64,000 nt of DNA, taken from Arthrobacter russicus (GTDB lineage Bacteria > Actinomycetota > Actinomycetes > Actinomycetales > Micrococcaceae). Shown piece after piece: positions 1 through 64,000 of the stretch. The notes below the pieces were generated by a model. The model was given only the letters and a program-made list of their open reading frames with translations. It searched no databases and was not told the origin of the DNA. The stretch lies in NCBI RefSeq assembly GCF_031454135.1, contig NZ_JAVDQF010000001.1:434001-498000 (forward strand), written 5' to 3'. A program made the position numbers and the translations under genes. How positions within the stretch are numbered: position 1 is the stretch's first letter; each line of letters begins with the position of its first letter.

Positions 1-1420
1 CGTTGGTGGGTTCGTCCAAAAGCAGCAAATTGCCGCCCTGCTTCAAGGTCAGCGCGAGGTTCAACCGGTTCCGCTCGCCGCCGGAAAGCACTCCGGCTTT
101 TTTCTGCTGATCCGGGCCCTTGAACCCGAAGGCTGCGACATAGGCCCGGGACGGCATTTCGACATTGCCGACCTTGATGTAGTCCAAGCCGTCGGAAACC
201 ACTTCCCACAGAGTCTTGTCCGGATCGATTCCGCCCCGGCTCTGATCGACGTAGGAGATCTTGACCGAGTCACCGATCTTCAGCTCACCGCCGTCGAGCG
301 GTTCGATGCCGGTGATGGTCTTGAACAAGGTGGTCTTGCCGACGCCGTTCGGACCGATCACCCCGACGATGCCGTTGCGGGGCAAAGTGAAGGAGAGCCC
401 GTCGATCAGCGTGCGCTCGCCGAAGCCCTTTTTCAGGTTGCTCGCTTCCAGCACCAGGCCGCCCAAGCGCGGGCCCGGTGGGATCTGGATTTCTTCGAAA
501 TCGAGTTTCCGGGTCCGGTCCGCCTCCGCGGCCATTTCTTCGTAGCGCGCCAGACGCGCTTTGGACTTGGTCTGCCGCCCCTTGGCGTTCGAGCGGACCC
601 ACTCGAGCTCTTCGCTCAATCGTTTGGCTTGTTTCGCGTCTTTCTTGCCTTGCACTTCGAGGCGCGCGCGCTTCTTCTCCAAGTAGGTGGAGTAGTTGCC
701 TTCATAGGGGTACAGCTTTCCGCGATCGACCTCGGCGATCCATTCGGCCACGTGGTCCAGGAAGTAGCGATCATGGGTGACCGCCAGGACTGCTCCCGGG
801 TACGCGGAGAGGTGCTGCTCCAGCCACAGCACGCTTTCGGCGTCCAAGTGGTTGGTCGGCTCATCGAGCAGCAGCAGGTCCGGCTTCTGCAGCAGCAACT
901 TGCACAAAGCCACCCGTCGCCGCTCACCACCGGAGAGGACGGTCACATCGGCATCCGGCGGCGGGCAACGGAGCGCGTCCATGGCCTGTTCCAACTGGGA
1001 ATCGAGGTCCCAGGCATCAGCCGCGTCGATGGCTTCCTGGAGTTTGCCCATTTCTTCGAGCAGGGCGTCGTAATCCGCGTCCGGATTGGCCATCTCTTCG
1101 GAAATCTGGTTGAACCGCTGGATCTTCTCGAAGATCTCGCCGACGCCTTCCTGGACATTGCCCAGAACCGTTTTCGCTTCGTTCAACGGCGGCTCCTGGA
1201 GCAGGATGCCTACCGTGTAACCCGGGCTGAGCCGGGCCTCGCCGTTGGACGGAGTGTCCAGACCGGCCATGATTTTGAGGATCGTGGACTTGCCGGCACC
1301 GTTGGGGCCGACGACTCCGATTTTGGCACCGGGGAAGAAGGACATGCTGACATCGTCGAGGATGACCTTGTCGCCCACCGCCTTGCGGGCCTTGGTCATA
1401 GTGTAAATGAATTCCGCCAT
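1..1420 (-). CDS. ettA: Energy-dependent translational throttle protein EttA (ABC-F ATPase), 3' end cut by window
   Basis: A cytoplasmic ABC-F protein that binds the ribosomal E site and couples translation to energy state in the EttA family. The ATG at 1420 opens a frame that runs off the left edge; 473 codons are visible of roughly 560 expected. Two nucleotide-binding domains are seen: Walker A GPNGAGKST near residues 38-46, signature LSGGERRR near 162-169 and Walker B LLLLDEPTNHLD, then a linker, a second Walker A GPNGVGKTT, LSGGERNR and LLLLDEPTN at the very edge. There are no membrane segments, as expected for ABC-F proteins. The start MAEFIYTM is the family-typical beginning. The cut is a window artefact, not a truncation. 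Confidence 0.95.
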   Translation of the reverse strand, partial: MAEFIYTMTKARKAVGDKVILDDVSMSFFPGAKIGVVGPNGAGKSTILKIMAGLDTPSNGEARLSPGYTVGILLQEPPLNEAKTVLGNVQEGVGEIFEKIQRFNQISEEMANPDADYDALLEEMGKLQEAIDAADAWDLDSQLEQAMDALRCPPPDADVTVLSGGERRRVALCKLLLQKPDLLLLDEPTNHLDAESVLWLEQHLSAYPGAVLAVTHDRYFLDHVAEWIAEVDRGKLYPYEGNYSTYLEKKRARLEVQGKKDAKQAKRLSEELEWVRSNAKGRQTKSKARLARYEEMAAEADRTRKLDFEEIQIPPGPRLGGLVLEASNLKKGFGERTLIDGLSFTLPRNGIVGVIGPNGVGKTTLFKTITGIEPLDGGELKIGDSVKISYVDQSRGGIDPDKTLWEVVSDGLDYIKVGNVEMPSRAYVAAFGFKGPDQQKKAGVLSGGERNRLNLALTLKQGGNLLLLDEPTN

Positions 1421-1476
1421 GCCTCAAGGCTAGTGCTTGCACCCGGAGAACTCACATTCGCCGTTTCCTGCAGAGC

Positions 1477-1926
1477 TCAGCGCTGGTCCCCCACGAAGCA
1501 CAATCCGGTGGGCAATACTGGCTGCACCGTCGTGGACACCGCGCCATTGCGGATCTCGCCGATCACGCAGCTCTTGTCCACTTTGACCGAACCTTGGACG
1601 GCTTCGACTTCGAGTCCGGTAGGCGTCTTCGAAATCGACACTTCCACCGCCGACGGCGTCGCCGCCAATCCTTGCAGCGCACTGCGGACCTGGTCTTGGC
1701 TGGGTTTCGGACTTTGCCCGGCCAGGGTGCCCAGCGCCGAGGTGACTTGCGCCAACATCAGATCAACTGGACCGGGTGCGGCCGTCGACGTGCCGGAACT
1801 GCTCGGCGAGCTGACCGCCGGAGTCTGCGTGTTGCCTGAGCATCCGGCCAGCAGAAGTACGCCGAGGAGGCCGGTTGCGATACCTCCGGCCAACCGGGCA
1901 CCAGGGGTTTTCTGTAGTCCGCTCAC
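1477..1926 (-). CDS. Small secreted lipoprotein, function unknown
   Basis: A 149-residue exported protein. The GTG start at 1926 gives a short charged N-terminus, a hydrophobic stretch and a lipobox LLLAGCSG, so it should be lipidated on cysteine and anchored outside the membrane. A Ser/Thr/Pro-rich linker follows, then a small folded domain with two further cysteines (near CVIGEI and LCFVGDQ) that could form a disulfide. It starts 4 bases after the stop of the MFS transporter upstream on the same strand, so the two are probably co-transcribed. I do not recognise a named family. Confidence 0.8.
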   Translation of the reverse strand: MSGLQKTPGARLAGGIATGLLGVLLLAGCSGNTQTPAVSSPSSSGTSTAAPGPVDLMLAQVTSALGTLAGQSPKPSQDQVRSALQGLAATPSAVEVSISKTPTGLEVEAVQGSVKVDKSCVIGEIRNGAVSTTVQPVLPTGLCFVGDQR

Positions 1927-1930
1927 CTTT

Positions 1931-3373
1931 TCATTCTGCCATGCCGACCGGGTACGGCTTCCGCACTGCGGTTCGCCCCGAGGCGAGTACTGCGAGAACC
2001 CCGAACACCGCAGCGACGGCCAAGGCCGCGAACACCGGCCACAGCCCATCGGCGCCGGGTCCCATCGGCCGCAGCGAGTTGACGAAGCCGAACACCACGC
2101 CGATGATCGCCAGGGATGCCGCAGCGCCAATCGAATCGGCCATGGAAAGCGCCGAGCCGACCGCACCTTGCGCCCCCTCCGGTGCCTCGGCCAGGGTCAA
2201 GGTGCTGAGCCGGGGCAGGCCGAACCCCATACCTGCCCCGCCGAAGAACCAGATGACGATCAAGGCCGACGGCGGCCAAGCCAGAGCCGTGGCGAGCACG
2301 GCGGCGAGGATCGCGCCGCAGACCAATCCGGCACCGATCCGAACCGCCAACCCGTGCGGCACCCGGGTGCTGGTGCGGGCTTGGACCTGCGAAGCCAGCC
2401 CCCAGGAAAGGGCGCTCACGGTCAAACTCAGCCCGGCCACTGCCGGGCTGAATCGGTAGTGGTCCACCAGTGCCAGAACCAAATAGACTTCGGTGCCCGA
2501 AAAGGCTGCGGAGAACATTCCGCGTAGCATGACCATGCTCGGCAGGCCCCGCCTCGCGATCAAGGTCCCGGCCGGGAGCAACGGCCGGACGGTCAGGACC
2601 ACCCCCAGCAATCCGGCTGCCGCGATCAGCACGGCAAGCCCGCCGGCGAATTCGGCCGCAGCACCCAAAACCAGCATTGCGAGCGCGGCGAGCACTGCCC
2701 ATACCGCCCGTTTGACCCACGGCGCGGGCGGTGCCGAGGAAACTTGCGGCCCGGAGGACAACGTCTTCTGCGTCTTCAAACCAGGCAGCATCAACATGAG
2801 CACCAGGGGCAAAAGCAGGAACACCGCGAGGAAGACCCACCGCCAATGGAACTGTTCGGCGATCATCCCCGCGATGAACGGTCCCACGACTGCCGGCAGA
2901 GCCCAAGCTGCTGCGAAAACCGCGAACACGTTCGGCAGCAGCGCGCTCGGGTAGATTCTGGCGACCAGTACGTAGATCACCACGCTCAGCGCGCCGCCGC
3001 CGATGCCCTGGACCGCCCGGGCCAAGACCAGCATCGGCATGCTCTGCGCCAGCCCGGCCAAGAGCAGGCCTGCGGCGAAGACCAGCAACGCGGCGAACAA
3101 CGGATGCCGCGGACCTCGTCGGTCCGCCCATGATCCGGCAAGCACCATCCCGATCATCCCGGCCGCGAAAACCATTCCGAAAGCCAAGCCGTACAAGGCT
3201 TCCCCGCCGAGATCCCGGCTCACCGCCGGCATCACCGTGGTCACCGCCAAAGATTCGAACGCGGGGAGCAGGATCAACGAACCCATGCCCAAGGTGGTCA
3301 GCAGATATCTCGGTGCCCAGATCGACGTCTGGTCGGCGTCCACTGCCTTTGCGGCCGCTTCGTCAACATTCAC
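1931..3373 (-). CDS. MFS transporter, 14-TM (DHA2-like drug exporter)
   Basis: A 480-residue major facilitator superfamily permease. About 14 hydrophobic segments can be counted, the pattern of the DHA2 drug:H+ antiporters. The conserved loop 2-3 motif appears as GSWADRRGPR near residue 80, and the motif-C-like stretch PAVVGPFIAG lies in TM5. The substrate cannot be read from sequence; export of a toxic or amphipathic compound is the family-level guess. A lipoprotein gene follows 4 bases downstream. Intact, with codon use like its neighbours. Confidence 0.88.
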   Translation of the reverse strand: MNVDEAAAKAVDADQTSIWAPRYLLTTLGMGSLILLPAFESLAVTTVMPAVSRDLGGEALYGLAFGMVFAAGMIGMVLAGSWADRRGPRHPLFAALLVFAAGLLLAGLAQSMPMLVLARAVQGIGGGALSVVIYVLVARIYPSALLPNVFAVFAAAWALPAVVGPFIAGMIAEQFHWRWVFLAVFLLLPLVLMLMLPGLKTQKTLSSGPQVSSAPPAPWVKRAVWAVLAALAMLVLGAAAEFAGGLAVLIAAAGLLGVVLTVRPLLPAGTLIARRGLPSMVMLRGMFSAAFSGTEVYLVLALVDHYRFSPAVAGLSLTVSALSWGLASQVQARTSTRVPHGLAVRIGAGLVCGAILAAVLATALAWPPSALIVIWFFGGAGMGFGLPRLSTLTLAEAPEGAQGAVGSALSMADSIGAAASLAIIGVVFGFVNSLRPMGPGADGLWPVFAALAVAAVFGVLAVLASGRTAVRKPYPVGMAE

Positions 3374-3539
3374 CCCACCAACCTAGAACCTCAACTGCGA
3401 TTGAGGTCAATGGCATAGCCTCGAAGCTCGCAGCTCCGGCGAACTCACTGCTGGCCCGACCGTCGGTCCCGTCCCGGCGCAGCAGGCCGCGGCCGCCCCT
3501 GGAATCTGTTGACGTGGCGCTCCCGGAGCCGAATAATCG

Positions 3540-4466
3540 ATGGTCATGAGCGAGGAAGAGCCGAGTTTTCCCGAAAGAAGCCCGGTTGCTGTCGATATCC
3601 AGCTTGCCCGTCGGCTCGTCGACGCCCAGTTCCCCGAGTGGGCCGGGTTGCCCCTCCGGGCGGTCGAAATCAACGGTTGGGACAATCGGAGCTTTCGGCT
3701 CGGTGCACAGTTGACGGTCCGCTTGCCAAGTGGTCCGTGGTACGCGCTTCAGGTTGCCAAAGAACAACAATGGCTCCCCCGGTTGGCTCCCAAGTTGCCG
3801 TTGCCGATTCCTGAGCCGGTGGCCGAAGGAATACCCGGGCAAAGTTACCCTTACCCCTGGTCGGTGTATCGCTGGATCGATGGCCGCGTCGCCCACGAAA
3901 CCGGAATCTCGGACTTCTCCGAGTTCGCGACCGCCTTGGCTAGATTCCTGAAGGCATTGCATCGAATCGATCCGAGCGGCGGGCCGGCACCGGGAAAGCA
4001 CAATTGGCATCGGGGCGCGGCCCCTTCCGTTTACGCGGCGGAGACGATCGACGCCATTGACGCGTTGGGCAGCGAAATCCCTGGTGACGCGGTCAGAAGA
4101 ATCTGGGATCACGCGGTCGAGTCGCGGTGGCAGGGCGATCCGGTCTGGTTCCATGGCGACGTGGCCACCGGCAATCTGCTGACCCGCGATGGCAGCCTGT
4201 CAGCGGTCATCGATTTCGGCAGTTCCGGTGTCGGCGACCCTGCCTGCGACTTGGTCATCGCCTGGACATTCTTCGACCGAGCGGCCCGTGATGCGTTCCG
4301 TGCGGCGCTCGGCGTCGACCAGGCAACTTGGTCCCGCGGACGCGGATGGGCACTGTGGAAAGCTTTGATCAGCTTGGTGGACGCGCTGGAACACAATCCT
4401 GGCGCAGCCGCCGGACCGCGACGCGATCTCCGCCGGCTGCTCGACGACTTCGGAGCGTCCGACTGA
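3540..4466 (+). CDS. Aminoglycoside phosphotransferase (APH)-family kinase
   Basis: A 308-residue small-molecule kinase of the APH/choline kinase fold. The catalytic loop HGDVATGNLL and the metal-binding IDFGSSGVGDPACDL are clear in the C-terminal half. The N-lobe has the family pattern WDNRSFRLG and VRLPSG. Two nearby ATGs (3540 and 3546) are possible starts; the first is used. Such proteins in actinobacteria phosphorylate hydroxylated metabolites or antibiotics. The sequence is not close enough to a named resistance enzyme for me to assign resistance. It stands alone, transcribed away from the MFS gene. Confidence 0.88.
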   Translation: MVMSEEEPSFPERSPVAVDIQLARRLVDAQFPEWAGLPLRAVEINGWDNRSFRLGAQLTVRLPSGPWYALQVAKEQQWLPRLAPKLPLPIPEPVAEGIPGQSYPYPWSVYRWIDGRVAHETGISDFSEFATALARFLKALHRIDPSGGPAPGKHNWHRGAAPSVYAAETIDAIDALGSEIPGDAVRRIWDHAVESRWQGDPVWFHGDVATGNLLTRDGSLSAVIDFGSSGVGDPACDLVIAWTFFDRAARDAFRAALGVDQATWSRGRGWALWKALISLVDALEHNPGAAAGPRRDLRRLLDDFGASD

Positions 4467-4611
4467 GTCCCAGTTTTTCTGCCCCGGCTTCTTCGCTGCC
4501 CGCCGTAGCGGACGATCAGAGCGGATGATGAAGCGGTCGGGGCTTCAGAAGACGCCCAGTCGCCCAGCCCAGGACAGAAAGCTCTGCCAGCGCAGTCTGG
4601 CCAGTTTGGTC

Positions 4612-5199
4612 TCAATACGGCGCATGCACCGGCGATTCGACATCCTCGGCACCATCCTCTGCCTGCTCCGGCTCCGAATCCCGGTCATCCCGATCCACGG
4701 GTTCGCCGCTATCCTCCGCTTGGGACAGCAGAGTTCCGGATGGCGGATCAGCAGCCGCGCCGCCGCTTGAATCCCCCGGCTGCCCCGATGGTCCAGAAGA
4801 TTCAGAGGGTTCAGAGGATTCAGCCGAAATCTGACTTGTCTGCACCGCACGGCGGAACTTTGCGGTGCCCCACACCAAGTCATGGCCGACCGCATCCGCA
4901 TCGATTTCCGGCGCGATGCCACGCCGTCCGTCGTCCTTTCTCCACTGCCGCAACTTCAGTTTTCCGGTCACAATGACCCGCTCGCCTTTGCTGATGCTGG
5001 CTGAAGCGTTCTGCGCGAGCGCGCGGAACATCGATACCGAATACCAGTTCGTCGCCGCATCGATCCACTGGTTCCGGCCTCGGTCGAACCGCCGTTCGGT
5101 GGAACCCAATCGAAAATTCGCCACCGGAAGCCCGGATTCAGTCAGCGTCATCTTGACTTCGCTGGCTACGAAGCCCCGGACTGTCACAACATCGCTCAT
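4612..5199 (-). CDS. ssb: Single-stranded DNA-binding protein, paralogue
   Basis: A 195-residue SSB-family protein with an N-terminal OB-fold (about residues 1-110; VTVRGFVASEVK, NWYSVSMFRALAQNA, KGERVIVTGKLKLRQW). A low-complexity acidic tail rich in Ser, Glu, Asp, Gly and Pro follows. It is separate from the rpsF-ssb-rpsR locus, so it is probably a second SSB; in actinobacteria such paralogues have been linked to recombination or transformation. The tail ends ESPVHAPY and lacks the canonical acidic DDxPF tip that recruits partner proteins. Start ATG 5199, with a divergent tRNA downstream of its promoter region. Confidence 0.9.
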   Translation of the reverse strand: MSDVVTVRGFVASEVKMTLTESGLPVANFRLGSTERRFDRGRNQWIDAATNWYSVSMFRALAQNASASISKGERVIVTGKLKLRQWRKDDGRRGIAPEIDADAVGHDLVWGTAKFRRAVQTSQISAESSEPSESSGPSGQPGDSSGGAAADPPSGTLLSQAEDSGEPVDRDDRDSEPEQAEDGAEDVESPVHAPY

Positions 5200-5406
5200 G
5201 GTGTTTGCCCCTTCCGCCCATCATTTGATTCGCCCGCCCATCTGGAGCGGTGTGCCAAGTCTGGCGGCAGACGCGGGCGGCAACCAGTCCCAGGTTCCGG
5301 GAAGTGGGGAAACTCCGGCTTTCTATCCCCTGTGGAGGATAAGTCGAGTCTTTCTCGCTGGATTCGGTACAGTAGTCACGGTGCTTTCGCCCGGTGAAAT
5401 CACCCA

Positions 5407-5479
5407 GCCCCGGTAGCTCAGCGGATAGAGCAGGAGCCTTCTAATCTCTTGGTCGCGGGTTCGATTCCCGCCTGGGGCA
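5407..5479 (+). tRNA. tRNA-Arg (anticodon TCT)
   Basis: A 73-nt cloverleaf. The acceptor stem GCCCCGG pairs with CTGGGGC (one G-U), the D arm is GCTC/GAGC, the anticodon loop CTTCTAA carries TCT, and the T arm GCGGG-TTCGATT-CCCGC is intact. The discriminator is A and CCA is not encoded. The base pair next to the anticodon loop looks mismatched (C/T). Confidence 0.92.
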
Positions 5480-5571
5480 CAGCGCTTCGCGCCTGGCTTG
5501 CCGAAGCCGGTAGATCGGCAGGCCAGGCGTTCCCGGTCTTGCCGCAGTTTCTAGCATCCCTAGGAGTATCC

Positions 5572-6336
5572 ATGGGGCCATGGGGCCTACCGCTGTCGAT
5601 CATCGCCCTGCTGATCTTGGTCAGTTGCGTCGTGCGATTCTCCCGCAACTTGTCCTACCGGATGGTGGGCATCATGACCGGCCTCCTCCTGATCGCCATC
5701 TGCCTGCTGGTGAATACCGACGGCGTCTATCAGGGTTTCGATCAGCTAATGGGCGGGGCCAATCATGCCTATTTGCTGGTGCAGCTGACCTTCCTCTTCG
5801 GTTTGTTCTTCGTGAAGAACGCCTTTCTGCCCGATCCCGAAAAGCTCGCGGCCGGCTCCCGATTCCCGGTTGCCGCCGTCGAACTCGGCATCGCCGTGGT
5901 TTTCGGAACAGCGGTCACGGTACTCTTCTTCCTTTCCGATCTTCCGGTGACCGACTTCCGGGTGGAGTCCTACCGGCTGCAGCCGGCGGTCATCGGTTTC
6001 ACGCAGTTGATCAACATCTACATCGGCGTGAGCAGCTACCAATTGGCGGCCCGGACGTTGCGGTTGAGCCGCGGGCTCAGTGGCGCCCGCCGCGTCTGGT
6101 ACTCCGTCATGTCGTTCGGATTCCTGATTGCCTGCATCGCGGTCATCGAACGTCTGGTCGCAGCGCTTAGCTCGCTGTCCACCGGTCAGCTGCCGGCACC
6201 CGTCTACCAGACCGTAGACGGGATCTTCGTGCTCCTGGCGCTGCTGCTGTGCACCACTGCGGCACTCGGTCTGGCCCTGGCGCACCGAAGCCGGCGCCGA
6301 ACCGGGCAGAGCGCAGAACGCGACGAACTGTTCTAA
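5572..6336 (+). CDS. Multi-pass membrane protein, function unknown
   Basis: A 254-residue integral membrane protein with about seven hydrophobic segments and a basic C-terminal tail (RSRRRTGQSAERDELF). The frame is open from inside the upstream tRNA-Arg, but the ATG at 5572 preceded by TAGGAG is the sensible start and places the first TM at the N-terminus. No catalytic motif is visible. The TM layout is reminiscent of small actinobacterial 7-TM proteins of unknown role. It follows tRNA-Arg by 92 bases and precedes the beta-galactosidase gene on the same strand. Confidence 0.75.
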   Translation: MGPWGLPLSIIALLILVSCVVRFSRNLSYRMVGIMTGLLLIAICLLVNTDGVYQGFDQLMGGANHAYLLVQLTFLFGLFFVKNAFLPDPEKLAAGSRFPVAAVELGIAVVFGTAVTVLFFLSDLPVTDFRVESYRLQPAVIGFTQLINIYIGVSSYQLAARTLRLSRGLSGARRVWYSVMSFGFLIACIAVIERLVAALSSLSTGQLPAPVYQTVDGIFVLLALLLCTTAALGLALAHRSRRRTGQSAERDELF

Positions 6337-6404
6337 CCGGGATGCCCTTCCGCACCGGGCGGAGAACCGGCCGAAAAGCGCTTCCTTCTTGGCGCTCCGG
6401 CTAG

Positions 6405-9811
<3,407 letters not shown>

Positions 9812-9822
<11 letters not shown>

Positions 9823-10495
9823 CCGAGCAATGATCACGGCGATCCGGCAAGAGCTGGCGCAGCTCGCCGATCCCGAACGGGCGGCCGGCATGGCCGCCTA
9901 TATGAAGTCCAGCATGCCCTACCGCGGGGTACCGCTGCCTGCGGTCCGGAAAGTCGTGGCCGCCGCAGCCAAGGCGTTTCCGCCAGCCGACGCCGAAGAC
10001 CTCCGGGACGCCGCGACCGAGCTTTGGCGCTCCGCCGAGTTCCGTGAAGAGCGCTATGCGGCCGCAGCATTGTGCAGCAGCAAACTGGCCCGCGGCGATC
10101 TCCGCTTCTTGCCGTTCTATTGCGAGATCGTCAGCTCCGGAGCTTGGTGGGACCACGTCGACGACGTGGCGCACCGGATAGCCGAACTCTTGGCGTCGCA
10201 CCCGGACTCGATGAAACCGCAGATCATCCGCTGGAGCAAGGATCCGGACTTTTGGTTCCGCCGGCTCGCGATCATCAGCCAGCTCCAAGCCAAAGCCAAA
10301 ACCGACCCAGATTTGCTCAGTGCCACCATCGGAGCCAATCTGGCCGATCCGGAGTTCTTCATCCGCAAAGCCATCGGCTGGGCTCTGCGGGACTATGCGA
10401 AGACGAATCCGAGCTGGGTGAAGGCCTTCGTCACCGAGCACATCGCGGAGTTGAGTCCGTTGTCGCGTCGCGAGGCGCTCAAACACTTGGCCTAG
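9812..10495 (+). CDS. DNA alkylation repair protein, AlkD-like HEAT-repeat glycosylase
   Basis: A 227-residue all-helical AlkD-type protein, expected to excise bulky or cationic alkylated bases (for example N3- and N7-alkylpurines). The signatures are PYRGVPLPAVRK near the N-terminus, WWDHVDDVAHRI in the middle with the acidic residue expected at the active site, FWFRRLAIISQL and FIRKAIGWALRDYAK. The frame is open upstream, but ATG 9812 after GAAGGT gives the family-length protein and overlaps the end of the mepB-like remnant by 11 bases. A second, different AlkD-superfamily gene lies at 35.7 kb. Confidence 0.9.
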
Positions 10496-10540
10496 CGGCG
10501 GTTAGGATGAACACGATCATTTCACCGGATCCTCGGGCCG

Positions 10541-11824
10541 GTGATCGTGAGCCGAGCAGAAAGCACCGCCTTGTCGACAGCCCCCTCCAGCACCCTCGCC
10601 AGCAGATTCCACCGGCCGCGCAGCCTCTGGTTGAGCTTCGCGGTGCTGCACCTGCTGATCCTCGGCTTGCTCATGCCGCTGATCCTATCCGGCCAGGTGC
10701 TCAGTGATATCAGCTTCTACCGGCAATGGGCCTTCGACGGAATCGACCATGGCCTGTGGCGCGGCATATCCGTCGAATGGGTCTATCCGGTTGGTGCCCT
10801 GCTGCCGATCGTTCTGGCTGCCGGCTTCGGTGGTTTCCTGTACCAACTCGGCTGGTTCGTACTCTTCACGATCCTGAACTTCATCGGCATCTGGTTCCTC
10901 ACCCGGCCCAGATCGGAACCGGGCTACTACGCCGCCTACTGGTGGATGGGCGCCACGGCCATCCTCGGTACCGTTGCGGTCGGCCGAATCGACGGGATGA
11001 CCGCTCCCATGGTGGTCGTCGGCCTGCTTCTGCTCACCGCCCGTCCCTACCTCGCCGCGGCGATCCTCAGCCTGGCCACCTGGATCAAGGTCTGGCCGGC
11101 CGCGGTGCTGTTCGCGATCGTGGTGGCGAGCAGACAACGGCTCAAGGTGATCTTGTCCGGCCTGCTGGTCACTGCCGTCGTCGTCGCGGTCGTCTTGGCC
11201 GGCGGCGGAGCCAGATTCCTGCTCGGCTTCCTCAATGCCCAAGGCGGACGGGGCATGCAGCTCGAGGCACCCTTCACCACACCGGGCCTTTGGCAGGCGA
11301 TCTTCCAGCAGAACGGCGCCTACGTTTTCGAAGACACCGTGATCAACACCCGGGAAGTCCGGGGCGGCATGAGTGAAGCCGTTGGCTCAGTGATGAATCC
11401 GTTGCTGGCCATCGCCGCGATAGTGATCGTGGTGTTGCTGCTCTGGGCCCTGCGCCGGGGTGCGGACGTCCAGAATCTGATCATCGCCGGCTCGCTGGCC
11501 CTGGTCGCTTCGTTCATCGTTTTCAACAAGGTCGGCTCGCCGCAGTTCCAGCTCTGGCTTGCCGCCATCGTCGCGGTCGGGCTGTTCTACGCCAAGGAAC
11601 AATGGCGCTTCCCCGGCTATCTGATGCTCGCGATCGCAGTTTTGACCACACTGGTTTATCCGATTTTCTATGTTCAACTCTACGAATTGAACCCGTGGAT
11701 CGCAGTCGTCCTTTCGCTGCGCAACCTGGCCGTCGTGGTACTGCTCGGCTGGGCGATCCGTGAAGTGGTCCGGCTGGCCCGTGGCTCCGGTGCCGCGCAG
11801 CGTGCGCAGCCGCCGCTGGGCTGA
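10541..11824 (+). CDS. GT87-type polyprenol-phosphate mannosyltransferase-like membrane protein
   Basis: A 427-residue polytopic membrane protein with about ten TM segments. The first extracytoplasmic loop is DISFYRQWAFDG, and later GRIDGMTAPMVVVG and ATWIKVWPAA match the DUF2029/GT87 pattern of polyprenol-phosphate-mannose-dependent GT-C transferases. These add mannose to cell-envelope lipoglycans on the outer face of the membrane. GTG 10541 is chosen; GTG 10547 is equally possible. Facing it about 0.9 kb away is an MptB-like transferase, suggesting a small lipomannan-related locus. The acceptor is not known. Confidence 0.78.
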   Translation: MIVSRAESTALSTAPSSTLASRFHRPRSLWLSFAVLHLLILGLLMPLILSGQVLSDISFYRQWAFDGIDHGLWRGISVEWVYPVGALLPIVLAAGFGGFLYQLGWFVLFTILNFIGIWFLTRPRSEPGYYAAYWWMGATAILGTVAVGRIDGMTAPMVVVGLLLLTARPYLAAAILSLATWIKVWPAAVLFAIVVASRQRLKVILSGLLVTAVVVAVVLAGGGARFLLGFLNAQGGRGMQLEAPFTTPGLWQAIFQQNGAYVFEDTVINTREVRGGMSEAVGSVMNPLLAIAAIVIVVLLLWALRRGADVQNLIIAGSLALVASFIVFNKVGSPQFQLWLAAIVAVGLFYAKEQWRFPGYLMLAIAVLTTLVYPIFYVQLYELNPWIAVVLSLRNLAVVVLLGWAIREVVRLARGSGAAQRAQPPLG

Positions 11825-11865
11825 TTTCCGAAAGCACGCGGCCAGATTCGGGAGGAACGCAGAAC

Positions 11866-12744
11866 ATGGCAATCAGCTTGACCACACCTGATGTCGACGA
11901 CCTTGCCGGGGTGGTCGAGGTACTGCGCGGCTGGCAAGCCGAGGGCCTACCGATGCAGCTGCATCCGGGCGATCTGGGCTGGTTCATGCGGTTCGGCGTG
12001 GCGGCGACCGCGGCGGCCACCCGGCTCTGGCAGCAAGACGGCAAGATCCAGGGCATTGGATTGCTCGACGGCGCCGCCCTGGTCCGGTTGACTCTGGCTC
12101 CGGATGCCTGGTCGGACCAGTCTCTGGCGCAGAAGATGGCCGACGATCTCACCGACCCGGGACAAGGGCTGCTGCCGACCGGCGAAGGCTCCGTGGAAGC
12201 GCCGGCCGAAGCACCGCTGTTGGCCCGATTGTCAGCGGCAGGCTGGCACCCGGCCGAGCCATGGTCTCCGCTGCGGCGCGGGCTCGCCGAGCCGGTTCCG
12301 GAACCCGGGATCCGGGTCGAGACCGTCGGACCGGAGAACGCACACCGCTACGCCGACGTCCTACGCGCGGCCTTCGATAAATCCAGTTTCACGGATTCGC
12401 GCTGGCACGCCATGGCGGCAGAACCCGCCTACCGGAATGCCCGCTCGTTGCTCGGCTACGATGGCCGGGGAAATCCGGTGGCCGTGGCCACCGTATGGTC
12501 CGCAGGACCGGGCAAGCCGGGCCTGTTGGAACCGATGGGTGTTTCCGCGGAATTTCGCGGCCAGGGTCATGGCAGGGCAATTACGCTAGCCGCCGCAGCC
12601 GCACTCCGGGAACTCGGCGCCTCGAGCGCGCTGGTTTGCACACCCAGTTCCAACTCCGGCGGGGTTGCGACCTATGCCGCCGCGGGCTTCCAGGAACTCC
12701 CGCAGCGATCGGATTGGACCCGCGGTCCGCGCCAGGGACCCTAA
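11866..12744 (+). CDS. GNAT-family N-acetyltransferase
   Basis: A 292-residue protein with a C-terminal GNAT domain. The acetyl-CoA-binding motif A reads MGVSAEFRGQGHGRAI, followed by LGASSALVCTPSSNSGGVATYAAAGF. The N-terminal half (residues 1-140) is an additional domain with weak GNAT-like character, as in two-domain GNATs. The ATG at 11866 is preceded by GGAGGAA. It may be co-transcribed with the GT87 gene 41 bases upstream. Its 3' end overlaps the convergent mannosyltransferase gene by 4 bases. The substrate is unknown. Confidence 0.85.
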   Translation: MAISLTTPDVDDLAGVVEVLRGWQAEGLPMQLHPGDLGWFMRFGVAATAAATRLWQQDGKIQGIGLLDGAALVRLTLAPDAWSDQSLAQKMADDLTDPGQGLLPTGEGSVEAPAEAPLLARLSAAGWHPAEPWSPLRRGLAEPVPEPGIRVETVGPENAHRYADVLRAAFDKSSFTDSRWHAMAAEPAYRNARSLLGYDGRGNPVAVATVWSAGPGKPGLLEPMGVSAEFRGQGHGRAITLAAAAALRELGASSALVCTPSSNSGGVATYAAAGFQELPQRSDWTRGPRQGP

Positions 12745-14369
12745 ATGACGTCCCGGATCTGCTGATCCTGCAAGAAGAGCTTCCGGGTCTTGCGATCCAC
12801 CAGCACGATGTACAGGGCGAACCCCAGCCCGATCAACGCTGCCGCGATCCGGGCATTGTCCAAACTCAACCAGGCGTCACGCTGCTGCAGATAGGGGTAG
12901 ACGTTCAGTTGGTCCGAAATCGCGTAGATCATGAAGAAGGACAGGATGAAGTACAGCGATTTCACCTGCCAATCGTTCCGGATCCCGGTCACCGCGAAGA
13001 GTGGAATCAGCCAGACGACGTACCAGGACTGGATCATCGGAGCGAGCAGCACCACAGCGGCAAAAGCCAGCGCCATTCTTCGGATGATCCGTTCATAGGT
13101 GCCGCGGAACATCAGCCACGCCACCAAACCGATCGCCACGACCTTGGCCACGTTCCAGATTCCGTGCGCAATCCCCCAGCCGTCCCAGCCGAAAGCTCCG
13201 GCCACGGTGGCCACGGTGAGCCCGATGGCACCCACCGGGGCGTACCAGATCCACACGCTGCCCGGGGCGGAAAGGCCGTTGATCCAGCCGAAGCCGAACC
13301 CGTTGATCCAGCCCATCAAAGCCATCAATCCCAAGGAAAGCGCGGCAGTCAAGCCCCAGAAGATGAACTTCCTCGACCAGCCGGCCTTTTTGCCCGCCCA
13401 CAGCAATCCGGCGAACGGTAGCAGAATCACGGTGATCGGCTTCACGGCAATCGACAGCGTGATCAAAACCACGCCGAGGAAGCCGCGTTTGGTGGCGCAG
13501 TAGTACAGGCCTGCGACCGCCAAACCGATCATCAACGCATCGTTGTGCACGGCGGCGATGAAGTTGACCAGCAACAACGGATTGGCCACGCTGAGCCAGA
13601 GTGCCCGATGCGGATTGACGCCGTGCAGGACCGCGAGCCGGGGCACATAGATCATGCAGAGCACGATGCCGAACACCGAGGTCAATCGGAACAGGAAAAC
13701 CGACAGCTCTGGGCTCCCGGCACTGATCTCGACTACGGCTTGCTCAATCCAGAGGAAAACCGGGCCGTAGGGCGTCGGCGCCTCTGCCCAGAGCTTGTCG
13801 GCCCCCAATCCGAACCAGTTCGACACCGAGGAGATCCCGTTCAAATACGGATCCACTCCGGCCTGCACCAGTCGGCCCTGGGCGATGTAGGCATACACGT
13901 CGCGGCTGAACAGCGGGATCGCGAACATCATCGGCAGGCCCCAGAGCACGATCGCCTGTTTGACGATCCGGCCCGACGCCGGCGGCCACCCTTTGGCGCG
14001 CTGGCCCAGTCTGAGCCAGGCCCGGACCAACAGCATCCCGCCGATCGCCAGGCTGCTGATCGACAACGCGGCACCGATCGGCTCCACCCGCATCCAGGTG
14101 AAAACCGGGTTCCGCCAAAGCACCGAGGAAGTGCCCACCCAACCGATGCCGACCGATCCGAACAAGAGGAGCAAGGAGCCGATCAACCCCGCGATCAGCG
14201 GAACCCAGGCATCATGGAGCCCATGGTCGGAGCCGGATTCCTCGGATTTTCCGGCCAGGCCGGATCCGGTCATCGGCGCATTGAGTTCTGCGCCGCGGCT
14301 ATCCGGGCTCGGTCGCGATGCAGTCTCCGGGCGCTCCCCTACACCGGCGGTCGACTCAGGCGTTGTCAT
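12741..14369 (-). CDS. MptB-like polyprenol-phosphomannose-dependent alpha-1,6-mannosyltransferase
   Basis: A 542-residue GT-C membrane protein. After a hydrophilic N-terminal tail of about 50 residues come roughly 12 TM segments. The loop SRDVYAYIAQGRLVQAG carries the acidic GT-C signature, and DPYLNG, TPYGPVFLWIE and HNDALMIGL are typical of the actinobacterial MptA/MptB family that extends the alpha-1,6-mannan core of lipomannan. The whole family fold is present and the length is normal. The upstream region also drives orn on the other strand. Confidence 0.83.
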   Translation of the reverse strand: MTTPESTAGVGERPETASRPSPDSRGAELNAPMTGSGLAGKSEESGSDHGLHDAWVPLIAGLIGSLLLLFGSVGIGWVGTSSVLWRNPVFTWMRVEPIGAALSISSLAIGGMLLVRAWLRLGQRAKGWPPASGRIVKQAIVLWGLPMMFAIPLFSRDVYAYIAQGRLVQAGVDPYLNGISSVSNWFGLGADKLWAEAPTPYGPVFLWIEQAVVEISAGSPELSVFLFRLTSVFGIVLCMIYVPRLAVLHGVNPHRALWLSVANPLLLVNFIAAVHNDALMIGLAVAGLYYCATKRGFLGVVLITLSIAVKPITVILLPFAGLLWAGKKAGWSRKFIFWGLTAALSLGLMALMGWINGFGFGWINGLSAPGSVWIWYAPVGAIGLTVATVAGAFGWDGWGIAHGIWNVAKVVAIGLVAWLMFRGTYERIIRRMALAFAAVVLLAPMIQSWYVVWLIPLFAVTGIRNDWQVKSLYFILSFFMIYAISDQLNVYPYLQQRDAWLSLDNARIAAALIGLGFALYIVLVDRKTRKLFLQDQQIRDVI

Positions 14370-14544
14370 AGGGCAGATTCCGATCTTGCTTTTCCCGGGC
14401 CGCAGCAGTCAGCGATGCCGGCGGCGATGAAGCTTCGTCTATTTTAGACCGGATGGCGGCAACTCGCTCGCCGCAACACCGGAGGCGAGCGCACTGCAGC
14501 CGAAAGACCTCGGCGGAACGGGCCCGGCAGAGTACATTAGTCCA

Positions 14545-15192
14545 GTGTCTATTTCTTCTGAACGTATTGTCTGGATCGACTGTGAGATGACCGGCCTGGA
14601 TTTGGCCGTCGACGCCCTCATCGAAGTCGCGGTCCTGGTCACCGATTCCGATCTGAACGTGCTCGGCGAGGGAGTCGACGTCGTGATCAAACCGGCGGAC
14701 GCCGCATTGGCCCAAATGAACGACTTCGTGCGCGACATGCATACCGCTTCGAAACTTTTGGCTGAGCTGCCGCACGGCACCACTATGGAATCCGCCGAGG
14801 CCGAGGTCCTCGAATACATCAAGAAGTTCGTGCCGGAACCGGGCAAGGCGCAGCTCGGCGGAAACTCGGTAGGCACCGACCGGATGTTCCTGGCCCGCGA
14901 CATGCCCGCTGTGGTGGAGCACCTGCACTACCGGGTGGTCGACGTTTCCACAATCAAGGAACTCGCCCGCCGCTGGTATCCGCGGGCTTACTTCCAATCC
15001 CCCGCCAAGCACGGCGGGCACCGGGCATTGGGCGACATCGTGGATTCGATCAACGAACTGCGTTATTACCGCGAGGCGGTTTTCGTGCCTGCTCCGGGCC
15101 CGGATACCGCCACCGCACAACGAATTTCCAAAAAAATCGGCGCGCCGGAGGCCGATGAGGTCGCGAGCACCCCTTCGGACCCTGTAGAGTAG
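14545..15192 (+). CDS. orn: Oligoribonuclease
   Basis: A 215-residue DEDDh 3'-5' exonuclease that clears 2-5 nt RNAs and pGpG. The DEDDh residues are in WIDCEMTGLD (exo I), the MNDFVRDMH region, GNSVGTDRMFLARDMP (exo II) and HRALGDIVDSINELRYYRE (exo III). GTG start at 14545. The C-terminus is about 30 residues longer than E. coli Orn and poorly conserved. tRNA-His follows 22 bases later and may share readthrough transcription. Confidence 0.96.
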   Translation: MSISSERIVWIDCEMTGLDLAVDALIEVAVLVTDSDLNVLGEGVDVVIKPADAALAQMNDFVRDMHTASKLLAELPHGTTMESAEAEVLEYIKKFVPEPGKAQLGGNSVGTDRMFLARDMPAVVEHLHYRVVDVSTIKELARRWYPRAYFQSPAKHGGHRALGDIVDSINELRYYREAVFVPAPGPDTATAQRISKKIGAPEADEVASTPSDPVE

Positions 15193-15214
15193 TTACCGCT
15201 GCAAAACGCACTTG

Positions 15215-15290
15215 GTGGGATTAGCTCAGTTGGCAGAGCGCCTGGTTGTGGTCCAGGAGGTCGCGGGTTCAACCCCCGTATCTCACCCCA
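15215..15290 (+). tRNA. tRNA-His (anticodon GTG)
   Basis: The acceptor GTGGGAT pairs with ATCTCAC; the anticodon loop TTGTGGT carries GTG; the T arm is GCGGG-TTCAACC-CCCGT. A G at 15214 can supply G-1 opposite the C discriminator, the histidine identity element, and CCA is encoded at 15288-15290. Confidence 0.95.
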
Positions 15291-15300
15291 AGTAATGCGG

Positions 15301-15338
15301 ATGAGGGCTGTATCGGAAGATTCCGGAACAGCCCTCAT
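15301..15338. terminator. Hairpin terminator after tRNA-His
   Basis: A perfect 11-bp inverted repeat (ATGAGGGCTGT at 15301 and its complement ending at 15338) with a smaller inner CGGA/TCCG pairing. It sits 10 bases after the tRNA and before def. No long T tract follows, so termination efficiency is uncertain. Confidence 0.7.
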
Positions 15339-15453
15339 TCGTGTATTACGGTAGTTTCAGATCTTCGCCCGAGGGTCGGCGGCAGCGCTGAATTCGTTGC
15401 GACGATCCCGGGCGCAGTCTCCCGGGCGACCCAGTTCGAAAGGCCAGAACGCA

Positions 15454-16026
15454 ATGACCGTGCACCCGATCGTCATCAAAGGCGAACCCGTCTTGCACCG
15501 CCGCGCCAAAGAGGTCGAGACCTTCGACGATGATTTGCGCACCTTGGTGGCGGATATGCATGAAACCAATCGGGTGGCCAACGGCGCCGGGCTGGCCGCC
15601 CCGCAGATCGGCCTCGGCTTGCGGATCTTCGTCTATGCCATGGAGAACGACGACGGCGTTCCGGCACAGGGCGTTCTGGTCAACCCGAGCCTGGTCTTGG
15701 GCAAGGTCTCCGGAAACGCTCCGGATCCGGACGATGAAGCTGAAGGCTGCCTTTCCGTTCCCGGTGAACATTTTCCGCTCAAACGCGCTGAATGGGTGCG
15801 GGTCAGCGGCTTCGACGAGTTCGGCCAAGCCCTCGAATTCGAGGCAACGGGCTGGTTCGCCCGTTGCATGCAGCATGAATACGACCATCTGGACGGCAAG
15901 CTGTACGTTGACCGCCTGGTGGACCGGTATCAGCGCAAGGCCCGGCGGGTCGCCAAAGACCACGGCTGGGGCGTCCCGGGGCTCAGCTGGATGCCCGGCG
16001 TGGACCCCGACCCGTTCGGCCATTGA
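15454..16026 (+). CDS. def: Peptide deformylase
   Basis: A 190-residue metallohydrolase that removes the N-formyl group from nascent proteins. All three motifs are present: GAGLAAPQIG, EGCLSVPG with the metal cysteine, and MQHEYDHLDG with the two metal histidines and catalytic glutamate. ATG 15454 with CGAAAGG upstream is preferred over the open upstream frame. The stop overlaps the ATG of the next gene (TGATG), so the pair is translationally coupled. Confidence 0.96.
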   Translation: MTVHPIVIKGEPVLHRRAKEVETFDDDLRTLVADMHETNRVANGAGLAAPQIGLGLRIFVYAMENDDGVPAQGVLVNPSLVLGKVSGNAPDPDDEAEGCLSVPGEHFPLKRAEWVRVSGFDEFGQALEFEATGWFARCMQHEYDHLDGKLYVDRLVDRYQRKARRVAKDHGWGVPGLSWMPGVDPDPFGH

Positions 16027-16865
16027 TGGACACCGCGGAGCTGCTCGATTGGGCGGACATCCAGGCCTCCGATCGTGCGGAGACCGGTTCGTTGCTGGCG
16101 GCCGAGCCCGGTCCGCAAGTTCAAGCCGCACTGCGCGTACTGCGCCGGCGTTGGATGGAGATCGGCGCGCCGCCGCCAGCTCCCGGGATCGATGAACTCG
16201 CCTGGTTGCATGCCCTGCTGCGATTCATCCCGGAGCAGCTCGAAGGTTACCGGGGCCGCGGGGTTCCGGAGGCTGTGGCCCGGGCTACGCTCGCCGACAT
16301 CGGGCGGCACGTGGCGATTTCCCGGACCACAAATGGGCATTTCGGACTGGAGACCTGGAAGTGGCTCACCGAACAGGCCAGCGGAACCTTGTTCCAGCTC
16401 GGGCGGTTGCATTTCCACCTGATTCCCGGACCGGCAGGCATCCCAGGTTTGCGCGCCGGGGAAAAGGTCCTCGGGATGCACATCCCCGAGACCGGCCCGC
16501 TCCGGCCCGGGTTGGTTCAGGAATCCTTGGCACGTGCGGTGCAGTTCTTCGGCGAGTGCTTCCCGGAACACCCGGTCCGGTTCGGGCATTGCCATTCATG
16601 GCTGTTGGACCCGTATCTGGCCCGGCAGCTGCCGTCCGATTCGAATATCGTCGCTTTCGCCAACCGCTTCACCCGGTTCGGCGAATTGTTCGACGCTCCC
16701 GGTGACGCGGTCTACTTCACCTTCCGGACCCGGGACATGACGAAACTGGCCGGACTCCCCCGGGAATCCCGGCTGCAACAAGTAGTCCTCGAACGGATTG
16801 GCGCGGGCGGCTCCTGGCAAGCCGCCCAGGGTTACCTCGACTTGCCCGGAGTCAGTTCTCCCTGA
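16026..16865 (+). CDS. GNAT-like acyltransferase (NAT_N/GNAT_C two-domain type)
   Basis: A 279-residue protein of the actinobacterial acyltransferase family with an N-terminal helical NAT_N-like domain and a C-terminal GNAT_C-like domain. The stretch LGMHIPETGPLRPGLVQESL is the conserved segment of the C-terminal domain. ATG 16026 overlaps the def stop by one base. The reaction and substrate are not established. Its 3' end overlaps a small convergent gene by 14 bases. Confidence 0.75.
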   Translation: MDTAELLDWADIQASDRAETGSLLAAEPGPQVQAALRVLRRRWMEIGAPPPAPGIDELAWLHALLRFIPEQLEGYRGRGVPEAVARATLADIGRHVAISRTTNGHFGLETWKWLTEQASGTLFQLGRLHFHLIPGPAGIPGLRAGEKVLGMHIPETGPLRPGLVQESLARAVQFFGECFPEHPVRFGHCHSWLLDPYLARQLPSDSNIVAFANRFTRFGELFDAPGDAVYFTFRTRDMTKLAGLPRESRLQQVVLERIGAGGSWQAAQGYLDLPGVSSP

Positions 16866-17034
16866 TCACCCGCTGGAGGTCCTCGGAACAGATCTCCCGC
16901 AAGTGCTCGAACTGCCGGTACCGCTCCCGGCTGATGGCACCGGACTTCACGTCCGACTCGGCTTGTTTCAATTGCCGATCGGCCTCGTCCAGATTGCGTT
17001 GGGCGAGTTCCACTGGGTTCACGATTTCATTCAT
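16852..17034 (-). CDS. Small helical protein, 60 aa, unknown
   Basis: A charged, probably coiled-coil peptide: MNEIVNPVELAQRNLDEA at the N-terminus, then heptad-like Leu/Gln/Glu residues to the end. ATG 17034 has GGAGAAAG about 14 bases upstream, which is long. It overlaps the 3' end of the convergent acyltransferase by 14 bases. It could be a genuine small gene or chance coding; amino-acid composition favours a real helical protein. Confidence 0.5.
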   Translation of the reverse strand: MNEIVNPVELAQRNLDEADRQLKQAESDVKSGAISRERYRQFEHLREICSEDLQRVIREN

Positions 17035-17137
17035 GGCATCACGATGGCACTTTCTCCGGCACAAATCCAGCATGGTTGAGCTGTTTCACTCGACGGAGGT
17101 GGTACCGGTTGTCGCTAGGGATCCGCCCCAAACAGGA

Positions 17138-18523
17138 CTACTGCTGAGCCCCCAGCCAAGCAGCGTAACTCCCTTCGAGTTCGACTACACGATGGCCCGC
17201 ACGACGCAGCGTGCTGGCCGCAACCGAGTTGCGCACACCGCCTTGGCAAAAGGACACAATCGTTCCCGCCCGGGGAAGTTGGTCTTGATGCCAGAGCACT
17301 TTGCCTGCGCTCAGCTGACGCGCACCAGGAATCGTCCCCGCCTGGTACTCGGAAAGATTCCGGACGTCCAGGAGCAAGGCATAGTCGAGGGCGTCCAGTT
17401 CAGCTGGATCTATTGTCTCCGGAAGACACGGCGGGAGTCCTGCCAGCGAGGTGACATAGCCCCGGACGCCATCGATGCCGACCCGCACCAGGTGGTTTCG
17501 CAGGTACTTGGCCGCTTCCCGGTTTTCTGCGAGCAACACCAGCTCACTGACCTCTGATTCCGGATCGTATGCCCAAGCGGAATAGCTGGCTGGCTTGCCG
17601 GTCGCAGGAATATTCAGCGAACCGCATACCGTGCCTTGGTGGACCTCTGCCGGGTCCCGTGAATCGATGAAAATCAGAGCACCGGTGCGCAGACCCCGCT
17701 CGACCGAATCAGCATCGAGTTCGGTGAGCTCGGGGCGCGGCCCCAAGACCTGTGGCCCGTTCCGATTCTGCCGTTTCATGCGTCCGAAGTAGGCCGGCGC
17801 ATCGGCCTGCCCGGCCAGCAACTCGATGACGAACTGCGACTCGTCGTCGGCGTCGAGGTGACGGCCCCACCAGGAAAACCGCCGCTCGTATCCAACGGTC
17901 GTCGAAGGTACCGAGCCGAGCGCCCGCCCGCAGGCACTGCCGGAACCGTGGGCCGGGTAAATTTGCACGTAATCCGGCAAAGTCAGCAACTTTTCCCGCA
18001 GGCTGCAGAACAATTGTCGTGCACCTTCGTATCTGGTATCTGTTCCTCCCGCCGCCTCGTCGAGCAAATCCGGCCGTCCTAGATCTCCGACTAGCACGAA
18101 GTCTCCAGAAAACAGGTAACCCGGCTGATTCGAGACTGCCCTGTCGGTCAACAAAAAGGACAGGTGCTCCGGTGTGTGGCCCGGGGTGTGCAGCGCGGTC
18201 AAGCCCAGATTCCCGATGGTAATGATGTCCCCGTCGTAAAGGCGCTTGCCGTCGAAGGCATATTGCCAGTCCTCGCCGCCTTCGCCCGAGAGATAGACTT
18301 CCGCCTCGGTGGCCGCCGCTAATTCCCGCGTACCGGAAAGGTAGTCGGCGTGGATATGAGTCTCCACCACCGCGGTTATCCGCAGATTGTTCCGGCTGGC
18401 TAATCGCTGATACTCCGCAATGTCGCGCCGAGGATCGATGACGATCGCCTCACCAGCCTGTTGGCAACCGACGAAATAGCTGGCTTGCGACAGATCTTCG
18501 TCGTACAAACGCTCCAGTAGCAT
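17138..18523 (-). CDS. Persulfide dioxygenase-rhodanese fusion (CstB-like)
   Basis: A 461-residue cytoplasmic protein. The N-terminal metallo-beta-lactamase domain (residues 1-250) carries THIHADYLSG (H56, H58, D60), HTPGHTPEH (H112, H116) and SGDFVLVGDLGRPDL, the ETHE1-type mononuclear iron site that oxidises glutathione or low-molecular-weight persulfide to sulfite. Two rhodanese domains follow. The first (about 270-360) has no catalytic cysteine and looks structural; the second has SFCQGGVRNS with the active cysteine. This order matches CstB-type enzymes. It lies 79 bases downstream of the sulfide:quinone oxidoreductase gene, with which it should form a sulfide detoxification pair. Confidence 0.9.
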   Translation of the reverse strand: MLLERLYDEDLSQASYFVGCQQAGEAIVIDPRRDIAEYQRLASRNNLRITAVVETHIHADYLSGTRELAAATEAEVYLSGEGGEDWQYAFDGKRLYDGDIITIGNLGLTALHTPGHTPEHLSFLLTDRAVSNQPGYLFSGDFVLVGDLGRPDLLDEAAGGTDTRYEGARQLFCSLREKLLTLPDYVQIYPAHGSGSACGRALGSVPSTTVGYERRFSWWGRHLDADDESQFVIELLAGQADAPAYFGRMKRQNRNGPQVLGPRPELTELDADSVERGLRTGALIFIDSRDPAEVHQGTVCGSLNIPATGKPASYSAWAYDPESEVSELVLLAENREAAKYLRNHLVRVGIDGVRGYVTSLAGLPPCLPETIDPAELDALDYALLLDVRNLSEYQAGTIPGARQLSAGKVLWHQDQLPRAGTIVSFCQGGVRNSVAASTLRRAGHRVVELEGSYAAWLGAQQ

Positions 18524-18602
18524 AGGTCTCCTTGGACTCTGTGTCGCGAAACCTAAGTTGCACGACCTGTTTTCGGGATCTAAGAGGTGGCAGTTGTGAG
18601 GA

Positions 18603-19799
18603 TCAGGCCTTACCTTTGAGGATCAGATTCCAATACAAAGCTGGAAGGCCATGACGTTTCAGGAACCACATATCCCGGCGTTCGCGAGTCGTGTCGATCA
18701 GCGGGAAGCTGGGCGTGTGCTCATGGCGATAATCGAACTCCGCCAGCAGCACGGTACGCCGTGAGGTGGTTAACGGACATGAGGAATATCCCTGGTAACG
18801 CGCTTCAGGCTTGGACTGATGCATGACAGCCAGAAGATTTGCCACCACTACAGGCGCCTGTTTGCGCACCGCAGCCCCGGTTTTGGAATTGGGACTAGAC
18901 CCGACATCGCCCAGCGCGAAGATCTTGGGATAGCGGACGTGCTGAAGCGTGTTCGGATCGACTTCAATGTATCCCCAAGGGTTCTCCGGCGAAGGCAAAA
19001 GGCTTTGCTTGATCCAATCCGGAGCAGACTGCGGCGGTACAACATGGAGCATATCGTACGAGATCTCTTCGCTGGTCTCGGTGGAATTGTCCCGGATGAC
19101 TACCATCGACCGATCTGGCTTGATCCCGGTTGCCTCGCTATTGTGCCGTACTTCGATCCCATAGCGCTGAGCTACCTTCATCAGCTCTCGGGAAAACACC
19201 TCGACGCCAAACATCCTGTCGCTAGGCAACACCAACAGCAACCGGATGTCCCCTAAAACGCCTTGTTTCCGCCAATAGTCGGCAGCCAGGTAGGCGATTT
19301 TTTGTGGTGCCCCGCCACACTTAATCGGACCCGACGGCATGGTGAAAACCGCAGTTCCCTTCCGCATTCCTTTGATGAGACGCCACGTCTTGGGTGCCAA
19401 GTCGAACCGGTAGTTGCTCGAGGCTGAGGGGGATCTCATGGCTTCCTGCATGCCCGGGACCCGATCCCAATCCAACTGCAATCCGGGACAGACCACCAAG
19501 TAGTCATATCCCACTATGTCCCCGCCGGCGAGCGACACTAGTTGCGCAAGGGGATCCACTGCAACAGCAGCGTCCTTGATCCATGACACGCCCCGGGGCA
19601 TCACCTTGGCCTCCGGGCGCACCGCTTGGTCGGCCGGCGCACACCCGCCACCGATCAGGGTAAAAAGCGGCTGATAATAATGATCCTCACTCGGCTCAAT
19701 CACGGCGACACCCGGTTGCCCGCTATTGCGCAACCGTGCGGCAACACTGATGCCGGCGTTTCCGCCGCCGATAACGACAATCCGATAGTGCACATCCAT
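18603..19799 (-). CDS. sqr: Sulfide:quinone oxidoreductase-type flavoprotein
   Basis: A 398-residue FAD/NAD(P)-binding protein. The dinucleotide fold VVIGGGNAGIS is at residues 8-18, GLQLDWDRVPGM lies near 106-117, and the second flavin motif is KIFALGDVGSSPNSKTGAA. Candidate catalytic cysteines are C161 (KCGGAPQK) and C341 (YSSCPLTT), the pair expected to carry the polysulfide. It oxidises sulfide to persulfide or polysulfane and passes electrons to quinone at the membrane surface. ATG 19799 follows AAGGGGTAACA; an upstream in-frame extension is rejected. G+C is visibly lower than in flanking genes. It is controlled, by inference, by the GntR gene upstream. Confidence 0.9.
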   Translation of the reverse strand: MDVHYRIVVIGGGNAGISVAARLRNSGQPGVAVIEPSEDHYYQPLFTLIGGGCAPADQAVRPEAKVMPRGVSWIKDAAVAVDPLAQLVSLAGGDIVGYDYLVVCPGLQLDWDRVPGMQEAMRSPSASSNYRFDLAPKTWRLIKGMRKGTAVFTMPSGPIKCGGAPQKIAYLAADYWRKQGVLGDIRLLLVLPSDRMFGVEVFSRELMKVAQRYGIEVRHNSEATGIKPDRSMVVIRDNSTETSEEISYDMLHVVPPQSAPDWIKQSLLPSPENPWGYIEVDPNTLQHVRYPKIFALGDVGSSPNSKTGAAVRKQAPVVVANLLAVMHQSKPEARYQGYSSCPLTTSRRTVLLAEFDYRHEHTPSFPLIDTTRERRDMWFLKRHGLPALYWNLILKGKA

Positions 19800-19888
19800 T
19801 GTTACCCCTTGGTCCTTCGTTATCGAGTCCTCGTTGCGCTTCACCCGGCAAATACAGGGACTCCGTCGCATCGATGTACGCATCTTCC

Positions 19889-19918
19889 ATAATGTACGTA
19901 CATTTCTGGATTTGTAAA
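19889..19918 (-). promoter_or_regulatory. sqr promoter with embedded palindromic operator
   Basis: On the minus strand TTTACA (-35, at 19918-19913) is followed after 18 bases by CATTAT (-10, 19894-19889); TACATT at 16-base spacing is an alternative. Between them lies the perfect 14-bp palindrome AATGTACGTACATT (19891-19904), overlapping the -10 box. The position suits a repressor site. A related half-site GATGTACGC lies at 19873-19881. The adjacent GntR protein is the likely binder, by inference. Confidence 0.6.
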
Positions 19919-19947
19919 CCTAGCGAGGCTCTTTCAGCTCGGGCATC

Positions 19948-20697
19948 TCATGGATAAGGCGTTGTGATCGCGAACCGGTCGCCGCGGATCAGTGTCTCCC
20001 GCCATTCCAACGGGCGGCCGTCGACCCGACCCATTCGCTCGATGTAGAACGCGGCATCGCCGACTTCGCAGGAAAGCTCGTCGGCCCGTTCCGCGGATAG
20101 CAGGACTGCGCGCAAGGTTTCCTCGCCATCAGTCAGAACCAAATTGCAATGGCGGCGCAAAACGTCATAGAGCGCGGCGTTCTTCAAATCGACAGCGAGT
20201 ACCTCACGAGCATCGGGCGCCAACCATAGACGATCGAGTGCTATCGGCTCCTCATCGGCGAATCGCAAACGGGAAAGGTGCACCAAGTCGGCGTCGGGCT
20301 CCAGCTCCAGCCGCTCGGCCACAGCGGAATTCTTACAAATTCGCGAGGCCAGAATCTCACTACGTTGTGACATTCCATTGGCCTGGACAGCTGCGAACAA
20401 GCTGTACATGGGGCCATAACGATGCTCGCTCGAAACATGGACCACTTTGGACGGTTTGCCCGGAGCAGCCTCAATTAAGCCGCTCCTCCGCAACGGATCA
20501 AGCGCCGCACGGATCGTCGAACGGCTGACCCCGTAATGTCTGGCGAGTTCGATCTCGCCCGGAAAATCCTCCGGAAAATCCCCCCTCCGGATTCGCCGCC
20601 GAAGATCCTCCTGAACCGCAGACCAAAGCGTCGGGCGCCCGCCATCCCCACGCGGTCTCAGTTGAACGGCAAACTCCTGGTCTGTTGCAGCGCACAT
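19948..20697 (-). CDS. GntR-family transcriptional regulator with UTRA domain (HutC type)
   Basis: A 249-residue regulator. The winged helix-turn-helix covers about residues 25-90 (LWSAVQEDLRRRI, ELARHYGVSRSTIRAALDPL, RSGLIEAAPGKPS), and a UTRA effector-binding domain runs to the end (EPIALDRLWLAP, ALYDVLRRHCNL, RAVLLSAERADELS, YIERMGRVDGRPLEW). Such proteins are usually repressors released by a small ligand. It is the first gene of a same-strand run regulator-sqr-persulfide dioxygenase, so it probably controls sulfide oxidation. That pairing is unusual because CstR, BigR and FisR are the known regulators of such operons. Confidence 0.88.
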   Translation of the reverse strand: MCAATDQEFAVQLRPRGDGGRPTLWSAVQEDLRRRIRRGDFPEDFPGEIELARHYGVSRSTIRAALDPLRRSGLIEAAPGKPSKVVHVSSEHRYGPMYSLFAAVQANGMSQRSEILASRICKNSAVAERLELEPDADLVHLSRLRFADEEPIALDRLWLAPDAREVLAVDLKNAALYDVLRRHCNLVLTDGEETLRAVLLSAERADELSCEVGDAAFYIERMGRVDGRPLEWRETLIRGDRFAITTPYP

Positions 20698-20820
20698 GAA
20701 GCCATTCTGCTACATTGCACTTCGCTGGGCGTCGCAGCTGCCGCCGACCGCTTCTGCTAGCCACCAGAGCTTAGGCGCTACCGGAGGATCGTCCAAGCAG
20801 GCTTTCCGGGAGCCTGAAGC

Positions 20821-21609
20821 TCAGAGGCCCGAAGCCAGGCTCGGCTCCATCATGCAGCCGCCGAGGACTGCTGCCATAGCCTGCTTCTCCGCCTCGGTGA
20901 CCCACAAGGCATAAGCCGCTTTGACCGAAACCTGACGTGCCACATAACCGCAGTGGTAACCCTGGTTCGGCGGCAGCCAGCCAGCCGCATCGGCGTCGGA
21001 CTTTTTGACGTTCGCCGGGCCATCGACCGCAATCAGGTTGAGCGGATCGTTGGCGAAAGCCAGGCGCTGTCCCGGTTGCAGCGACTGTGCGCCCTTCTGC
21101 CAAGCGTCCGAAAGCGCCACCACATGGTCAATTTGCACCGCCCCGGAGGTTTCCGGGCCTCTGCGGAAGTCGATCTGCCGACCGGTGTACGGATCCGATA
21201 GGCTGCCTGCTGCCACTAGGCAGCCGGATCCGGGCTGCACGGTGATTCCACGCAGATCCCGGTGCAGCACGTCGTTGCGGGTATCGCAACCATTGCCGTC
21301 TACGTCGCTCCAGGCAGAACCGAATTTCTCCCTGCCGTATCCGGTCCTGGCCACGGGGGCTTTGACTTCGAGCGATTCCAGCAAAGCCGCCGCCGTGGTC
21401 TGGCGGAATCGTTTGACCGGACCGGGAGTATTGGCGTCGGCGGGTTCGGCGACTATGTCGGCGCCGAGTGCGATTCGCCATTGCTGCGAGCGGTTCAGCA
21501 GTGCCGCAGCATTGAATCCGGCACCGAGGAGGAAGGCCATGACCAGCACCGCGCCCGGCCATACCCGGAATGCCCTGCCTATTTTATGCCTGCCCATTTT
21601 CGGGATCAT
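20821..21609 (-). CDS. Secreted or membrane-anchored HNH endonuclease (GmrSD C-terminal/DUF1524 type)
   Basis: A 262-residue protein with an N-terminal hydrophobic segment (about residues 17-38), acting as signal anchor or signal peptide. The downstream nuclease domain has QIDHVVALSDAWQKGA, FANDPLNLIAVDG, NVKKSDADAAGWLPPN and YHCGYVARQVSVK, the HNH/DUF1524 pattern of many actinobacterial extracellular nucleases. Four cysteines may form disulfides, consistent with export. ATG 21609 or ATG 21597 could be the start. Its role is probably nutrient scavenging from DNA or competition. Confidence 0.85.
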   Translation of the reverse strand: MIPKMGRHKIGRAFRVWPGAVLVMAFLLGAGFNAAALLNRSQQWRIALGADIVAEPADANTPGPVKRFRQTTAAALLESLEVKAPVARTGYGREKFGSAWSDVDGNGCDTRNDVLHRDLRGITVQPGSGCLVAAGSLSDPYTGRQIDFRRGPETSGAVQIDHVVALSDAWQKGAQSLQPGQRLAFANDPLNLIAVDGPANVKKSDADAAGWLPPNQGYHCGYVARQVSVKAAYALWVTEAEKQAMAAVLGGCMMEPSLASGL

Positions 21610-21731
21610 GCAGCGAATCTAGACTCCGGCACCCACGAAGTTGCGCCAAGCCGTCGAATCCGACGCTGAATGTGGACAACTCGCCTGAATCTCCAGCCGT
21701 ACGCCCCCGGGCCAGAACCTAGACTGGCCCA

Positions 21732-22226
21732 ATGGCCCATCCAGCAGTGCGGATCGAACAGGCAGTCGCCGCCTACGGCTATGACGCCGTAGTCGATTCG
21801 ATGCTGAACTTGCTCGACGGCGAGCTGCCCGGGCTCGGCCTGGCTGTCTTCGGCGGCTCGCAAGGGAAGGGCTGGAAACCGTACTGGTTGCCAGTTTGGG
21901 GTGCCCGGTGCGGACTGTACCTCTGGCGTGAGGACTGCGCTGAGCCGATCATCGGCAACCTCCGGCACGAACATTGGCGGGTTCGTGAGATGTGCGCCAA
22001 GGTCTGTCGCTACCGGCAGATCGGCGTCACGGAACTCCCGGAGCTGCTGGCAGATCCAGTCCCACGGGTCCGGATGGCCGCTGCCCGGGCACTGGGCGAA
22101 GTCGGCGAAGCCGAACACGCGGAAGGCCTGCATGCCATGCTGTCCAGTCCGGAGCCGGCTCAACGAGAAGCCGCCAAGCGCGCGTTGTCGGATCTGGAGG
22201 CCCGCCTGGATCGGCGTTTCGACTGA
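21732..22226 (+). CDS. HEAT-repeat domain protein
   Basis: A 164-residue protein. The C-terminal half has PBS-lyase-type HEAT repeats (IGNLRHEHWRVREMCAKV; LLADPVPRVRMAAARALGEV; MLSSPEPAQREAAKRALSDL). The N-terminal 60 residues form a separate small region. No catalytic residues are seen; HEAT proteins of this size usually mediate protein contacts. It is transcribed toward the RNase P RNA gene on the opposite strand, 57 bases away. Confidence 0.75.
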   Translation: MAHPAVRIEQAVAAYGYDAVVDSMLNLLDGELPGLGLAVFGGSQGKGWKPYWLPVWGARCGLYLWREDCAEPIIGNLRHEHWRVREMCAKVCRYRQIGVTELPELLADPVPRVRMAAARALGEVGEAEHAEGLHAMLSSPEPAQREAAKRALSDLEARLDRRFD

Positions 22227-22283
22227 GCCAGGCCGGTTCTGAGGCGGTGGCCCGTCTGGAAAGACCGGGCCGATCGGGAAAAT

Positions 22284-22657
22284 CGGATGGGGCAGCCTGT
22301 ACGCCGGGTTCTGTTCCGCCGGACCGTTGCCGGTCCGGCGGCGACGATCATCCATCTACGGACGCCGTTGCCGACGCCCTCTAGCGGCCTACCCGGACAC
22401 TCGGGCGAGCAGCCCTCGAACGTGCCCTGTCTGGCCTTGCTCCAAGTGGGGTTTACCTTGCCTTTCCAGTCACCTGGAAAGCGGTGGTCTCTTACACCGC
22501 CGTTTCACCCTTACCTCTGCAAGCAGAGGCGGTCTGTTTTCTGTGGCACTGGCCTGCGGGTTGCCCCGAGTGGGCGTTACCCACCACCTTGCTCTACGGA
22601 GCCCGGACGTTCCTCGGGTTGTTCGCACAACACGCGATCGTCCAGCTGCCCCATCCG
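22284..22657 (-). ncRNA. rnpB: RNase P RNA, bacterial type A
   Basis: This is the catalytic RNA of RNase P, which matures tRNA 5' ends. On the minus strand the ends pair as P1 (CGGATGGGGCAGC with GCTGCCCCATCCG). The conserved cores are seen in order: GAGGAACGTCCGGGCTCC, ACAGAAAACAGACCGCC, GGTAAGGGTGAAA, AGAGACCACCG and GGCAAGGTAAACCCC. The length of about 374 nt suits actinobacteria. Confidence 0.97.
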
Positions 22658-22664
22658 ACCCTCA

Positions 22665-22692
22665 AGTATAGCGGGTTGCGCCACTCCTGGAA
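22665..22692 (-). promoter_or_regulatory. Promoter of rnpB
   Basis: On the minus strand TTCCAG (22692-22687) is followed by a 16-base spacer and TATACT (22670-22665). Transcription would then begin at about 22657, exactly where P1 of the RNase P RNA starts. Confidence 0.6.
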
Positions 22693-22779
22693 TCTCAGTC
22701 AGCCCCGGACCGGTTTGGTGCTGCGGAAAATTCCCAGCCGCCTGCGCCGCGACGCTTTGGCCGATTTTTCTGCCTCGGC

Positions 22780-22875
22780 CTAGAGCCGGTCCAACTCTTG
22801 CGGGTCGGACAAATCCGAGAGCTTTACCGGCAGCGGGTGCAGCGCTTTAGCGCTTCCTACGGGGATCGACGTCAT
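22780..22875 (-). CDS. Possible 31-aa peptide upstream of rnpB
   Basis: ATG 22875 follows AAGGGG with a 5-base spacer and opens 31 codons (MTSIPVGSAKALHPLPVKLS and on to LDRL). It lies 58 bases after the 65-aa gene on the same strand, in an otherwise gene-free stretch between 22658 and 22933. The only evidence is a good ribosome-binding site and a plausible composition. Confidence 0.25.
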   Translation of the reverse strand: MTSIPVGSAKALHPLPVKLSDLSDPQELDRL

Positions 22876-22933
22876 CAATGCCCCTTCATCGGTTCAGTAC
22901 CTTTTCGGCGGAAGGATTCACCGGCAGAACCGA

Positions 22934-23131
22934 TCAGTCCTTGTTGCCTTTGGCGCGTTCGATAGCCCTGGCAATGATTCCGTCCGCCTGATCTCTTTCC
23001 ATGGCCGGCAAAGCGGCTGCAATCGATCCGCCTCCGGAACGAATTTCGTAGGAAGTGGTCCTGGCCTGAGCTATCACGGTGTCGAGATTGCGCCGACCCG
23101 ATGTGTTCTCTACGGTGTTTTGCTGGCTCAT
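22934..23131 (-). CDS. Conserved-looking small protein, 65 aa, unknown
   Basis: A hydrophilic peptide beginning MSQQNTVENTSGRRNLD and ending AIERAKGNKD, with a helical, charged C-terminus (MERDQADGIIARAIERA). ATG 23131 is preceded by a near-perfect ribosome-binding site, GGGAGG six bases upstream, which strongly supports translation. It follows the 432-aa membrane protein by 59 bases and may be in the same transcript. Family not recognised. Confidence 0.6.
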   Translation of the reverse strand: MSQQNTVENTSGRRNLDTVIAQARTTSYEIRSGGGSIAAALPAMERDQADGIIARAIERAKGNKD

Positions 23132-23190
23132 TGACAACCTCCCTCGAAGGTAATTACATGCTACAACCTCAGACCGACGGTCTGAGGCAT

Positions 23191-24489
23191 CTATTGGACA
23201 CGCCGGATATTTTCGGGCGAAGCCGGTCCAAAGATGTACCAGCAGTACCTCGCCGCCGCCACAACCCAGACAGCACCGATCAGCAGCCACAATCCGTTCC
23301 AGGCCCACGGGAGCAAAGGAACCGCAGCGGCCAGCGCCATCAAGAGCAAAATGAGCGCTGAGCACATCAAGGTTTCACGCAATGGTTTGAACATCGCGGT
23401 AGCTAATGAATGTTCCGGGCTGCGAGCAACCCATGAAAACATCAATGCCGGCCCCACGAGAAGAATGGACACCGATGCGGATGGAACCACTGCTGTCTCC
23501 GAAACCAGGGGAAGAAGATCCACCTTGACCAGCCAGGCCACGCCTACGAGCATGCTGACCACGGCGAACGCCAAGTGGGTGAAGGTGTACATTCCACGTT
23601 TAGACAGACTTGCCTCAACTTCGAGAAGCGCCGAATGAAGACGATGCCGGGGAGTCAAGGCCGCATGTGAAACGCCACGGGAGGCCCCTCCAATGTCGAC
23701 ATATTCCTGGACTTGTTCCCGGGCAAGGTCGAATTCGCTGAAAGTAATCTTCCGAAGTTCCACTCCCGGCGGGCTCCTCACTTCAAAGTGCTGGCTAGCG
23801 GCGAATCCGTAATCAGCAACGCGACTAAGGAACCTCGCCCTGCGACCCGATCGCACCTCGGGTGCATCAACCTCGAACGAATACTTGATAATGGTCCGCG
23901 TTCCGGCTCCGGCACGATCGAACTCGATGAGGAAAAGGAAGTGGGTAGCAAGCGCCACGGCAAAAGCAGCAAAGAATTCAAGATCGTTGACCTCTCTGGC
24001 CTCAAGATCGAGATGTTCGTTTCGCCAAGCTCCCCACCAACGTTCGAAATGCCGGATGTTGGCCGAAACCGTAACTTGATCCGAACCAATCAACGTCTGC
24101 AATATCGTAATGAACTCCTGCCACGCGGACGGGTCGGCTTTGAGCGAGGTCGGAGCCCATGCCCGCATCATCTGCAATGCCAAATCCGCATTTTCCGCGG
24201 AACCCAGCATACTCAAGGCTTTGCCTGAGCCGTCAACCAAGTCGAACGATCGCAGCATCCTCTTGTCCAGAAGACCAAGGGGCAATATGACTCGGCCGAT
24301 GGAACCTTCGATGAGAAGGTTGCGAGGCGGAGTTACGTCGAGCGATACCGAGTGCCGATTGCTGCCGGCTTCGTGCAGGGTCAAGGTCTCGACTCGTCGA
24401 TGAACCCAACTCCGCGAATCCAGTAGCAACAGGCTCAGGTTCCGTCCTGCGCTGGCATCCTCCATGGCAAAAAACCTATCGGACACCAC
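23191..24489 (-). CDS. Membrane protein of unknown function with large soluble N-terminal region
   Basis: A 432-residue protein. About the first 280 residues are soluble, with no motif I recognise. The C-terminal 120 residues form four TM helices (near YTFTHLAFAVVSMLVGVAWL, VVPSASVSILLVGPALMF, LMCSALILLLMALAAAVPLL and LWLLIGAVWVVAAARY). GTG 24489 has AGGGGA seven bases upstream; TTG 24495 and ATG 24465 are alternatives. It starts 18 bases after the MmpS-like reading frame, implying an operon. G+C appears lower than that of neighbouring housekeeping genes. Confidence 0.65.
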   Translation of the reverse strand: MVSDRFFAMEDASAGRNLSLLLLDSRSWVHRRVETLTLHEAGSNRHSVSLDVTPPRNLLIEGSIGRVILPLGLLDKRMLRSFDLVDGSGKALSMLGSAENADLALQMMRAWAPTSLKADPSAWQEFITILQTLIGSDQVTVSANIRHFERWWGAWRNEHLDLEAREVNDLEFFAAFAVALATHFLFLIEFDRAGAGTRTIIKYSFEVDAPEVRSGRRARFLSRVADYGFAASQHFEVRSPPGVELRKITFSEFDLAREQVQEYVDIGGASRGVSHAALTPRHRLHSALLEVEASLSKRGMYTFTHLAFAVVSMLVGVAWLVKVDLLPLVSETAVVPSASVSILLVGPALMFSWVARSPEHSLATAMFKPLRETLMCSALILLLMALAAAVPLLPWAWNGLWLLIGAVWVVAAARYCWYIFGPASPENIRRVQ

Positions 24490-24507
24490 CGACAATTCCC
24501 CTGCCGG

Positions 24508-25164
24508 CTATTTCCCGAGATCCGGCAGCGATACGCAGCTGACGAAATTGCTGCCGGACTCCTTGGCCACACTCACTCCGTCGACGAAGATTTCACAGGA
24601 GAAGCTGCCCACTACCGAAAAATCTTGCGGAATGACATTGACGCTGGCCAGAGCCAGGACACTGTCTGGAAAATCCTGGTACCAGGCGCCGTCGGCTTCC
24701 GCGGACTGCGCGCCTTCGCCAGCCTGATAGCGTACGGTGACCGGGATATCGCTCGCGACCACGATCCGGATCGCCTACCGTTTCGGCGCGATGTTGACCC
24801 AGGTCTCCTCGGCCATCCGGCGATCCGAGTTCGAAACCGCTTGGCCCGCCGTGCTCCCGAGCAACACCAGGGTGATCACCGACATGAAGCTGACCACGAT
24901 CGCTATCAGCAGGCCCACACTGCCGGTCACGATGCCTGTGATCGCCATTCCCTTGCCCGCCGTGCGCCGGACCAAGGCCACTATGCCCAACACGACGGCT
25001 GCTGTGCCGAGCAGCAATGCAATGAGCGAGACGAACGGCAGCGCCGCCAGCAGCAACGCGACCACGCCCAGAACCAGGGCCGTGATGGCCAGTCCGCTGC
25101 CCGGTTTGACCTGGGCTGCGAAATCCTCCGGAAGGGTGGCCGGGCGGCCCTCCTGAAATGTCAT
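24508..25164 (-). pseudogene. DUF4190/MmpS-like membrane protein gene interrupted by an in-frame TAG
   Basis: The first part (25164-24778) encodes two to three TM segments typical of DUF4190 (SGLAITALVLGVVALLLAAL; GKGMAITGIVTGSVGLLIAIV) and ends NIAPKR at a TAG (24777-24775). The same frame continues after the stop as AIRIVVASDIPVTVRYQ and on through SCEIFVDGVSVAKESGS to the TGA at 24508, matching the extracytoplasmic MmpS-like domain that normally follows DUF4190 in actinobacterial proteins. So one point nonsense change seems to have split a single gene. Alternatively two proteins are made, the second from GTG 24762, but no ribosome-binding site is evident. Confidence 0.7.
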
Positions 25165-25195
25165 GAAAGCCCTTGGATCTCAGCTGGCGGAAGGT

Positions 25196-26650
25196 TCAGG
25201 ACTTCGGGAACGCCGGCGGATGCACCCCGGCCATTTCTTCCATCACCCGGACCACTTGGCAGGAATAGCCGAATTCGTTGTCGTACCAGACGTAGAGCAC
25301 CAAGTTCTTGCCGGAGGCGATGGTCGCCAAACCGTCCACGATGCCCGCACGCCGGGACCCGACGAAATCGGTGGAAACCACTTCGGGCGAATCGATGTAG
25401 TCGATTTGCCGATGCAGTTCCGAATGCAGTGAAACGTCCCGCAAGTAGGCGTTGACCTCGTCCTTCGACGTCTCGGTCTCCAAATTGAGGTTCAGGATCG
25501 CCATCGAAACATCCGGGGTGGGAACCCGGATCGAATTGCCGGTCAGCTTGCCCAAGAGCTCCGGCAATGCCTTGGCCACGGCCTTGGCGGCGCCGGTTTC
25601 GGTCAGCACCATGTTTAATGCGGCCGAACGCCCACGCCGATCGCCCTTGTGGAAGTTGTCGGTCAGATTCTGGTCATTGGTGAAGGAATGAACGGTCTCG
25701 ACGTGCCCGTGCACGATGCCGAACTTGTCGTTGAGCACCTTCAGCACCGGAGTGATCGCATTCGTGGTGCAGGAAGCCGCCGTGATGATCCGATCGGTAT
25801 CCGAAATCGCCGCATGATTGATCCCATGCACGATGTTCTTCAAGTCGCCCTTGCCCGGAGCGGTGAGCAGCACCCGGGCCACGCCCGGACTCTGCAAGTG
25901 CTGGGACAGGCCGTCGGCATCGCGCCAGCGGCCGGTGTTGTCCACCACCAAGGCGTCCTTGATCCCGTAGGCGGAGTAGTTGACCGCGGCCGGATTGTCC
26001 GCGTAGATCACCTGGATCAAAGTGCCGTTGGCCAAAATGGTGTTGTTCTGCTCGTCGACCGTGATCGTGCCGTCGAAGGGACCATGCACCGAATCCCGGC
26101 GCAGCAGGCTCGCGCGCTTGACCAAATCCTGTTCCGAACCCTTGCGCACCACGATCGCGCGCAGCCGCAGCCCGTTGCCGCCTCCCGCGTGTTCGATCAT
26201 GATCCGCGCCAAGAGGCGTCCGATCCGGCCGAAGCCGTACAGCACCACATCGGTGCTGTTGCGCTCGTCGATGCCCTGCTGTTCGGCCACATCCGCCAGC
26301 TCGGTGCGCAGGAACTCCTCAAGCCCGTACTGCTCGCCGTCGGCCAGTTGCGCTTTGAACCGCAGACTCAGCCGCGCCAGGTCGATCGAGGCTGCACCGA
26401 GTTTCATCCCGGCCAGCGCCTGGAGCATCGGAAGGGTCTCCTCCAAAGGCAGTTCGACGTCGTCGATTTGCCGCGCCCAGCGATGCGCCTTGAGCAAGCC
26501 CATGACCGACTGATTGATCAGCGAACGGCCGTAGACATTGGTGACGACGTTGTTTTCCCGGTAGAGCCGGCCGATCAGCGGGATCATCGCCTCGGCCATC
26601 GCCTCACGTTTCGCCCAAGTGTCGTGGGCGAGTTCGGGGTTCACAGTCAC
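25196..26650 (-). CDS. Glyceraldehyde-3-phosphate dehydrogenase, long actinobacterial (GapB-like) form
   Basis: A 484-residue GAPDH. An N-terminal extension of about 130 residues precedes the Rossmann domain (VVLYGFGRIGRLLARIM). The catalytic cysteine sits in ITAASCTTNAITPVL, and HSFTNDQNLTDN, RGRSAALNM and WYDNEFGYSCQVVR are canonical. The long form corresponds to the second GAPDH of corynebacteria and Arthrobacter, associated with gluconeogenesis in Corynebacterium glutamicum GapB; whether that holds here is inference. GTG 26650 follows GGAAGGAAAACCC. Confidence 0.92.
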   Translation of the reverse strand: MTVNPELAHDTWAKREAMAEAMIPLIGRLYRENNVVTNVYGRSLINQSVMGLLKAHRWARQIDDVELPLEETLPMLQALAGMKLGAASIDLARLSLRFKAQLADGEQYGLEEFLRTELADVAEQQGIDERNSTDVVLYGFGRIGRLLARIMIEHAGGGNGLRLRAIVVRKGSEQDLVKRASLLRRDSVHGPFDGTITVDEQNNTILANGTLIQVIYADNPAAVNYSAYGIKDALVVDNTGRWRDADGLSQHLQSPGVARVLLTAPGKGDLKNIVHGINHAAISDTDRIITAASCTTNAITPVLKVLNDKFGIVHGHVETVHSFTNDQNLTDNFHKGDRRGRSAALNMVLTETGAAKAVAKALPELLGKLTGNSIRVPTPDVSMAILNLNLETETSKDEVNAYLRDVSLHSELHRQIDYIDSPEVVSTDFVGSRRAGIVDGLATIASGKNLVLYVWYDNEFGYSCQVVRVMEEMAGVHPPAFPKS

Positions 26651-26762
26651 GGGTTTTCCTTCCTGAATCGAAACACCTTTGGTTCAGATCCGCTGACAAT
26701 TCTAAGCGTTCGTCCAGGAAGGAATGGCCCGCAACCGGCGCGACGTGGCCAATCTCACGTAC

Positions 26763-27845
26763 TCAGGCCACGGTCTCCGCCAATCGGGGGTAATCGTTGT
26801 AGCCGGCGGCGTCCGCCGTGTAGAAAGTGCTCGGGTCCGGTTCATTCTCCGGATGGCCGCCCGCCCAGCGTTCCAGCAGATCCGGGTTGGCGATCACCGG
26901 GCGCCCGACGGCGACCACATCGGCCAGGCCGTCGGCGACCAGAGCCGCCGCCTCCTCCCGGTCGGTCAACTGGGAAAACCCGCTGTTGAGCATGAACACG
27001 CCACCGAATCTGGACCGCAGCCCCTGCACCAAATCGCTTCCGGCCTCACGGTGCAACACGCTCACGTAGGCCAACCCCATCGGAGCCAGGGCATCGAGCA
27101 ACACGCCATAGGTCGCCGCTGCATCCGTTTCTTCAGATTCGAGCACGTCTTGGATGTTGTGCATCGGAGACAACCGGATGCCGACCCGTTCGGCACCGAT
27201 TTCCGCAGCCACCGCAGCCACTACCTCGATCGCGAAAGCTGCCCGGTTCTCCGGCGAACCGCCATAGCGGTCTTCCCGCACGTTGGAAACCGGGGACAGG
27301 AATTGATGGACCAAATAGCCGTTCGCGCCATGGATTTCCACGCCGTCGAACCCGGCATCCACGGCGCGCCGGGCCGCGGCCACGAACTCCGCACGGACCT
27401 CCTCGACCTCCTCGGTCCGCAGTGCATGCGGCACTTGGTGCGCCAGCTTCTCCCCGCTGAAGTGCACTTTGCCGTCGATCGCAATGGCGCTCGGGGCCAC
27501 GGTACGCCCGGTCCCGGTGAACGCCGTGTGCGCGGTCCGCCCGCCGTGCATGATCTGCATGAAGATCCGTCCGCCGGCCCGATGCACCTCGTCGGTCACC
27601 TTCCGCCACCCGGCGGCCTGCTCGGCGTTCGCAATCCCCGGCTGCCCCTGATAGGACTTGGATTCATCGCTGGGATAAGTCCCCTCGGTGACGATCAGCC
27701 CCAGACTGGCGCGCTGCGCATAGTGTTCGGCGATGAGATCTCCGGGGATTCCTCGACTACCGGAACGCAACCTGGTCAACGGCGCCATGACGACCCGGTT
27801 CGGCAGCGTCAGGCTCCCGAAGGAGACAGGGGAAAACAAGTTCAT
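26763..27845 (-). CDS. NADH:flavin oxidoreductase/alkene reductase (old yellow enzyme)
   Basis: A 360-residue FMN TIM-barrel enzyme that reduces activated C=C bonds of enals, enones or nitro compounds. The N-terminus MNLFSPVSFGSLTLPNRVVM, the active-site strand GVEIHGANGYLVHQFLSP, the catalytic tyrosine region DRYGGSPENR and the C-terminal FMN-phosphate site ADVVAVGRPVIANPDL are all present. ATG 27845 gives the family length; the longer open frame upstream overlaps the divergent yaaA gene and is rejected. The gene is monocistronic and divergent from yaaA. Confidence 0.93.
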   Translation of the reverse strand: MNLFSPVSFGSLTLPNRVVMAPLTRLRSGSRGIPGDLIAEHYAQRASLGLIVTEGTYPSDESKSYQGQPGIANAEQAAGWRKVTDEVHRAGGRIFMQIMHGGRTAHTAFTGTGRTVAPSAIAIDGKVHFSGEKLAHQVPHALRTEEVEEVRAEFVAAARRAVDAGFDGVEIHGANGYLVHQFLSPVSNVREDRYGGSPENRAAFAIEVVAAVAAEIGAERVGIRLSPMHNIQDVLESEETDAAATYGVLLDALAPMGLAYVSVLHREAGSDLVQGLRSRFGGVFMLNSGFSQLTDREEAAALVADGLADVVAVGRPVIANPDLLERWAGGHPENEPDPSTFYTADAAGYNDYPRLAETVA

Positions 27846-27977
27846 ATTCGCGATCTTTCGACGGAGTGCAACGACCGGAACTCGGTTTCCGCCCGGCCCG
27901 GGCGCTTGCGCACCCAAGAGCGACAACACAGCCTCCGGCCCGCGCATTCCGCAGCCCGGTGGCGCTAAGCTCGATGG

Positions 27978-28769
27978 GTGCTGATTCTGCTCCCGCCTTC
28001 CGAAGGCAAAACACCCGCTCCACAAGGCCGCCCGTTGGCGCTGGACGAACTGTCTTTCCCGCAACTGACGGCGGCCCGGGACCGGGTGCATTCGGCGCTC
28101 GCCGAAGTCTCCGCGCATCCGGAAGCGCTCGAACGGCTCGGCGTCGGAGCTTCGCTCGCCGCCGAAGTCGCCCGCAATCTGCGGCTCTCCGACGAACCGG
28201 CGGCAGCCGCGCACAGCATCTACAGCGGGGTGCTCTACGATGCGCTCGGCTACCGCAGCATGACCCCGGTACAACGACGGAAGGCCGACGAATCGATCCT
28301 GGTGATGTCCGGCCTGTGGGGCGCGGTCGGCTTCGCCGACCGGATTCCGGCCTATCGGCTTTCGATGTCCGTCGCCTTGCCCGGCGTCGGACGCTTGGCC
28401 TCCTATTGGAAGCCGCTGCTCAGCGCTGCGCTCGCCGAACGTGCGGTCGGCGAGCTCATCATCGACTGCCGGTCCAGCACCTACGCCACAGCGTGGACGC
28501 CGCCCGCGGAACAGACTGTCGAGGTCAACGTCTTCCAGTTGCGCAACGGCAAACGCTCAGTGGTCTCGCACTTCGCCAAACACACCCGCGGCGAGGTGGC
28601 CAGGCTGCTGCTGACCCGCCGGGGAAATCCGCCGAAATCTCCGGCCGAGCTGCTCCGCGCGACCCAATCCGCCTGGCAGACGGAGTTGCAGCCCGGCAGC
28701 GCCAAGCGACCGCACAGCCTCAATGTGATTCTGCCCGAAGGCGTGAGCTTCGCCGCGCCGAAGCACTGA
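27978..28769 (+). CDS. yaaA: YaaA-family peroxide-stress protein (DUF328)
   Basis: A 263-residue protein with the family start MLILLPPSEGKT and the later conserved stretches YSGVLYDALGY, MSGLWGAVGFADRIPAYRLS, LASYWKPLL, IDCRSSTYA and VSHFAKHTRGEVARLL. In E. coli YaaA lowers free iron and protects DNA during peroxide stress and can bind DNA. GTG start at 27978. Divergent from an old yellow enzyme across a 132-base gap, a pairing that would fit an oxidative-stress setting. Confidence 0.93.
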   Translation: MLILLPPSEGKTPAPQGRPLALDELSFPQLTAARDRVHSALAEVSAHPEALERLGVGASLAAEVARNLRLSDEPAAAAHSIYSGVLYDALGYRSMTPVQRRKADESILVMSGLWGAVGFADRIPAYRLSMSVALPGVGRLASYWKPLLSAALAERAVGELIIDCRSSTYATAWTPPAEQTVEVNVFQLRNGKRSVVSHFAKHTRGEVARLLLTRRGNPPKSPAELLRATQSAWQTELQPGSAKRPHSLNVILPEGVSFAAPKH

Positions 28770-28770
28770 T

Positions 28771-29178
28771 TCACTGCTGCGCGACGAGTTCCACTTCGAA
28801 GCCCTGGGCATCTTCCAGGTAGCCGGCATAATGTGCGGCACCGCCGGCATAGGGATGCTGCTCGGCGAACATCAGCGTCCAGCCGTGCTGACTCGACTCG
28901 GCCAGAATCGATTCGACGGTATCCGCATCCGGCACCGTGAAAGCGAGATGATTCAGCCCGGCGCGCATCCGGTCATGTCCGGCGGAAACTGCCGGGCCGG
29001 CTTCCAGGACCAGGTAGAAATCACCGATCTGCCAAGATGCACCGATCGGATCAGCACCCCAGGAATCTCTGCGGGCAAAGCCGAGCCGGCCCAACAGCCA
29101 ACCGAGGCTGCGTTCGGCTGCCGCGAAGTCCTGCACCCAGATCTCCAAATGGTGCAGCCCGGCCAAACTCAGCTCCAA
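28771..29178 (-). CDS. VOC-family (glyoxalase/bleomycin resistance-like) protein
   Basis: A 135-residue vicinal-oxygen-chelate protein with the paired beta-alpha-beta-beta-beta modules. It begins LAGLHHLEIWVQDFAAAERS and continues with LNHLAFTVPDADTVESIL and AGYLEDAQGFEVELVA. Metal-ligand candidates are H10, H77 and the Glu residues near the C-terminus. The substrate is unknown. The start overlaps the stop of the zinc-ribbon gene upstream by 10 bases, so the two are coupled. Confidence 0.85.
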   Translation of the reverse strand: MELSLAGLHHLEIWVQDFAAAERSLGWLLGRLGFARRDSWGADPIGASWQIGDFYLVLEAGPAVSAGHDRMRAGLNHLAFTVPDADTVESILAESSQHGWTLMFAEQHPYAGGAAHYAGYLEDAQGFEVELVAQQ

Positions 29179-29903
29179 TCAGCGGAACGGACCAGAATGC
29201 AGCCGGAATCAGGGCAAAAGACGATGTCGTCGGCAGCTGCTTTGGAGATATCCGCCAAATCGCCCGGACTCAGTTGCATACCCGACCCCTCCGAGGTGCC
29301 ATGGAACAATCTGGCCGCGCCGATCCCCCGCCGTTCCAACGTCTTTTCGTAGACGCCCAGCAAAGCCGCATCGAAGCTGGCAGCCAGCTCGGCGCGCTGG
29401 CCCTGCACGGTCTGCTGCTCCGACCCGATCGACGCCAACTGGCCGTCGATCTCTTCCTGCACCGCGGCAAGGTCCGCGGCGGCCCGTCGGACGACTTCCG
29501 TCTGGGCCGATTCCCGCCCGGTGATTTCATCCAGACGTTCCATCACTTCGAGTTCGGCGTCTTCCAAGTCCGAACGCCGCTTGGCCAATGACGCCAGATC
29601 TGCTTGCAGCGCCATCAAGTCCTTGGACAGCCCACCCGCGTTGAGCCGGGCTTCGTCCCGGTCGATCCGATTGACCACTTGCTCGACGTCGCCCTCGGCC
29701 CGTTTGAGTTCGGCCTGGGCATCGGCCAACTCGATCGTGATTTGGCCGTGCGCGGAGCGGGCGGCGTCCAGTTCGGCCTGCAGGCGCACCAATCGCGGAT
29801 CCGCGCGCAAGGTCTTGGCCTGCACGGCCAGGTTCTTGGCCCGTCCGTCCAAAGCCTGCAAATCCAACAACCGAATCTGCTCGGCCGGCGCTGCTTTCGC
29901 CAT
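29169..29903 (-). CDS. Coiled-coil protein with degenerate C-terminal zinc ribbon
   Basis: A 244-residue protein. Residues 10-190 are a long antiparallel coiled coil (many Leu/Ala/Glu/Arg heptads, LADAQAELKRAEGDVEQVV), followed by the CT398-type zinc-ribbon region that normally has two CxxC knuckles. Here the first knuckle reads GTSEGSGM with no cysteine and the second reads FCPDSGCILVRS, so zinc binding is doubtful. ATG 29903 follows GGAGAGAGGG. It sits between Nif3 and the VOC gene, the usual actinobacterial neighbourhood. Role unknown, perhaps nucleic-acid associated. Confidence 0.85.
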   Translation of the reverse strand: MAKAAPAEQIRLLDLQALDGRAKNLAVQAKTLRADPRLVRLQAELDAARSAHGQITIELADAQAELKRAEGDVEQVVNRIDRDEARLNAGGLSKDLMALQADLASLAKRRSDLEDAELEVMERLDEITGRESAQTEVVRRAAADLAAVQEEIDGQLASIGSEQQTVQGQRAELAASFDAALLGVYEKTLERRGIGAARLFHGTSEGSGMQLSPGDLADISKAAADDIVFCPDSGCILVRSADWS

Positions 29904-29970
29904 CAGTACCCTCTCTCCACCACGGACCGTTCCGGCCCGATCATCCAAGCCTATGTCCTTCCGGACCGGT

Positions 29971-30891
29971 TCAGTCCCCGCCCGGGGTCAAAACGAAATC
30001 CCAGGGATCGGTATTGAGCTGGCTGACCCGCAGTTCCACGTCGAAACCCTGATCCGCCAAGACGTTCCCGAGCGCGTTCGCCGCCGCCGGCAGCCACAGC
30101 CACTCCGAAGCGAAATGCGAAAGGTCAATCAGGAAGGGCCGGCCGTCCGTGCTGCTTTCCCGGGCTTCCGACGCCGCGTGATGGCGCAGATCCGCAGTGA
30201 TGTAGACGTCGGCGTCGGCCGTGCGGACCGCGTCGAAAAGCGAATCCCCAGCACCACCGCACAGCGCGACCCGTCGCACCAGCGCTTGCCGGTCGCCGGA
30301 GACCTTCACTCCGCCGGCCACCGCAGGCAGCACGCTGAACACCAAGGCAGCGAGATCGCCCAGGCTGCTCACCTGTCCGAGCTCGCCGACTCTGCCGATG
30401 CCTTCCTCCGGCAAGCCGTGCTTCGCGGCTTGCAGGGGCCGCACCTCCTGCAGCCCCAGCGCGTCCGCCAAAACATCGGAAACTCCGCCCACCGCGCTGT
30501 CTCCATTGGTGTGTACGGTGAGCAGAGCGCATCCGGATTCGATCAACGCATGCACCACCTCGCCTTTGCCGCCCACCGCGGCCACCGAATTCACGCCGCG
30601 CAAAAACAACGGGTGGTGCGTCACGATCAGGTCGGCACCCCATTCGAGCGCCTCCTCGACCACGTCGATGGTCGGGTCGACCGCGAAGAGGATCTTCTGC
30701 ACCGGAGCCGCCGGCCGGCCGACCACCAGGCCCACCGCATCCCACTCTTCGGCCAGGGATTCCGGCCAGAGTTCCTCGACCGCTAACAGTACCTCGGCCA
30801 CCGCCGGCCGGGTTGCCGCGCCGGACGAATCAGCATCCGACGCGTCCGGCGCTTGGCCGGGATTCCCTTGGTTGTTGTGCACCTCATCCAT
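29971..30891 (-). CDS. Nif3-like dinuclear metal-centre protein
   Basis: A 306-residue Nif3/YbgI-family protein that forms a toroidal hexamer with two metals per subunit. Metal ligands are visible in VTHHPLFLRG and at the C-terminus in LIDLSHFASEWLW. EEWDAVGLVVGRP near the N-terminus is the family signature. An N-terminal 25-residue low-complexity tail is extra. The biochemical role is debated (GTP cyclohydrolase 1 type 2-like in some annotations). Divergent from msrA and upstream of the zinc-ribbon gene on the same strand. Confidence 0.93.
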   Translation of the reverse strand: MDEVHNNQGNPGQAPDASDADSSGAATRPAVAEVLLAVEELWPESLAEEWDAVGLVVGRPAAPVQKILFAVDPTIDVVEEALEWGADLIVTHHPLFLRGVNSVAAVGGKGEVVHALIESGCALLTVHTNGDSAVGGVSDVLADALGLQEVRPLQAAKHGLPEEGIGRVGELGQVSSLGDLAALVFSVLPAVAGGVKVSGDRQALVRRVALCGGAGDSLFDAVRTADADVYITADLRHHAASEARESSTDGRPFLIDLSHFASEWLWLPAAANALGNVLADQGFDVELRVSQLNTDPWDFVLTPGGD

Positions 30892-30963
30892 GAGGCCATC
30901 TTATGTTGCACTTTCGTAAGCTCTGCCGGGAATCATCCGGCGGTCCCGAACATTGAACCGGAT

Positions 30964-31488
30964 GTGAAAACTTTTGTATTGGGCGGCGGATGCTTCTGGT
31001 GCCTGGATGCCATTTATCGGAAAACCAAGGGCGTGGCCGACGTGGCCTCCGGATACACCGGAGGCCACACCCGCCATCCCGACTATGAATCGGTCAGCGC
31101 CGGGATGACCGGGCACGCCGAGGTCGTCGCAGTGACCTTCGACGAAACCGTGATCCCGGAAGAGGTCATTCTGGACTTGTTCTTCATTTCGCACGATCCG
31201 ACCACCTTGAACCGCCAGGGATACGACGTCGGCACCCAGTACCGGTCCTCGATGTTCTACGCCGACGCGGAGCAGGAAAAAGCCTTCCGGGACGCGATCG
31301 AGCGGGCGCAGAAGCTCTGGGCTGATCCGATCGTCACCGAAGTCACCAGGCTGCCGGAATTCCACCGCGCCGAGGAATACCACCAAGACTTCTACGCCAA
31401 GCACCCGGAGCAGGGCTACTGCCAGGTGATCATCAACCCGAAGCTGGCCAAGGCTAGGAAATATTACTCTTCGTGGCTGAGCGCTTAA
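30964..31488 (+). CDS. msrA: Peptide-methionine (S)-S-oxide reductase
   Basis: A 174-residue enzyme that repairs S-methionine sulfoxide. It starts VKTFVLGGGCFWCLDAIY, with catalytic C10 in GCFW; SGYTGGHTRHPDYESV, GHAEVVAVTFDE, FFISHDPTTLNRQG and DVGTQYRSSMFY are canonical. The GTG at 30964 matches the family N-terminus; the upstream open frame overlaps the divergent Nif3 gene and is rejected. It precedes cysK by 77 bases. Confidence 0.95.
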   Translation: MKTFVLGGGCFWCLDAIYRKTKGVADVASGYTGGHTRHPDYESVSAGMTGHAEVVAVTFDETVIPEEVILDLFFISHDPTTLNRQGYDVGTQYRSSMFYADAEQEKAFRDAIERAQKLWADPIVTEVTRLPEFHRAEEYHQDFYAKHPEQGYCQVIINPKLAKARKYYSSWLSA

Positions 31489-31565
31489 TCTGGCGTCATC
31501 GGCGCGGATAGGCTGTCAAGCAACTTCTTGCTGCACAGCAGGTATTCCTTCAGAACAGGATTCTC

Positions 31566-32501
31566 ATGGCTCCCATCTATGACAACGTGACCGATCTGGT
31601 CGGCGGAACGCCCTTGGTTCGGTTGAACCGTTTGACCGAAGGGCTCGATGCGACGGTCGCGGTCAAACTCGAGTTCTACAATCCGGCCAACAGCGTCAAA
31701 GACCGGATCGGCAAAGCCATCATCGATGCCGCCGAAGCTGCCGGCGCACTGAAGCCGGGCGGAACCATCGTCGAGGGCACCTCTGGGAACACCGGCATCG
31801 CGCTGGCCATGGTGGGCGCAGCCCGCGGCTACAAAGTGATCCTGACCATGCCGGAAACCATGTCCACCGAGCGCCGGGTGATGCTGCGCGCCTACGGTGC
31901 CGACATCGTGCTCACCCCCGGCTCCGAAGGCATGCGCGGCGCGGTGGAGAAGGCCAAGGAGATCGTCGCCGAGACGCCGAATTCGATCTGGGCGCAGCAG
32001 TTCGCCAATGAAGCAAACCCGGAGGTCCACCGGACCACCACCGCGGAAGAGGTCTGGGCGGACACCGATGGCAAAGTGGACATCTTCGTCTCCGGCGTCG
32101 GCACCGGCGGCACCATCACCGGCGTCGGCCAGGTGCTCAAGGCCCGCAAGCCGGGTGTGCAGATCGTCGCGGTCGAACCGAAAGATTCCGCGATCCTCAA
32201 CGGCGGCGCCCCGGGCCCGCACAAGATCCAGGGCCTCGGCGCGAACTTCGTGCCGGAAATCCTGGACACCGAAATCTATGACGAAGTCATCGACGCGACC
32301 ATCGAAGACGCGGTCCGGGTGGCCCGGGAGCTGGGCACCAAGGAAGGTATTCTGGGTGGTATCTCCTCGGGAGCCATCGTCTGGGCTGCTTTGGAATTGG
32401 CGAAACGGCCGGAAAACGCCGGCAAGCTGATCGTCGCTGTGGTGTGCGACTTCGGCGAACGCTACATTTCCACGGTGCTCTACGACGATATCCGCGGCTG
32501 A
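31566..32501 (+). CDS. cysK: Cysteine synthase A (O-acetylserine sulfhydrylase)
   Basis: A 311-residue PLP enzyme that makes cysteine from O-acetylserine and sulfide. The PLP lysine is K45 in [10 protein letters not shown], the substrate loop is [13 protein letters not shown], the phosphate-binding loop is [12 protein letters not shown], and the C-terminal [12 protein letters not shown] is present. It is followed 43 bases later by cysE, giving the classical serine-to-cysteine pair; CysE and CysK form the cysteine synthase complex in many bacteria. Confidence 0.97.
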
Positions 32502-32544
32502 TCGGAACCCGGCTTTCCGGATCCGCTGAAACTGAAAGAGGTCC

Positions 32545-33132
32545 ATGGCTTTCTTCGCCAGACTCCGTGAAGATTTGCGGGCCGCCGGTGCGCATGACCC
32601 GGCGGCCCGCGGATCGGTGGAGAATTTTTTCGTCTATTCCGGTCTGCACGCGATCTGGGTGCACCGGCTGACGCACAAAATGTGGCAGCACCCGGCATTG
32701 CGGTTTCCGGCCAGGGCGCTCTCCCAACTGACCCGATGGTTGACCGGGGTGGAGATCCACCCCGGAGCGACCATCGGCAAACGCTTCTTCATCGACCACG
32801 GAATGGGCGTGGTGATCGGTGAGACCGCGGAAATCGGCGACGACGTGATGCTTTACCAGGGCGTCACGCTGGGCGGCCGCTCGCTGGCCAAGGTCAAACG
32901 CCATCCGACGCTCGGCGACCGGGTCACGGTCGGTGCCGGGGCCAAAGTGCTCGGGCCGGTGGTGATCGGTTCCGACAGTGCGATCGGAGCGAATGCGGTG
33001 GTGGTCAAAGACGCCCCGGCAGAATCGATCGTGACCGGCGTTCCGGCCACCTGGCGGCACCGCGACGCGAAGAAGGAGACCGCTCCCGCGGTCGATCCGG
33101 CCGAGTACATCGATCCGGCCATGTACATCTGA
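32545..33132 (+). CDS. cysE: Serine O-acetyltransferase
   Basis: A 195-residue short (EpsC-type) hexapeptide-repeat acetyltransferase. The left-handed beta-helix repeats run from [19 protein letters not shown] through [20 protein letters not shown] to [17 protein letters not shown]. Catalytic residues fit DHG and the HPTLGD region. The C-terminus ends DPAMYI; the terminal Ile fits the tail that inserts into the CysK active site in cysteine synthase complexes. ATG 32545 follows GAAAGAGG. Confidence 0.96.
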
Positions 33133-33136
33133 ATCT

Positions 33137-33194
33137 TTCCCGAGAACGACGACGGCGGGTGCCCCGGGGTACCCGCCGTCGTCGTTCTCGGGAA
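33137..33194. terminator. Bidirectional terminator between cysE and gnd
   Basis: A perfect 24-bp inverted repeat (arms 33137-33160 and 33171-33194) around a GC-rich 10-base centre. It begins 4 bases after the cysE stop and ends 11 bases before the convergent gnd stop. The GC-rich stem lacks a long T tract. Confidence 0.85.
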
Positions 33195-33205
33195 CGCCGC
33201 CGAAC

Positions 33206-34642
33206 TCAGTGGCTGTCCACTGCCTCGATTTCGCTCTTGTCTTCGCCCCAAAGCGTGTGGAAGGTACCTTCGGCATCTACCCGCTGGTAGGTGTGTGCTC
33301 CGAAGAGGTCACGCAGGCCCTGGGTGAGCGCCGCCGGCAGCCGGTCCCGCCGGAGCCCGTCGTAGTAGGCCAAAGACGCCGAGAACACCGGTACCGGGAT
33401 GCCCAGCTGCACCGCGGTGGCAACCACCCGGCGCCAAGCGGGCACCGCCTCGGCAATCGCCTCCGTGAAGGCCGGGGCGAAGAGCAGGTTCGCCGGCTTC
33501 GAATCGCCCGCGTAGGCGGCAGTGATGTCTTTGAGCAGCTCGGCCCGGATGATGCAGCCGCCGCGCCACAGCGAAGCGATTTCATCGAGCTTCAAATCCC
33601 AGCCGTATTCTTTCGCCGCCGCGGTCAGCATGTCCAGACCCTGGGCGTAGCTGACCAGCTTCGACGCGAAAAGCGCCTGCCTGACGTCTTCCACGAAACC
33701 CTCGCCGACGGCGATATCGGCTTCGTTTCCGATCAGCGTCTTCTGCGCCTCTTTGCGCTGTGCGGCTTGCGATGACAGGGCCCGGGCGAAAACCGACTCG
33801 GCGATACCGGAGGTGGGCGAGCCCAATTCCAGGGCCGAAATCACGGTCCATCGGCCAGTGCCTTTCTGGCCGGCCGCATCCACCACGACGTCGACGAACG
33901 GTTTGCCGGTTTTGGCATCGACGTGTCCGAGCACTTCAGCGGTGATTTCGATCAGGAACGAGGACAAAGTGCCTTTGTTCCACTCGCCGAAGATCTCTGC
34001 CTGTTCCGCCGGTTCGAGGCCCGCCGCGGAGCGGAGCAGATCAAAGGCTTCACCGATCACCTGCATGTCCGCGTATTCGATGCCGTTGTGCACCATCTTC
34101 ACGAAGTGCCCGGCGCCATCCGGGCCGATCCAGGCGCAACACGGCTTGCCGTCCACGTGCGCCGATATTTTCTCCAGCAACGGGCCGAGGGCCTGATAGG
34201 ACTCTTTGGAGCCGCCAGGCATGATCGACGGGCCGTTGAGCGCACCCTCTTCGCCACCGGAGACGCCGATTCCGACGAAATGCAGATCGTGTTCCGCCAG
34301 GGCAGCTTCCCGACGGCGGGTATCGGTGTAGTGCGAGTTGCCGGCATCGATCACGATGTCGCCCGGCTCAAGCAGCGGGACCAGTTGATCCACCACTGAA
34401 TCCACCGGGGCGCCGGCCTTGACCATGATCAAGACCCGTCGGGGTTTCTCGAGCGAATCCACCAGTTCCTGCAGTGTTTCGGTGCGGATGAAGTCGCCTT
34501 CGTCGCCGTGTTTGGCCAGCAATTCGTCGGTGCGCGCCACCGAGCGGTTGTGCAGGGCGACGGTGAAGCCGTTCCGGGCAAGATTTCGTGCCAAGTTGGC
34601 ACCCATGACAGCGAGGCCGGTGACCCCGATCTGTGCAGACAT
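33206..34642 (-). CDS. gnd: 6-phosphogluconate dehydrogenase, decarboxylating
   Basis: A 478-residue NADP-dependent enzyme of the oxidative pentose phosphate pathway, converting 6-phosphogluconate to ribulose 5-phosphate and CO2. The dinucleotide site is GVTGLAVMGANLARNLA; the substrate signature IGPDGAGHFVKMVHNGIEYADMQ includes the catalytic lysine, and GGCIIRA and YYDGLRRDRLPA follow. ATG 34642 with GGAGGAA upstream is used; the extra upstream frame is ignored. Confidence 0.97.
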   Translation of the reverse strand: MSAQIGVTGLAVMGANLARNLARNGFTVALHNRSVARTDELLAKHGDEGDFIRTETLQELVDSLEKPRRVLIMVKAGAPVDSVVDQLVPLLEPGDIVIDAGNSHYTDTRRREAALAEHDLHFVGIGVSGGEEGALNGPSIMPGGSKESYQALGPLLEKISAHVDGKPCCAWIGPDGAGHFVKMVHNGIEYADMQVIGEAFDLLRSAAGLEPAEQAEIFGEWNKGTLSSFLIEITAEVLGHVDAKTGKPFVDVVVDAAGQKGTGRWTVISALELGSPTSGIAESVFARALSSQAAQRKEAQKTLIGNEADIAVGEGFVEDVRQALFASKLVSYAQGLDMLTAAAKEYGWDLKLDEIASLWRGGCIIRAELLKDITAAYAGDSKPANLLFAPAFTEAIAEAVPAWRRVVATAVQLGIPVPVFSASLAYYDGLRRDRLPAALTQGLRDLFGAHTYQRVDAEGTFHTLWGEDKSEIEAVDSH

Positions 34643-34752
34643 TCTTCCTCCGTGGGTGATGTGGATCGGTTGTGCCTCCAGCCTAGCCTCCCCGGGACGG
34701 CCGCCCCGGTTCATGACCGAACCGGCGAATGTGACGTTGCCGACCACCGAAT

Positions 34753-34836
34753 TTGCTTCGTATACGATCACCTGTATATTTATCTATGGCCTCCAGGTCT
34801 GGCATCCCCCAATAGTCAGAGCTGGAGGCCACTTTT
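34753..34836 (+). ncRNA. Candidate short structured RNA 1: promoter plus hairpin with ATCCCCCAAT loop
   Basis: TTGCTT (34753-34758) and TATATT (34775-34780) with 16-base spacing form a good sigma-70-type promoter. Six bases downstream begins a 10-bp perfect stem, TGGCCTCCAG (34787-34796) with its complement at 34822-34831, followed by CTTTTGTGT. The loop region holds ATCCCCCAAT at 34804-34813. A transcript of about 50 nt ending at the hairpin is inferred. It lies in the 389-base gap between gnd and a PAP2 gene, which holds no convincing protein gene. See the sister element at 34909. Confidence 0.5.
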
Positions 34837-34908
34837 GTGTCCGAGGCGGCTATTCGGCGATCTACTCGACTAACTTCGACAAGTTTTCTGCAACACGCCC
34901 CTCGCGTC

Positions 34909-34992
34909 TTGCACACCAGCAGATCGTGGTTTATATTTTTCAGTAATGGCTCCCGGCCGTCGTATCCCCCAATGACGACGGCCGGGAGCCAT
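34909..34992 (+). ncRNA. Candidate short structured RNA 2: promoter plus hairpin with ATCCCCCAAT loop
   Basis: TTGCAC (34909-34914), a 17-base spacer and TATATT (34932-34937) give a strong-looking promoter. Eight bases on begins an 18-bp perfect stem (arms 34946-34963 and 34975-34992) whose 11-base loop is ATCCCCCAATG. The loop matches element 1 exactly over ten bases while the stem sequence differs. There is no T tract after the hairpin. The PAP2 gene starts 40 bases downstream, so this could be its leader or an independent RNA. Confidence 0.5.
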
Positions 34993-35031
34993 GTCTATCT
35001 GCAGCTCATCCGCCACCGGCATCATCGTCAG

Positions 35032-35565
35032 GTGAAACCTTCCCTGGCCCGCATCGTCACCGAGGCATTCGCCCCCACCGTACTGGTATCAGTTTTCCTG
35101 CTCGGCAGCGGGGCCGCACGGGACGGTTGGCGCGGATTGCTCTTCGGGTTCATCGCAGCGATCTTCGTGGCACTCGGCCCATTTCTGGGCATTCTCATCG
35201 CAGCGCGGAGCGGAAAGCTCACGGACCACCACGTCGGGGACCGCAAGCAACGGCTGCCGGTGCTGATCGGCAGCCTGGGCAGCGCCGCGATCGGCTTCGT
35301 CGGACTCCTGTCCACAGCACTCGGCATGATCGTGGTCGGCGCGGTGAACGCCTTCTGGAAACTCTCCGTGCACAACGCGGTGGCGGCATTCGTCGCGGTG
35401 GCCACAGTCGGCAGCTTCGGCTGGGCCTGGGCACCGCTCCTGCTCTTGCCCCTCGTCATCGGCTGGTCCCGGGTGGTGCTCAAGGACCACACGGTGGCCC
35501 AAGTCATCGCCGGCGTGCCTGCGGGCGCGCTGGTCGCGGTGCCTTACATCTTGGCTGGCGTCTAG
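35032..35565 (+). CDS. PAP2-superfamily membrane phosphatase-like protein
   Basis: A 177-residue membrane protein with about five TM segments. PAP2 phosphatase motifs are recognisable though divergent: KLTDHHVGDRKQR (motif 1), SVHNAVAAF (motif 2, SxH) and WSRVVLKDHTVAQVIAG (motif 3, SRxxxxxH). It should dephosphorylate a lipid or polyprenyl phosphate at the membrane. GTG 35032 is chosen because the longer frame runs through the upstream hairpin; its ribosome-binding site is weak. Confidence 0.75.
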   Translation: MKPSLARIVTEAFAPTVLVSVFLLGSGAARDGWRGLLFGFIAAIFVALGPFLGILIAARSGKLTDHHVGDRKQRLPVLIGSLGSAAIGFVGLLSTALGMIVVGAVNAFWKLSVHNAVAAFVAVATVGSFGWAWAPLLLLPLVIGWSRVVLKDHTVAQVIAGVPAGALVAVPYILAGV

Positions 35566-35679
35566 CGTCCAGGGCGACGCCCGAACCGGGCACGGCAACC
35601 CGCTTCGACCGCGACAATCACTTCCGACAGACTCGGACCGGGATTCGGCGTCTTGCGCCCCGGGAACCCAACCAGTCAG

Positions 35680-36402
35680 TCAGGGGTGCCCCGCGGATTG
35701 CCGCCGGACCATTTCCCGGATCCAGACCGGCGCGAACGGCGAGGTGCAGTTGGCCGGCGTCGGATAGTCCTTCAGGACTTCGAGGCGCTCCCCGAGGTCG
35801 ATGGCCCGCGCACGAAACTCGGCATGTGCAATCCCCAGCTGAGCCAGGCAATTGTTCATCGACCACTGCAACCGGTCCGGCGCCTCTTTCATCTCGGCTT
35901 CGATGACGTCCAACAGTTCGGCGAGGTCCAACCCCTCAGGCGCCTTGACCACGCGTTCGGCAGTCAGTGCCCAGCCGCCACTAGCGATCACCGGATCCGG
36001 ATCAAGCAGCCACTCTCGCCGCAAAGCCTCGGCGTGCGGACTCTTTTTCACCACATAGTTGATCAACCAGTCATGCACCTTGGGGACCCGGGCCGACCGG
36101 AGCATGACGTCCAGTTGCTCCCGGGAAAACGATTTCGGCCGGCAGATCAGGATCGCCAAGAGCCTGGCCGCGGTGTCACCGGTCCGCCACAGCTCCGGAA
36201 CAAGTTCCGGCTGTTTTTTCAAGCGCTTGGCCAGAGCCCGGAGCTCACCGAGGTTGACTCCATGGTCATCACCGTGGCGCAGGTTCACCGCGCGCACCTT
36301 TGGGTCTTCGAGCACCGCCAATTCGGCCATCACTTGAGACGCCGTCGACTCGGCCACTTTTCGCACCTCCGGTAGGACATCCAATAGCCCAAGCCTACGC
36401 AA
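35680..36402 (-). CDS. DNA alkylation repair family protein (AlkD-like superfamily)
   Basis: A 240-residue helical protein containing AVNLRHGDDHGVNLGEL, LWRTGDTAARLLAILICRP, VHDWLINYVVKKSPH, DPDPVIASGGWALTAERV and RLQWSMNNCLAQLGI, which match the family commonly annotated as DNA alkylation repair protein in actinobacteria. The conserved DYPTPANCTSPFAPVWI tail is typical. It is distinct from the AlkD-like gene at 9.8 kb. The enzymatic activity of this subfamily is not well established. Confidence 0.8.
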   Translation of the reverse strand: MRRLGLLDVLPEVRKVAESTASQVMAELAVLEDPKVRAVNLRHGDDHGVNLGELRALAKRLKKQPELVPELWRTGDTAARLLAILICRPKSFSREQLDVMLRSARVPKVHDWLINYVVKKSPHAEALRREWLLDPDPVIASGGWALTAERVVKAPEGLDLAELLDVIEAEMKEAPDRLQWSMNNCLAQLGIAHAEFRARAIDLGERLEVLKDYPTPANCTSPFAPVWIREMVRRQSAGHP

Positions 36403-36463
36403 TCCGGATGGCGGCCTCCCCCGACGACCTGAGCCGGCTGTCCCGGATTCGGCCGGACCCGAT

Positions 36464-36766
36464 TCAGCTCGACCTGGCGAGCAACCAGAGGAATCCGAGG
36501 AAGGACGCGGTTCCGAGAAACATCCCGAACCAGGATGCCAGTCGGCTGAACCTGGGCCAGGTCGCCCCGGGCTCCTTGCTCAATCGAAGCCCTTGCAGGC
36601 CGAACAACAGCGGCAGAACCGACATCAGGACGGAGAAAAACCACTGCCCACCGGTCCCGGAAATGCTCAAAACCATCCAGATCCCGAAGGCCCCCAGGCC
36701 CACACTCAAAATCGCGCAAACCTGCCCCGGAATTTCCTTGGCCGCTGCTGCTTTGCCCTTGTTCAC
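36464..36766 (-). CDS. Small membrane protein, 100 aa, unknown
   Basis: Three predicted TM helices (near VCAILSVGLGAFGIWMVLSI, WFFSVLMSVLPLLFGLQGL and WFGMFLGTASFLGFLWLLA) with a basic N-terminal MNKGKAAAAK, so the N-terminus is cytoplasmic. It resembles small DUF4190-like or permease-subunit-sized proteins but carries no motif. It lies 61 bases upstream of the AlkD-like gene on the same strand. Confidence 0.65.
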   Translation of the reverse strand: MNKGKAAAAKEIPGQVCAILSVGLGAFGIWMVLSISGTGGQWFFSVLMSVLPLLFGLQGLRLSKEPGATWPRFSRLASWFGMFLGTASFLGFLWLLARSS

Positions 36767-36935
36767 CTGGATTCCTTCACTGCTCAGACCGATGGAGCGA
36801 CGGTGTCGTCGAGAAGCACCCTACGGCTAACTTGATCATTTGATCAAGTTTTCTGGAGCAACGTCGCCGATCACAAAACGCGACCACTTCGATAGGCTTG
36901 CTGGGAAACCCCTGAATTCGCCGAGAGGATCTGCC

Positions 36936-37493
36936 GTGCCATTTCGATTATTGGTCACCGGAGCCAGCGGCGCCGGCAGCACGTCTTTGGGCCGGGCGCT
37001 TGCCGACCGGCTCTCGATACCGCACGGCGATTCCGATGACTACTTCTGGCTGCCGACGGTTCCGCCCTACCAGGAACCGCGCCCGGTGGCCGAAAGGCTG
37101 TCCTTGATGGAGTCGGTTTTCCTACCCCGGGACTCCTGGGTGCTCTCCGGGTCGCTGATGGGCTGGGGCGAACCGGTCATGCCGCGCGTCGACGCGGTGG
37201 TGTTCCTGACCCTCGGCGCCCGGGAACGCCTGGCCCGGCTGGAATCCCGGGAAGCCGGCCGATACGGCGAGGCCATTGCGCCGGGCGGACCGCTTGCCCA
37301 AGCCCACCGCGAATTCCTCGAATGGGCCCAAGGCTACGACGATCCGGATTTCGACGGCCGCAGCTTGGCGAGCCAAAACCACTGGCTCGCCAGCTTCGAC
37401 CTTCCGGTGCTCCGTCTGGACACCGGAGCGACGGTGGCGGAACTGGCCGACCAGGTCATCGCTTGGCTCGACTCGCCGGATTTCACCAGTTAG
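36936..37493 (+). CDS. P-loop nucleoside/nucleotide kinase-like ATPase
   Basis: A 185-residue protein with a Walker A LLVTGASGAGSTSLGRAL (the usual K of GxxGxGK[ST] is replaced by S, as in a known subset of adenylate-kinase-like proteins). It continues with HGDSDDYFW, VLSGSLMGWGEPVMPRVDAVVFL and a lid-like ARERLARLESREAGRYGE. GTG 36936 has GAGAGG ten bases upstream. No substrate can be assigned. It is the last chromosomal gene before the tRNA-Val-borne element. Confidence 0.75.
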   Translation: MPFRLLVTGASGAGSTSLGRALADRLSIPHGDSDDYFWLPTVPPYQEPRPVAERLSLMESVFLPRDSWVLSGSLMGWGEPVMPRVDAVVFLTLGARERLARLESREAGRYGEAIAPGGPLAQAHREFLEWAQGYDDPDFDGRSLASQNHWLASFDLPVLRLDTGATVAELADQVIAWLDSPDFTS

Positions 37494-37524
37494 CCGGCTA
37501 CCTGCCGGTACCGATACAACAAAG

Positions 37525-37570
37525 AAATCCCCCGCCTCGAGGTCTCGCAAAACCTGAAGCCGGGGATTTT
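37525..37570. terminator. Hairpin terminator at the left border of the integrated element
   Basis: AAATCCCC-C-GC pairs with GC-C-GGGGATTT and is followed by T's. It probably terminated tRNA-Val before the element inserted, since it now lies next to the tRNA 3' fragment. Confidence 0.7.
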
Positions 37571-37574
37571 CCCG

Positions 37575-37625
37575 GGGTGGGCCCTACCGGGATCGAACCG
37601 ATGACATCCACGGTGTAAACGTGGC
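37575..37625 (-). repeat. attL: 51-bp direct repeat, tRNA-Val 3' fragment
   Basis: Identical over 51 bases to 40429-40479. It contains the anticodon arm, T arm and 3' acceptor strand of tRNA-Val but no 5' half, so it cannot form a tRNA. Homology ends sharply after position 37625. Confidence 0.88.
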
Positions 37626-37656
37626 CTATGCCGGACATCACCGCAGGTCAGCGGCC

Positions 37657-38445
37657 CTATCCGTCTGGCCCGTGGTCCTTTTGTGGTCCTTCGACCTTCA
37701 CAGAGGCCAAGATCAGATCCTCCATTCGCTCCGCGACGTGGTCCAAATCTTGATCAAAAAGACCAGTGTAGGTATCGAGCGTTATGGCCGCCGTAGCGTG
37801 CCCCAACATCCTTTGCACCGACTTTACCGAAGCGCCGGACTGGACTGCCCAAGATGCCGCTGTGTGCCGCAGATCGTGAACCCAGAGGTCCGCGCTAATC
37901 GTCGGCAGCGTCACAGGGCCGCCGGCCGCATCCTCCACCGCAATCTCATTGACCCTTCGTACCGCCGCATCAAAATATCGGGCTTTGAAATTGTTGGTTC
38001 GGATCTGCTTGCCGCGCCCCGTCGTGAACAGCAGATCGTCGGGCGCTTTGCCTTCGGCCTGCGAGACCAAGAACGCCAAGGCCAGTATTGTTAGCGGCAC
38101 CGTCCGCGCCTTGCCGCTCTTCGGCGGCCCGACGACTGCGCCCAACCCGCGGATGAACGTCACCGAACGTTCGATACGAAGGCGTCGCCGCTTCACGTCA
38201 AGATCACGCACGCGAAGCTCGACGACTTCACCCATTCGCAATCCAGTCGTAGCGAGAACCCAAATCAGAGCCCGGTAAATTGCCTCCACGGCATCGGCCA
38301 GCGCATCGACTTCATTCGCATCCTCGAAATCCTCACCGGAGCCTAACCCCAAGGAGCAAAAAGTGTTCACCCTCCCATTCTGGGCGGCGGCCATCGAGCG
38401 GGCCTTAAAGGCCGCTGCACAGGCCGCTACGGCCTTCTGGGCCAC
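37657..38445 (-). pseudogene. Tyrosine recombinase/integrase, N-terminal domain missing
   Basis: The frame encodes an intact catalytic domain: ATTGLRMGEV (first Arg), HDLRHTAASW (HxxR), QRMLGHATAAITLDTYTGLF (His and nucleophile Tyr). The usual 120-150 residue arm-binding and core-binding region is absent: the in-frame sequence upstream of the GTG at 38445 reaches a stop (TGA) about 75 bases farther, and no matching N-terminal frame was found up to 38.7 kb. It probably inserted the element into tRNA-Val, and is now likely inactive. Confidence 0.75.
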
Positions 38446-38624
38446 CGGTAGCGCACCGGCCTGTTCGGCATTGACTGGGCCGCCACGGACGCCGCGCCGA
38501 CTTCACCGCAGTACTGTCCGTGGTCACTTCGCTCGCCTCTGGTGGGCGCGACGGCAACCCCTCCGCGGGAAACCTCGAAACCACCGGACGCCGCGCCGCC
38601 CGCTAGACCCGCATCCGCTAACCA

Positions 38625-38672
38625 AAATTGCCCCACCCCGACGCCTAGATGGTATCGGGTATGGGGCAATTT
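38625..38672. terminator. Hairpin inside the element
   Basis: AAATTGCCCCA followed by CCCGA pairs with TCGGG and TGGGGCAATTT across a 13-base loop, with a small internal bulge. It separates the integrase remnant from the TM peptide and would terminate the latter's minus-strand transcript. Confidence 0.65.
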
Positions 38673-38709
38673 CGTCGTCTACCGATGGCCCTTCACACTC
38701 AGGAAGGTA

Positions 38710-38889
38710 TCAAAATCCTGAGCCGGGCCCTGGCTGGTCCGACGCTTTGGCTTGCTGCTGACTGACTTCTTCGGTGACTGTTCTTTTGATGGACTTCCGA
38801 ATCCATATAACGACGAAATATATTGCAACTGCGATAACAATAATTCCCAGTATGACAATCAAAATATTCGGCCAGCTCAGCGGATACAT
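38710..38889 (-). CDS. Single-TM peptide, 59 aa, element cargo
   Basis: MYPLSWPNILIVILGIIVIA begins a single membrane helix followed by a basic stop-transfer (WIRKSIKRTVTEE) and a polar tail SQQQAKASDQPGPGSGF, giving an N-out or N-in single-pass protein of the small phage/plasmid type. ATG 38889 follows AGAGGTG. It starts 40 bases after the stop of the secreted protein gene on the same strand, so the two are likely co-expressed. Function unknown. Confidence 0.6.
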   Translation of the reverse strand: MYPLSWPNILIVILGIIVIAVAIYFVVIWIRKSIKRTVTEEVSQQQAKASDQPGPGSGF

Positions 38890-38929
38890 AAATTCACCTC
38901 TAGTTATTGAAGTTATGCCTGGAATTATA

Positions 38930-39634
38930 TCACGGCGAAGTATCCCACCGGCGATTATCCTGGACATAGAACGTGAGGCTCTGCGTTGCGCCGATCAGGC
39001 CGATGCTCACTTGGTAGCTCGATCGCGCCGAGGCTGGAGTAGAACCGCTTTGGTATTGATTGAGCATCTCATCTCGTGGCCCACTGGCGCTTCCTACCCC
39101 CGACCACTGAGAGCCGTAAATCCGATCGATCCTAGCCGTGAAGTACCGGTTGTTACCGTTTGTTCCCAGCGCGCCGTCGGCACGGTACTCGATGTTGAAG
39201 GTGAACTGATTCGTCCGGACTTTGCAGTTAGTGAACGGGAAAACGCCCACACCGGAGGTGTCTCTACATTCCGAAATGTCGAACATAACAGGAGCTCCCG
39301 GCACGGATCGCTTCGGAATCTGGATTGACGATTTTGACACCGAGCCGTCAGAGAACGTCTTCGTAGTCACCTCAAAGCCCGGCTCAACATCCGTCACAGT
39401 GCTTACTGGTGTCGCACCAGTTGACGACTCCGGCAGTTTGCCCTGCTTGAGGTTCGCGATGAGTCGGTCTCGCACCTGCACCTCAATCCCTAATACTTGG
39501 GACTGGCTTTCCAGGAATGTTAGATCTTCAGCGGACAGGCTGACCACGTCCGCCGGGCTTGCTTGAGCGGGAGGAGCTATCGACAGCGCAAAAGCGGCAA
39601 TCACAGCTACGGAGAGAATTTGCCTCTTAAGCAT
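38930..39634 (-). CDS. Secreted protein of unknown function, element cargo
   Basis: A 234-residue protein with a clear Sec signal peptide (MLKRQILSVAVIAAFALSIA, cleavage after AQA near residue 25). The mature part has an N-terminal helical section and then a beta-rich region with two cysteines (ISECRDTSG and FTNCKVRT), probably a disulfide. No known domain is recognised. ATG 39634 follows GAAGGATTGCA. It is the largest cargo gene of the tRNA-Val element and has lower G+C than the chromosome. Confidence 0.75.
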   Translation of the reverse strand: MLKRQILSVAVIAAFALSIAPPAQASPADVVSLSAEDLTFLESQSQVLGIEVQVRDRLIANLKQGKLPESSTGATPVSTVTDVEPGFEVTTKTFSDGSVSKSSIQIPKRSVPGAPVMFDISECRDTSGVGVFPFTNCKVRTNQFTFNIEYRADGALGTNGNNRYFTARIDRIYGSQWSGVGSASGPRDEMLNQYQSGSTPASARSSYQVSIGLIGATQSLTFYVQDNRRWDTSP

Positions 39635-40215
39635 TGCAATCCTTCTGTAGGTTCGAATAGGTGGCGAGAGTAGGGCGACTCGAAAGACCTAAGATTCACC
39701 TCCCGCCTCGAGCACTAATGTGACTCTCATTTTCAAGTTGAATCATTTGCCCTTTGTATTTAATTAATAATGTAATCAGTCAATAAATTCTTCCTCAAAA
39801 ACTACTGAAAGAGGCCTGATTTTCACCTGAGAAACCGTTATGGATTCTGAGAAGCGGCGTGAGTTTCGACATCACCCTCCGGCATGCGTCATCGCATCAC
39901 TCACGAAACCCGCTAGAGCAGCGGTAAGCGTCAACGACCCTCGCCGTAGACAGTTCCAGGTTTCGCCTACGCCTGGACGAGGACTAACGTCCTCACAAGC
40001 TTTCACTGGTCCGTGGAGTATTACACCGCGTCGATCGAGCGGTGGTTTCCCGCCGAGCAGATCCGCCGCCGGTCTCTAAGCTGGGACAGCCGGCCATGGT
40101 ACGAGCAGCGCTACTACGGCGGCCGCTGATCGTCGTCCCGCGCCCCGCGTCGTCGTTGTAGGCACGAGGGTTTAAACTGGGAACGCCTTCCCCGGCCAAA
40201 CCCTCGCGGTTTGCA
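39635..40215. other. Gene-poor AT-rich stretch of the element with one possible coding remnant
   Basis: The part 39650-39840 is AT-rich, probably the promoter region of the secreted-protein gene. From 39950 to 40129 the plus strand has an open frame without a start whose translation looks protein-like (FHWSVEYYTASIERWFPAEQ, then WYEQRYYGGR before TGA). This may be the tail of a decayed phage or plasmid gene. Nothing else was recognised. Confidence 0.35.
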
Positions 40216-40258
40216 GCGCCCCCTTCTTGAGGACCACCTCGAAGGGGGCGCGTTTTTT
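40216..40258 (+). terminator. Rho-independent terminator
   Basis: Stem GCGCCCCCTTC with its perfect complement (40241-40251), loop of 14 bases, then GTTTTTTG. It is oriented to terminate plus-strand transcription, following the coding remnant at 39.95-40.13 kb. Confidence 0.85.
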
Positions 40259-40374
40259 GTCCGCGGAGGCGGAGATTTCTGTGGCGGTTTTATGGCGTTT
40301 CACTTACTTATGAACACTTCTACTTACTGCAATCTAGAGAGTTTTTGGCCGCCACAAAACCGCTACAGTTGCGC

Positions 40375-40425
40375 AAAAATCCCCGTCAATAGGAACCGGA
40401 GTTCCTTGAATTGACGGGGATTTTT
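40375..40425. terminator. Symmetric terminator downstream of tRNA-Val
   Basis: AAAAATCCCCGTCAA and its perfect 15-bp complement TTGACGGGGATTTTT enclose a 21-base loop. Both strands read into a T5 tract, so it can work both ways. It lies 7 bases from the tRNA 3' end and was brought in with the element. Confidence 0.85.
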
Positions 40426-40428
40426 CCT

Positions 40429-40479
40429 GGGTGGGCCCTACCGGGATCGAACCGATGACATCCACGGTGTAAACGTGGC
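40429..40479 (-). repeat. attR: 51-bp direct repeat within tRNA-Val
   Basis: Same 51 bases as 37575-37625. Here the repeat continues into the 5' half of the tRNA, so the functional gene is on this side. Confidence 0.88.
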
Positions 40480-40504
40480 GCTCTACCAGCTGAGCTAAAG
40501 GCCC
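40432..40504 (-). tRNA. tRNA-Val (anticodon TAC)
   Basis: A 73-nt cloverleaf on the minus strand. Acceptor GGGCCTT pairs with AGGGCCC, the D arm is GCTC/GAGC, the anticodon arm CCACG-TTTACAC-CGTGG carries TAC, and the T arm is TCGGTTCGATCCCGG. Discriminator A; CCA not encoded. It serves as attachment site of the element to its left. Confidence 0.95.
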
Positions 40505-40538
40505 CCAACCGTCCGCAGCGAAGCTGCCGGACGAATAT

Positions 40539-41516
40539 CTACTGTACCTGATCGCCCGCGGATTTCGACAACCGAGCCGCAAGCCGACTCAGCGATTCGC
40601 TGACTCCGGCGGAGATTTTGAGCGTGGCCAAATCGTCGCCGCGAGTCGCACCCCGATTGATGATCACCACGGGTTTGCCCGCTTTGACCGCGTGGCGCGG
40701 GAAACGCAATCCGCTCATCACGGTCAACGAGGATCCGACGACCAACAGCGCCGAGGCCTCGGCCAGCATCCCGAAACTTCGCTCCACCCGGTCCTTGGGC
40801 ACGTTTTCGCCGAAAAAGACGAAATCCGGTTTCAGCATTCCGCCGCAGACTTCGCAAGGCGCCACCGTAAAAGAACCGATCAGTTCGGCACTGTCCAAGT
40901 CGGCATCCGCATCCGGTGCCAGATCGATCTGCCCGTTCGCCTCGGCCCGCGCCAGAAAGCCCGGGTTGAATTCGTCCAGGCGAACCGCAATCTGATCCCG
41001 GCTGAATTCGGTGCCACAGGCCAGGCAGACCACCCGGTCGAACCTGCCGTGCAGATCCACCACGTTCACCGAGCCGGCGTCCTTGTGCAACCGATCGACA
41101 TTCTGCGTGATCAGTCCGGTGATCGCCCCGGCTGCCTCGAGCTCGGCAATCGCACGATGCCCGGCGTTCGGTTGCGCCCGGCGCAGGTGCCGCCAACCCA
41201 ACTGATTGCGTGCCCAATAGCGGCGGCGCAGCGACTCGTCGCCGAGGAATTGCTGGTAGGTCAGCGGGTTCCGCTGCGGGGCGTCGGGGCCGCGGTAGTC
41301 CGGAATTCCGGAATCGGTGCTCAGACCGGCCCCGGTCAAGACCGCGAACCGGCCGGCCGAAAGGATCTGCGCGGCCTGCTCCAGCTCCGAACTCGCCTGC
41401 TGGTCCAGCTCCTGGGCACCGGAAGCCGGCGGACTGTTCCGCGCCCGGTCCGCGACGAACCCGGTCAGCCCCAAACCGGGCCTTCCGGATGCCGCCGGAG
41501 GCTGCGGCTCAGCCAT
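40539..41516 (-). CDS. Sirtuin-type NAD-dependent protein deacylase
   Basis: A 325-residue Sir2-family enzyme. NAD-binding signatures are LTGAGLSTDSGIPDYRG and TQNVDRLHKDAGS; the catalytic histidine is in DLHGRF; the zinc site is CLACG and CEVCGG; and LVVGSSLTVMSGLRFP and INRGATRGDD complete the fold. ATG 41516 gives a sensible protein and overlaps the peroxiredoxin stop by 8 bases, implying coupling. The upstream open frame is antisense noise. Confidence 0.92.
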   Translation of the reverse strand: MAEPQPPAASGRPGLGLTGFVADRARNSPPASGAQELDQQASSELEQAAQILSAGRFAVLTGAGLSTDSGIPDYRGPDAPQRNPLTYQQFLGDESLRRRYWARNQLGWRHLRRAQPNAGHRAIAELEAAGAITGLITQNVDRLHKDAGSVNVVDLHGRFDRVVCLACGTEFSRDQIAVRLDEFNPGFLARAEANGQIDLAPDADADLDSAELIGSFTVAPCEVCGGMLKPDFVFFGENVPKDRVERSFGMLAEASALLVVGSSLTVMSGLRFPRHAVKAGKPVVIINRGATRGDDLATLKISAGVSESLSRLAARLSKSAGDQVQ

Positions 41517-42003
41517 CCGAGCCGGCCAAGGCCTGCAACGCCCGTTGGTAATCCGCCCAGGGCCGGGCTTGCGAGGCCTCACTGAAGAAGGCAGCACGCA
41601 CGATCCCCTCGGCGTCGATCGCAAAGCTGCCGCGCCGGGCCAGGCCGCGCTCAGCGTCGAACACGCCATAAGCCTCAGCTGCGGCCCCGTGCGGCCAGAA
41701 ATCACTCAGCAGGCCGAATTCGACGCCTTCGGCAGCCGCAAAGGCGCGCAAGGTGTATTTGCTGTCCACCGAAATCGCGAACAACGCCGCACCGGCCGCA
41801 TCGAAATCCGCCGACCGGCCGGCCAACTCGCAGATCTCGGCGGTGCACACCTGGGAAAATGCGAAAGGGTAGAAAACCAGAACCACGTTTTGCCCGCGCA
41901 GCCCGGAAAGCCGGATCAGTTCGCCGAATTGATTCGGCAAAGCGAACTCCGGAGCCGCTTCGCCGATCACCACCTGGCGCGACGTCCCGGCGGCATGGCT
42001 CAT
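41509..42003 (-). CDS. Peroxiredoxin, AhpE/1-Cys type
   Basis: A 164-residue thiol peroxidase of the thioredoxin fold. The peroxidatic cysteine lies in FYPFAFSQVCTAEICEL, where the usual T-x-x-C is VCTAEIC. LFAISVDSKYTLRAFAA and FPLLSDFWPHG-like FGLLSDFWPHG match mycobacterial AhpE. It reduces hydroperoxides and peroxynitrite in the cytoplasm. Overlaps DUF3052 upstream by 4 bases and the sirtuin downstream by 8. Confidence 0.9.
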   Translation of the reverse strand: MSHAAGTSRQVVIGEAAPEFALPNQFGELIRLSGLRGQNVVLVFYPFAFSQVCTAEICELAGRSADFDAAGAALFAISVDSKYTLRAFAAAEGVEFGLLSDFWPHGAAAEAYGVFDAERGLARRGSFAIDAEGIVRAAFFSEASQARPWADYQRALQALAGSDG

Positions 42004-42419
42004 TTGTTCTTGCGCGGAACCAGCCGGGTAGCGGCCCAGTCGTCGGAAACGCCCACCGAGCTGGTCACATGCAGGCCCGCGGTCGGCGCAGCTTCCTGGA
42101 TTTCAGCGGGCGGCAAATAACCGTCCCGGCCGGACTTCGGGCTCAAGACCCAGATCACGCCGCCGTCTTCCAGCGAGGTCACCACGTCCATCAAGACGTC
42201 AACCAGATCGCCGTCGTCGGCCCGGTGCCAGAGCAATACCGCATCCACGACCTCGTGATCCTCTTCCTCGATCAGGTCGGATCCGATCAAATCTTCGACA
42301 TCAGCCCGGAGATCGAAATCGATATCCTCGTCGTATCCGAATTCCTGGACCAGGTCGCCTTCCTTGAAACCCAATCGCACCGCCACGTTGTCTTCTGTGC
42401 CGGTTTCGGCCTCACCCAC
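42000..42419 (-). CDS. DUF3052 family protein
   Basis: A 139-residue acidic protein, conserved in actinobacteria next to aceE. Recognisable segments are VRLGFKEGDLVQEFGYDEDI, HEVVDAVLLWHRADDGDLVD and VIWVLSPKSGRDGYLPPAEI. GTG 42419 has GGGAGG upstream. It is divergent from aceE across a 293-base spacer that must contain both promoters. Its molecular role is not known. Confidence 0.9.
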   Translation of the reverse strand: MGEAETGTEDNVAVRLGFKEGDLVQEFGYDEDIDFDLRADVEDLIGSDLIEEEDHEVVDAVLLWHRADDGDLVDVLMDVVTSLEDGGVIWVLSPKSGRDGYLPPAEIQEAAPTAGLHVTSSVGVSDDWAATRLVPRKNK

Positions 42420-42712
42420 GGTTATCCTCCCGAACCTTTCTGCTGTTGTTGACACCAAGTCTGCCACCCCGCACCCAATCCCGGAGCAGCAACTATGTGC
42501 ATTATCACAAGACAACACCCTAAACCGCGCTGCATCAAGCTTCTTACCGCGCGTTTGCCGTCCGAGTCGCAATCCGCGGCTTCACAGTCCGCATCCGGCT
42601 ACGCATCCGAGAGGCCGTCGGTCTAGAGTAGTTGTTGGATTCCTGCGCTCACCTTACGCAGGTCCTTTGACGATGCCGCCTATCAGGCGGTGCTGCACAA
42701 GAGAGGTTGGAT

Positions 42713-45466
42713 GTGGCTGCTGGGGAAGAAAATTCTCACATTCTGAGCGTGCTGACTAATCAGTTGCCTGACCGTGATCCGGACGAAACCGCCGAGTGGA
42801 TCGAATCCCTCGACTCGTTGATCAAAGAGCAGGGCACTGAACGGGCACAGTTCATCATGCGTTCGCTGTTGCAGCGCGCAGGAGCTCAGAGTGTCGGCGT
42901 ACCGATGGTGACCACCACGGACTACGTCAACACGATCCCGGTCGACCAGGAACCAGAGTTCCCCGGCGACGAAGAGATCGAACGCAAGTACCGCGCTTGG
43001 CTGCGCTGGAACGCCGCGATCATGGTGCACCGGGCGCAGCGCCCCGGCATCGGAGTGGGCGGCCACATCTCGACCTACGCGGGCGCCGCGACGCTGTACG
43101 AAGTCGGCTTCAACCACTTCTTCCGCGGCAAAGACCACCCGGGAGGCGGAGACCAGATTTATTTCCAGGGTCACGCCTCCCCGGGTATGTACGCCCGTGC
43201 GTTCATGGAAGGACGCCTGAGCGAAGCGGATCTGGACGGGTTCCGGCAGGAGAAATCCAAAGCCGGCCATGGCCTCTCCTCCTATCCGCACCCGCGCCTG
43301 ATGCCGGACTTCTGGGAATTTCCGACGGTCTCGATGGGCATCGGCCCGATGAACGCGATCTACCAGGCGCAGTCCAACCGCTACCTGGAGAACCGCGGGA
43401 TCAAAGACACCTCGGACCAGCACGTCTGGGCCTTCCTGGGTGACGGCGAAATGGACGAGCCCGAGTCCCGCGGCCTGCTGCAACTCGCGGCAAACGACAA
43501 GCTGGACAACCTCACCTTCGTGATCAACTGCAATTTGCAGCGTTTGGACGGCCCGGTCCGTGGCAATGGCAAGATCATGCAGGAGCTCGAAGCGTTCTTC
43601 CGCGGTGCCGGCTGGAACGTGATCAAGGTCGTCTGGGGGCGCGAGTGGGATGCGCTGCTGGAAAAGGACGACGACGGCGCGTTGGTGGACATCATGAACA
43701 CCACGGTCGACGGCGACTACCAGACGTACAAAGCCGAATCCGGCGGATTCGTCCGGGAACACTTCTTCGGCAAGTCCCCGCAGACCAAGGAAATGGTCGC
43801 GGACATGACCGACGAAGAAATCTGGAACCTCAAGCGCGGCGGCCACGACTACCGCAAGGTCTACGCAGCGTACAAAGCCGCCATGGAATTCAAGGGCAAG
43901 CCGACGGTCATCCTGGCGCACACCGTCAAGGGCTATGGCCTGGGCACTCACTTCGAAGGGCGCAATGCGACGCACCAGATGAAGAAGCTCACACTGCAGG
44001 ACTTGAAGGATTTCCGCGATCACCTGCGGATCCCGATCACCGATGAGCAGCTTGAGGCCAATCCGTACGAACCGCCGTATTTCCACCCCGGCATGGACAC
44101 CCCGGAAATCGAATACTTGATGGAACGGCGCAAGGCCCTCGGCGGCTTCGTCCCGGAACGGCGGCACAAACACACGGAACTGGCCCTGCCCGAGGACAAA
44201 GCCTATGAAGTGGCGAACCGCGGCTCGGGAAAGCAACTCGCCGCCACCACGATGGCGTTCGTGCGTCTGCTCAAGGACCTCATGCGGGACAAGGAGTTCG
44301 GCAAGCGGGTAGTGCCGATCATCCCGGACGAGGCCCGGACCTTCGGCATGGACTCGTTCTTCCCGACGGCGAAGATCTACAACCCCAAGGGCCAGAACTA
44401 CTTGTCCGTGGACCGTGATCTGGTTTTGGCGTACAAAGAATCCCCGGCGGGCCAGATCGTGCACGCGGGCATCAACGAAGCCGGTTCGGTGGCTGCCTTC
44501 ACCGCCGCGGGCACGGCCTACGCCACGCACGGCGAGCCCTTGATCCCGGTCTACGTGTTCTATTCGATGTTCGGCTTCCAGCGCACCGGCGACGGCCTCT
44601 GGGCGGCCGCCGACCAGATGGCTCGCGGTTTCGTGATCGGCGCCACCGCCGGACGCACTACGCTGACCGGTGAAGGCCTGCAACACGCGGACGGCCATTC
44701 GTTGATCTTGGCCGCCACCAACCCGGCAGTGATCAGCTACGATCCGGCCTACGGTTATGAGATCGGGCACATCGTCCGTTCCGGCCTGGAACGCATGTAC
44801 GGGACCGATTCTTCGTTCACCGAAGAAGAGCGCAACGTCATGTACTACATCTTGGTTTACAACGAGCCGATCCTGCAGCCGGCAGCTCCGGAAGAAGTCG
44901 ACGTCGAAGGGATCGTCAAGGGCATCTACCTCCTGGCCCCCGCCAAGGTCGACGGACCGCGGACCCAGCTGCTCGCCAGCGGCGTTGCGGTGCCGTGGGC
45001 TTTGGAGGCCCAGCAGATCCTGGCCGACGAGTGGGGGGTCTCCGCCGACGTCTGGTCGGTGACCTCCTGGACCGAACTGCGCCGGGACGGCTTGGCCGCC
45101 GAGGAAGAGCAGTTCCTCAACCCTGGCGCGCAGGCCAGGATCCCCTTCGTGACCGAGCAGCTCGCTGGGGCGACCGGCCCGATCGTGGCGGTCACCGACC
45201 ACATGAAGGCCGTGCCGGACCAGATCCGGCAGTTCGTGCCGAACGAGTTCGCGACCTTGGGCGCCGACGGCTTCGGTTTCTCCGACACCAGGGCGGCAGC
45301 GCGCCGGTTCTTCAAAATCGACTCGCATTCGATCGTGGTCCGGGCTTTGGAGATGCTCGCCCGGCGCGGCGAAGTCGATTGGCAAGCCCCGGCTCAGGCA
45401 ATTGAGAAATACCGCTTGCTGGACGTGAACGCCGGCACCACCGGCAACGCCGGCGGCGACAGCTAG
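42713..45466 (+). CDS. aceE: Pyruvate dehydrogenase E1 component, homodimeric type
   Basis: A thiamine-diphosphate enzyme that decarboxylates pyruvate for the PDH complex (acetyl-CoA formation); about 917 residues, the normal length. It has [20 protein letters not shown], the ThDP motif [12 protein letters not shown] through [14 protein letters not shown], and the C-terminal transketolase domain ([17 protein letters not shown]). GTG 42713 has AGAGAGG at proper spacing; TTG 42707 is less likely. The E2 and E3 genes are not in the window. A strong terminator follows. Confidence 0.96.
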
Positions 45467-45494
45467 GCGCGACGCGCTAGTCCGCACTTCGCAG

Positions 45495-45531
45495 AAAGTG
45501 CCCGTTCCGGCTCATCCGGAACGGGCACTTT
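45495..45531 (+). terminator. Terminator after aceE
   Basis: A perfect 16-bp inverted repeat AAAGTGCCCGTTCCGG / its complement, with a CTCAT loop, ending in TTT, 29 bases after the aceE stop. Confidence 0.88.
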
Positions 45532-45550
45532 CCGTTTCCGCCGATCGGCG

Positions 45551-45623
45551 GTGTCCCAGTGAGCAGGCCCACTCAGGGGGACACACCAGGTCTGTCCCAG
45601 TGAGTTGCCGTGCCCAATGGGAC
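45551..45623. repeat. Two tandem hairpins sharing GTCCCAGTGAG
   Basis: Unit 1 (45551-45584): GTGTCCC-AG-TGAG pairs with CTCA-GG-GGGACAC. Unit 2 (45594-45623): GTCCCA pairs with TGGGAC around an 18-base loop. Both units begin with the same GTCCCAGTGAG. They lie between convergent aceE and the secreted-protein gene; they may be intergenic repeat elements or the minus-strand terminator. Confidence 0.5.
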
Positions 45624-45635
45624 CGAGCCGTCGGG

Positions 45636-46388
45636 CTATTGCCAACCGCGCTGAATCCGCAGACCGTTGCCTTCGACACTCGACGCGTAGTTCGCCTGCC
45701 CCAGGCAATCGCCATATTCATGCGCCTTGCTACTACTGCCGCTGAGTCCGCCCGAGGTCGTCGGGGCGCCCACGGATACGTCGATCCGCGGCACCGTGGC
45801 GCAGCTCTTCGTGTTGTAGTTCTCCACGAAGCCGCTCTGCGCGGCACGGAGGTTGCCGCTGTTCGCCGGCAATACGTAGCTTCCGATGTGCGTACGGCTT
45901 CCGGTCACCACGTCCGTGACGGTACCGCTCCAAGTGTCCGTACCGGTCCTGGCGACGGTCAGCCTATAGCCATGGAGGTAGTTCGCCTCGAAATCGACCG
46001 CACAGCTGACTCCGGCACCGCCGTCGGCACCGTTGCTGCATTGCGCGTCGCCCGAGGTCGTGCCCGCGATGAAACTGGAGAAGGCTGCATGCAGGCGCTG
46101 CTTGCCGTTCTGGTCGGGACGGGGCTGCAAGCCCATGTACCCGACGTCCTTCTGATTCATGAAATTGAATTGGTCCGAGACGTAATTCCCGGCTACCCGG
46201 GCCGTCTCCGGATTGAACTTCGTGCTGAAGCTGATATCGGTCAGTCCTGCCGCCGGGGCGCCGGGAATCTGCCAGCTGAACCCTACGTTGCCGCCGAAGG
46301 TCTGCGCTGAGGCGGTGCCCGGGAAAACTGCAAGACTCAAGGTCAAGGCGGCAAGCACGGACAGCGCCGCTCGGATTGTCTTCGGCAT
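45636..46388 (-). CDS. Secreted protein, possibly DUF3472-like
   Basis: A 250-residue exported protein with a Sec signal peptide (MPKTIRAALSVLAALTLSLA, cleavage near ASA-QT). The mature part contains GNYVSDQFNFMNQKDVGYMGLQPRPD and QRLHAAFSSFIAGTTSG, a pattern resembling DUF3472-type extracellular domains, and three to four cysteines. ATG 46388 follows AAAGAGGAGAACATG-type spacing with a clear GGAG. Function unknown, monocistronic. Confidence 0.75.
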   Translation of the reverse strand: MPKTIRAALSVLAALTLSLAVFPGTASAQTFGGNVGFSWQIPGAPAAGLTDISFSTKFNPETARVAGNYVSDQFNFMNQKDVGYMGLQPRPDQNGKQRLHAAFSSFIAGTTSGDAQCSNGADGGAGVSCAVDFEANYLHGYRLTVARTGTDTWSGTVTDVVTGSRTHIGSYVLPANSGNLRAAQSGFVENYNTKSCATVPRIDVSVGAPTTSGGLSGSSSKAHEYGDCLGQANYASSVEGNGLRIQRGWQ

Positions 46389-46589
46389 GTTCTCCTCTTT
46401 CTTCTGATGACGTTTCGTGACTGATTGAGATGATCTTCAATCAGGTGTTCACGCCGGAGTGTAATCCGCAAATCTGGAAGGACAACCCCGGAACCAACCG
46501 GCCAGGCCCAGTTCGACGACGGAGAAACCCGCTTGATTGTCGCTGGTCTCCAAAAACTCCCAGTCAACTTGCCCAAAATCGTCGAGCTG

Positions 46590-46606
46590 TTGTGCACTTC
46601 CTACAA
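46590..46606 (+). promoter_or_regulatory. Candidate FasR operator upstream of fasR
   Basis: TTGTGC-ACTTC-CTACAA, an imperfect inverted repeat with a 5-base centre, 21 bases before the fasR start. It shares half-sites and spacing with the site at 47876-47892 upstream of fabD. Inferred as an autoregulatory site. Confidence 0.45.
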
Positions 46607-46627
46607 TTGAAGTCGTATGCTCAAACC

Positions 46628-47824
46628 ATGCCTGCAGCGAAATCAGCCCTTTCCGGCGCCACTACGATGCTCAGCAACGATCACACCCTGGCCAAGCTGC
46701 GCGAAAGCATCGGCACGCTGTCGACGGCGACCACCCGGCAACTTGATGCCGCACTCCCCTGGTACCGCCGACTCGACGCCGCGGAACGGAGCGCACTCGG
46801 CCTGCTGGCCCAAAACGGCATTGCCTCGTTCGTCAGCTACTACCAGAAGCCGTCGTCCCCCGGCTGGGTGCTCACCGATGTCTTCGGCAATGCGCCCACC
46901 GAACTCACCAGCTCGATCAGTTTGCAGAAGGCCCTGCAACTGATCCGGATCGTGGTCCAAGTGGTCGAAGACCGGGTCCCGGAGCTGGCCGCGCCGGGCG
47001 ACGAAGCGCCGCTTCGCGAAGCCGTCCTCCGTTACGCCCGGGAGGTCGCCTTCGCCGCCGCGGATGTCTATGCCCGCGCCGCGGAATCCCGTGGCGCTTG
47101 GGACACCAGACTCGAATCGCTCATCGTGGATGCGATCCTGCGCGGCGAGAACACCGATGCCCTGCGCTCCAGGATCGCGGCGCTGGGCTGGAAATCCAAG
47201 GAGAAATTCACCGTGATGGTGGGCGCCTCGCCGGCCGAAGCCGGCCAGGGGTTCGTCAACGAGTTGCGCCGGACCGCGAGCCGCTACGCCGAAGACGCGC
47301 TGGTCGGCATCCAAGGCGACCGGCTGATCGTAGTACTCGGCGGCGTCAACGACCAGGAATCCGCCTATCTGCGGATCAGTGAACTCTTCGGTCCGGGACC
47401 CGTGGTCTACGGTCCGGAAGCGCCTTCCTTGGTCGAAGCCAGCGGCTCTGCCCGCGCGGCCTTCGCCGGACTCGCTGCGGTCCGCGCCTGGCCGCAAGCT
47501 CCCCGTCCGGCCTCCGCGAATGACCTCTGGCCGGAACGCGTGATGAACGGCGACGATGACGCCCGGCGATCGCTGGTGCGCCATGTCTACCGCCCGTTGC
47601 TCACCGCGTCCAACGGGCTGGTGGAGACGCTCAGCGCCTACCTTTCGCTCGGGCACTCCCTCGAAGCAACCGCGCGGGAACTCTTCGTGCACGCCAATAC
47701 CGTCCGGTACCGGCTCCGGAAAGTCACTGATCTGACCGGCTGGGATCCACTGCTGCCGCGTGAAGCCTTTGTGCTGCAAACTGCTCTGGCTGTGGGGCGG
47801 CTCGCTTCATCCGCCCGCAATTGA
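46628..47824 (+). CDS. fasR: PucR-family regulator of fatty-acid synthesis (FasR-like)
   Basis: A 398-residue transcriptional regulator with a GGDEF-like/PucR central region and a C-terminal helix-turn-helix of the PucR type (LSLGHSLEATARELFVHANT, VRYRLRKVTDLTG). In Streptomyces the orthologue directly upstream of fabD-fabH-acpP-fabF activates that operon; position and family are the same here. ATG 46628 gives a protein of usual length; the upstream open frame is ignored. The gap to fabD (134 bases) contains a palindrome also seen before this gene. Confidence 0.88.
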   Translation: MPAAKSALSGATTMLSNDHTLAKLRESIGTLSTATTRQLDAALPWYRRLDAAERSALGLLAQNGIASFVSYYQKPSSPGWVLTDVFGNAPTELTSSISLQKALQLIRIVVQVVEDRVPELAAPGDEAPLREAVLRYAREVAFAAADVYARAAESRGAWDTRLESLIVDAILRGENTDALRSRIAALGWKSKEKFTVMVGASPAEAGQGFVNELRRTASRYAEDALVGIQGDRLIVVLGGVNDQESAYLRISELFGPGPVVYGPEAPSLVEASGSARAAFAGLAAVRAWPQAPRPASANDLWPERVMNGDDDARRSLVRHVYRPLLTASNGLVETLSAYLSLGHSLEATARELFVHANTVRYRLRKVTDLTGWDPLLPREAFVLQTALAVGRLASSARN

Positions 47825-47875
47825 TCGGAAGTCCACTAAAAGCCAGGGCCGGCAACGGGCAGACTCGCCGAAGTT

Positions 47876-47892
47876 TTGTAGCTTACCTACAA
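47876..47892 (+). promoter_or_regulatory. Candidate FasR operator upstream of fabD
   Basis: A perfect inverted repeat TTGTAG-CTTAC-CTACAA, 66 bases before the fabD start, in the fasR-fabD gap. A close relative occurs before fasR. Confidence 0.5.
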
Positions 47893-47958
47893 TGTGGCAT
47901 CCTGAGCTTGGTACCAGGAAACACCGAGATTTCACTTCAGGTTTGGAAAACTAGATAC

Positions 47959-48915
47959 GTGCTTGCAATTGTCTGCCCCGGCCAAGGAGCCCAGTCCCCT
48001 GGATTCCTCAGCCCTTGGCTCGAACTCCCCGGCGTCGAAGACCATCTGTCCAGTCTCAGCGATGTCGCCGGTTTGGATCTTTTGCGGCACGGAACCGTTT
48101 CCGACGCGGAAACCATCAAGGACACCGCGATCGCCCAGCCGCTCATCGTGGCGGCGGGGTTGCTGGCCGCCCGCGCCCTGTTCGGCAATGACGAAGTCGC
48201 GGAGCCGGACGTCGTCGCCGGCCATTCGGTCGGCGAGGTCACCGCAGCAGCGCTCAGCGGCGTGCTGACCGAGACCGAGGCCATGCTTTTCGTCCGGGAG
48301 CGGGCCAATAAGATGGCCGAAGCCGCGGCTGCCACACCCACCGGGATGAGCGCCGTCGTCGGCGGCGATCCGGAAGCCGTGCTCGCGGCTATCCACGGGG
48401 CCGGTTTGACCCCGGCGAACATGAACAGCGCCGGTCAGACCGTCGCCGCCGGCACGCTCGAGCAACTCGCGGTGCTGGCCGCGAATCCTCCGGCAAAAGC
48501 CCGGGTCATCGCGCTCCAGGTGGCCGGGGCCTTCCACACCGAGCACATGCGGCCCGCCGTCGGCGCCCTGGAAGCACTCAGTCCCAGTCTGCATCCCGAG
48601 AATCCCGCAGCAACCCTGCTGTCGAATTTCGACGGCGCAGCGGTGGCCACCGGCGATGCCGCTTTGGCCAGTCTGATTGCGCAAGTCTCCCGCCCGGTCC
48701 GCTGGGACCTGTGCATGAAGACCATGCTGGACCTCGGTGTGGACAGCCTCATCGAGCTCGCCCCGGCCGGCACGCTCACCGGCCTCGCCAAGCGCGCGAT
48801 GCCCGGAATTGCTACCGTTGCAGTCAAGACACCGGCAGACCTTGATGCCGCCCGTGAAATACTCAAAACCCGCACCTTGGCCTCCGGGGCCACGGCACGG
48901 GGAGAAGGAGCGTAG
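47959..48915 (+). CDS. fabD: Malonyl-CoA:ACP transacylase
   Basis: A 318-residue enzyme that loads malonyl groups onto ACP for type II fatty-acid synthesis. The start VLAIVCPGQGAQSPGFL is canonical; the nucleophile is S90 in VAGHSVGEVTAA and the catalytic His is in VAGAFHTEHM. The C-terminal LIELAPAGTLTGLAKR is typical. GTG 47959 has only a weak ribosome-binding site. Its TAG overlaps the GTG of fabH by one base. First gene of the fab operon. Confidence 0.96.
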   Translation: MLAIVCPGQGAQSPGFLSPWLELPGVEDHLSSLSDVAGLDLLRHGTVSDAETIKDTAIAQPLIVAAGLLAARALFGNDEVAEPDVVAGHSVGEVTAAALSGVLTETEAMLFVRERANKMAEAAAATPTGMSAVVGGDPEAVLAAIHGAGLTPANMNSAGQTVAAGTLEQLAVLAANPPAKARVIALQVAGAFHTEHMRPAVGALEALSPSLHPENPAATLLSNFDGAAVATGDAALASLIAQVSRPVRWDLCMKTMLDLGVDSLIELAPAGTLTGLAKRAMPGIATVAVKTPADLDAAREILKTRTLASGATARGEGA

Positions 48916-49976
48916 TGGCAAATCCCACGCTGAACCAAACCGCCCTGCGGGACAAAACCGCCATTCTCGGCCTGGGGTCCTACCGCGCCGAACTGGTGGT
49001 GACCAACGAGGACGTCTGCCAATGGATCGACTCCTCCGACGAGTGGATCCGGCAGCGGACCGGAATCATCACCCGTTTGCGGGCGCCGCGTGAAATCGGC
49101 GTGGTGGAAATGGCTGAAGCGGCGGCCCGCGAAGCCCTGGCCAACGCCGGCATCGAGGCTTCCCAGCTGGGCGCGGTCATCGTCTCCACGGTGACCCACC
49201 AGTACGCAACCCCTTCGGCGGCAGCATTGCTGGCCGACCGGCTCGGCGCTACGCCGGCCCCGGCCTTCGACATCTCCGCAGCCTGTGCCGGCTATTGCTA
49301 CGGAATCGGGCAAGGCGACGCCTTGGTCCGCTCCGGCGCGGCCGATTACGTGCTCGTGGTCGGCGTCGAAAAGCTTTCCGACGTGATCGACAACCACGAA
49401 CGCACGATTTCCTTCCTGCTCGGCGATGGCGCCGGGGCCGCCGTGATCGGGCCCTCGGAAACCTCCGGCATCGGCCCCACGATCTGGGGTTCCGACGGCA
49501 GCAAATGGGACGCGATCGGCATGACGCATTCCTTGCTGGACGTCCGGGACGCGAGCTTGGCGGCGAAGAACGATGGCGGGTTGACCGCCGGAGCGATTGC
49601 CGAGGCCGAGTTCAGCCTCTGGCCGACGTTGCGCCAAGACGGGCAGACGGTCTTCCGCTGGGCAGTCTGGGAGATGGCGAAGGTCGCCAAACAAGCGCTG
49701 GAAGCTGCTGGTGTGGCCGCCGCCGATCTGGCCGCTTTCGTGCCGCACCAGGCCAATATGCGGATCATCGACTCGCTGGTCAAGGAGCTCGACTTGCCGG
49801 AAAGCGTCGTGGTGGCGCGCGACATCGAAGACACCGGGAACACCTCTGCGGCGTCGATCCCGTTGGCCACCTGCCGGCTGTTGAAGGAGAATCCCGAGCT
49901 GAGCGGTGGCTTGTCGCTGCAGATCGGCTTCGGCGCGGGCCTGGTGTTCGGGGCCCAAGTAGTGGTTTTGCCGTAA
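48915..49976 (+). CDS. fabH: 3-oxoacyl-ACP synthase III (KAS III)
   Basis: A 353-residue initiating condensing enzyme (acyl-CoA primer + malonyl-ACP). The active cysteine is C124 in ISAACAGYCYG; the catalytic His is in VPHQANMRIID and the Asn in DTGNTSAASIPLA. The N-terminus (SDEWIRQRTGI) is typical. In this lineage branched primers are common, so it may favour branched acyl-CoAs; that is inference. GTG start coupled to fabD. Confidence 0.96.
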   Translation: MANPTLNQTALRDKTAILGLGSYRAELVVTNEDVCQWIDSSDEWIRQRTGIITRLRAPREIGVVEMAEAAAREALANAGIEASQLGAVIVSTVTHQYATPSAAALLADRLGATPAPAFDISAACAGYCYGIGQGDALVRSGAADYVLVVGVEKLSDVIDNHERTISFLLGDGAGAAVIGPSETSGIGPTIWGSDGSKWDAIGMTHSLLDVRDASLAAKNDGGLTAGAIAEAEFSLWPTLRQDGQTVFRWAVWEMAKVAKQALEAAGVAAADLAAFVPHQANMRIIDSLVKELDLPESVVVARDIEDTGNTSAASIPLATCRLLKENPELSGGLSLQIGFGAGLVFGAQVVVLP

Positions 49977-50108
49977 ATTTCATAATTTTGCCGGTCTTTT
50001 CGGTGCAACATGCATCGTAGAGGTCGCGATTCGGGCCGCATTCGTGGTTTGATCGACACTGCCCGTCCAGCAACCGGACCGGGCGGACACTGAGAAAGGG
50101 AGCCATCA

Positions 50109-50354
50109 ATGGCTAGCAACGAAGAAATCCTGGCCGGTTTGGCTGAAATCGTCAACGAAGAGACCGGTCTGGCGCCGGAGGCCGTGGAGTTGGACAAGTC
50201 CTTCACCGACGACCTCGACATCGATTCCATCTCGATGATGACCATCGTGGTCAACGCGGAAGAGAAGTTCGGCGTCCGCATCCCGGACGAGGAAGTCAAA
50301 AACCTCAAGACCGTCGGCGACGCAGTCAACTACATCGCAAGCGCGCAGGCCTAG
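50109..50354 (+). CDS. acpP: Acyl carrier protein
   Basis: An 81-residue acidic four-helix protein that carries growing acyl chains. The phosphopantetheine attachment serine is S40 in DDLDIDSISMM. ATG 50109 follows AGAAAGGGAG. It is separated from fabH by 132 bases, which may hold an internal promoter to supply the high level of ACP needed. Confidence 0.97.
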   Translation: MASNEEILAGLAEIVNEETGLAPEAVELDKSFTDDLDIDSISMMTIVVNAEEKFGVRIPDEEVKNLKTVGDAVNYIASAQA

Positions 50355-50468
50355 GCTTCCGCAGTCAACGCAGCTTCTCGCAATATTGCCGGCTTTTCAG
50401 GCTTGCGGTGCGCCAACTGGCGGTCACCGCAAGCCCGATGAGTTTTTAGACACCCAAGAGAGTGAAAA

Positions 50469-51704
50469 ATGTCCCGCAAAGTAGTCATCACCGGACTCGG
50501 CGCCACCACCCCCATCGGCGGTGACGTCCCGACCACGTGGAAGAATGCGCAAATCGGCGTGTCCGGAGCGCATACGCTCACCGATGATTGGGTCGCCAAA
50601 TACGAGCTCCCGGTGACTTTCGCCGCCCGCGCCATGACTCCGGCGGCGGAGGTGCTGACCCGGATCGAAGCCAAGCGCTTGGACCCGTCCAGCCAGTTCG
50701 CCGTGATCGCTTCCCGCGAAGCCTGGCAGGATGCCGGCGCGCCGGAGGTCGACAAGGATCGGTTCGCGGTGGCCTTTGCCACCGGAATCGGCGGCGTTTG
50801 GACGCTTTTAGATGCCTGGGACACGCTTCGCGACCGCGGACCGCGGCGGGTGCTGCCGATGACCGTTCCCATGCTCATGCCCAACGGCGCTGCCGCTGCC
50901 GTGAGCTTGGACCTCGGCGCCCGGGCCGGCGCGCACACTCCGGTGTCCGCTTGCGCTTCCGGAACCGAAGCGCTCCACCAAGCCGTCGAGTTGATCCGGT
51001 CCGGCAAAGTGGACATCGTGATGGCCGGCGGCACCGAAGCCGCGATTCACCCGATGACGCTCGCCTCTTTCGCCTCGATGCAGGCGTTGTCCAGGCGCAA
51101 TGACGATCCGGAACACGCTTCCCGGCCCTACGACCTCAATCGCGATGGCTTCGTGATGGGCGAAGGGGCCGGCGCTTTGGTACTCGAGGCCGAAGAGCAT
51201 GCGCTGGCGCGTGGTGCACGGATCTACGGCGAACTCGCCGGCACCTCGGTGACCGCGGACGCCTACCACATCACGGCACCGGACCCGGAAGGCTTGGGAG
51301 CCACACGCGCCTTGAAGGCCGCCTTGTTCGACGCCCGGGCACAGATCGAAGACGTGGTGCACGTGAATGCCCACGCGACCTCGACCCCGGTCGGCGACAA
51401 GCCGGAATACACCGCACTCCGAGCCACCTTCGGAAACCACGTGGACAACCTCGCGGTGTCCGCCACGAAGTCTCAGATGGGCCACTTGCTCGGTGCATCC
51501 GGAGCGGTGGAAGCGGTGCTGACCGTGAAAGCGGTCCAGGACCGCAAGGCGCCGGCAACCATCAACCTGGAGAACCAAGACCCGGAGATCCCGCTGGACA
51601 TCGTCACCGCGGCCCGCGATTTGCCGACCGGCGACCTCGTGGCGCTCAGCAATTCCTTCGGCTTCGGCGGGCACAACGCCGTCGTGGTCATCCGCAACTA
51701 CTGA
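50469..51704 (+). CDS. fabF: 3-oxoacyl-ACP synthase II (KAS II)
   Basis: A 411-residue elongating condensing enzyme. The Cys-His-His triad lies in TPVSACASGTEAL, HVNAHATSTPVGD and SATKSQMGHLLGASGAVEA; the N-terminus KVVITGLGATTPIGGD is canonical. Last gene of the fab operon; a long inverted repeat follows 26 bases downstream. Confidence 0.96.
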   Translation: MSRKVVITGLGATTPIGGDVPTTWKNAQIGVSGAHTLTDDWVAKYELPVTFAARAMTPAAEVLTRIEAKRLDPSSQFAVIASREAWQDAGAPEVDKDRFAVAFATGIGGVWTLLDAWDTLRDRGPRRVLPMTVPMLMPNGAAAAVSLDLGARAGAHTPVSACASGTEALHQAVELIRSGKVDIVMAGGTEAAIHPMTLASFASMQALSRRNDDPEHASRPYDLNRDGFVMGEGAGALVLEAEEHALARGARIYGELAGTSVTADAYHITAPDPEGLGATRALKAALFDARAQIEDVVHVNAHATSTPVGDKPEYTALRATFGNHVDNLAVSATKSQMGHLLGASGAVEAVLTVKAVQDRKAPATINLENQDPEIPLDIVTAARDLPTGDLVALSNSFGFGGHNAVVVIRNY

Positions 51705-51730
51705 TTCTCGCTTAGCGGAGTCTTCGCGTT

Positions 51731-51791
51731 AGCGAAATGGCTTTGCGTTGGCCCAATGTCTGACATTGGGCCAACGCAAAGCCATTTCGCT
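51731..51791. terminator. Perfect 30-bp inverted repeat between fabF and DUF3145
   Basis: Arms 51731-51760 and 51762-51791 are exact complements with one base between them. It separates two convergent genes and is taken as a bidirectional terminator. No T tract. Its length is well above an ordinary terminator. Confidence 0.8.
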
Positions 51792-51824
51792 ATCTGAAAC
51801 TTGTTCGCGCGCTGCCGTGCTGGT

Positions 51825-52328
51825 TCAGCCCACTTGGTGCAGCCAACGCACCGGAGCGCCCTCGGCGGCATGCCGGAATGCTTCCAGCTCCTCATCCCAG
51901 GCCTCGCCGAGCGCCAGGGAAAGTTCGTGGTAAACCCGGGCCGGGTCGCCGGCCCCGGACTCGTAGGCATAACGGATCCGGTCCTCGGAAACCATGATGT
52001 TCCCGTGCACATCGGTCATGGCATGGAAGATGCCCAGCTCCGGAGTATGCGACCAGCGGCCGCCGTCGACCCCCGCACTCGGTTCTTCAGTGACTTCGTA
52101 GCGCAGATGGGCCCAGCCGCGAAGTGCTGAAGCCAGCAGCGAACCAGTGCCCTGCGGTCCAACCCAGGACAATTCGGCGCGGAAGGATCCGGGCGCGGCA
52201 GGCTGCGCCGTCCATTCGAGATCGGCCCGCTTGTCGAGCACGGAACCGATCGCCCATTCGACGTGCGGGCACAACGCAGTGGGGGCTGAGTGCACGAAAA
52301 GCACTCCACGTGCCATCACAACAGACAT
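51825..52328 (-). CDS. DUF3145 family protein
   Basis: A protein of about 167 residues, actinobacteria-specific and commonly next to fabF. It carries ARGVLFVHSAPTALCPHVEW, LSWVGPQGTGSLLASALRGW, HLRYEVTEEPS and HGNIMVSEDRIRYA. The exact start is unsure: ATG 52340, ATG 52328, GTG 52319 and ATG 52316 are all in frame, and the only strong SD (GGAGG) lies just before 52328, best spaced for GTG 52319. Function unknown. Confidence 0.88.
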   Translation of the reverse strand: MSVVMARGVLFVHSAPTALCPHVEWAIGSVLDKRADLEWTAQPAAPGSFRAELSWVGPQGTGSLLASALRGWAHLRYEVTEEPSAGVDGGRWSHTPELGIFHAMTDVHGNIMVSEDRIRYAYESGAGDPARVYHELSLALGEAWDEELEAFRHAAEGAPVRWLHQVG

Positions 52329-52516
52329 TCCATCCTCCATAGCTGTAGGTACGTCTTCCCCAACGACCTGCTGCTGGAACCGGTTGTCCGTGCTTGCGCA
52401 CTGCTGTCATCGACAGATGCCCACCTGGATCTATAGCAATTGTGCCGTATCCGGCAGAATAACGCCAGTGAAATTTCTTGGCTGCAATTCCGCTCCCGCC
52501 CAGCTGTTGCCCAGAT

Positions 52517-53458
52517 TCAGGCCCGGGGGTGCGCTTGCTGATAACTCGAACGCAGCCGTTCCACGGATACATGGGTATAGATCTGCGTGGTGGCCAAAGA
52601 GGAATGACCCAGAATTTCCTGCACGGCACGCAGATCCGCCCCGCCGTCGAGCAAATGGGTCGCTGCGGTGTGCCGCAAGGCGTGCGGGCTGGTCGCCGCA
52701 GTATCGCCGAGCCCGTTGAAGCCGCGCTCGACGACGGCCCTGACCTGCCGCTGGTCGATCCGGCCACCGCGGGCGCCCAGGAAGAGTGCTGCCCCGCTGC
52801 GCGCATGGCTCAGCGCCGGGCGCGCGCTGCGCAACCAGCGGAGCACCGCGGCTTCGGCCGGCGTGCCGAAAGGCACCGTGCGCTCTTTATTCCCTTTGCC
52901 GAGCACCTTGAGCGTCCGTCGTTCGAAGTCCAGGTCATCGATGTCCAGGGCCGCCAGCTCGCCGACCCGGATGCCTGCCGCATAGAGCAGCTCCACCAGG
53001 GCCAGATCGCGGACCGCCAGCGGATCCCCTTCGCTGGCCGCGGATTCCAAGGCAGCGATCAGGCGGGCCATCTGAGCCTGCTGCAATACCCCGGGCAAGG
53101 ACTTTTGCCGTTTCGGCGCCTTCAGCCGAAGCGTCGGATTGTCCACAATCAGCCCTTCGCGCAAGGCCCAAGCCATGAAAGTTCGGATGCTGGCCGCACG
53201 GCGTGCCAAGGTGGAGCGGGCCAGCCCCTCGGTGCTCTGTTCACCCAGCCACTCCCGGAGCATCCCCAGATCGATTTCACCCGGATCCCGGGCGCCTGCC
53301 GCGACCGCGAAATACAGCAGGCTTTCGACATCCGCGGCATACGCGCGGATGGTGTGCTCGGAGCGCGCCCGTTCGGCACGCAAATGGAGCGCAAAAGCAG
53401 CCAAGGCGCTGCCGAACCGCAACGGCAGCTCGGAATTCGGCTTTTGCGCACTGGTCAT
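52517..53458 (-). CDS. xerC: Site-specific tyrosine recombinase XerC
   Basis: A 313-residue recombinase that resolves chromosome dimers at dif with XerD. The N-terminal SAM-like domain (SEHTIRAYAADVESLL, STLARRAASIRTFMAW) and the catalytic domain are complete: AAGIRVGELAAL (Arg), GKGNKERTVP (Lys), HALRHTAATHLL (His, Arg), ILGHSSLATTQIYTH (His and nucleophile Tyr). ATG 53458 is used. It follows dprA on the same strand. A housekeeping gene, unlike the decayed integrase at 37.7 kb. Confidence 0.94.
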   Translation of the reverse strand: MTSAQKPNSELPLRFGSALAAFALHLRAERARSEHTIRAYAADVESLLYFAVAAGARDPGEIDLGMLREWLGEQSTEGLARSTLARRAASIRTFMAWALREGLIVDNPTLRLKAPKRQKSLPGVLQQAQMARLIAALESAASEGDPLAVRDLALVELLYAAGIRVGELAALDIDDLDFERRTLKVLGKGNKERTVPFGTPAEAAVLRWLRSARPALSHARSGAALFLGARGGRIDQRQVRAVVERGFNGLGDTAATSPHALRHTAATHLLDGGADLRAVQEILGHSSLATTQIYTHVSVERLRSSYQQAHPRA

Positions 53459-53522
53459 TCCCCCACTGTGCTGCCTGATGGCGGCTCTTTCAAGCAGCAC
53501 CGCCGCAAGCCCCCGTCGAAGT

Positions 53523-54743
53523 TCAGCCAGATCCGGACTTGGCCCGAGCCCAACCGCGATCCGATCGCCGGGCCAGACCGAGCAGCTCCAGACGGCCCAG
53601 TCCGGCCTGGACCGCAGGGGTCCCGAGCCCGGCTACAGTGCTGAGCTTTTCCACGCTTGATCCGGTCCGCATCGGCAAAGCATCCAGGAGCAGCAGATCT
53701 TCGGTCGAGAGACCGTCATAGACCGCAACCGGCGCGGCCCGTTCCGGCAACCGGACCGTCATCGGCGAGGCCAACTCGAGCACCTCGTCTGCATCGGTGA
53801 CACAGACCGCGGCGCTCTCCCGGAGCAGCCGATGGCAGCCCGCCGAACCGGCAGCATAGACCGAACCGGGCACAGCGCCCAGTTGCCGACCCAACCCCGC
53901 CGCGTGATGGGCCGTGCTGAGCGCCCCGGAGCGCCATCGGGCCTCGACCACCACGGTGGCAGCGGACAACGCCGCAATCAGCCGGTTCCGCTGCAGGAAC
54001 CGGTAACGGGTCGGATTCGTCCCCGGCGGGACCTCTGCGATCAGCACGTCCTGCTCGGCGATTTGGCGCAGCAGGCCCTCATTGCCTGCCGGGTAGAACC
54101 GGTCCAGCCCACCGGCCATCACGGCAACCGTGGCCGGAGCACTGGGTTCCGTCGGCCCCGCGCCGCCGGGCTCCCTCGGCCCCGCGCCGCTGAGCGCCGC
54201 GCGGTGTGCGGCCGCATCGATTCCGTAGGCACCGCCGGAAAGCACAGTTTTCCCCTGGGCGGCGAGACGGTGGCAGATCGCTGCGGTCACCGATTCCCCG
54301 TACTCGCTGCTGTCCCGGGCGCCGACGACCGAAATGCAGTCCTGGAACCGGGGCAAGCGCGCAGGGCCGCGGAACCACAACCCGACCGGTGCCGCCAATC
54401 CCAGATCATCCACTCCAGCCGGCCAATCCGGATCTTCCGGGATGAGCAGTCCTCCGCCCAACCGCCGGATCACCCGCAAGTCGCGCCCGGGCGCCAGATC
54501 CGGCAACCGTGGCCGCCATCGGTCCAGAGCTTCCGCCAAGCCGCCCCACCGGATACCGGCTTCAGAGCTCAGCAGCTCGGCTACCGCAGCTTCCCGGCTC
54601 GCGCCGATTCGGACGTGCCCGGCGATCACCCGCATCGATTCCCATGCACCGAGCACCCTGATCATCGCCATCCCCGGCAGATCCGACGGCTCCATCAGCC
54701 TGGTCAAGGCTGCGCGGGCCAACCGCACATCCTCCGGATTCAT
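53523..54743 (-). CDS. dprA: DNA-processing protein DprA
   Basis: A 406-residue RecA loader for incoming transforming DNA. The Rossmann-like DprA core has SVVGARDSSEYGE, VLSGGAYGIDAAAHRAAL, VAVMAGGLDRFYPAGNEGLL, EVPPGTNPTRYRFLQRNRLI and VVVEARWRSGALSTA. A C-terminal winged helix (SVEKLSTVAGLGTPAVQAGL) is present. ATG 54743 overlaps the comM stop by 4 bases. An Ala/Gly/Pro-rich insertion sits after the GIDAAAHR segment. Confidence 0.94.
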   Translation of the reverse strand: MNPEDVRLARAALTRLMEPSDLPGMAMIRVLGAWESMRVIAGHVRIGASREAAVAELLSSEAGIRWGGLAEALDRWRPRLPDLAPGRDLRVIRRLGGGLLIPEDPDWPAGVDDLGLAAPVGLWFRGPARLPRFQDCISVVGARDSSEYGESVTAAICHRLAAQGKTVLSGGAYGIDAAAHRAALSGAGPREPGGAGPTEPSAPATVAVMAGGLDRFYPAGNEGLLRQIAEQDVLIAEVPPGTNPTRYRFLQRNRLIAALSAATVVVEARWRSGALSTAHHAAGLGRQLGAVPGSVYAAGSAGCHRLLRESAAVCVTDADEVLELASPMTVRLPERAAPVAVYDGLSTEDLLLLDALPMRTGSSVEKLSTVAGLGTPAVQAGLGRLELLGLARRSDRGWARAKSGSG

Positions 54744-56275
54744 CGGGCCATCCCCCGGCTGCGCATGTTCAAAGCTTGTCCTATCTGGTCCGGCCCGGGA
54801 GCAGCTAGTTCCGCCAGATCCGCCAAGGTCCACGCTAACCGAAGCACCCGGTCATAACCGCGGGCGGTCAATGCTCCGCGGTCCAGCGCCTGGTCGACCA
54901 ACCTGGTCACCGGACCCGGCAGGCGCAATGGACCGCGGAGCAACTGCCCGGTGGCTTCGGAATTGAAGCCGATCCCGAACTGATGCAGCCTGGCCGATGC
55001 CCGGCGCCGCGCGGCCAGTACCCGGCAAGCCACCATAGCGGTCGGCTCCCCCGAGGGCCCCACAGCCAATTCCGCCAGGGAAAGCCGTGGCACGCTCATT
55101 TGGATGTCGACCCGGTCCAGCAACGGTCCGGAGAGCTTCCCGAAGTAGCGCCGCCGGGCAATCGGGGTGCAACTGCAGTCCAGCGCCTTTCCGGCGGAAT
55201 TGCCGCAAGGGCACGGATTCGCCGCGAGCATCAGCTGGAATCGGGCCGGATACGCCGCCACCCCGGCGGAACGGTGAATCACCAGTTCGCCGCTCTCCAG
55301 AGGCTGCCGCAATGCATCGAGGACCCTTCGGTCGTACTCCGGCGCCTCATCCAGAAACAACACTCCTCGGTGCGCCCGCGACGCGGCCCCGGGACGGGGC
55401 ATCCCGGAGCCGCCACCGACGATCGACGCCATGCTCGCGGTGTGGTGCGGACTTTCGAAGGGCGGCCGCCGGAGCAGCCGGGTACGGCTTTCCCCGAGCC
55501 CGCCCAAGGAGTGGATTGCCGTGACCTCCATCGCCTGGCCATCGTCCAAGTCCGGCAACAATCCCGGCAACCGCTCAGCCAGCATGGTTTTTCCGGCCCC
55601 GGGCGGACCCACCAGCAGCACATGGTGCCGTCCCGCAGCAGCCACCTCCAAGGCCGCCCGGGCTTCGGCTTGTCCGGCCACATCCGCCAGGTCCAGGAGC
55701 GGGGCATCGTGCTCCGCGACGCCGGCAACGTCCACTTCCGGCATGGTGGCCAATTGCAGTTCCGCAGGGTCCGCACCGAAGCGCAACGCCACCTCGGCCA
55801 AACTGGAAAAACCCTCGACCTCCGCTCCGGGGACCAGACCCGCCTCGGGCACATTGGCCCGGGCCACAACGATCCTCGGGTGCCCGGCACGCACCGCGGC
55901 CAGGACCGCCGGCAGAATCCCCCGGATCGGGCGCAGCCTCCCGTCCAGGCCGAGCTCGGCCAGGAAAACCATGCTTCCGGTCTCCTGGACATCGCCGGCT
56001 GCCCGGAGCGTCGCCATCACGATTGCCAAGTCGAAGGAGCTGCCGCGTTTCGGCAATGAGGCCGGAAGCAGGTTGACCGTGATCTTGCGCCGGCTCAACG
56101 GGATCCCGGAATTGTGCGCCGCCGCACGGATCCGTTCTTTGGCTTCGACCAACGAAGCGTCCGGCAAGCCCAGCAGCTGGAAAGCCGGCAACGTCTGCCC
56201 GATATCGGCCTCGACCTCCACCAGGTGGCCGTTCAGTCCGACCAGCGCCACGCTGTAGGTGCGCCCCAGCGTCAT
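54740..56275 (-). CDS. YifB/ComM-family Mg-chelatase-like AAA+ ATPase
   Basis: A 511-residue protein related to ComM, the branch-migration helicase of natural transformation. The N-terminal ChlI-like domain (TYSVALVGLNGHLVEVEADI, LPDASLVEAKERIRAA) precedes the AAA+ core: Walker A LLVGPPGAGKTMLAERL, Walker B GVLFLDEAPEYDRRVLDALR. A four-cysteine element (ANPCPCGN, LDCSC) follows, then the C-terminal Mg_chelatase domain (ARGYDRVLRLAWTLADL). ATG 56275 overlaps yraN by 4 bases; the frame runs further upstream over yraN as noise. Confidence 0.93.
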   Translation of the reverse strand: MTLGRTYSVALVGLNGHLVEVEADIGQTLPAFQLLGLPDASLVEAKERIRAAAHNSGIPLSRRKITVNLLPASLPKRGSSFDLAIVMATLRAAGDVQETGSMVFLAELGLDGRLRPIRGILPAVLAAVRAGHPRIVVARANVPEAGLVPGAEVEGFSSLAEVALRFGADPAELQLATMPEVDVAGVAEHDAPLLDLADVAGQAEARAALEVAAAGRHHVLLVGPPGAGKTMLAERLPGLLPDLDDGQAMEVTAIHSLGGLGESRTRLLRRPPFESPHHTASMASIVGGGSGMPRPGAASRAHRGVLFLDEAPEYDRRVLDALRQPLESGELVIHRSAGVAAYPARFQLMLAANPCPCGNSAGKALDCSCTPIARRRYFGKLSGPLLDRVDIQMSVPRLSLAELAVGPSGEPTAMVACRVLAARRRASARLHQFGIGFNSEATGQLLRGPLRLPGPVTRLVDQALDRGALTARGYDRVLRLAWTLADLAELAAPGPDQIGQALNMRSRGMAR

Positions 56276-56628
56276 CCGATCCCCCGCAGGTGTTCCACCG
56301 TCGGCTCCCCGCTGCGCGGTGCCAGAACCGCCACTGCATCGATCCGCAACGCCCTGCCGAGGTAGCCATGATGTCTGGCCCACAGCACGGACAAGGTCCG
56401 CAAGCGGTCCAGCTTGGCTTTGTTGATGGCTTCGAAGGGATGGCCGTAGGCGAGGCTGCGCCGGGTTTTCACCTCGGCGATGACCAAGATCTCGCCGTCG
56501 AAGGCGACCAGGTCGATTTCCCCCCGGCTGCAGCGCCAATTCACGTCGACGACGGTGAACCCACGCCGTTCGAGGTAGTCCGAGGCGAGAGCCTCGCCGA
56601 GCTTGCCCAACTCAATTTTCGTCCGCAC
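56272..56628 (-). CDS. YraN/UPF0102 endonuclease-like protein
   Basis: A 118-residue restriction-endonuclease-like fold. LGKLGEALASDYLERRGF, NWRCSRGEIDLVAFDGEILVIAEVKTR carries the D-x(n)-ExK metal site, and the tail ends LRIDAVAVL. GTG 56628 gives the family length; an earlier frame adds 40 non-conserved residues and is rejected. First of a 4-gene coupled run yraN-comM-dprA-xerC. Confidence 0.9.
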   Translation of the reverse strand: MRTKIELGKLGEALASDYLERRGFTVVDVNWRCSRGEIDLVAFDGEILVIAEVKTRRSLAYGHPFEAINKAKLDRLRTLSVLWARHHGYLGRALRIDAVAVLAPRSGEPTVEHLRGIG

Positions 56629-56767
56629 CCTCCCAGCATCGCCGGCCGGTCGGGAAGATGGTCTGAAAATCCGGAAAATCCGGCTGAATGTGGATAACCC
56701 GAGGTGCAGAGCAATCCGGAAAAAATGCTTCGCCGACCGATGAAACACCCCTGGATCCAGCCAATTG

Positions 56768-56793
56768 AAACATACTGTCGCGTATGTTTTTTT
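56768..56793. other. Palindrome AAACATAC/GTATGTTT with T tract
   Basis: An 8-bp perfect inverted repeat around TGTCGC followed on the plus strand by T's. It lies in the gap (56629-56886) upstream of yraN. It looks like a terminator for the plus strand but no plus-strand gene leads into it, so it may instead be an operator for the competence run. Confidence 0.4.
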
Positions 56794-56830
56794 CCTGTTA
56801 GGCTACAAGCACACTCACCGCATCAAAGGG

Positions 56831-56859
56831 AGCCCCGGAGCCGATGTTCCGGGGCTTTC
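56831..56859 (-). terminator. Terminator after DUF2469
   Basis: AGCCCCGGA pairs perfectly with TCCGGGGCT around an 8-base loop, 27 bases beyond the DUF2469 stop. Confidence 0.7.
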
Positions 56860-56886
56860 CCATTCCCCGGAACAAAGTTGCGGAAC

Positions 56887-57213
56887 TCAATTCCCCAGAT
56901 CGGGGGCCTTCGGCAGCTCCAAGTCGTCGTTCTTGCTGAGCTCTTCGACGTTGACGTCCTTGAACGTGATCACCCGGACGTTCTTCACGAACCGGGCGGA
57001 ACGGTAGACGTCCCAGACCCAGGCGTCCTGGAGGTTCAGATCGAAGTAGACCTCGCCGTCGGCCGATCTGGCTTGCAAATCCACATGGTTCGCCAGGTAG
57101 AACCGGCGTTCAGTCTCCACCACATAGCTGAACAAGCCCACTACATCGCGGTATTCGCGATACAGCTGCAACTCCATATCGGTTTCGTAGTTCTCAAGGT
57201 CCTCAGCGCTCAT
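56887..57213 (-). CDS. DUF2469 family protein
   Basis: A 108-residue actinobacterial protein beginning MSAEDLENYETDMELQLYRE and containing YVVETERRFYLANHVDLQ, DAWVWDVYRSARFVKNVRVI and FKDVNVEEL. ATG 57213 gives the conserved N-terminus. It lies 7 bases after rnhB in the translation block, as in other actinobacteria. Role unknown. Confidence 0.92.
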   Translation of the reverse strand: MSAEDLENYETDMELQLYREYRDVVGLFSYVVETERRFYLANHVDLQARSADGEVYFDLNLQDAWVWDVYRSARFVKNVRVITFKDVNVEELSKNDDLELPKAPDLGN

Positions 57214-57220
57214 TGAACCA

Positions 57221-57922
57221 TCATGCCCTATCAACTGCCGGACTCGCTTTGCTGCCGAGCTGCCAGGTCCGGCGATGCCATTCGCTGGGTCCGCTGCGAT
57301 CGATCGCGGCCCGGTGCCCGGCGGTCGCATATCCCTTGTTGATTTTCCAGCCGAAGTCCGGGAACTCCGCATCCAAAGCGACCAGCATGGCGTCCCGCTG
57401 CACTTTCGCGAGCACGCTCGCCGCCGCCACGCTCAGACACCGCATATCGGCTTTGACCAAAGTCCGGACCGGGACGTCCACCCCGTCGTCGAGCGTGCCC
57501 GGAGCATCGAAAATGCTCAACTGGCTCGCCGAGAGCCAATCGTGGTTGCCGTCCAGAATCACCACTTCTGCACGGACTCCTGCAGCAAGCAGCGCCGCCC
57601 AGGCCCGAGTTCCGGCGAGCCGCAGGGCCGACATCAGGCCCAGGGCGTCGATTTCCGCAGCCGAGGCATGCCCGACGGCGTGGCCGACCGCCCATGCTTC
57701 GATCTTGGGCACGAGGTTCTCCCGCGCCTCGGCGGAAAGCAGCTTGGAGTCCTTGACCCCCGGCAACGGCTTCTGCGCCGAGGCGTCGATCACCACCATA
57801 CCCACGCTCACCGGACCGGCAAGCGCGCCGCGGCCCACTTCGTCGGCACCGGCCACGAAGCGATGCCCTTGCGCCATCAACCCGCGTTCAACCGCGAGCG
57901 TCGGTGCCGCAGCCACCGGCAC
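57221..57922 (-). CDS. rnhB: Ribonuclease HII
   Basis: A 233-residue enzyme that cleaves RNA-DNA hybrids and misincorporated ribonucleotides. The GRG(G/A) signature and acidic residues are in GADEVGRGALAGPVSV, ILDGNHDWL and LVKADMRCLSVAAASVLAKV. GTG 57922 starts 3 bases after the lepB stop, so translation is coupled. C-terminal KINKGYATAGHRAAI is typical. Confidence 0.94.
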   Translation of the reverse strand: MPVAAAPTLAVERGLMAQGHRFVAGADEVGRGALAGPVSVGMVVIDASAQKPLPGVKDSKLLSAEARENLVPKIEAWAVGHAVGHASAAEIDALGLMSALRLAGTRAWAALLAAGVRAEVVILDGNHDWLSASQLSIFDAPGTLDDGVDVPVRTLVKADMRCLSVAAASVLAKVQRDAMLVALDAEFPDFGWKINKGYATAGHRAAIDRSGPSEWHRRTWQLGSKASPAVDRA

Positions 57923-57925
57923 GGC

Positions 57926-58807
57926 TCAGTTGCCCGACGGGACGGGATCGGGGCTGCTGACCGGCGCGGACGACGGTGCCGGGACATCGCGGAAGGTGTC
58001 CGGGTAGTTGCCCAGCACCGCCCAACGGTTCAATGGCCAGGCGATCACCGAGGCAGTGCCTTCGACGTCGGATTCGGCGACGAAGCCCCGGCTCGCCGAA
58101 TCCTGGTGGAACCGCGAATCGGCGGACCGGTTGCGGTTGTCGCCCATGACCCAGAGCTTGCCGGCCGGCACCGTGACGTCGAAGCTGGCGTTGGGCCCGG
58201 CGGTATTGTCCGAGCCGGGGAAGAGATACGGCTCCACCAGACCCTTGCCATTGACCGTGATCTGGCCTTGGGCGTCGCAGCAGACCACGCGATCGCCAGG
58301 CATCCCAATCACCCGTTTGATCAGATGCTGTTGTGACTCGTCCGGCATCAAGCCCACGAAGGTCAGTGACTCCTTGAACCAGTTGACCGGCTGGGCCGGA
58401 ACTGCCGGGAGCCACCCCTGGGTGTCCTTGAACACCACCACATCGCCGCGCTGCAACGCGAACGGTCGGGGAACCAGCAGATTCACGAAAATCCGATCGT
58501 CGACCTGCAGGGTGTTCTGCATGGACTCCGAGGGGATGAAATACGCCCGGAAGAAAAAGGTCTTGATCACGAAGGAGAGCACCAGGGCGATCACGATCAC
58601 AATCGCGATCTCCTTCACCCAGGAGAGCAAGCCGGTGTTCTTGGCCTTGTCCTTCGGGTGCTTGGACTCGATGGCTTCGGCCGAAGCAGCCGGGTCGAAG
58701 CCCGCAGCCTCGCCAGCGCCCTCGGCGGCGTCCGGTCCTGGTTGGCCCGGCTCCCGGGGCGGCTCGGAGATTGAGTCATCAGCGGGGCCGGGGGTACGGT
58801 GCGACAT
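57926..58807 (-). CDS. lepB: Signal peptidase I (second copy)
   Basis: A 293-residue membrane-anchored protease that cleaves Sec and Tat signal peptides. It has a long polar N-terminal tail (about 60 residues), one TM helix (IAIVIVIALVLSFVIK), the catalytic Ser in YFIPSESMQNTL and the Lys in LIKRVIGMPGDRVVC; GDNRNRSADSR is box E. It begins directly after the stop of the other lepB gene. Two adjacent lepB genes are common in this family. Confidence 0.94.
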   Translation of the reverse strand: MSHRTPGPADDSISEPPREPGQPGPDAAEGAGEAAGFDPAASAEAIESKHPKDKAKNTGLLSWVKEIAIVIVIALVLSFVIKTFFFRAYFIPSESMQNTLQVDDRIFVNLLVPRPFALQRGDVVVFKDTQGWLPAVPAQPVNWFKESLTFVGLMPDESQQHLIKRVIGMPGDRVVCCDAQGQITVNGKGLVEPYLFPGSDNTAGPNASFDVTVPAGKLWVMGDNRNRSADSRFHQDSASRGFVAESDVEGTASVIAWPLNRWAVLGNYPDTFRDVPAPSSAPVSSPDPVPSGN

Positions 58808-59488
58808 CTATTGGGTGCCTTTCTGGGCAGGTGGACCGATAAAGGTCCGTGGAACTGATCCGAAGCGCTCGAGCGGCCAGAGGATCTGGAGGGGACGACC
58901 GATCACTTTCCCCACCGGGATCAGGCCGCCGCCGGGCGCACCGAGCAAGGAACGGGAATCAGCGGAAACCGAACGATGGTCCCCCATCAGCCACAACTTA
59001 CCCTGTGGCACGATGACATCAAAGGACATCGAGCTGGGAGCATCCCCAGGAAAAAGATAGGGCTCCGCGAGGGCCTCGCCGTTGACACTGAGTTGCCCTC
59101 CGGCAGTACAGCATTTCACTTCGTCCCCGGCGATCCCGATCACCCGTTTGACGTACACTGTGTCGCTGCCGACCAGGCCGAGGAACTGCCCGATCGCGGA
59201 CAAGCCGTCGAGCAGCGGTCCACGCCCGGAATTCAACGGGTCGAAGGAACCCCGGCCGTCGAAGACCACGATGTCGCCGCGGTTGATCGGGCCGAAGGCG
59301 TAGTCGGTGCGGGAAACCGCAACGCGGTCCCCGGCGCTGAACTGCGGTTCCATCGATCCGGACGGAATGTAGTAGACCTCGAGCCATAGGGCACGGATCA
59401 GGGCGCTGGCCACCAGAGCCACCGCGGCGGCGAGCAAAACAAAGCGCCAACCCAGTTTCCTGGGCCGGCGCTCCGTACGTGCGGTCAA
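58808..59488 (-). CDS. lepB: Signal peptidase I (first copy)
   Basis: A 226-residue form with a short cytoplasmic tail, one TM helix (FVLLAAAVALVASALI), catalytic Ser in YIPSGSMEPQF and Lys in VYVKRVIGIAGDEVKC, and box E GDHRSVSADSR. It lies 15 bases after rplS. Differences in N-terminal tail and loops from the second copy suggest different substrate preference, not proven. Confidence 0.94.
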   Translation of the reverse strand: MTARTERRPRKLGWRFVLLAAAVALVASALIRALWLEVYYIPSGSMEPQFSAGDRVAVSRTDYAFGPINRGDIVVFDGRGSFDPLNSGRGPLLDGLSAIGQFLGLVGSDTVYVKRVIGIAGDEVKCCTAGGQLSVNGEALAEPYLFPGDAPSSMSFDVIVPQGKLWLMGDHRSVSADSRSLLGAPGGGLIPVGKVIGRPLQILWPLERFGSVPRTFIGPPAQKGTQ

Positions 59489-59503
59489 GCGAGCGTCCGC
59501 TGT

Positions 59504-59863
59504 CTACTTGGTAGGCAGGTTGTCGCGCTTTTCCTTGATCTTTGCAGCCTTGCCACGCAGATCGCGCATGTAGTACAGCTTTGCACGACGCACGTCACCG
59601 CGGGTGACCACCTCGATCTTTTCGATGATCGGGGAATGCACCGGGAAGGTACGCTCCACGCCAACGCCGAAGGAGACCTTGCGGACCGTGAAGGTCTCGC
59701 GGATGCCATCGCCCTGGCGGCCGAGCACGAAGCCCTGGAACACCTGGACGCGGGAGCGGTTGCCTTCGATGATGTTGACGTGCACCTTGAGGGTGTCGCC
59801 GGCCCGGAAAGCCGGAACGTCGCTGCGCAGGCTGGCTGCGTCTACTGAATCTAGGATGTGCAT
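59504..59863 (-). CDS. rplS: 50S ribosomal protein L19
   Basis: A 119-residue ribosomal protein at the subunit interface. [49 protein letters not shown] and [10 protein letters not shown] are conserved. It has a 215-base leader from trmD (60078-59864) in which no further gene is seen; a promoter or regulatory structure is possible there. Confidence 0.97.
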
Positions 59864-60078
59864 AGTGCGACTCCTGGTGAACGCTACAGGTCATTCACTT
59901 TGCTTCGCGGCACCAAGCACCCGGATGGAACCGGGGCAATGCTGCCGGAGAGTGGATTAGCCGATCTGGCACGGATGGCCGACCGGAGTATTCGCTTTCT
60001 GAACGTGCTCCCCCTGTAGCAGGAGACGCTCAGCAAACACAACCACCAATTCTGCCATATTCGGGCAGGCTGCACCAA

Positions 60079-60891
60079 TTACCGCGGATCGAAGTCGATC
60101 CGCTGCAACCCGCCGTCGACGACGTGGTAACCGGCGCTGCGCAGCAGCTCGAGGTCCGCGCGGTTCAACCCGGAGACCTCGAGCCCGCGCAGCAGGTCCG
60201 GCCGGCGTGCGGCGGTGCGCAGCAGCTGCTGGTCCCGGCGGAACCTGGCGATCTTGGCATGGTTCCCGCTGAGCAGCGTCTCCGGGACGTCGGCCCCGCG
60301 CCACGAGGAAGGCTTGGTGTACACCGGGTATTCGAGCAAACCGTCCTGATGCGACTCTTCGACCAGGGATTCCGGATTACCGACCACTCCCGGCAGCAGC
60401 CTGGCGATCGCCTCGACCATCGCCAGGACCGCCACTTCACCGCCGTTGAGCACATAGTCGCCCAAGCTCATCGGCCGGACCGTGAAATGCTCTTGAGCCC
60501 AGTCAAGCACCCGCTCGTCGATGCCTTCGTACCGACCGCAGGCGAATACCAAGTGGTCTTGCGCGGACAGCTCTTCGGCGATCCGCTGGGTGAAGACTTC
60601 GCCGGCCGGCGCCGGCACGATCAGCACCGGCTTCGCACCGGGTTCCGGATCAGCGGCGCCACCGCGCCCGAGCAACGCCTCCAAGGCCAACGCCCAGGGC
60701 TCCGGCTTCATCACCATGCCGGCACCGCCGCCGTACGGCGTGTCGTCTACCGTGCGATGGCGGTCCGAGGCGAAATCACGCAGATTATGCACTTCCAACC
60801 GCAGCAAGCCGTCCTGCCGAGCCTTCCCGATCAGGCTCAGCTCGAGCGGAGCCAAGTACTCCGGGAAGATGCTGATCACATCGAGGCGCAT
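60079..60891 (-). CDS. trmD: tRNA (guanine-N1)-methyltransferase
   Basis: A 270-residue SPOUT enzyme that makes m1G37 in tRNA. The N-terminus [45 protein letters not shown] and [20 protein letters not shown] form the trefoil-knot SAM site, and the C-terminal half carries the tRNA-binding segment. It abuts rimM with no spacer, so the two are coupled. Confidence 0.97.
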
Positions 60892-61434
60892 CTACTCCGT
60901 GCCCTCGCGCTGTTCGGCCTCGGAGTCCCGGTTGACCTCGAACAGCCCGCCGGGCGGGGTCAATCGGATGAACCCGGCCTCGATATCCACTTCGGGGACG
61001 ATCTCGGTGACGAACGGGACCAGGACTTCTTCACCGGCGGCAGTTTTGATCACGAGCAGATCCTGCGCGGGCATCGGAGTCAGCGCCACGACCTTGCCCA
61101 CTTCTTCGGAGCCGATCCGAGCGGCGAGGCCGATCAGTTCGTGTTCGTACCAGGCGTCGTCGTCGGTTTCCAGTTCGGAATCGGTGTCGAAAACCAACCT
61201 CGTGCCACGCAATGCCTCGGCTTGGTTCCGGTCCAGCACTTCCTCGAAGCCGAGCAGCAGGATCTCTTTGTTCCAACGCGCCGTGGCAACCGTCAAGGGC
61301 CCCCGACCGGTCGGTTCGGTCGCGAAGACGGCGCCCGCAGCGAACCGGTCCTGTGGCGCGTCGGTGAGCACCTCAACCGTCACCTCGCCGCGGATGCCGT
61401 GCGGTTTGCCGATTCGGCCGACGTGGACTTGCAT
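60892..61434 (-). CDS. rimM: 16S rRNA processing protein RimM
   Basis: A 180-residue 30S maturation factor. The RimM N-terminal domain (QVHVGRIGKPHGIRGEVTVE) and PRC-barrel domain (ELIGLAARIGSEEVGKVVALT; LVPFVTEIVPEVDIEAGFI) are both present. Coupled to trmD downstream and separated from the KH gene by 111 bases containing a hairpin. Confidence 0.96.
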   Translation of the reverse strand: MQVHVGRIGKPHGIRGEVTVEVLTDAPQDRFAAGAVFATEPTGRGPLTVATARWNKEILLLGFEEVLDRNQAEALRGTRLVFDTDSELETDDDAWYEHELIGLAARIGSEEVGKVVALTPMPAQDLLVIKTAAGEEVLVPFVTEIVPEVDIEAGFIRLTPPGGLFEVNRDSEAEQREGTE

Positions 61435-61476
61435 GTTTCTCCCGGGTTGGAACGATGGAAAGCGCGGAAAAGAAAG

Positions 61477-61503
61477 GGCCCCGGCACATTCCGTGCCGGA
61501 GCC
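61477..61503 (-). terminator. Hairpin between the KH gene and rimM
   Basis: GGCTCCGGCAC pairs with GTGCCGGGGCC (one mismatch/wobble), followed on the minus strand by CTTTCTTTT. It may partly terminate or attenuate the rpsP-KH transcript before rimM-trmD. Confidence 0.6.
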
Positions 61504-61545
61504 ACAATCTTAGCTGTAATCTGGGGTGCTGCGTTGCCTGGTAGC

Positions 61546-61788
61546 TCAGCGACGCCGGTCAGTGTCGACGACGTCGACGCGGACTTGGTCGCCACCGGAC
61601 AAGGCTCCCACCACGGTGCGCAAGGCACGGGCAGTCCGACCTTGACGGCCGATGACCCGGCCCAAGTCATCCGGGTGGACCCGGACTTCCAAGGTCTCGC
61701 CACGCCGGTTGTTGCGCGCCGCGACAGTCACGTCGTCCGGGCTGTCCACGATTCCGCGGACCAAATGCTCCAGAGCCTCGGCCAGCAA
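61546..61788 (-). CDS. khpA: KH-domain RNA-binding protein KhpA (YlqC)
   Basis: An 80-residue single KH-domain protein: ALEHLVRGIVDSPDDVTV, then the GxxG loop in LGRVIGRQGRTARALRTVV. TTG 61788, one base after the rpsP stop, gives the family N-terminus; the longer frame overlapping rpsP is not used. KhpA partners KhpB in RNA binding in other Gram-positive bacteria. Confidence 0.9.
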   Translation of the reverse strand: MLAEALEHLVRGIVDSPDDVTVAARNNRRGETLEVRVHPDDLGRVIGRQGRTARALRTVVGALSGGDQVRVDVVDTDRRR

Positions 61789-61789
61789 G

Positions 61790-62233
61790 TTACTCTGCCT
61801 CAGTGGTTTCTGCAGCTTCAACAGCCTCGGCAGCCGGCTCTTCAGCGACTTCTTCGGCCTTCTTCTTCGGGGTGATGGCTTCCTTGGTGATCACCGAGCT
61901 CTTCTCCGGTGCCACGAAGGCGTCCTTGGCGACCTTGGTCTTCAACCGACCTTCGGCGCCCGGGAGGCCCTTGAATTTCTGCCAGTCACCGGTGATCTTG
62001 AGGATCTGGGCGACCTGCTCGGACGGCTGAGCGCCGACGGAGAGCCAGTACTGCGCCCGCTCGGAATCGACCTCGATGAACGAGGGCTCTTCAGTCGGGT
62101 GGTACTTGCCGATCTCTTCGATGGCCCGGCCATCACGCTTGGTGCGTGAGTCGGCGACAACGATGCGGTAGTACGGTGCGCGCATTTTTCCAAAGCGCTT
62201 GAGGCGAATCTTAACGGCCACTTTTGTGGTCAC
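61790..62233 (-). CDS. rpsP: 30S ribosomal protein S16
   Basis: A 147-residue protein. The S16 fold covers residues 1-85 ([54 protein letters not shown]); an actinobacterial Lys/Glu/Ala-rich tail follows ([20 protein letters not shown]). First gene of the translation block; upstream 152 bases hold its promoter. Confidence 0.97.
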
Positions 62234-62385
62234 TCCTGTTTCTGAAACGGGTCGAACCCTGTGTCACGCTCCCGTGGGGCGGGCCGATCTGAGGGTTCTG
62301 AAGGACACAATGCGCGCACGGAGAGAGGGGCCATGCGGATCGAGTACCTGTTCATTATGCCAGATGGTTCCGCGCAGCGCGAACT

Positions 62386-62814
62386 TCACACGGTGATGTA
62401 ATACAGCGCCAACCGCGCGTCCTCGTCGGCTGCGACCACCTGGCCCGCCATCGATGCGATGCTGCGCAAAAGGGGCTCGGCGACGGCCGGCGTGGTGGCG
62501 AATTCTTCGGTTGCCGCCCATGCCGCGGCGAGTTCGGAAACTTCTTCCTGGTCTTCCAGCGTCGGCAATTCGGCGAGGACCTCGGCCAAGGCATCCGGAA
62601 GCACCATCAGATGGTCCAGGTCGACGTCGACCATGCCGAGCGCAGTCTCGGTGCCCGTGGCGTGCACCGTCTTGACCGCCAATTCGCCCAGTACTTCCAG
62701 ATCGAGATCGGTTGCTTCGCCCAGGTCGAGCAACTGCTTGGGCTTCGGCCCGCCGTCGCGTGCGTAGCGGCTGGCTTCGTGGTGGGTTGCGATGAACAAC
62801 TGGTTAGTGGACAT
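62386..62814 (-). CDS. Hypothetical protein, 142 aa
   Basis: An acidic Leu/Ala/Glu-rich protein: MSTNQLFIATHHEASRYARD begins it, and LGEATDLDLEVLGELAVKTV, VDLDHLMVLPDALAEVLAEL and MAGQVVAADEDARLALYYIT follow. No motif or TM is visible. ATG 62814 is chosen. Composition and codon use look like a real chromosomal gene; family not recognised. Confidence 0.7.
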   Translation of the reverse strand: MSTNQLFIATHHEASRYARDGGPKPKQLLDLGEATDLDLEVLGELAVKTVHATGTETALGMVDVDLDHLMVLPDALAEVLAELPTLEDQEEVSELAAAWAATEEFATTPAVAEPLLRSIASMAGQVVAADEDARLALYYITV

Positions 62815-62893
62815 GGCATGGCCTTCCGCCGGTGGTCCGGGGCTCTGGGTTCGGGCCCCTGTTGAGTCAAGACTAGCCGGACTTCGCAGCGGT

Positions 62894-63403
62894 TCAAGCA
62901 CGCCGGGCGGGCTGTTCGGAAAGCAATTCCGCGGCCATCGCCACCCGCGCGCCGAGCGCGTCCAGCCCCAGCGCCTGCTCGTGCTCGCGCAGTTGCCGCA
63001 ACCCGGGCGTACCCGGCTCGACGACGCGGAACCCGCATCTCGCGTAAAACGGCGCATTGAACGGCACATCGCGAAAGGTGCACAAGGTCATCCGGCGGTA
63101 GCCTGCGGTCCGCGCCCAGTTCTTGGCCGTCTCGATCAACGCTCTGCCGATCCCCTGCCCCGCGGCTTCCGGCAGCACCGAGATCTGCTCCAGATGCGCC
63201 TGCCCGTCGACCTCGTCCAGTTTGGCCAGGCCCAATAGCTGGCCCGACCGTTCCGCGAGCAGCACGTGCAATCCGGCGCGGTATTCTTCCGCACTGCTCG
63301 CCGCAGGCAGCCTTGACAGGCCCATCACCGAGTCCGCTGCGCTCTCGATCCCCGGCAGCTGCGGGTAGTCTGCCTCCTCGGCAGTCCGGATACTAAATTC
63401 CAT
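62894..63403 (-). CDS. GNAT-family N-acetyltransferase
   Basis: A 169-residue GNAT with acetyl-CoA motif LEQISVLPEAAGQGIGRALI, followed by the MTLCTFRDVPFNAPFYARCG strand-helix. The N-terminus MEFSIRTAEEADYPQLPGIE is typical of the fold. ATG 63403. The substrate is not known. Divergent from the thiC riboswitch region. Confidence 0.88.
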   Translation of the reverse strand: MEFSIRTAEEADYPQLPGIESAADSVMGLSRLPAASSAEEYRAGLHVLLAERSGQLLGLAKLDEVDGQAHLEQISVLPEAAGQGIGRALIETAKNWARTAGYRRMTLCTFRDVPFNAPFYARCGFRVVEPGTPGLRQLREHEQALGLDALGARVAMAAELLSEQPARRA

Positions 63404-63461
63404 GGCTGGATCCTATCCCCCGGATCGGCCACCGCCGAGCCGGATCTGCTAACCTCGGATC

Positions 63462-63556
63462 ATCCACACGGGTGCCCTTGGCAAAGGGCTGAGATCAGGC
63501 CGATACCGCCTGCGACCGTTCGAACCTGTCCGGGTCATTCCGGCGAAGGAAGTAGG
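63462..63556 (+). promoter_or_regulatory. TPP riboswitch (thi element)
   Basis: The thi-box core is present: ACGGGTGCCC, GGGCTGAGATCAGG, then GACCGTTCGAACCTG and CCGGGTCATTCCGGCG with AAGGAAG. It ends about 10 bases before the thiC ATG, so thiamine diphosphate binding probably masks the ribosome-binding site. Confidence 0.95.
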
Positions 63557-63566
63557 AAACACCATC

Positions 63567-64000
63567 ATGTCTGCTGCCCAGATTCACGATTCCGGCAACA
63601 ATCACCCAGCCCATTCGCTCGGCTTCCTCGAAGCCGGCGAGCTGCGCGTCCCGGTCACCCGGATAGCTTTGGACGATTCGCCGGAGGGGCCCAATCCGGA
63701 CTTCGTGACTTATCGCACCGCAGGACCTGGCAGCGATCCGGTGCGCGGTCTGCCGCCGCTGCGCGCTGAGTGGGTTGCCGCCCGCGGCGACGTGGAAACC
63801 TATCCGGGCCGGCGTCGCGACTTGTCCGACGACGGCCGCTCAGCGGTCCGGCGCGGTGCGGCTTCAGCGGAATGGCAGGGCGCCAAGCCGGAACCTCGGC
63901 GTGCCCTGCCCGGCCGGCGGGTGACCCAAATGCATTACGCACGCGCCGGCGTCGTGACCAAGGAAATGCAGTTCGTCGCGCTGCGCGAGGGCTGCGAGGT
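63567..64000 (+). CDS. thiC: Phosphomethylpyrimidine synthase ThiC, 5' part (cut by window)
   Basis: The first 144 codons of a radical-SAM enzyme that converts aminoimidazole ribotide to HMP-phosphate. The visible part holds the N-terminal region ([40 protein letters not shown]) and [20 protein letters not shown], which is characteristic. The catalytic domain and the C-terminal cluster cysteines lie outside the window. ATG 63567. Confidence 0.95.

Follow-up and report, generated by a model that had tools for sequence, protein, structure and literature searches.

Hairpin RNAs with a constant C-rich loop in Arthrobacter and related genera, probable one-hairpin relatives of 6C RNA

Two short hairpins with a common C-rich loop, each preceded by a promoter of its own, are arranged in tandem in the genome of Arthrobacter russicus and represent a real, conserved RNA element. 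They are probably 6C-like small RNAs (sRNAs) that have one hairpin per gene and fall outside the Rfam definition of the 6C family. The reading preferred here, held with moderate confidence, is that the units are minimal sRNA genes, derived from 6C RNA, whose C-rich loop would pair with G-tracts at ribosome-binding sites (RBSs). The titles and abstract beginnings found in the open literature under Arthrobacter 6C, Renibacterium small RNA and actinobacterial C-rich sRNA contain no description of these units.

The window, i.e. the entire 64,000-nucleotide stretch of A. russicus DNA that was analyzed, has both units on its plus strand, in the intergenic region bounded by gnd on the minus strand and a PAP2-like open reading frame (ORF) on the plus strand; the Pfam score of the latter, 26.2 bits, is slightly below the cut-off of 27.2. 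The promoter of unit 1 (34753-34780), read from the sequence, is composed of TTGCTT (34753-34758), a 16-nt spacer and TATATT (34775-34780). It is followed by a hairpin at 34787-34831, which is supported by its fold, by its match to the covariance model R1 described below and by covariation. The promoter of unit 2 (34909-34937), likewise read from the sequence and conserved in position, contains TTGCAC (34909-34914) and TATATT (34932-34937) separated by 17 nt, and the hairpin, supported by its fold and its R1 match, occupies positions 34946-34992. Both hairpins carry an 11-nt loop with the decamer ATCCCCCAAT, a putative pairing seed, at 34804-34813 in unit 1 and at 34964-34973 in unit 2. The two loops are 160 nt apart and are common to stems that are otherwise unrelated. 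The initial annotation had described two such units here, with TTGC(TT/AC)-16/17-TATATT promoters and the same loop sequence in both, and all of this was confirmed at the positions given. Its description of the stems is correct for unit 2, which has 18 bp, and incomplete for unit 1, where the supposed single perfect stem of 10 bp is continued by a G/G mismatch and another 6 bp, one of them G-U.

The minimum free energies of the hairpins are -31.0 kcal/mol for unit 1 and -39.5 kcal/mol for unit 2 (z-scores of -5.2 and -7.8), and none of 200 shuffled sequences folded as well as either of them. The R1 scores are 60.4 and 66 bits, respectively, both hairpins being among the model's own sequences. 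An Rfam scan of the window also located a class A RNase P RNA (22284-22653, minus strand) and a TPP riboswitch (63458-63568, plus strand); three tRNAs are found at 5407, 15215 and 40432.

The decamer ATCCCCCAAT occurs five times in the A. russicus genome, three times within a hairpin, and the reversed decamer does not occur in it. The stem scores of 83 distinct decamer sites, read in this genome and 58 others, are bimodal, with 18 sites at 13 or above and 65 at 8 or below. A score of at least 13 was found at 267 of 249,345 background positions, which include real copies, and about 0.1 such site would be expected among 83. Among the 18 high-scoring sites, 17 have stems that close at identical positions of the loop. 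The 65 exact decamers with low scores lie outside hairpins and were set aside. The third loop-bearing hairpin of the A. russicus genome (L005, 2365209-2365253) is a long one and, as read in the same-species copy L189 (genome G121), is positioned directly after an alanine dehydrogenase gene. It has no -10 hexamer at the usual place.

R1 was built from 17 hairpins; another hairpin, L062, was left out on account of its different closing. The loop sequence ATCCCCCAAT is invariant in the 17 model sequences, which were chosen for that loop. Double changes are present at all 17 stem pairs, and 93.1% of the cells are paired, compared to 62.3% in shuffled sequences and at most 48% when the pairing is slid. 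None of 500 shuffles attained any of five covariation measures. A further 52 distinct sequences of 45 nt show double changes at all 16 pairs, with 96.4% paired cells against 73.6% in shuffles, although these sequences were found with a structure model and are therefore biased towards pairing. Five of 500 shuffles equaled them on one of the five measures, the number of pairs with a double change. Fifteen distinct matches of other lengths were left out of this count.

At an E-value of 1e-4, R1 matches 74 of the 295 genomes of the family, belonging to 9 of 32 genera, with one to three matches per positive genome. All seven genomes of the window's genus are positive. At E 0.01 there were matches in 10 of 37 relatives, including 6/6 of the genus, and one of these matches is weak (G049, E 0.0069). 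Absence of the loop motif from close relatives that keep the surrounding genes had been named at the outset as an observation that would speak against a functional RNA; the motif is kept in 7/7 genomes of the genus. The proposal of a functional RNA with a constant loop and re-paired stems is thus supported by conservation, by covariation and by the promoter placement described below.

A 19-nt core pattern was also searched in named genomes, a stem score of at least 11 being counted as a hairpin. Among the 80 core-pattern loci listed, 75 have a hairpin, and the five that do not are in records not named Micrococcaceae. The 75 hairpin loci among those listed belong to Arthrobacter, Pseudarthrobacter, Paenarthrobacter, Renibacterium and one Micrococcaceae record. 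Paenarthrobacter aurescens TC1 carries the hairpin (L210). The tandem pair of genome G121, which is of the window's species, is repeated letter for letter in L195, a metagenome-assembled genome named Renibacterium sp. RGIG571.

For the analysis of gene neighborhoods, 134 model matches were reduced to 120 by dropping 14 (seven repeats of the same place in another locus, five cases of the same hairpin on the opposite strand and two isolated weak matches, L114 2336 and L138 2828), and near-identical sequences were then merged, resulting in 113 distinct copies. The main neighborhood class comprises 91 of them, a second class 11, and the remaining 11 are in other places. In the main class, gnd, IclR, GntR or related genes are on the left, and a small gene that weakly matches DUF6504, together with a Sir2 or exonuclease-like gene, is often on the right; the gene calls are crude and the exonuclease-like gene was assigned by eye. 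A search of relatives for such units between gnd and the PAP2 gene had been suggested. The units adjoin gnd in 7/7 genomes of the genus. PAP2 is beside the gnd-side units solely in the window's species and in genome G002, and is therefore not part of the system.

The right neighbor is convergent in 78 of the 91 main-locus copies and the left neighbor is divergent in 70. With the right gene pointing at the hairpin and the left gene pointing away, the hairpins in most loci are not parts of the neighboring mRNAs. Of the 91 copies, 90 have a TANNNT -10 hexamer 6-9 nt ahead of the stem, compared to a mean of 13.6 and a maximum of 25 in shuffled sequences, and it is exactly TATATT in 76 of the 90. 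TTGNNN is present at a spacing of 15-19 nt in 69 of the 90 (mean 10.9 and maximum 19 in shuffles). These promoter counts do not represent independent trials, since related sequences were compared and the shuffling was done letter by letter. The -10 hexamer before the stem and the convergent right gene suggest that the copies are stand-alone transcription units. The two promoters of the window are weak by consensus, and a promoter scan reported one site, that of unit 2 in another register, with 9 of 12 positions.

The fixed position and strand of the hairpin relative to the promoter in 90/91 copies, together with the conserved neighborhood, argue against a dispersed DNA hairpin that has no RNA function, such as a REP-like element, a mobile repeat or a cruciform protein site. 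Strong inverted repeats at different places in one genome, copies on a phage-type contig (L547) and a copy beside mobile-type genes (L143) are what such an element would produce. However, a REP-type repeat has many copies with conserved stems, whereas the A. russicus genome contains three copies with unrelated stems and positive genomes generally have one to three matches. This explanation is highly improbable.

Two tandem units are held by 27 of the 64 main-class loci, the units being 111-283 nt apart. It could be imagined that the pair is read from the first promoter as one longer RNA and constitutes a stretched two-hairpin 6C RNA, given that the units are on the same strand, that no strong terminator follows unit 1 of the window and that 6C RNAs string together two or three hairpins of this type. 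The varying spacing in the 27 tandem loci, the promoter of unit 2 and the single match in each of genomes G001 and G003 make this very improbable.

The last hairpin of a 6C RNA is an intrinsic terminator. In the main copies studied here, the T fraction of the first 12 nt behind the stem is 0.37, compared to 0.18 at 30-60 nt, and TTTT follows the hairpin in 25/91 main-locus copies. Neither window unit has a proper U-tract, and no run of five T follows either hairpin in the window sequence. A terminator scan of positions 34000-36000 called none, but it takes loops of 3-8 nt only and would miss loops of 11 nt. T-runs that end several copies (9/11 in the second class), the location of the third A. 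russicus copy after the alanine dehydrogenase stop codon and the same-strand ORF that overlaps unit 2 and continues past it would all be compatible with terminators or stabilizers of 5' leaders, the PAP2 mRNA then beginning with unit 2. Yet a terminator requires neither a fixed loop nor a promoter of its own 6-9 nt ahead of it, a convergent downstream gene (78/91) leaves no mRNA for which the hairpin could be a leader, and PAP2 accompanies the gnd-side units in the window's species and G002 only. A role of this kind is improbable.

The second class consists of 11 distinct copies in genera g10 and g20, among them loci L042, L168, L170, L171, L177, L178, L181 and L154. There is no -10 hexamer at the stem. 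The gene next on the right is csoR-, copZ- or copA-like in 8 of the 11 copies, one csoR-like protein being confirmed by Pfam and the other neighbors being assigned by clustering or by eye. Several g10 copies have a common upstream block, AAAGCGAAAGTA...TTATTCG, and a -10-like hexamer, TAAGCT, is found about 30-40 nt before the hairpin in several copies of both genera. Of the 11 copies, 9 have TTTT behind the hairpin. This class looks like longer sRNAs that end in the same hairpin.

Copies are also found on mobile-type DNA. A phage-type viral contig, with terminase-, portal- and capsid-like ORFs assigned by eye, carries a full hairpin with the loop GTCCCCCAATA (L547:9047-9063), and a second viral contig (L545) carries an imperfect copy; nothing comparable is present on the remaining three viral contigs that were found. 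In genome G242, a hairpin with the GTCCCCCAATA loop (L143:2043-2087) is located near a gene for a single-strand-binding protein (identified with PHROGs) and a metallopeptidase-like gene (assigned by eye). None of the plasmid and phage records searched for the L143 hairpin has it. A phage-borne copy of the host sRNA seed is possible.

The 52 further sequences all keep four C and one A of the loop, and the other positions of TCCCCCAATA are conserved to at least 90%. The loop has 11 nt in most copies and the stems vary freely. Loop variants include GTCCCCCAATA in genus g25 and AACCCCCCAATG in g7. The number of C is five in the two units of the window, six in several of the g7 copies and in L186 and L153, seven in L166 and four in both units of L150. 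A hairpin with the loop AATCCCCCAAA is found in genome G023 (L182), about 1.6 kb from a gene that is 45% identical to the PAP2-like ORF of the window.

A conservation that extends past the C-tract into AAUA/G, and a loop size that is fixed in most copies with free stems, are also what would be expected of a loop recognized by a protein. A protein partner had been the initial alternative to antisense action. Such hairpins would titrate an RNA-binding protein by means of their identical loops without pairing to mRNA, as CsrB and RsmZ RNAs titrate CsrA, and several short stand-alone copies would fit a decoy. On the other hand, 6C/B11 RNA has the same kind of loop and acts by base pairing, the AAU part of the loop is also explained by UUGGGGGA targets, and to our knowledge no C-loop-binding protein has been described in this group. 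A protein-binding site is regarded as unlikely but possible.

In the preferred reading, in which the units are sRNA genes acting by base pairing, a housekeeping-type promoter would start the RNA at the first base of the long hairpin or 0-2 nt before it, and the RNA would end at the hairpin or soon after, giving a length of about 50-60 nt. The stem might present and protect the 11-nt loop A/G-U-CCCCC-AAU-A/G. The seed in this loop would pair with UUGGGGGA-like G-tracts in or near the RBSs of several mRNAs and so repress translation, in the manner of the mycobacterial 6C/B11 loops, which are likewise C-rich. A tandem arrangement could double the dose of one seed or provide two sources of it under separate control. 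The antisense action on RBSs that had been suggested initially is thus proposed by analogy with these better-known RNAs. In Mycobacterium abscessus, the repression of eccB4 by B11 acts on the 5' UTR/RBS of the gene, either C-rich loop suffices and compensatory changes restore repression (PMC10470900). In M. marinum, the C-rich loop of the terminator hairpin is the decisive seed of 6C/B11 (PMC12395582). Since one loop is enough for repression by 6C/B11, a single hairpin of this type should in principle be enough as well.

The evidence from candidate targets is a sequence correlation. The pattern TTGGGGGA is present 2-12 nt before ATG at 67 sites in the seven genomes of the genus, compared to 18 for the reversed pattern and 44 for the control ATGGGGGT. 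As this last control is poorly matched, two more, VVGGGGGA and AAGGAGG, were made. The sites read were 62 distinct ones of the 67 in the genus, 50 of 88 for VVGGGGGA, 27 of 28 for AAGGAGG and 50 of 74 in other genera. ORFs of at least 120 residues were scored for a signal peptide by a rule of our own, the genus set covering seven genomes and the controls the A. russicus genome only. A signal peptide is predicted in 18/31 ORFs following TTGGGGGA, compared to 3/24 following the other GGGGGA sites and 2/15 following AAGGAGG (p = 0.0007 and 0.005, respectively), but the test followed the observation of the enrichment, and false positives had prompted a tightening of the rule, so that these p-values are optimistic. 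With the first, looser rule the counts were 16/30 compared to 6/26 (p = 0.03) and 6/15 (p = 0.53). In the A. russicus genome alone, 4/6 ORFs after TTGGGGGA have a signal peptide (p = 0.016 and 0.03 with the same controls). The enrichment in secreted proteins is absent from four hairpin-positive genomes of other genera (3/22), and the link to the secretome therefore does not generalize.

Genes for a secreted Ig-domain protein in three species (L383:551-1399, L393 and L399) have TTGGGGGA at the RBS with differing flanking bases. The predicted energies of the loop-target duplexes, -14.9 to -16.4 kcal/mol compared to -6.1 for a generic Shine-Dalgarno pairing, follow from the chosen pattern and provide no separate evidence. 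In genome G005, an Lsr2-family gene (L402:412-741) has ATTGGGGGAA immediately before its ATG.

The relationship with 6C RNA is apparent from the loops rather than from the Rfam model. The 6C family had been named as the nearest known kind of RNA, and a covariance search including its model had been recommended. The Rfam 6C model gave no match in the window at the gathering score and none at the locus up to E 10, and no score at the locus reached the 47 bits used as the threshold for membership in RF01066. The only Rfam matches of the locus up to E 10 were sub-threshold ones to miRNA and frameshift-element families. The best 6C match elsewhere in the A. russicus genome (29.4 bits, E 0.107) is not convincing. 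Across the family, 6C is found in 28 of 295 genomes at E 0.01, 16 of them above the family cut-off, mainly in genus g6, also in g11, and in one genome each of g10 and g23. The loops of the 6C matches in the sister genera g6 and g11, ATCCCCCAAG, ATTCCCCCAAG, ACCCCCAATG, ACCCCCCAATG and ATCCCCCCATG, are near-identical to those of the hairpins studied here, and the loop AACCCCCCAAC is also found at 6C loci of family genomes. Conversely, R1 finds a hairpin of its own kind in 17 of 27 6C-type loci (E ≤ 0.013), eight of the 17 having the same score and sequence. The common loops in sister genera uphold 6C as the nearest known kind of RNA. The 6C-type loci L083, L307 and L338, and by eye also L085 and L086, carry at least three consecutive hairpins with C-rich loops instead of two.

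The distributions of 6C and R1 matches are complementary (Fisher p = 0.005) in a comparison that involves related genomes and two different thresholds, and counting by genus gave no signal. G130 (g10) is the sole genome of the 295 in which, at these thresholds, an R1 hairpin occurs together with a 6C match (C10:137480-137556, 44.6 bits). No shared neighbors were found between the first eight 6C loci compared and the loci of these hairpins. Of 21 6C loci, eight have a distant homolog, with 28-38% identity, of a gene located close to the G005 units, two have a 44-residue match to the IclR-type protein and one has another weak match. These homologs were taken as paralogs, and tblastx gave scattered noise, so that shared synteny was rejected. 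Judged from the sequences, descent from 6C is likely, and convergence on a C-rich loop is possible. In the case of descent, 6C-type hairpins would have been reduced to one per promoter in the Arthrobacter/Renibacterium group.

A more far-reaching picture can be drawn tentatively, and with more doubt than belief. The units could belong to an undescribed sRNA system of Arthrobacter and Renibacterium that amounts to a 6C RNA split into one-hairpin genes with separate promoters and a constant 8-nt seed, and that consists of the tandem pair and the loci upstream of csoR-type genes or after ald. In Renibacterium, this system might be wired to the RBSs of secreted and surface proteins, and it might have been copied by at least one phage that then uses the seed of its host. 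If the preferred reading is true, a base-pairing sRNA needs no more than one hairpin, one constant loop and its own promoter. The Arthrobacter group, for which no described 6C-like RNA was found in the literature searched, would gain a defined regulator for which both a seed and a rule for its targets are predicted. Stems that vary freely around a fixed loop would offer a clean system in which to test what loops of the 6C type recognize, and the Rfam 6C model would be seen to miss a large related set.

Several known systems have features in common with these units. In sRNAs of the type of Xanthomonas sX13 and staphylococcal RsaA and RsaE, a C-rich loop is the seed for G-rich RBSs. Those RNAs are multi-stem molecules, whereas the units described here are single hairpins, and the likeness is one of description. 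The decoy RNAs CsrB and RsmZ resemble the units in having repeated small hairpins with one constant loop, but the loop is of the GGA type and the stems are within one long RNA. The closest likeness is to 6C RNA (RF01066; B11 in mycobacteria and cgb_03605 in Corynebacterium glutamicum), which is also a short actinobacterial RNA with C-tract loops on hairpins. A 6C transcript has two hairpins; the window also has two on one strand, but a separate promoter precedes each of them. The units appear to have one hairpin per promoter, are 111-283 nt apart, mostly have five C in an 11-nt loop, lack an Rfam model match at the locus and have no clearly common gene neighborhood with 6C loci. About six C per loop is usual for 6C; the 6C RNA of C. 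glutamicum has eight (PMC4046766), and the loops of the 6C matches in the sister genera have five or six.
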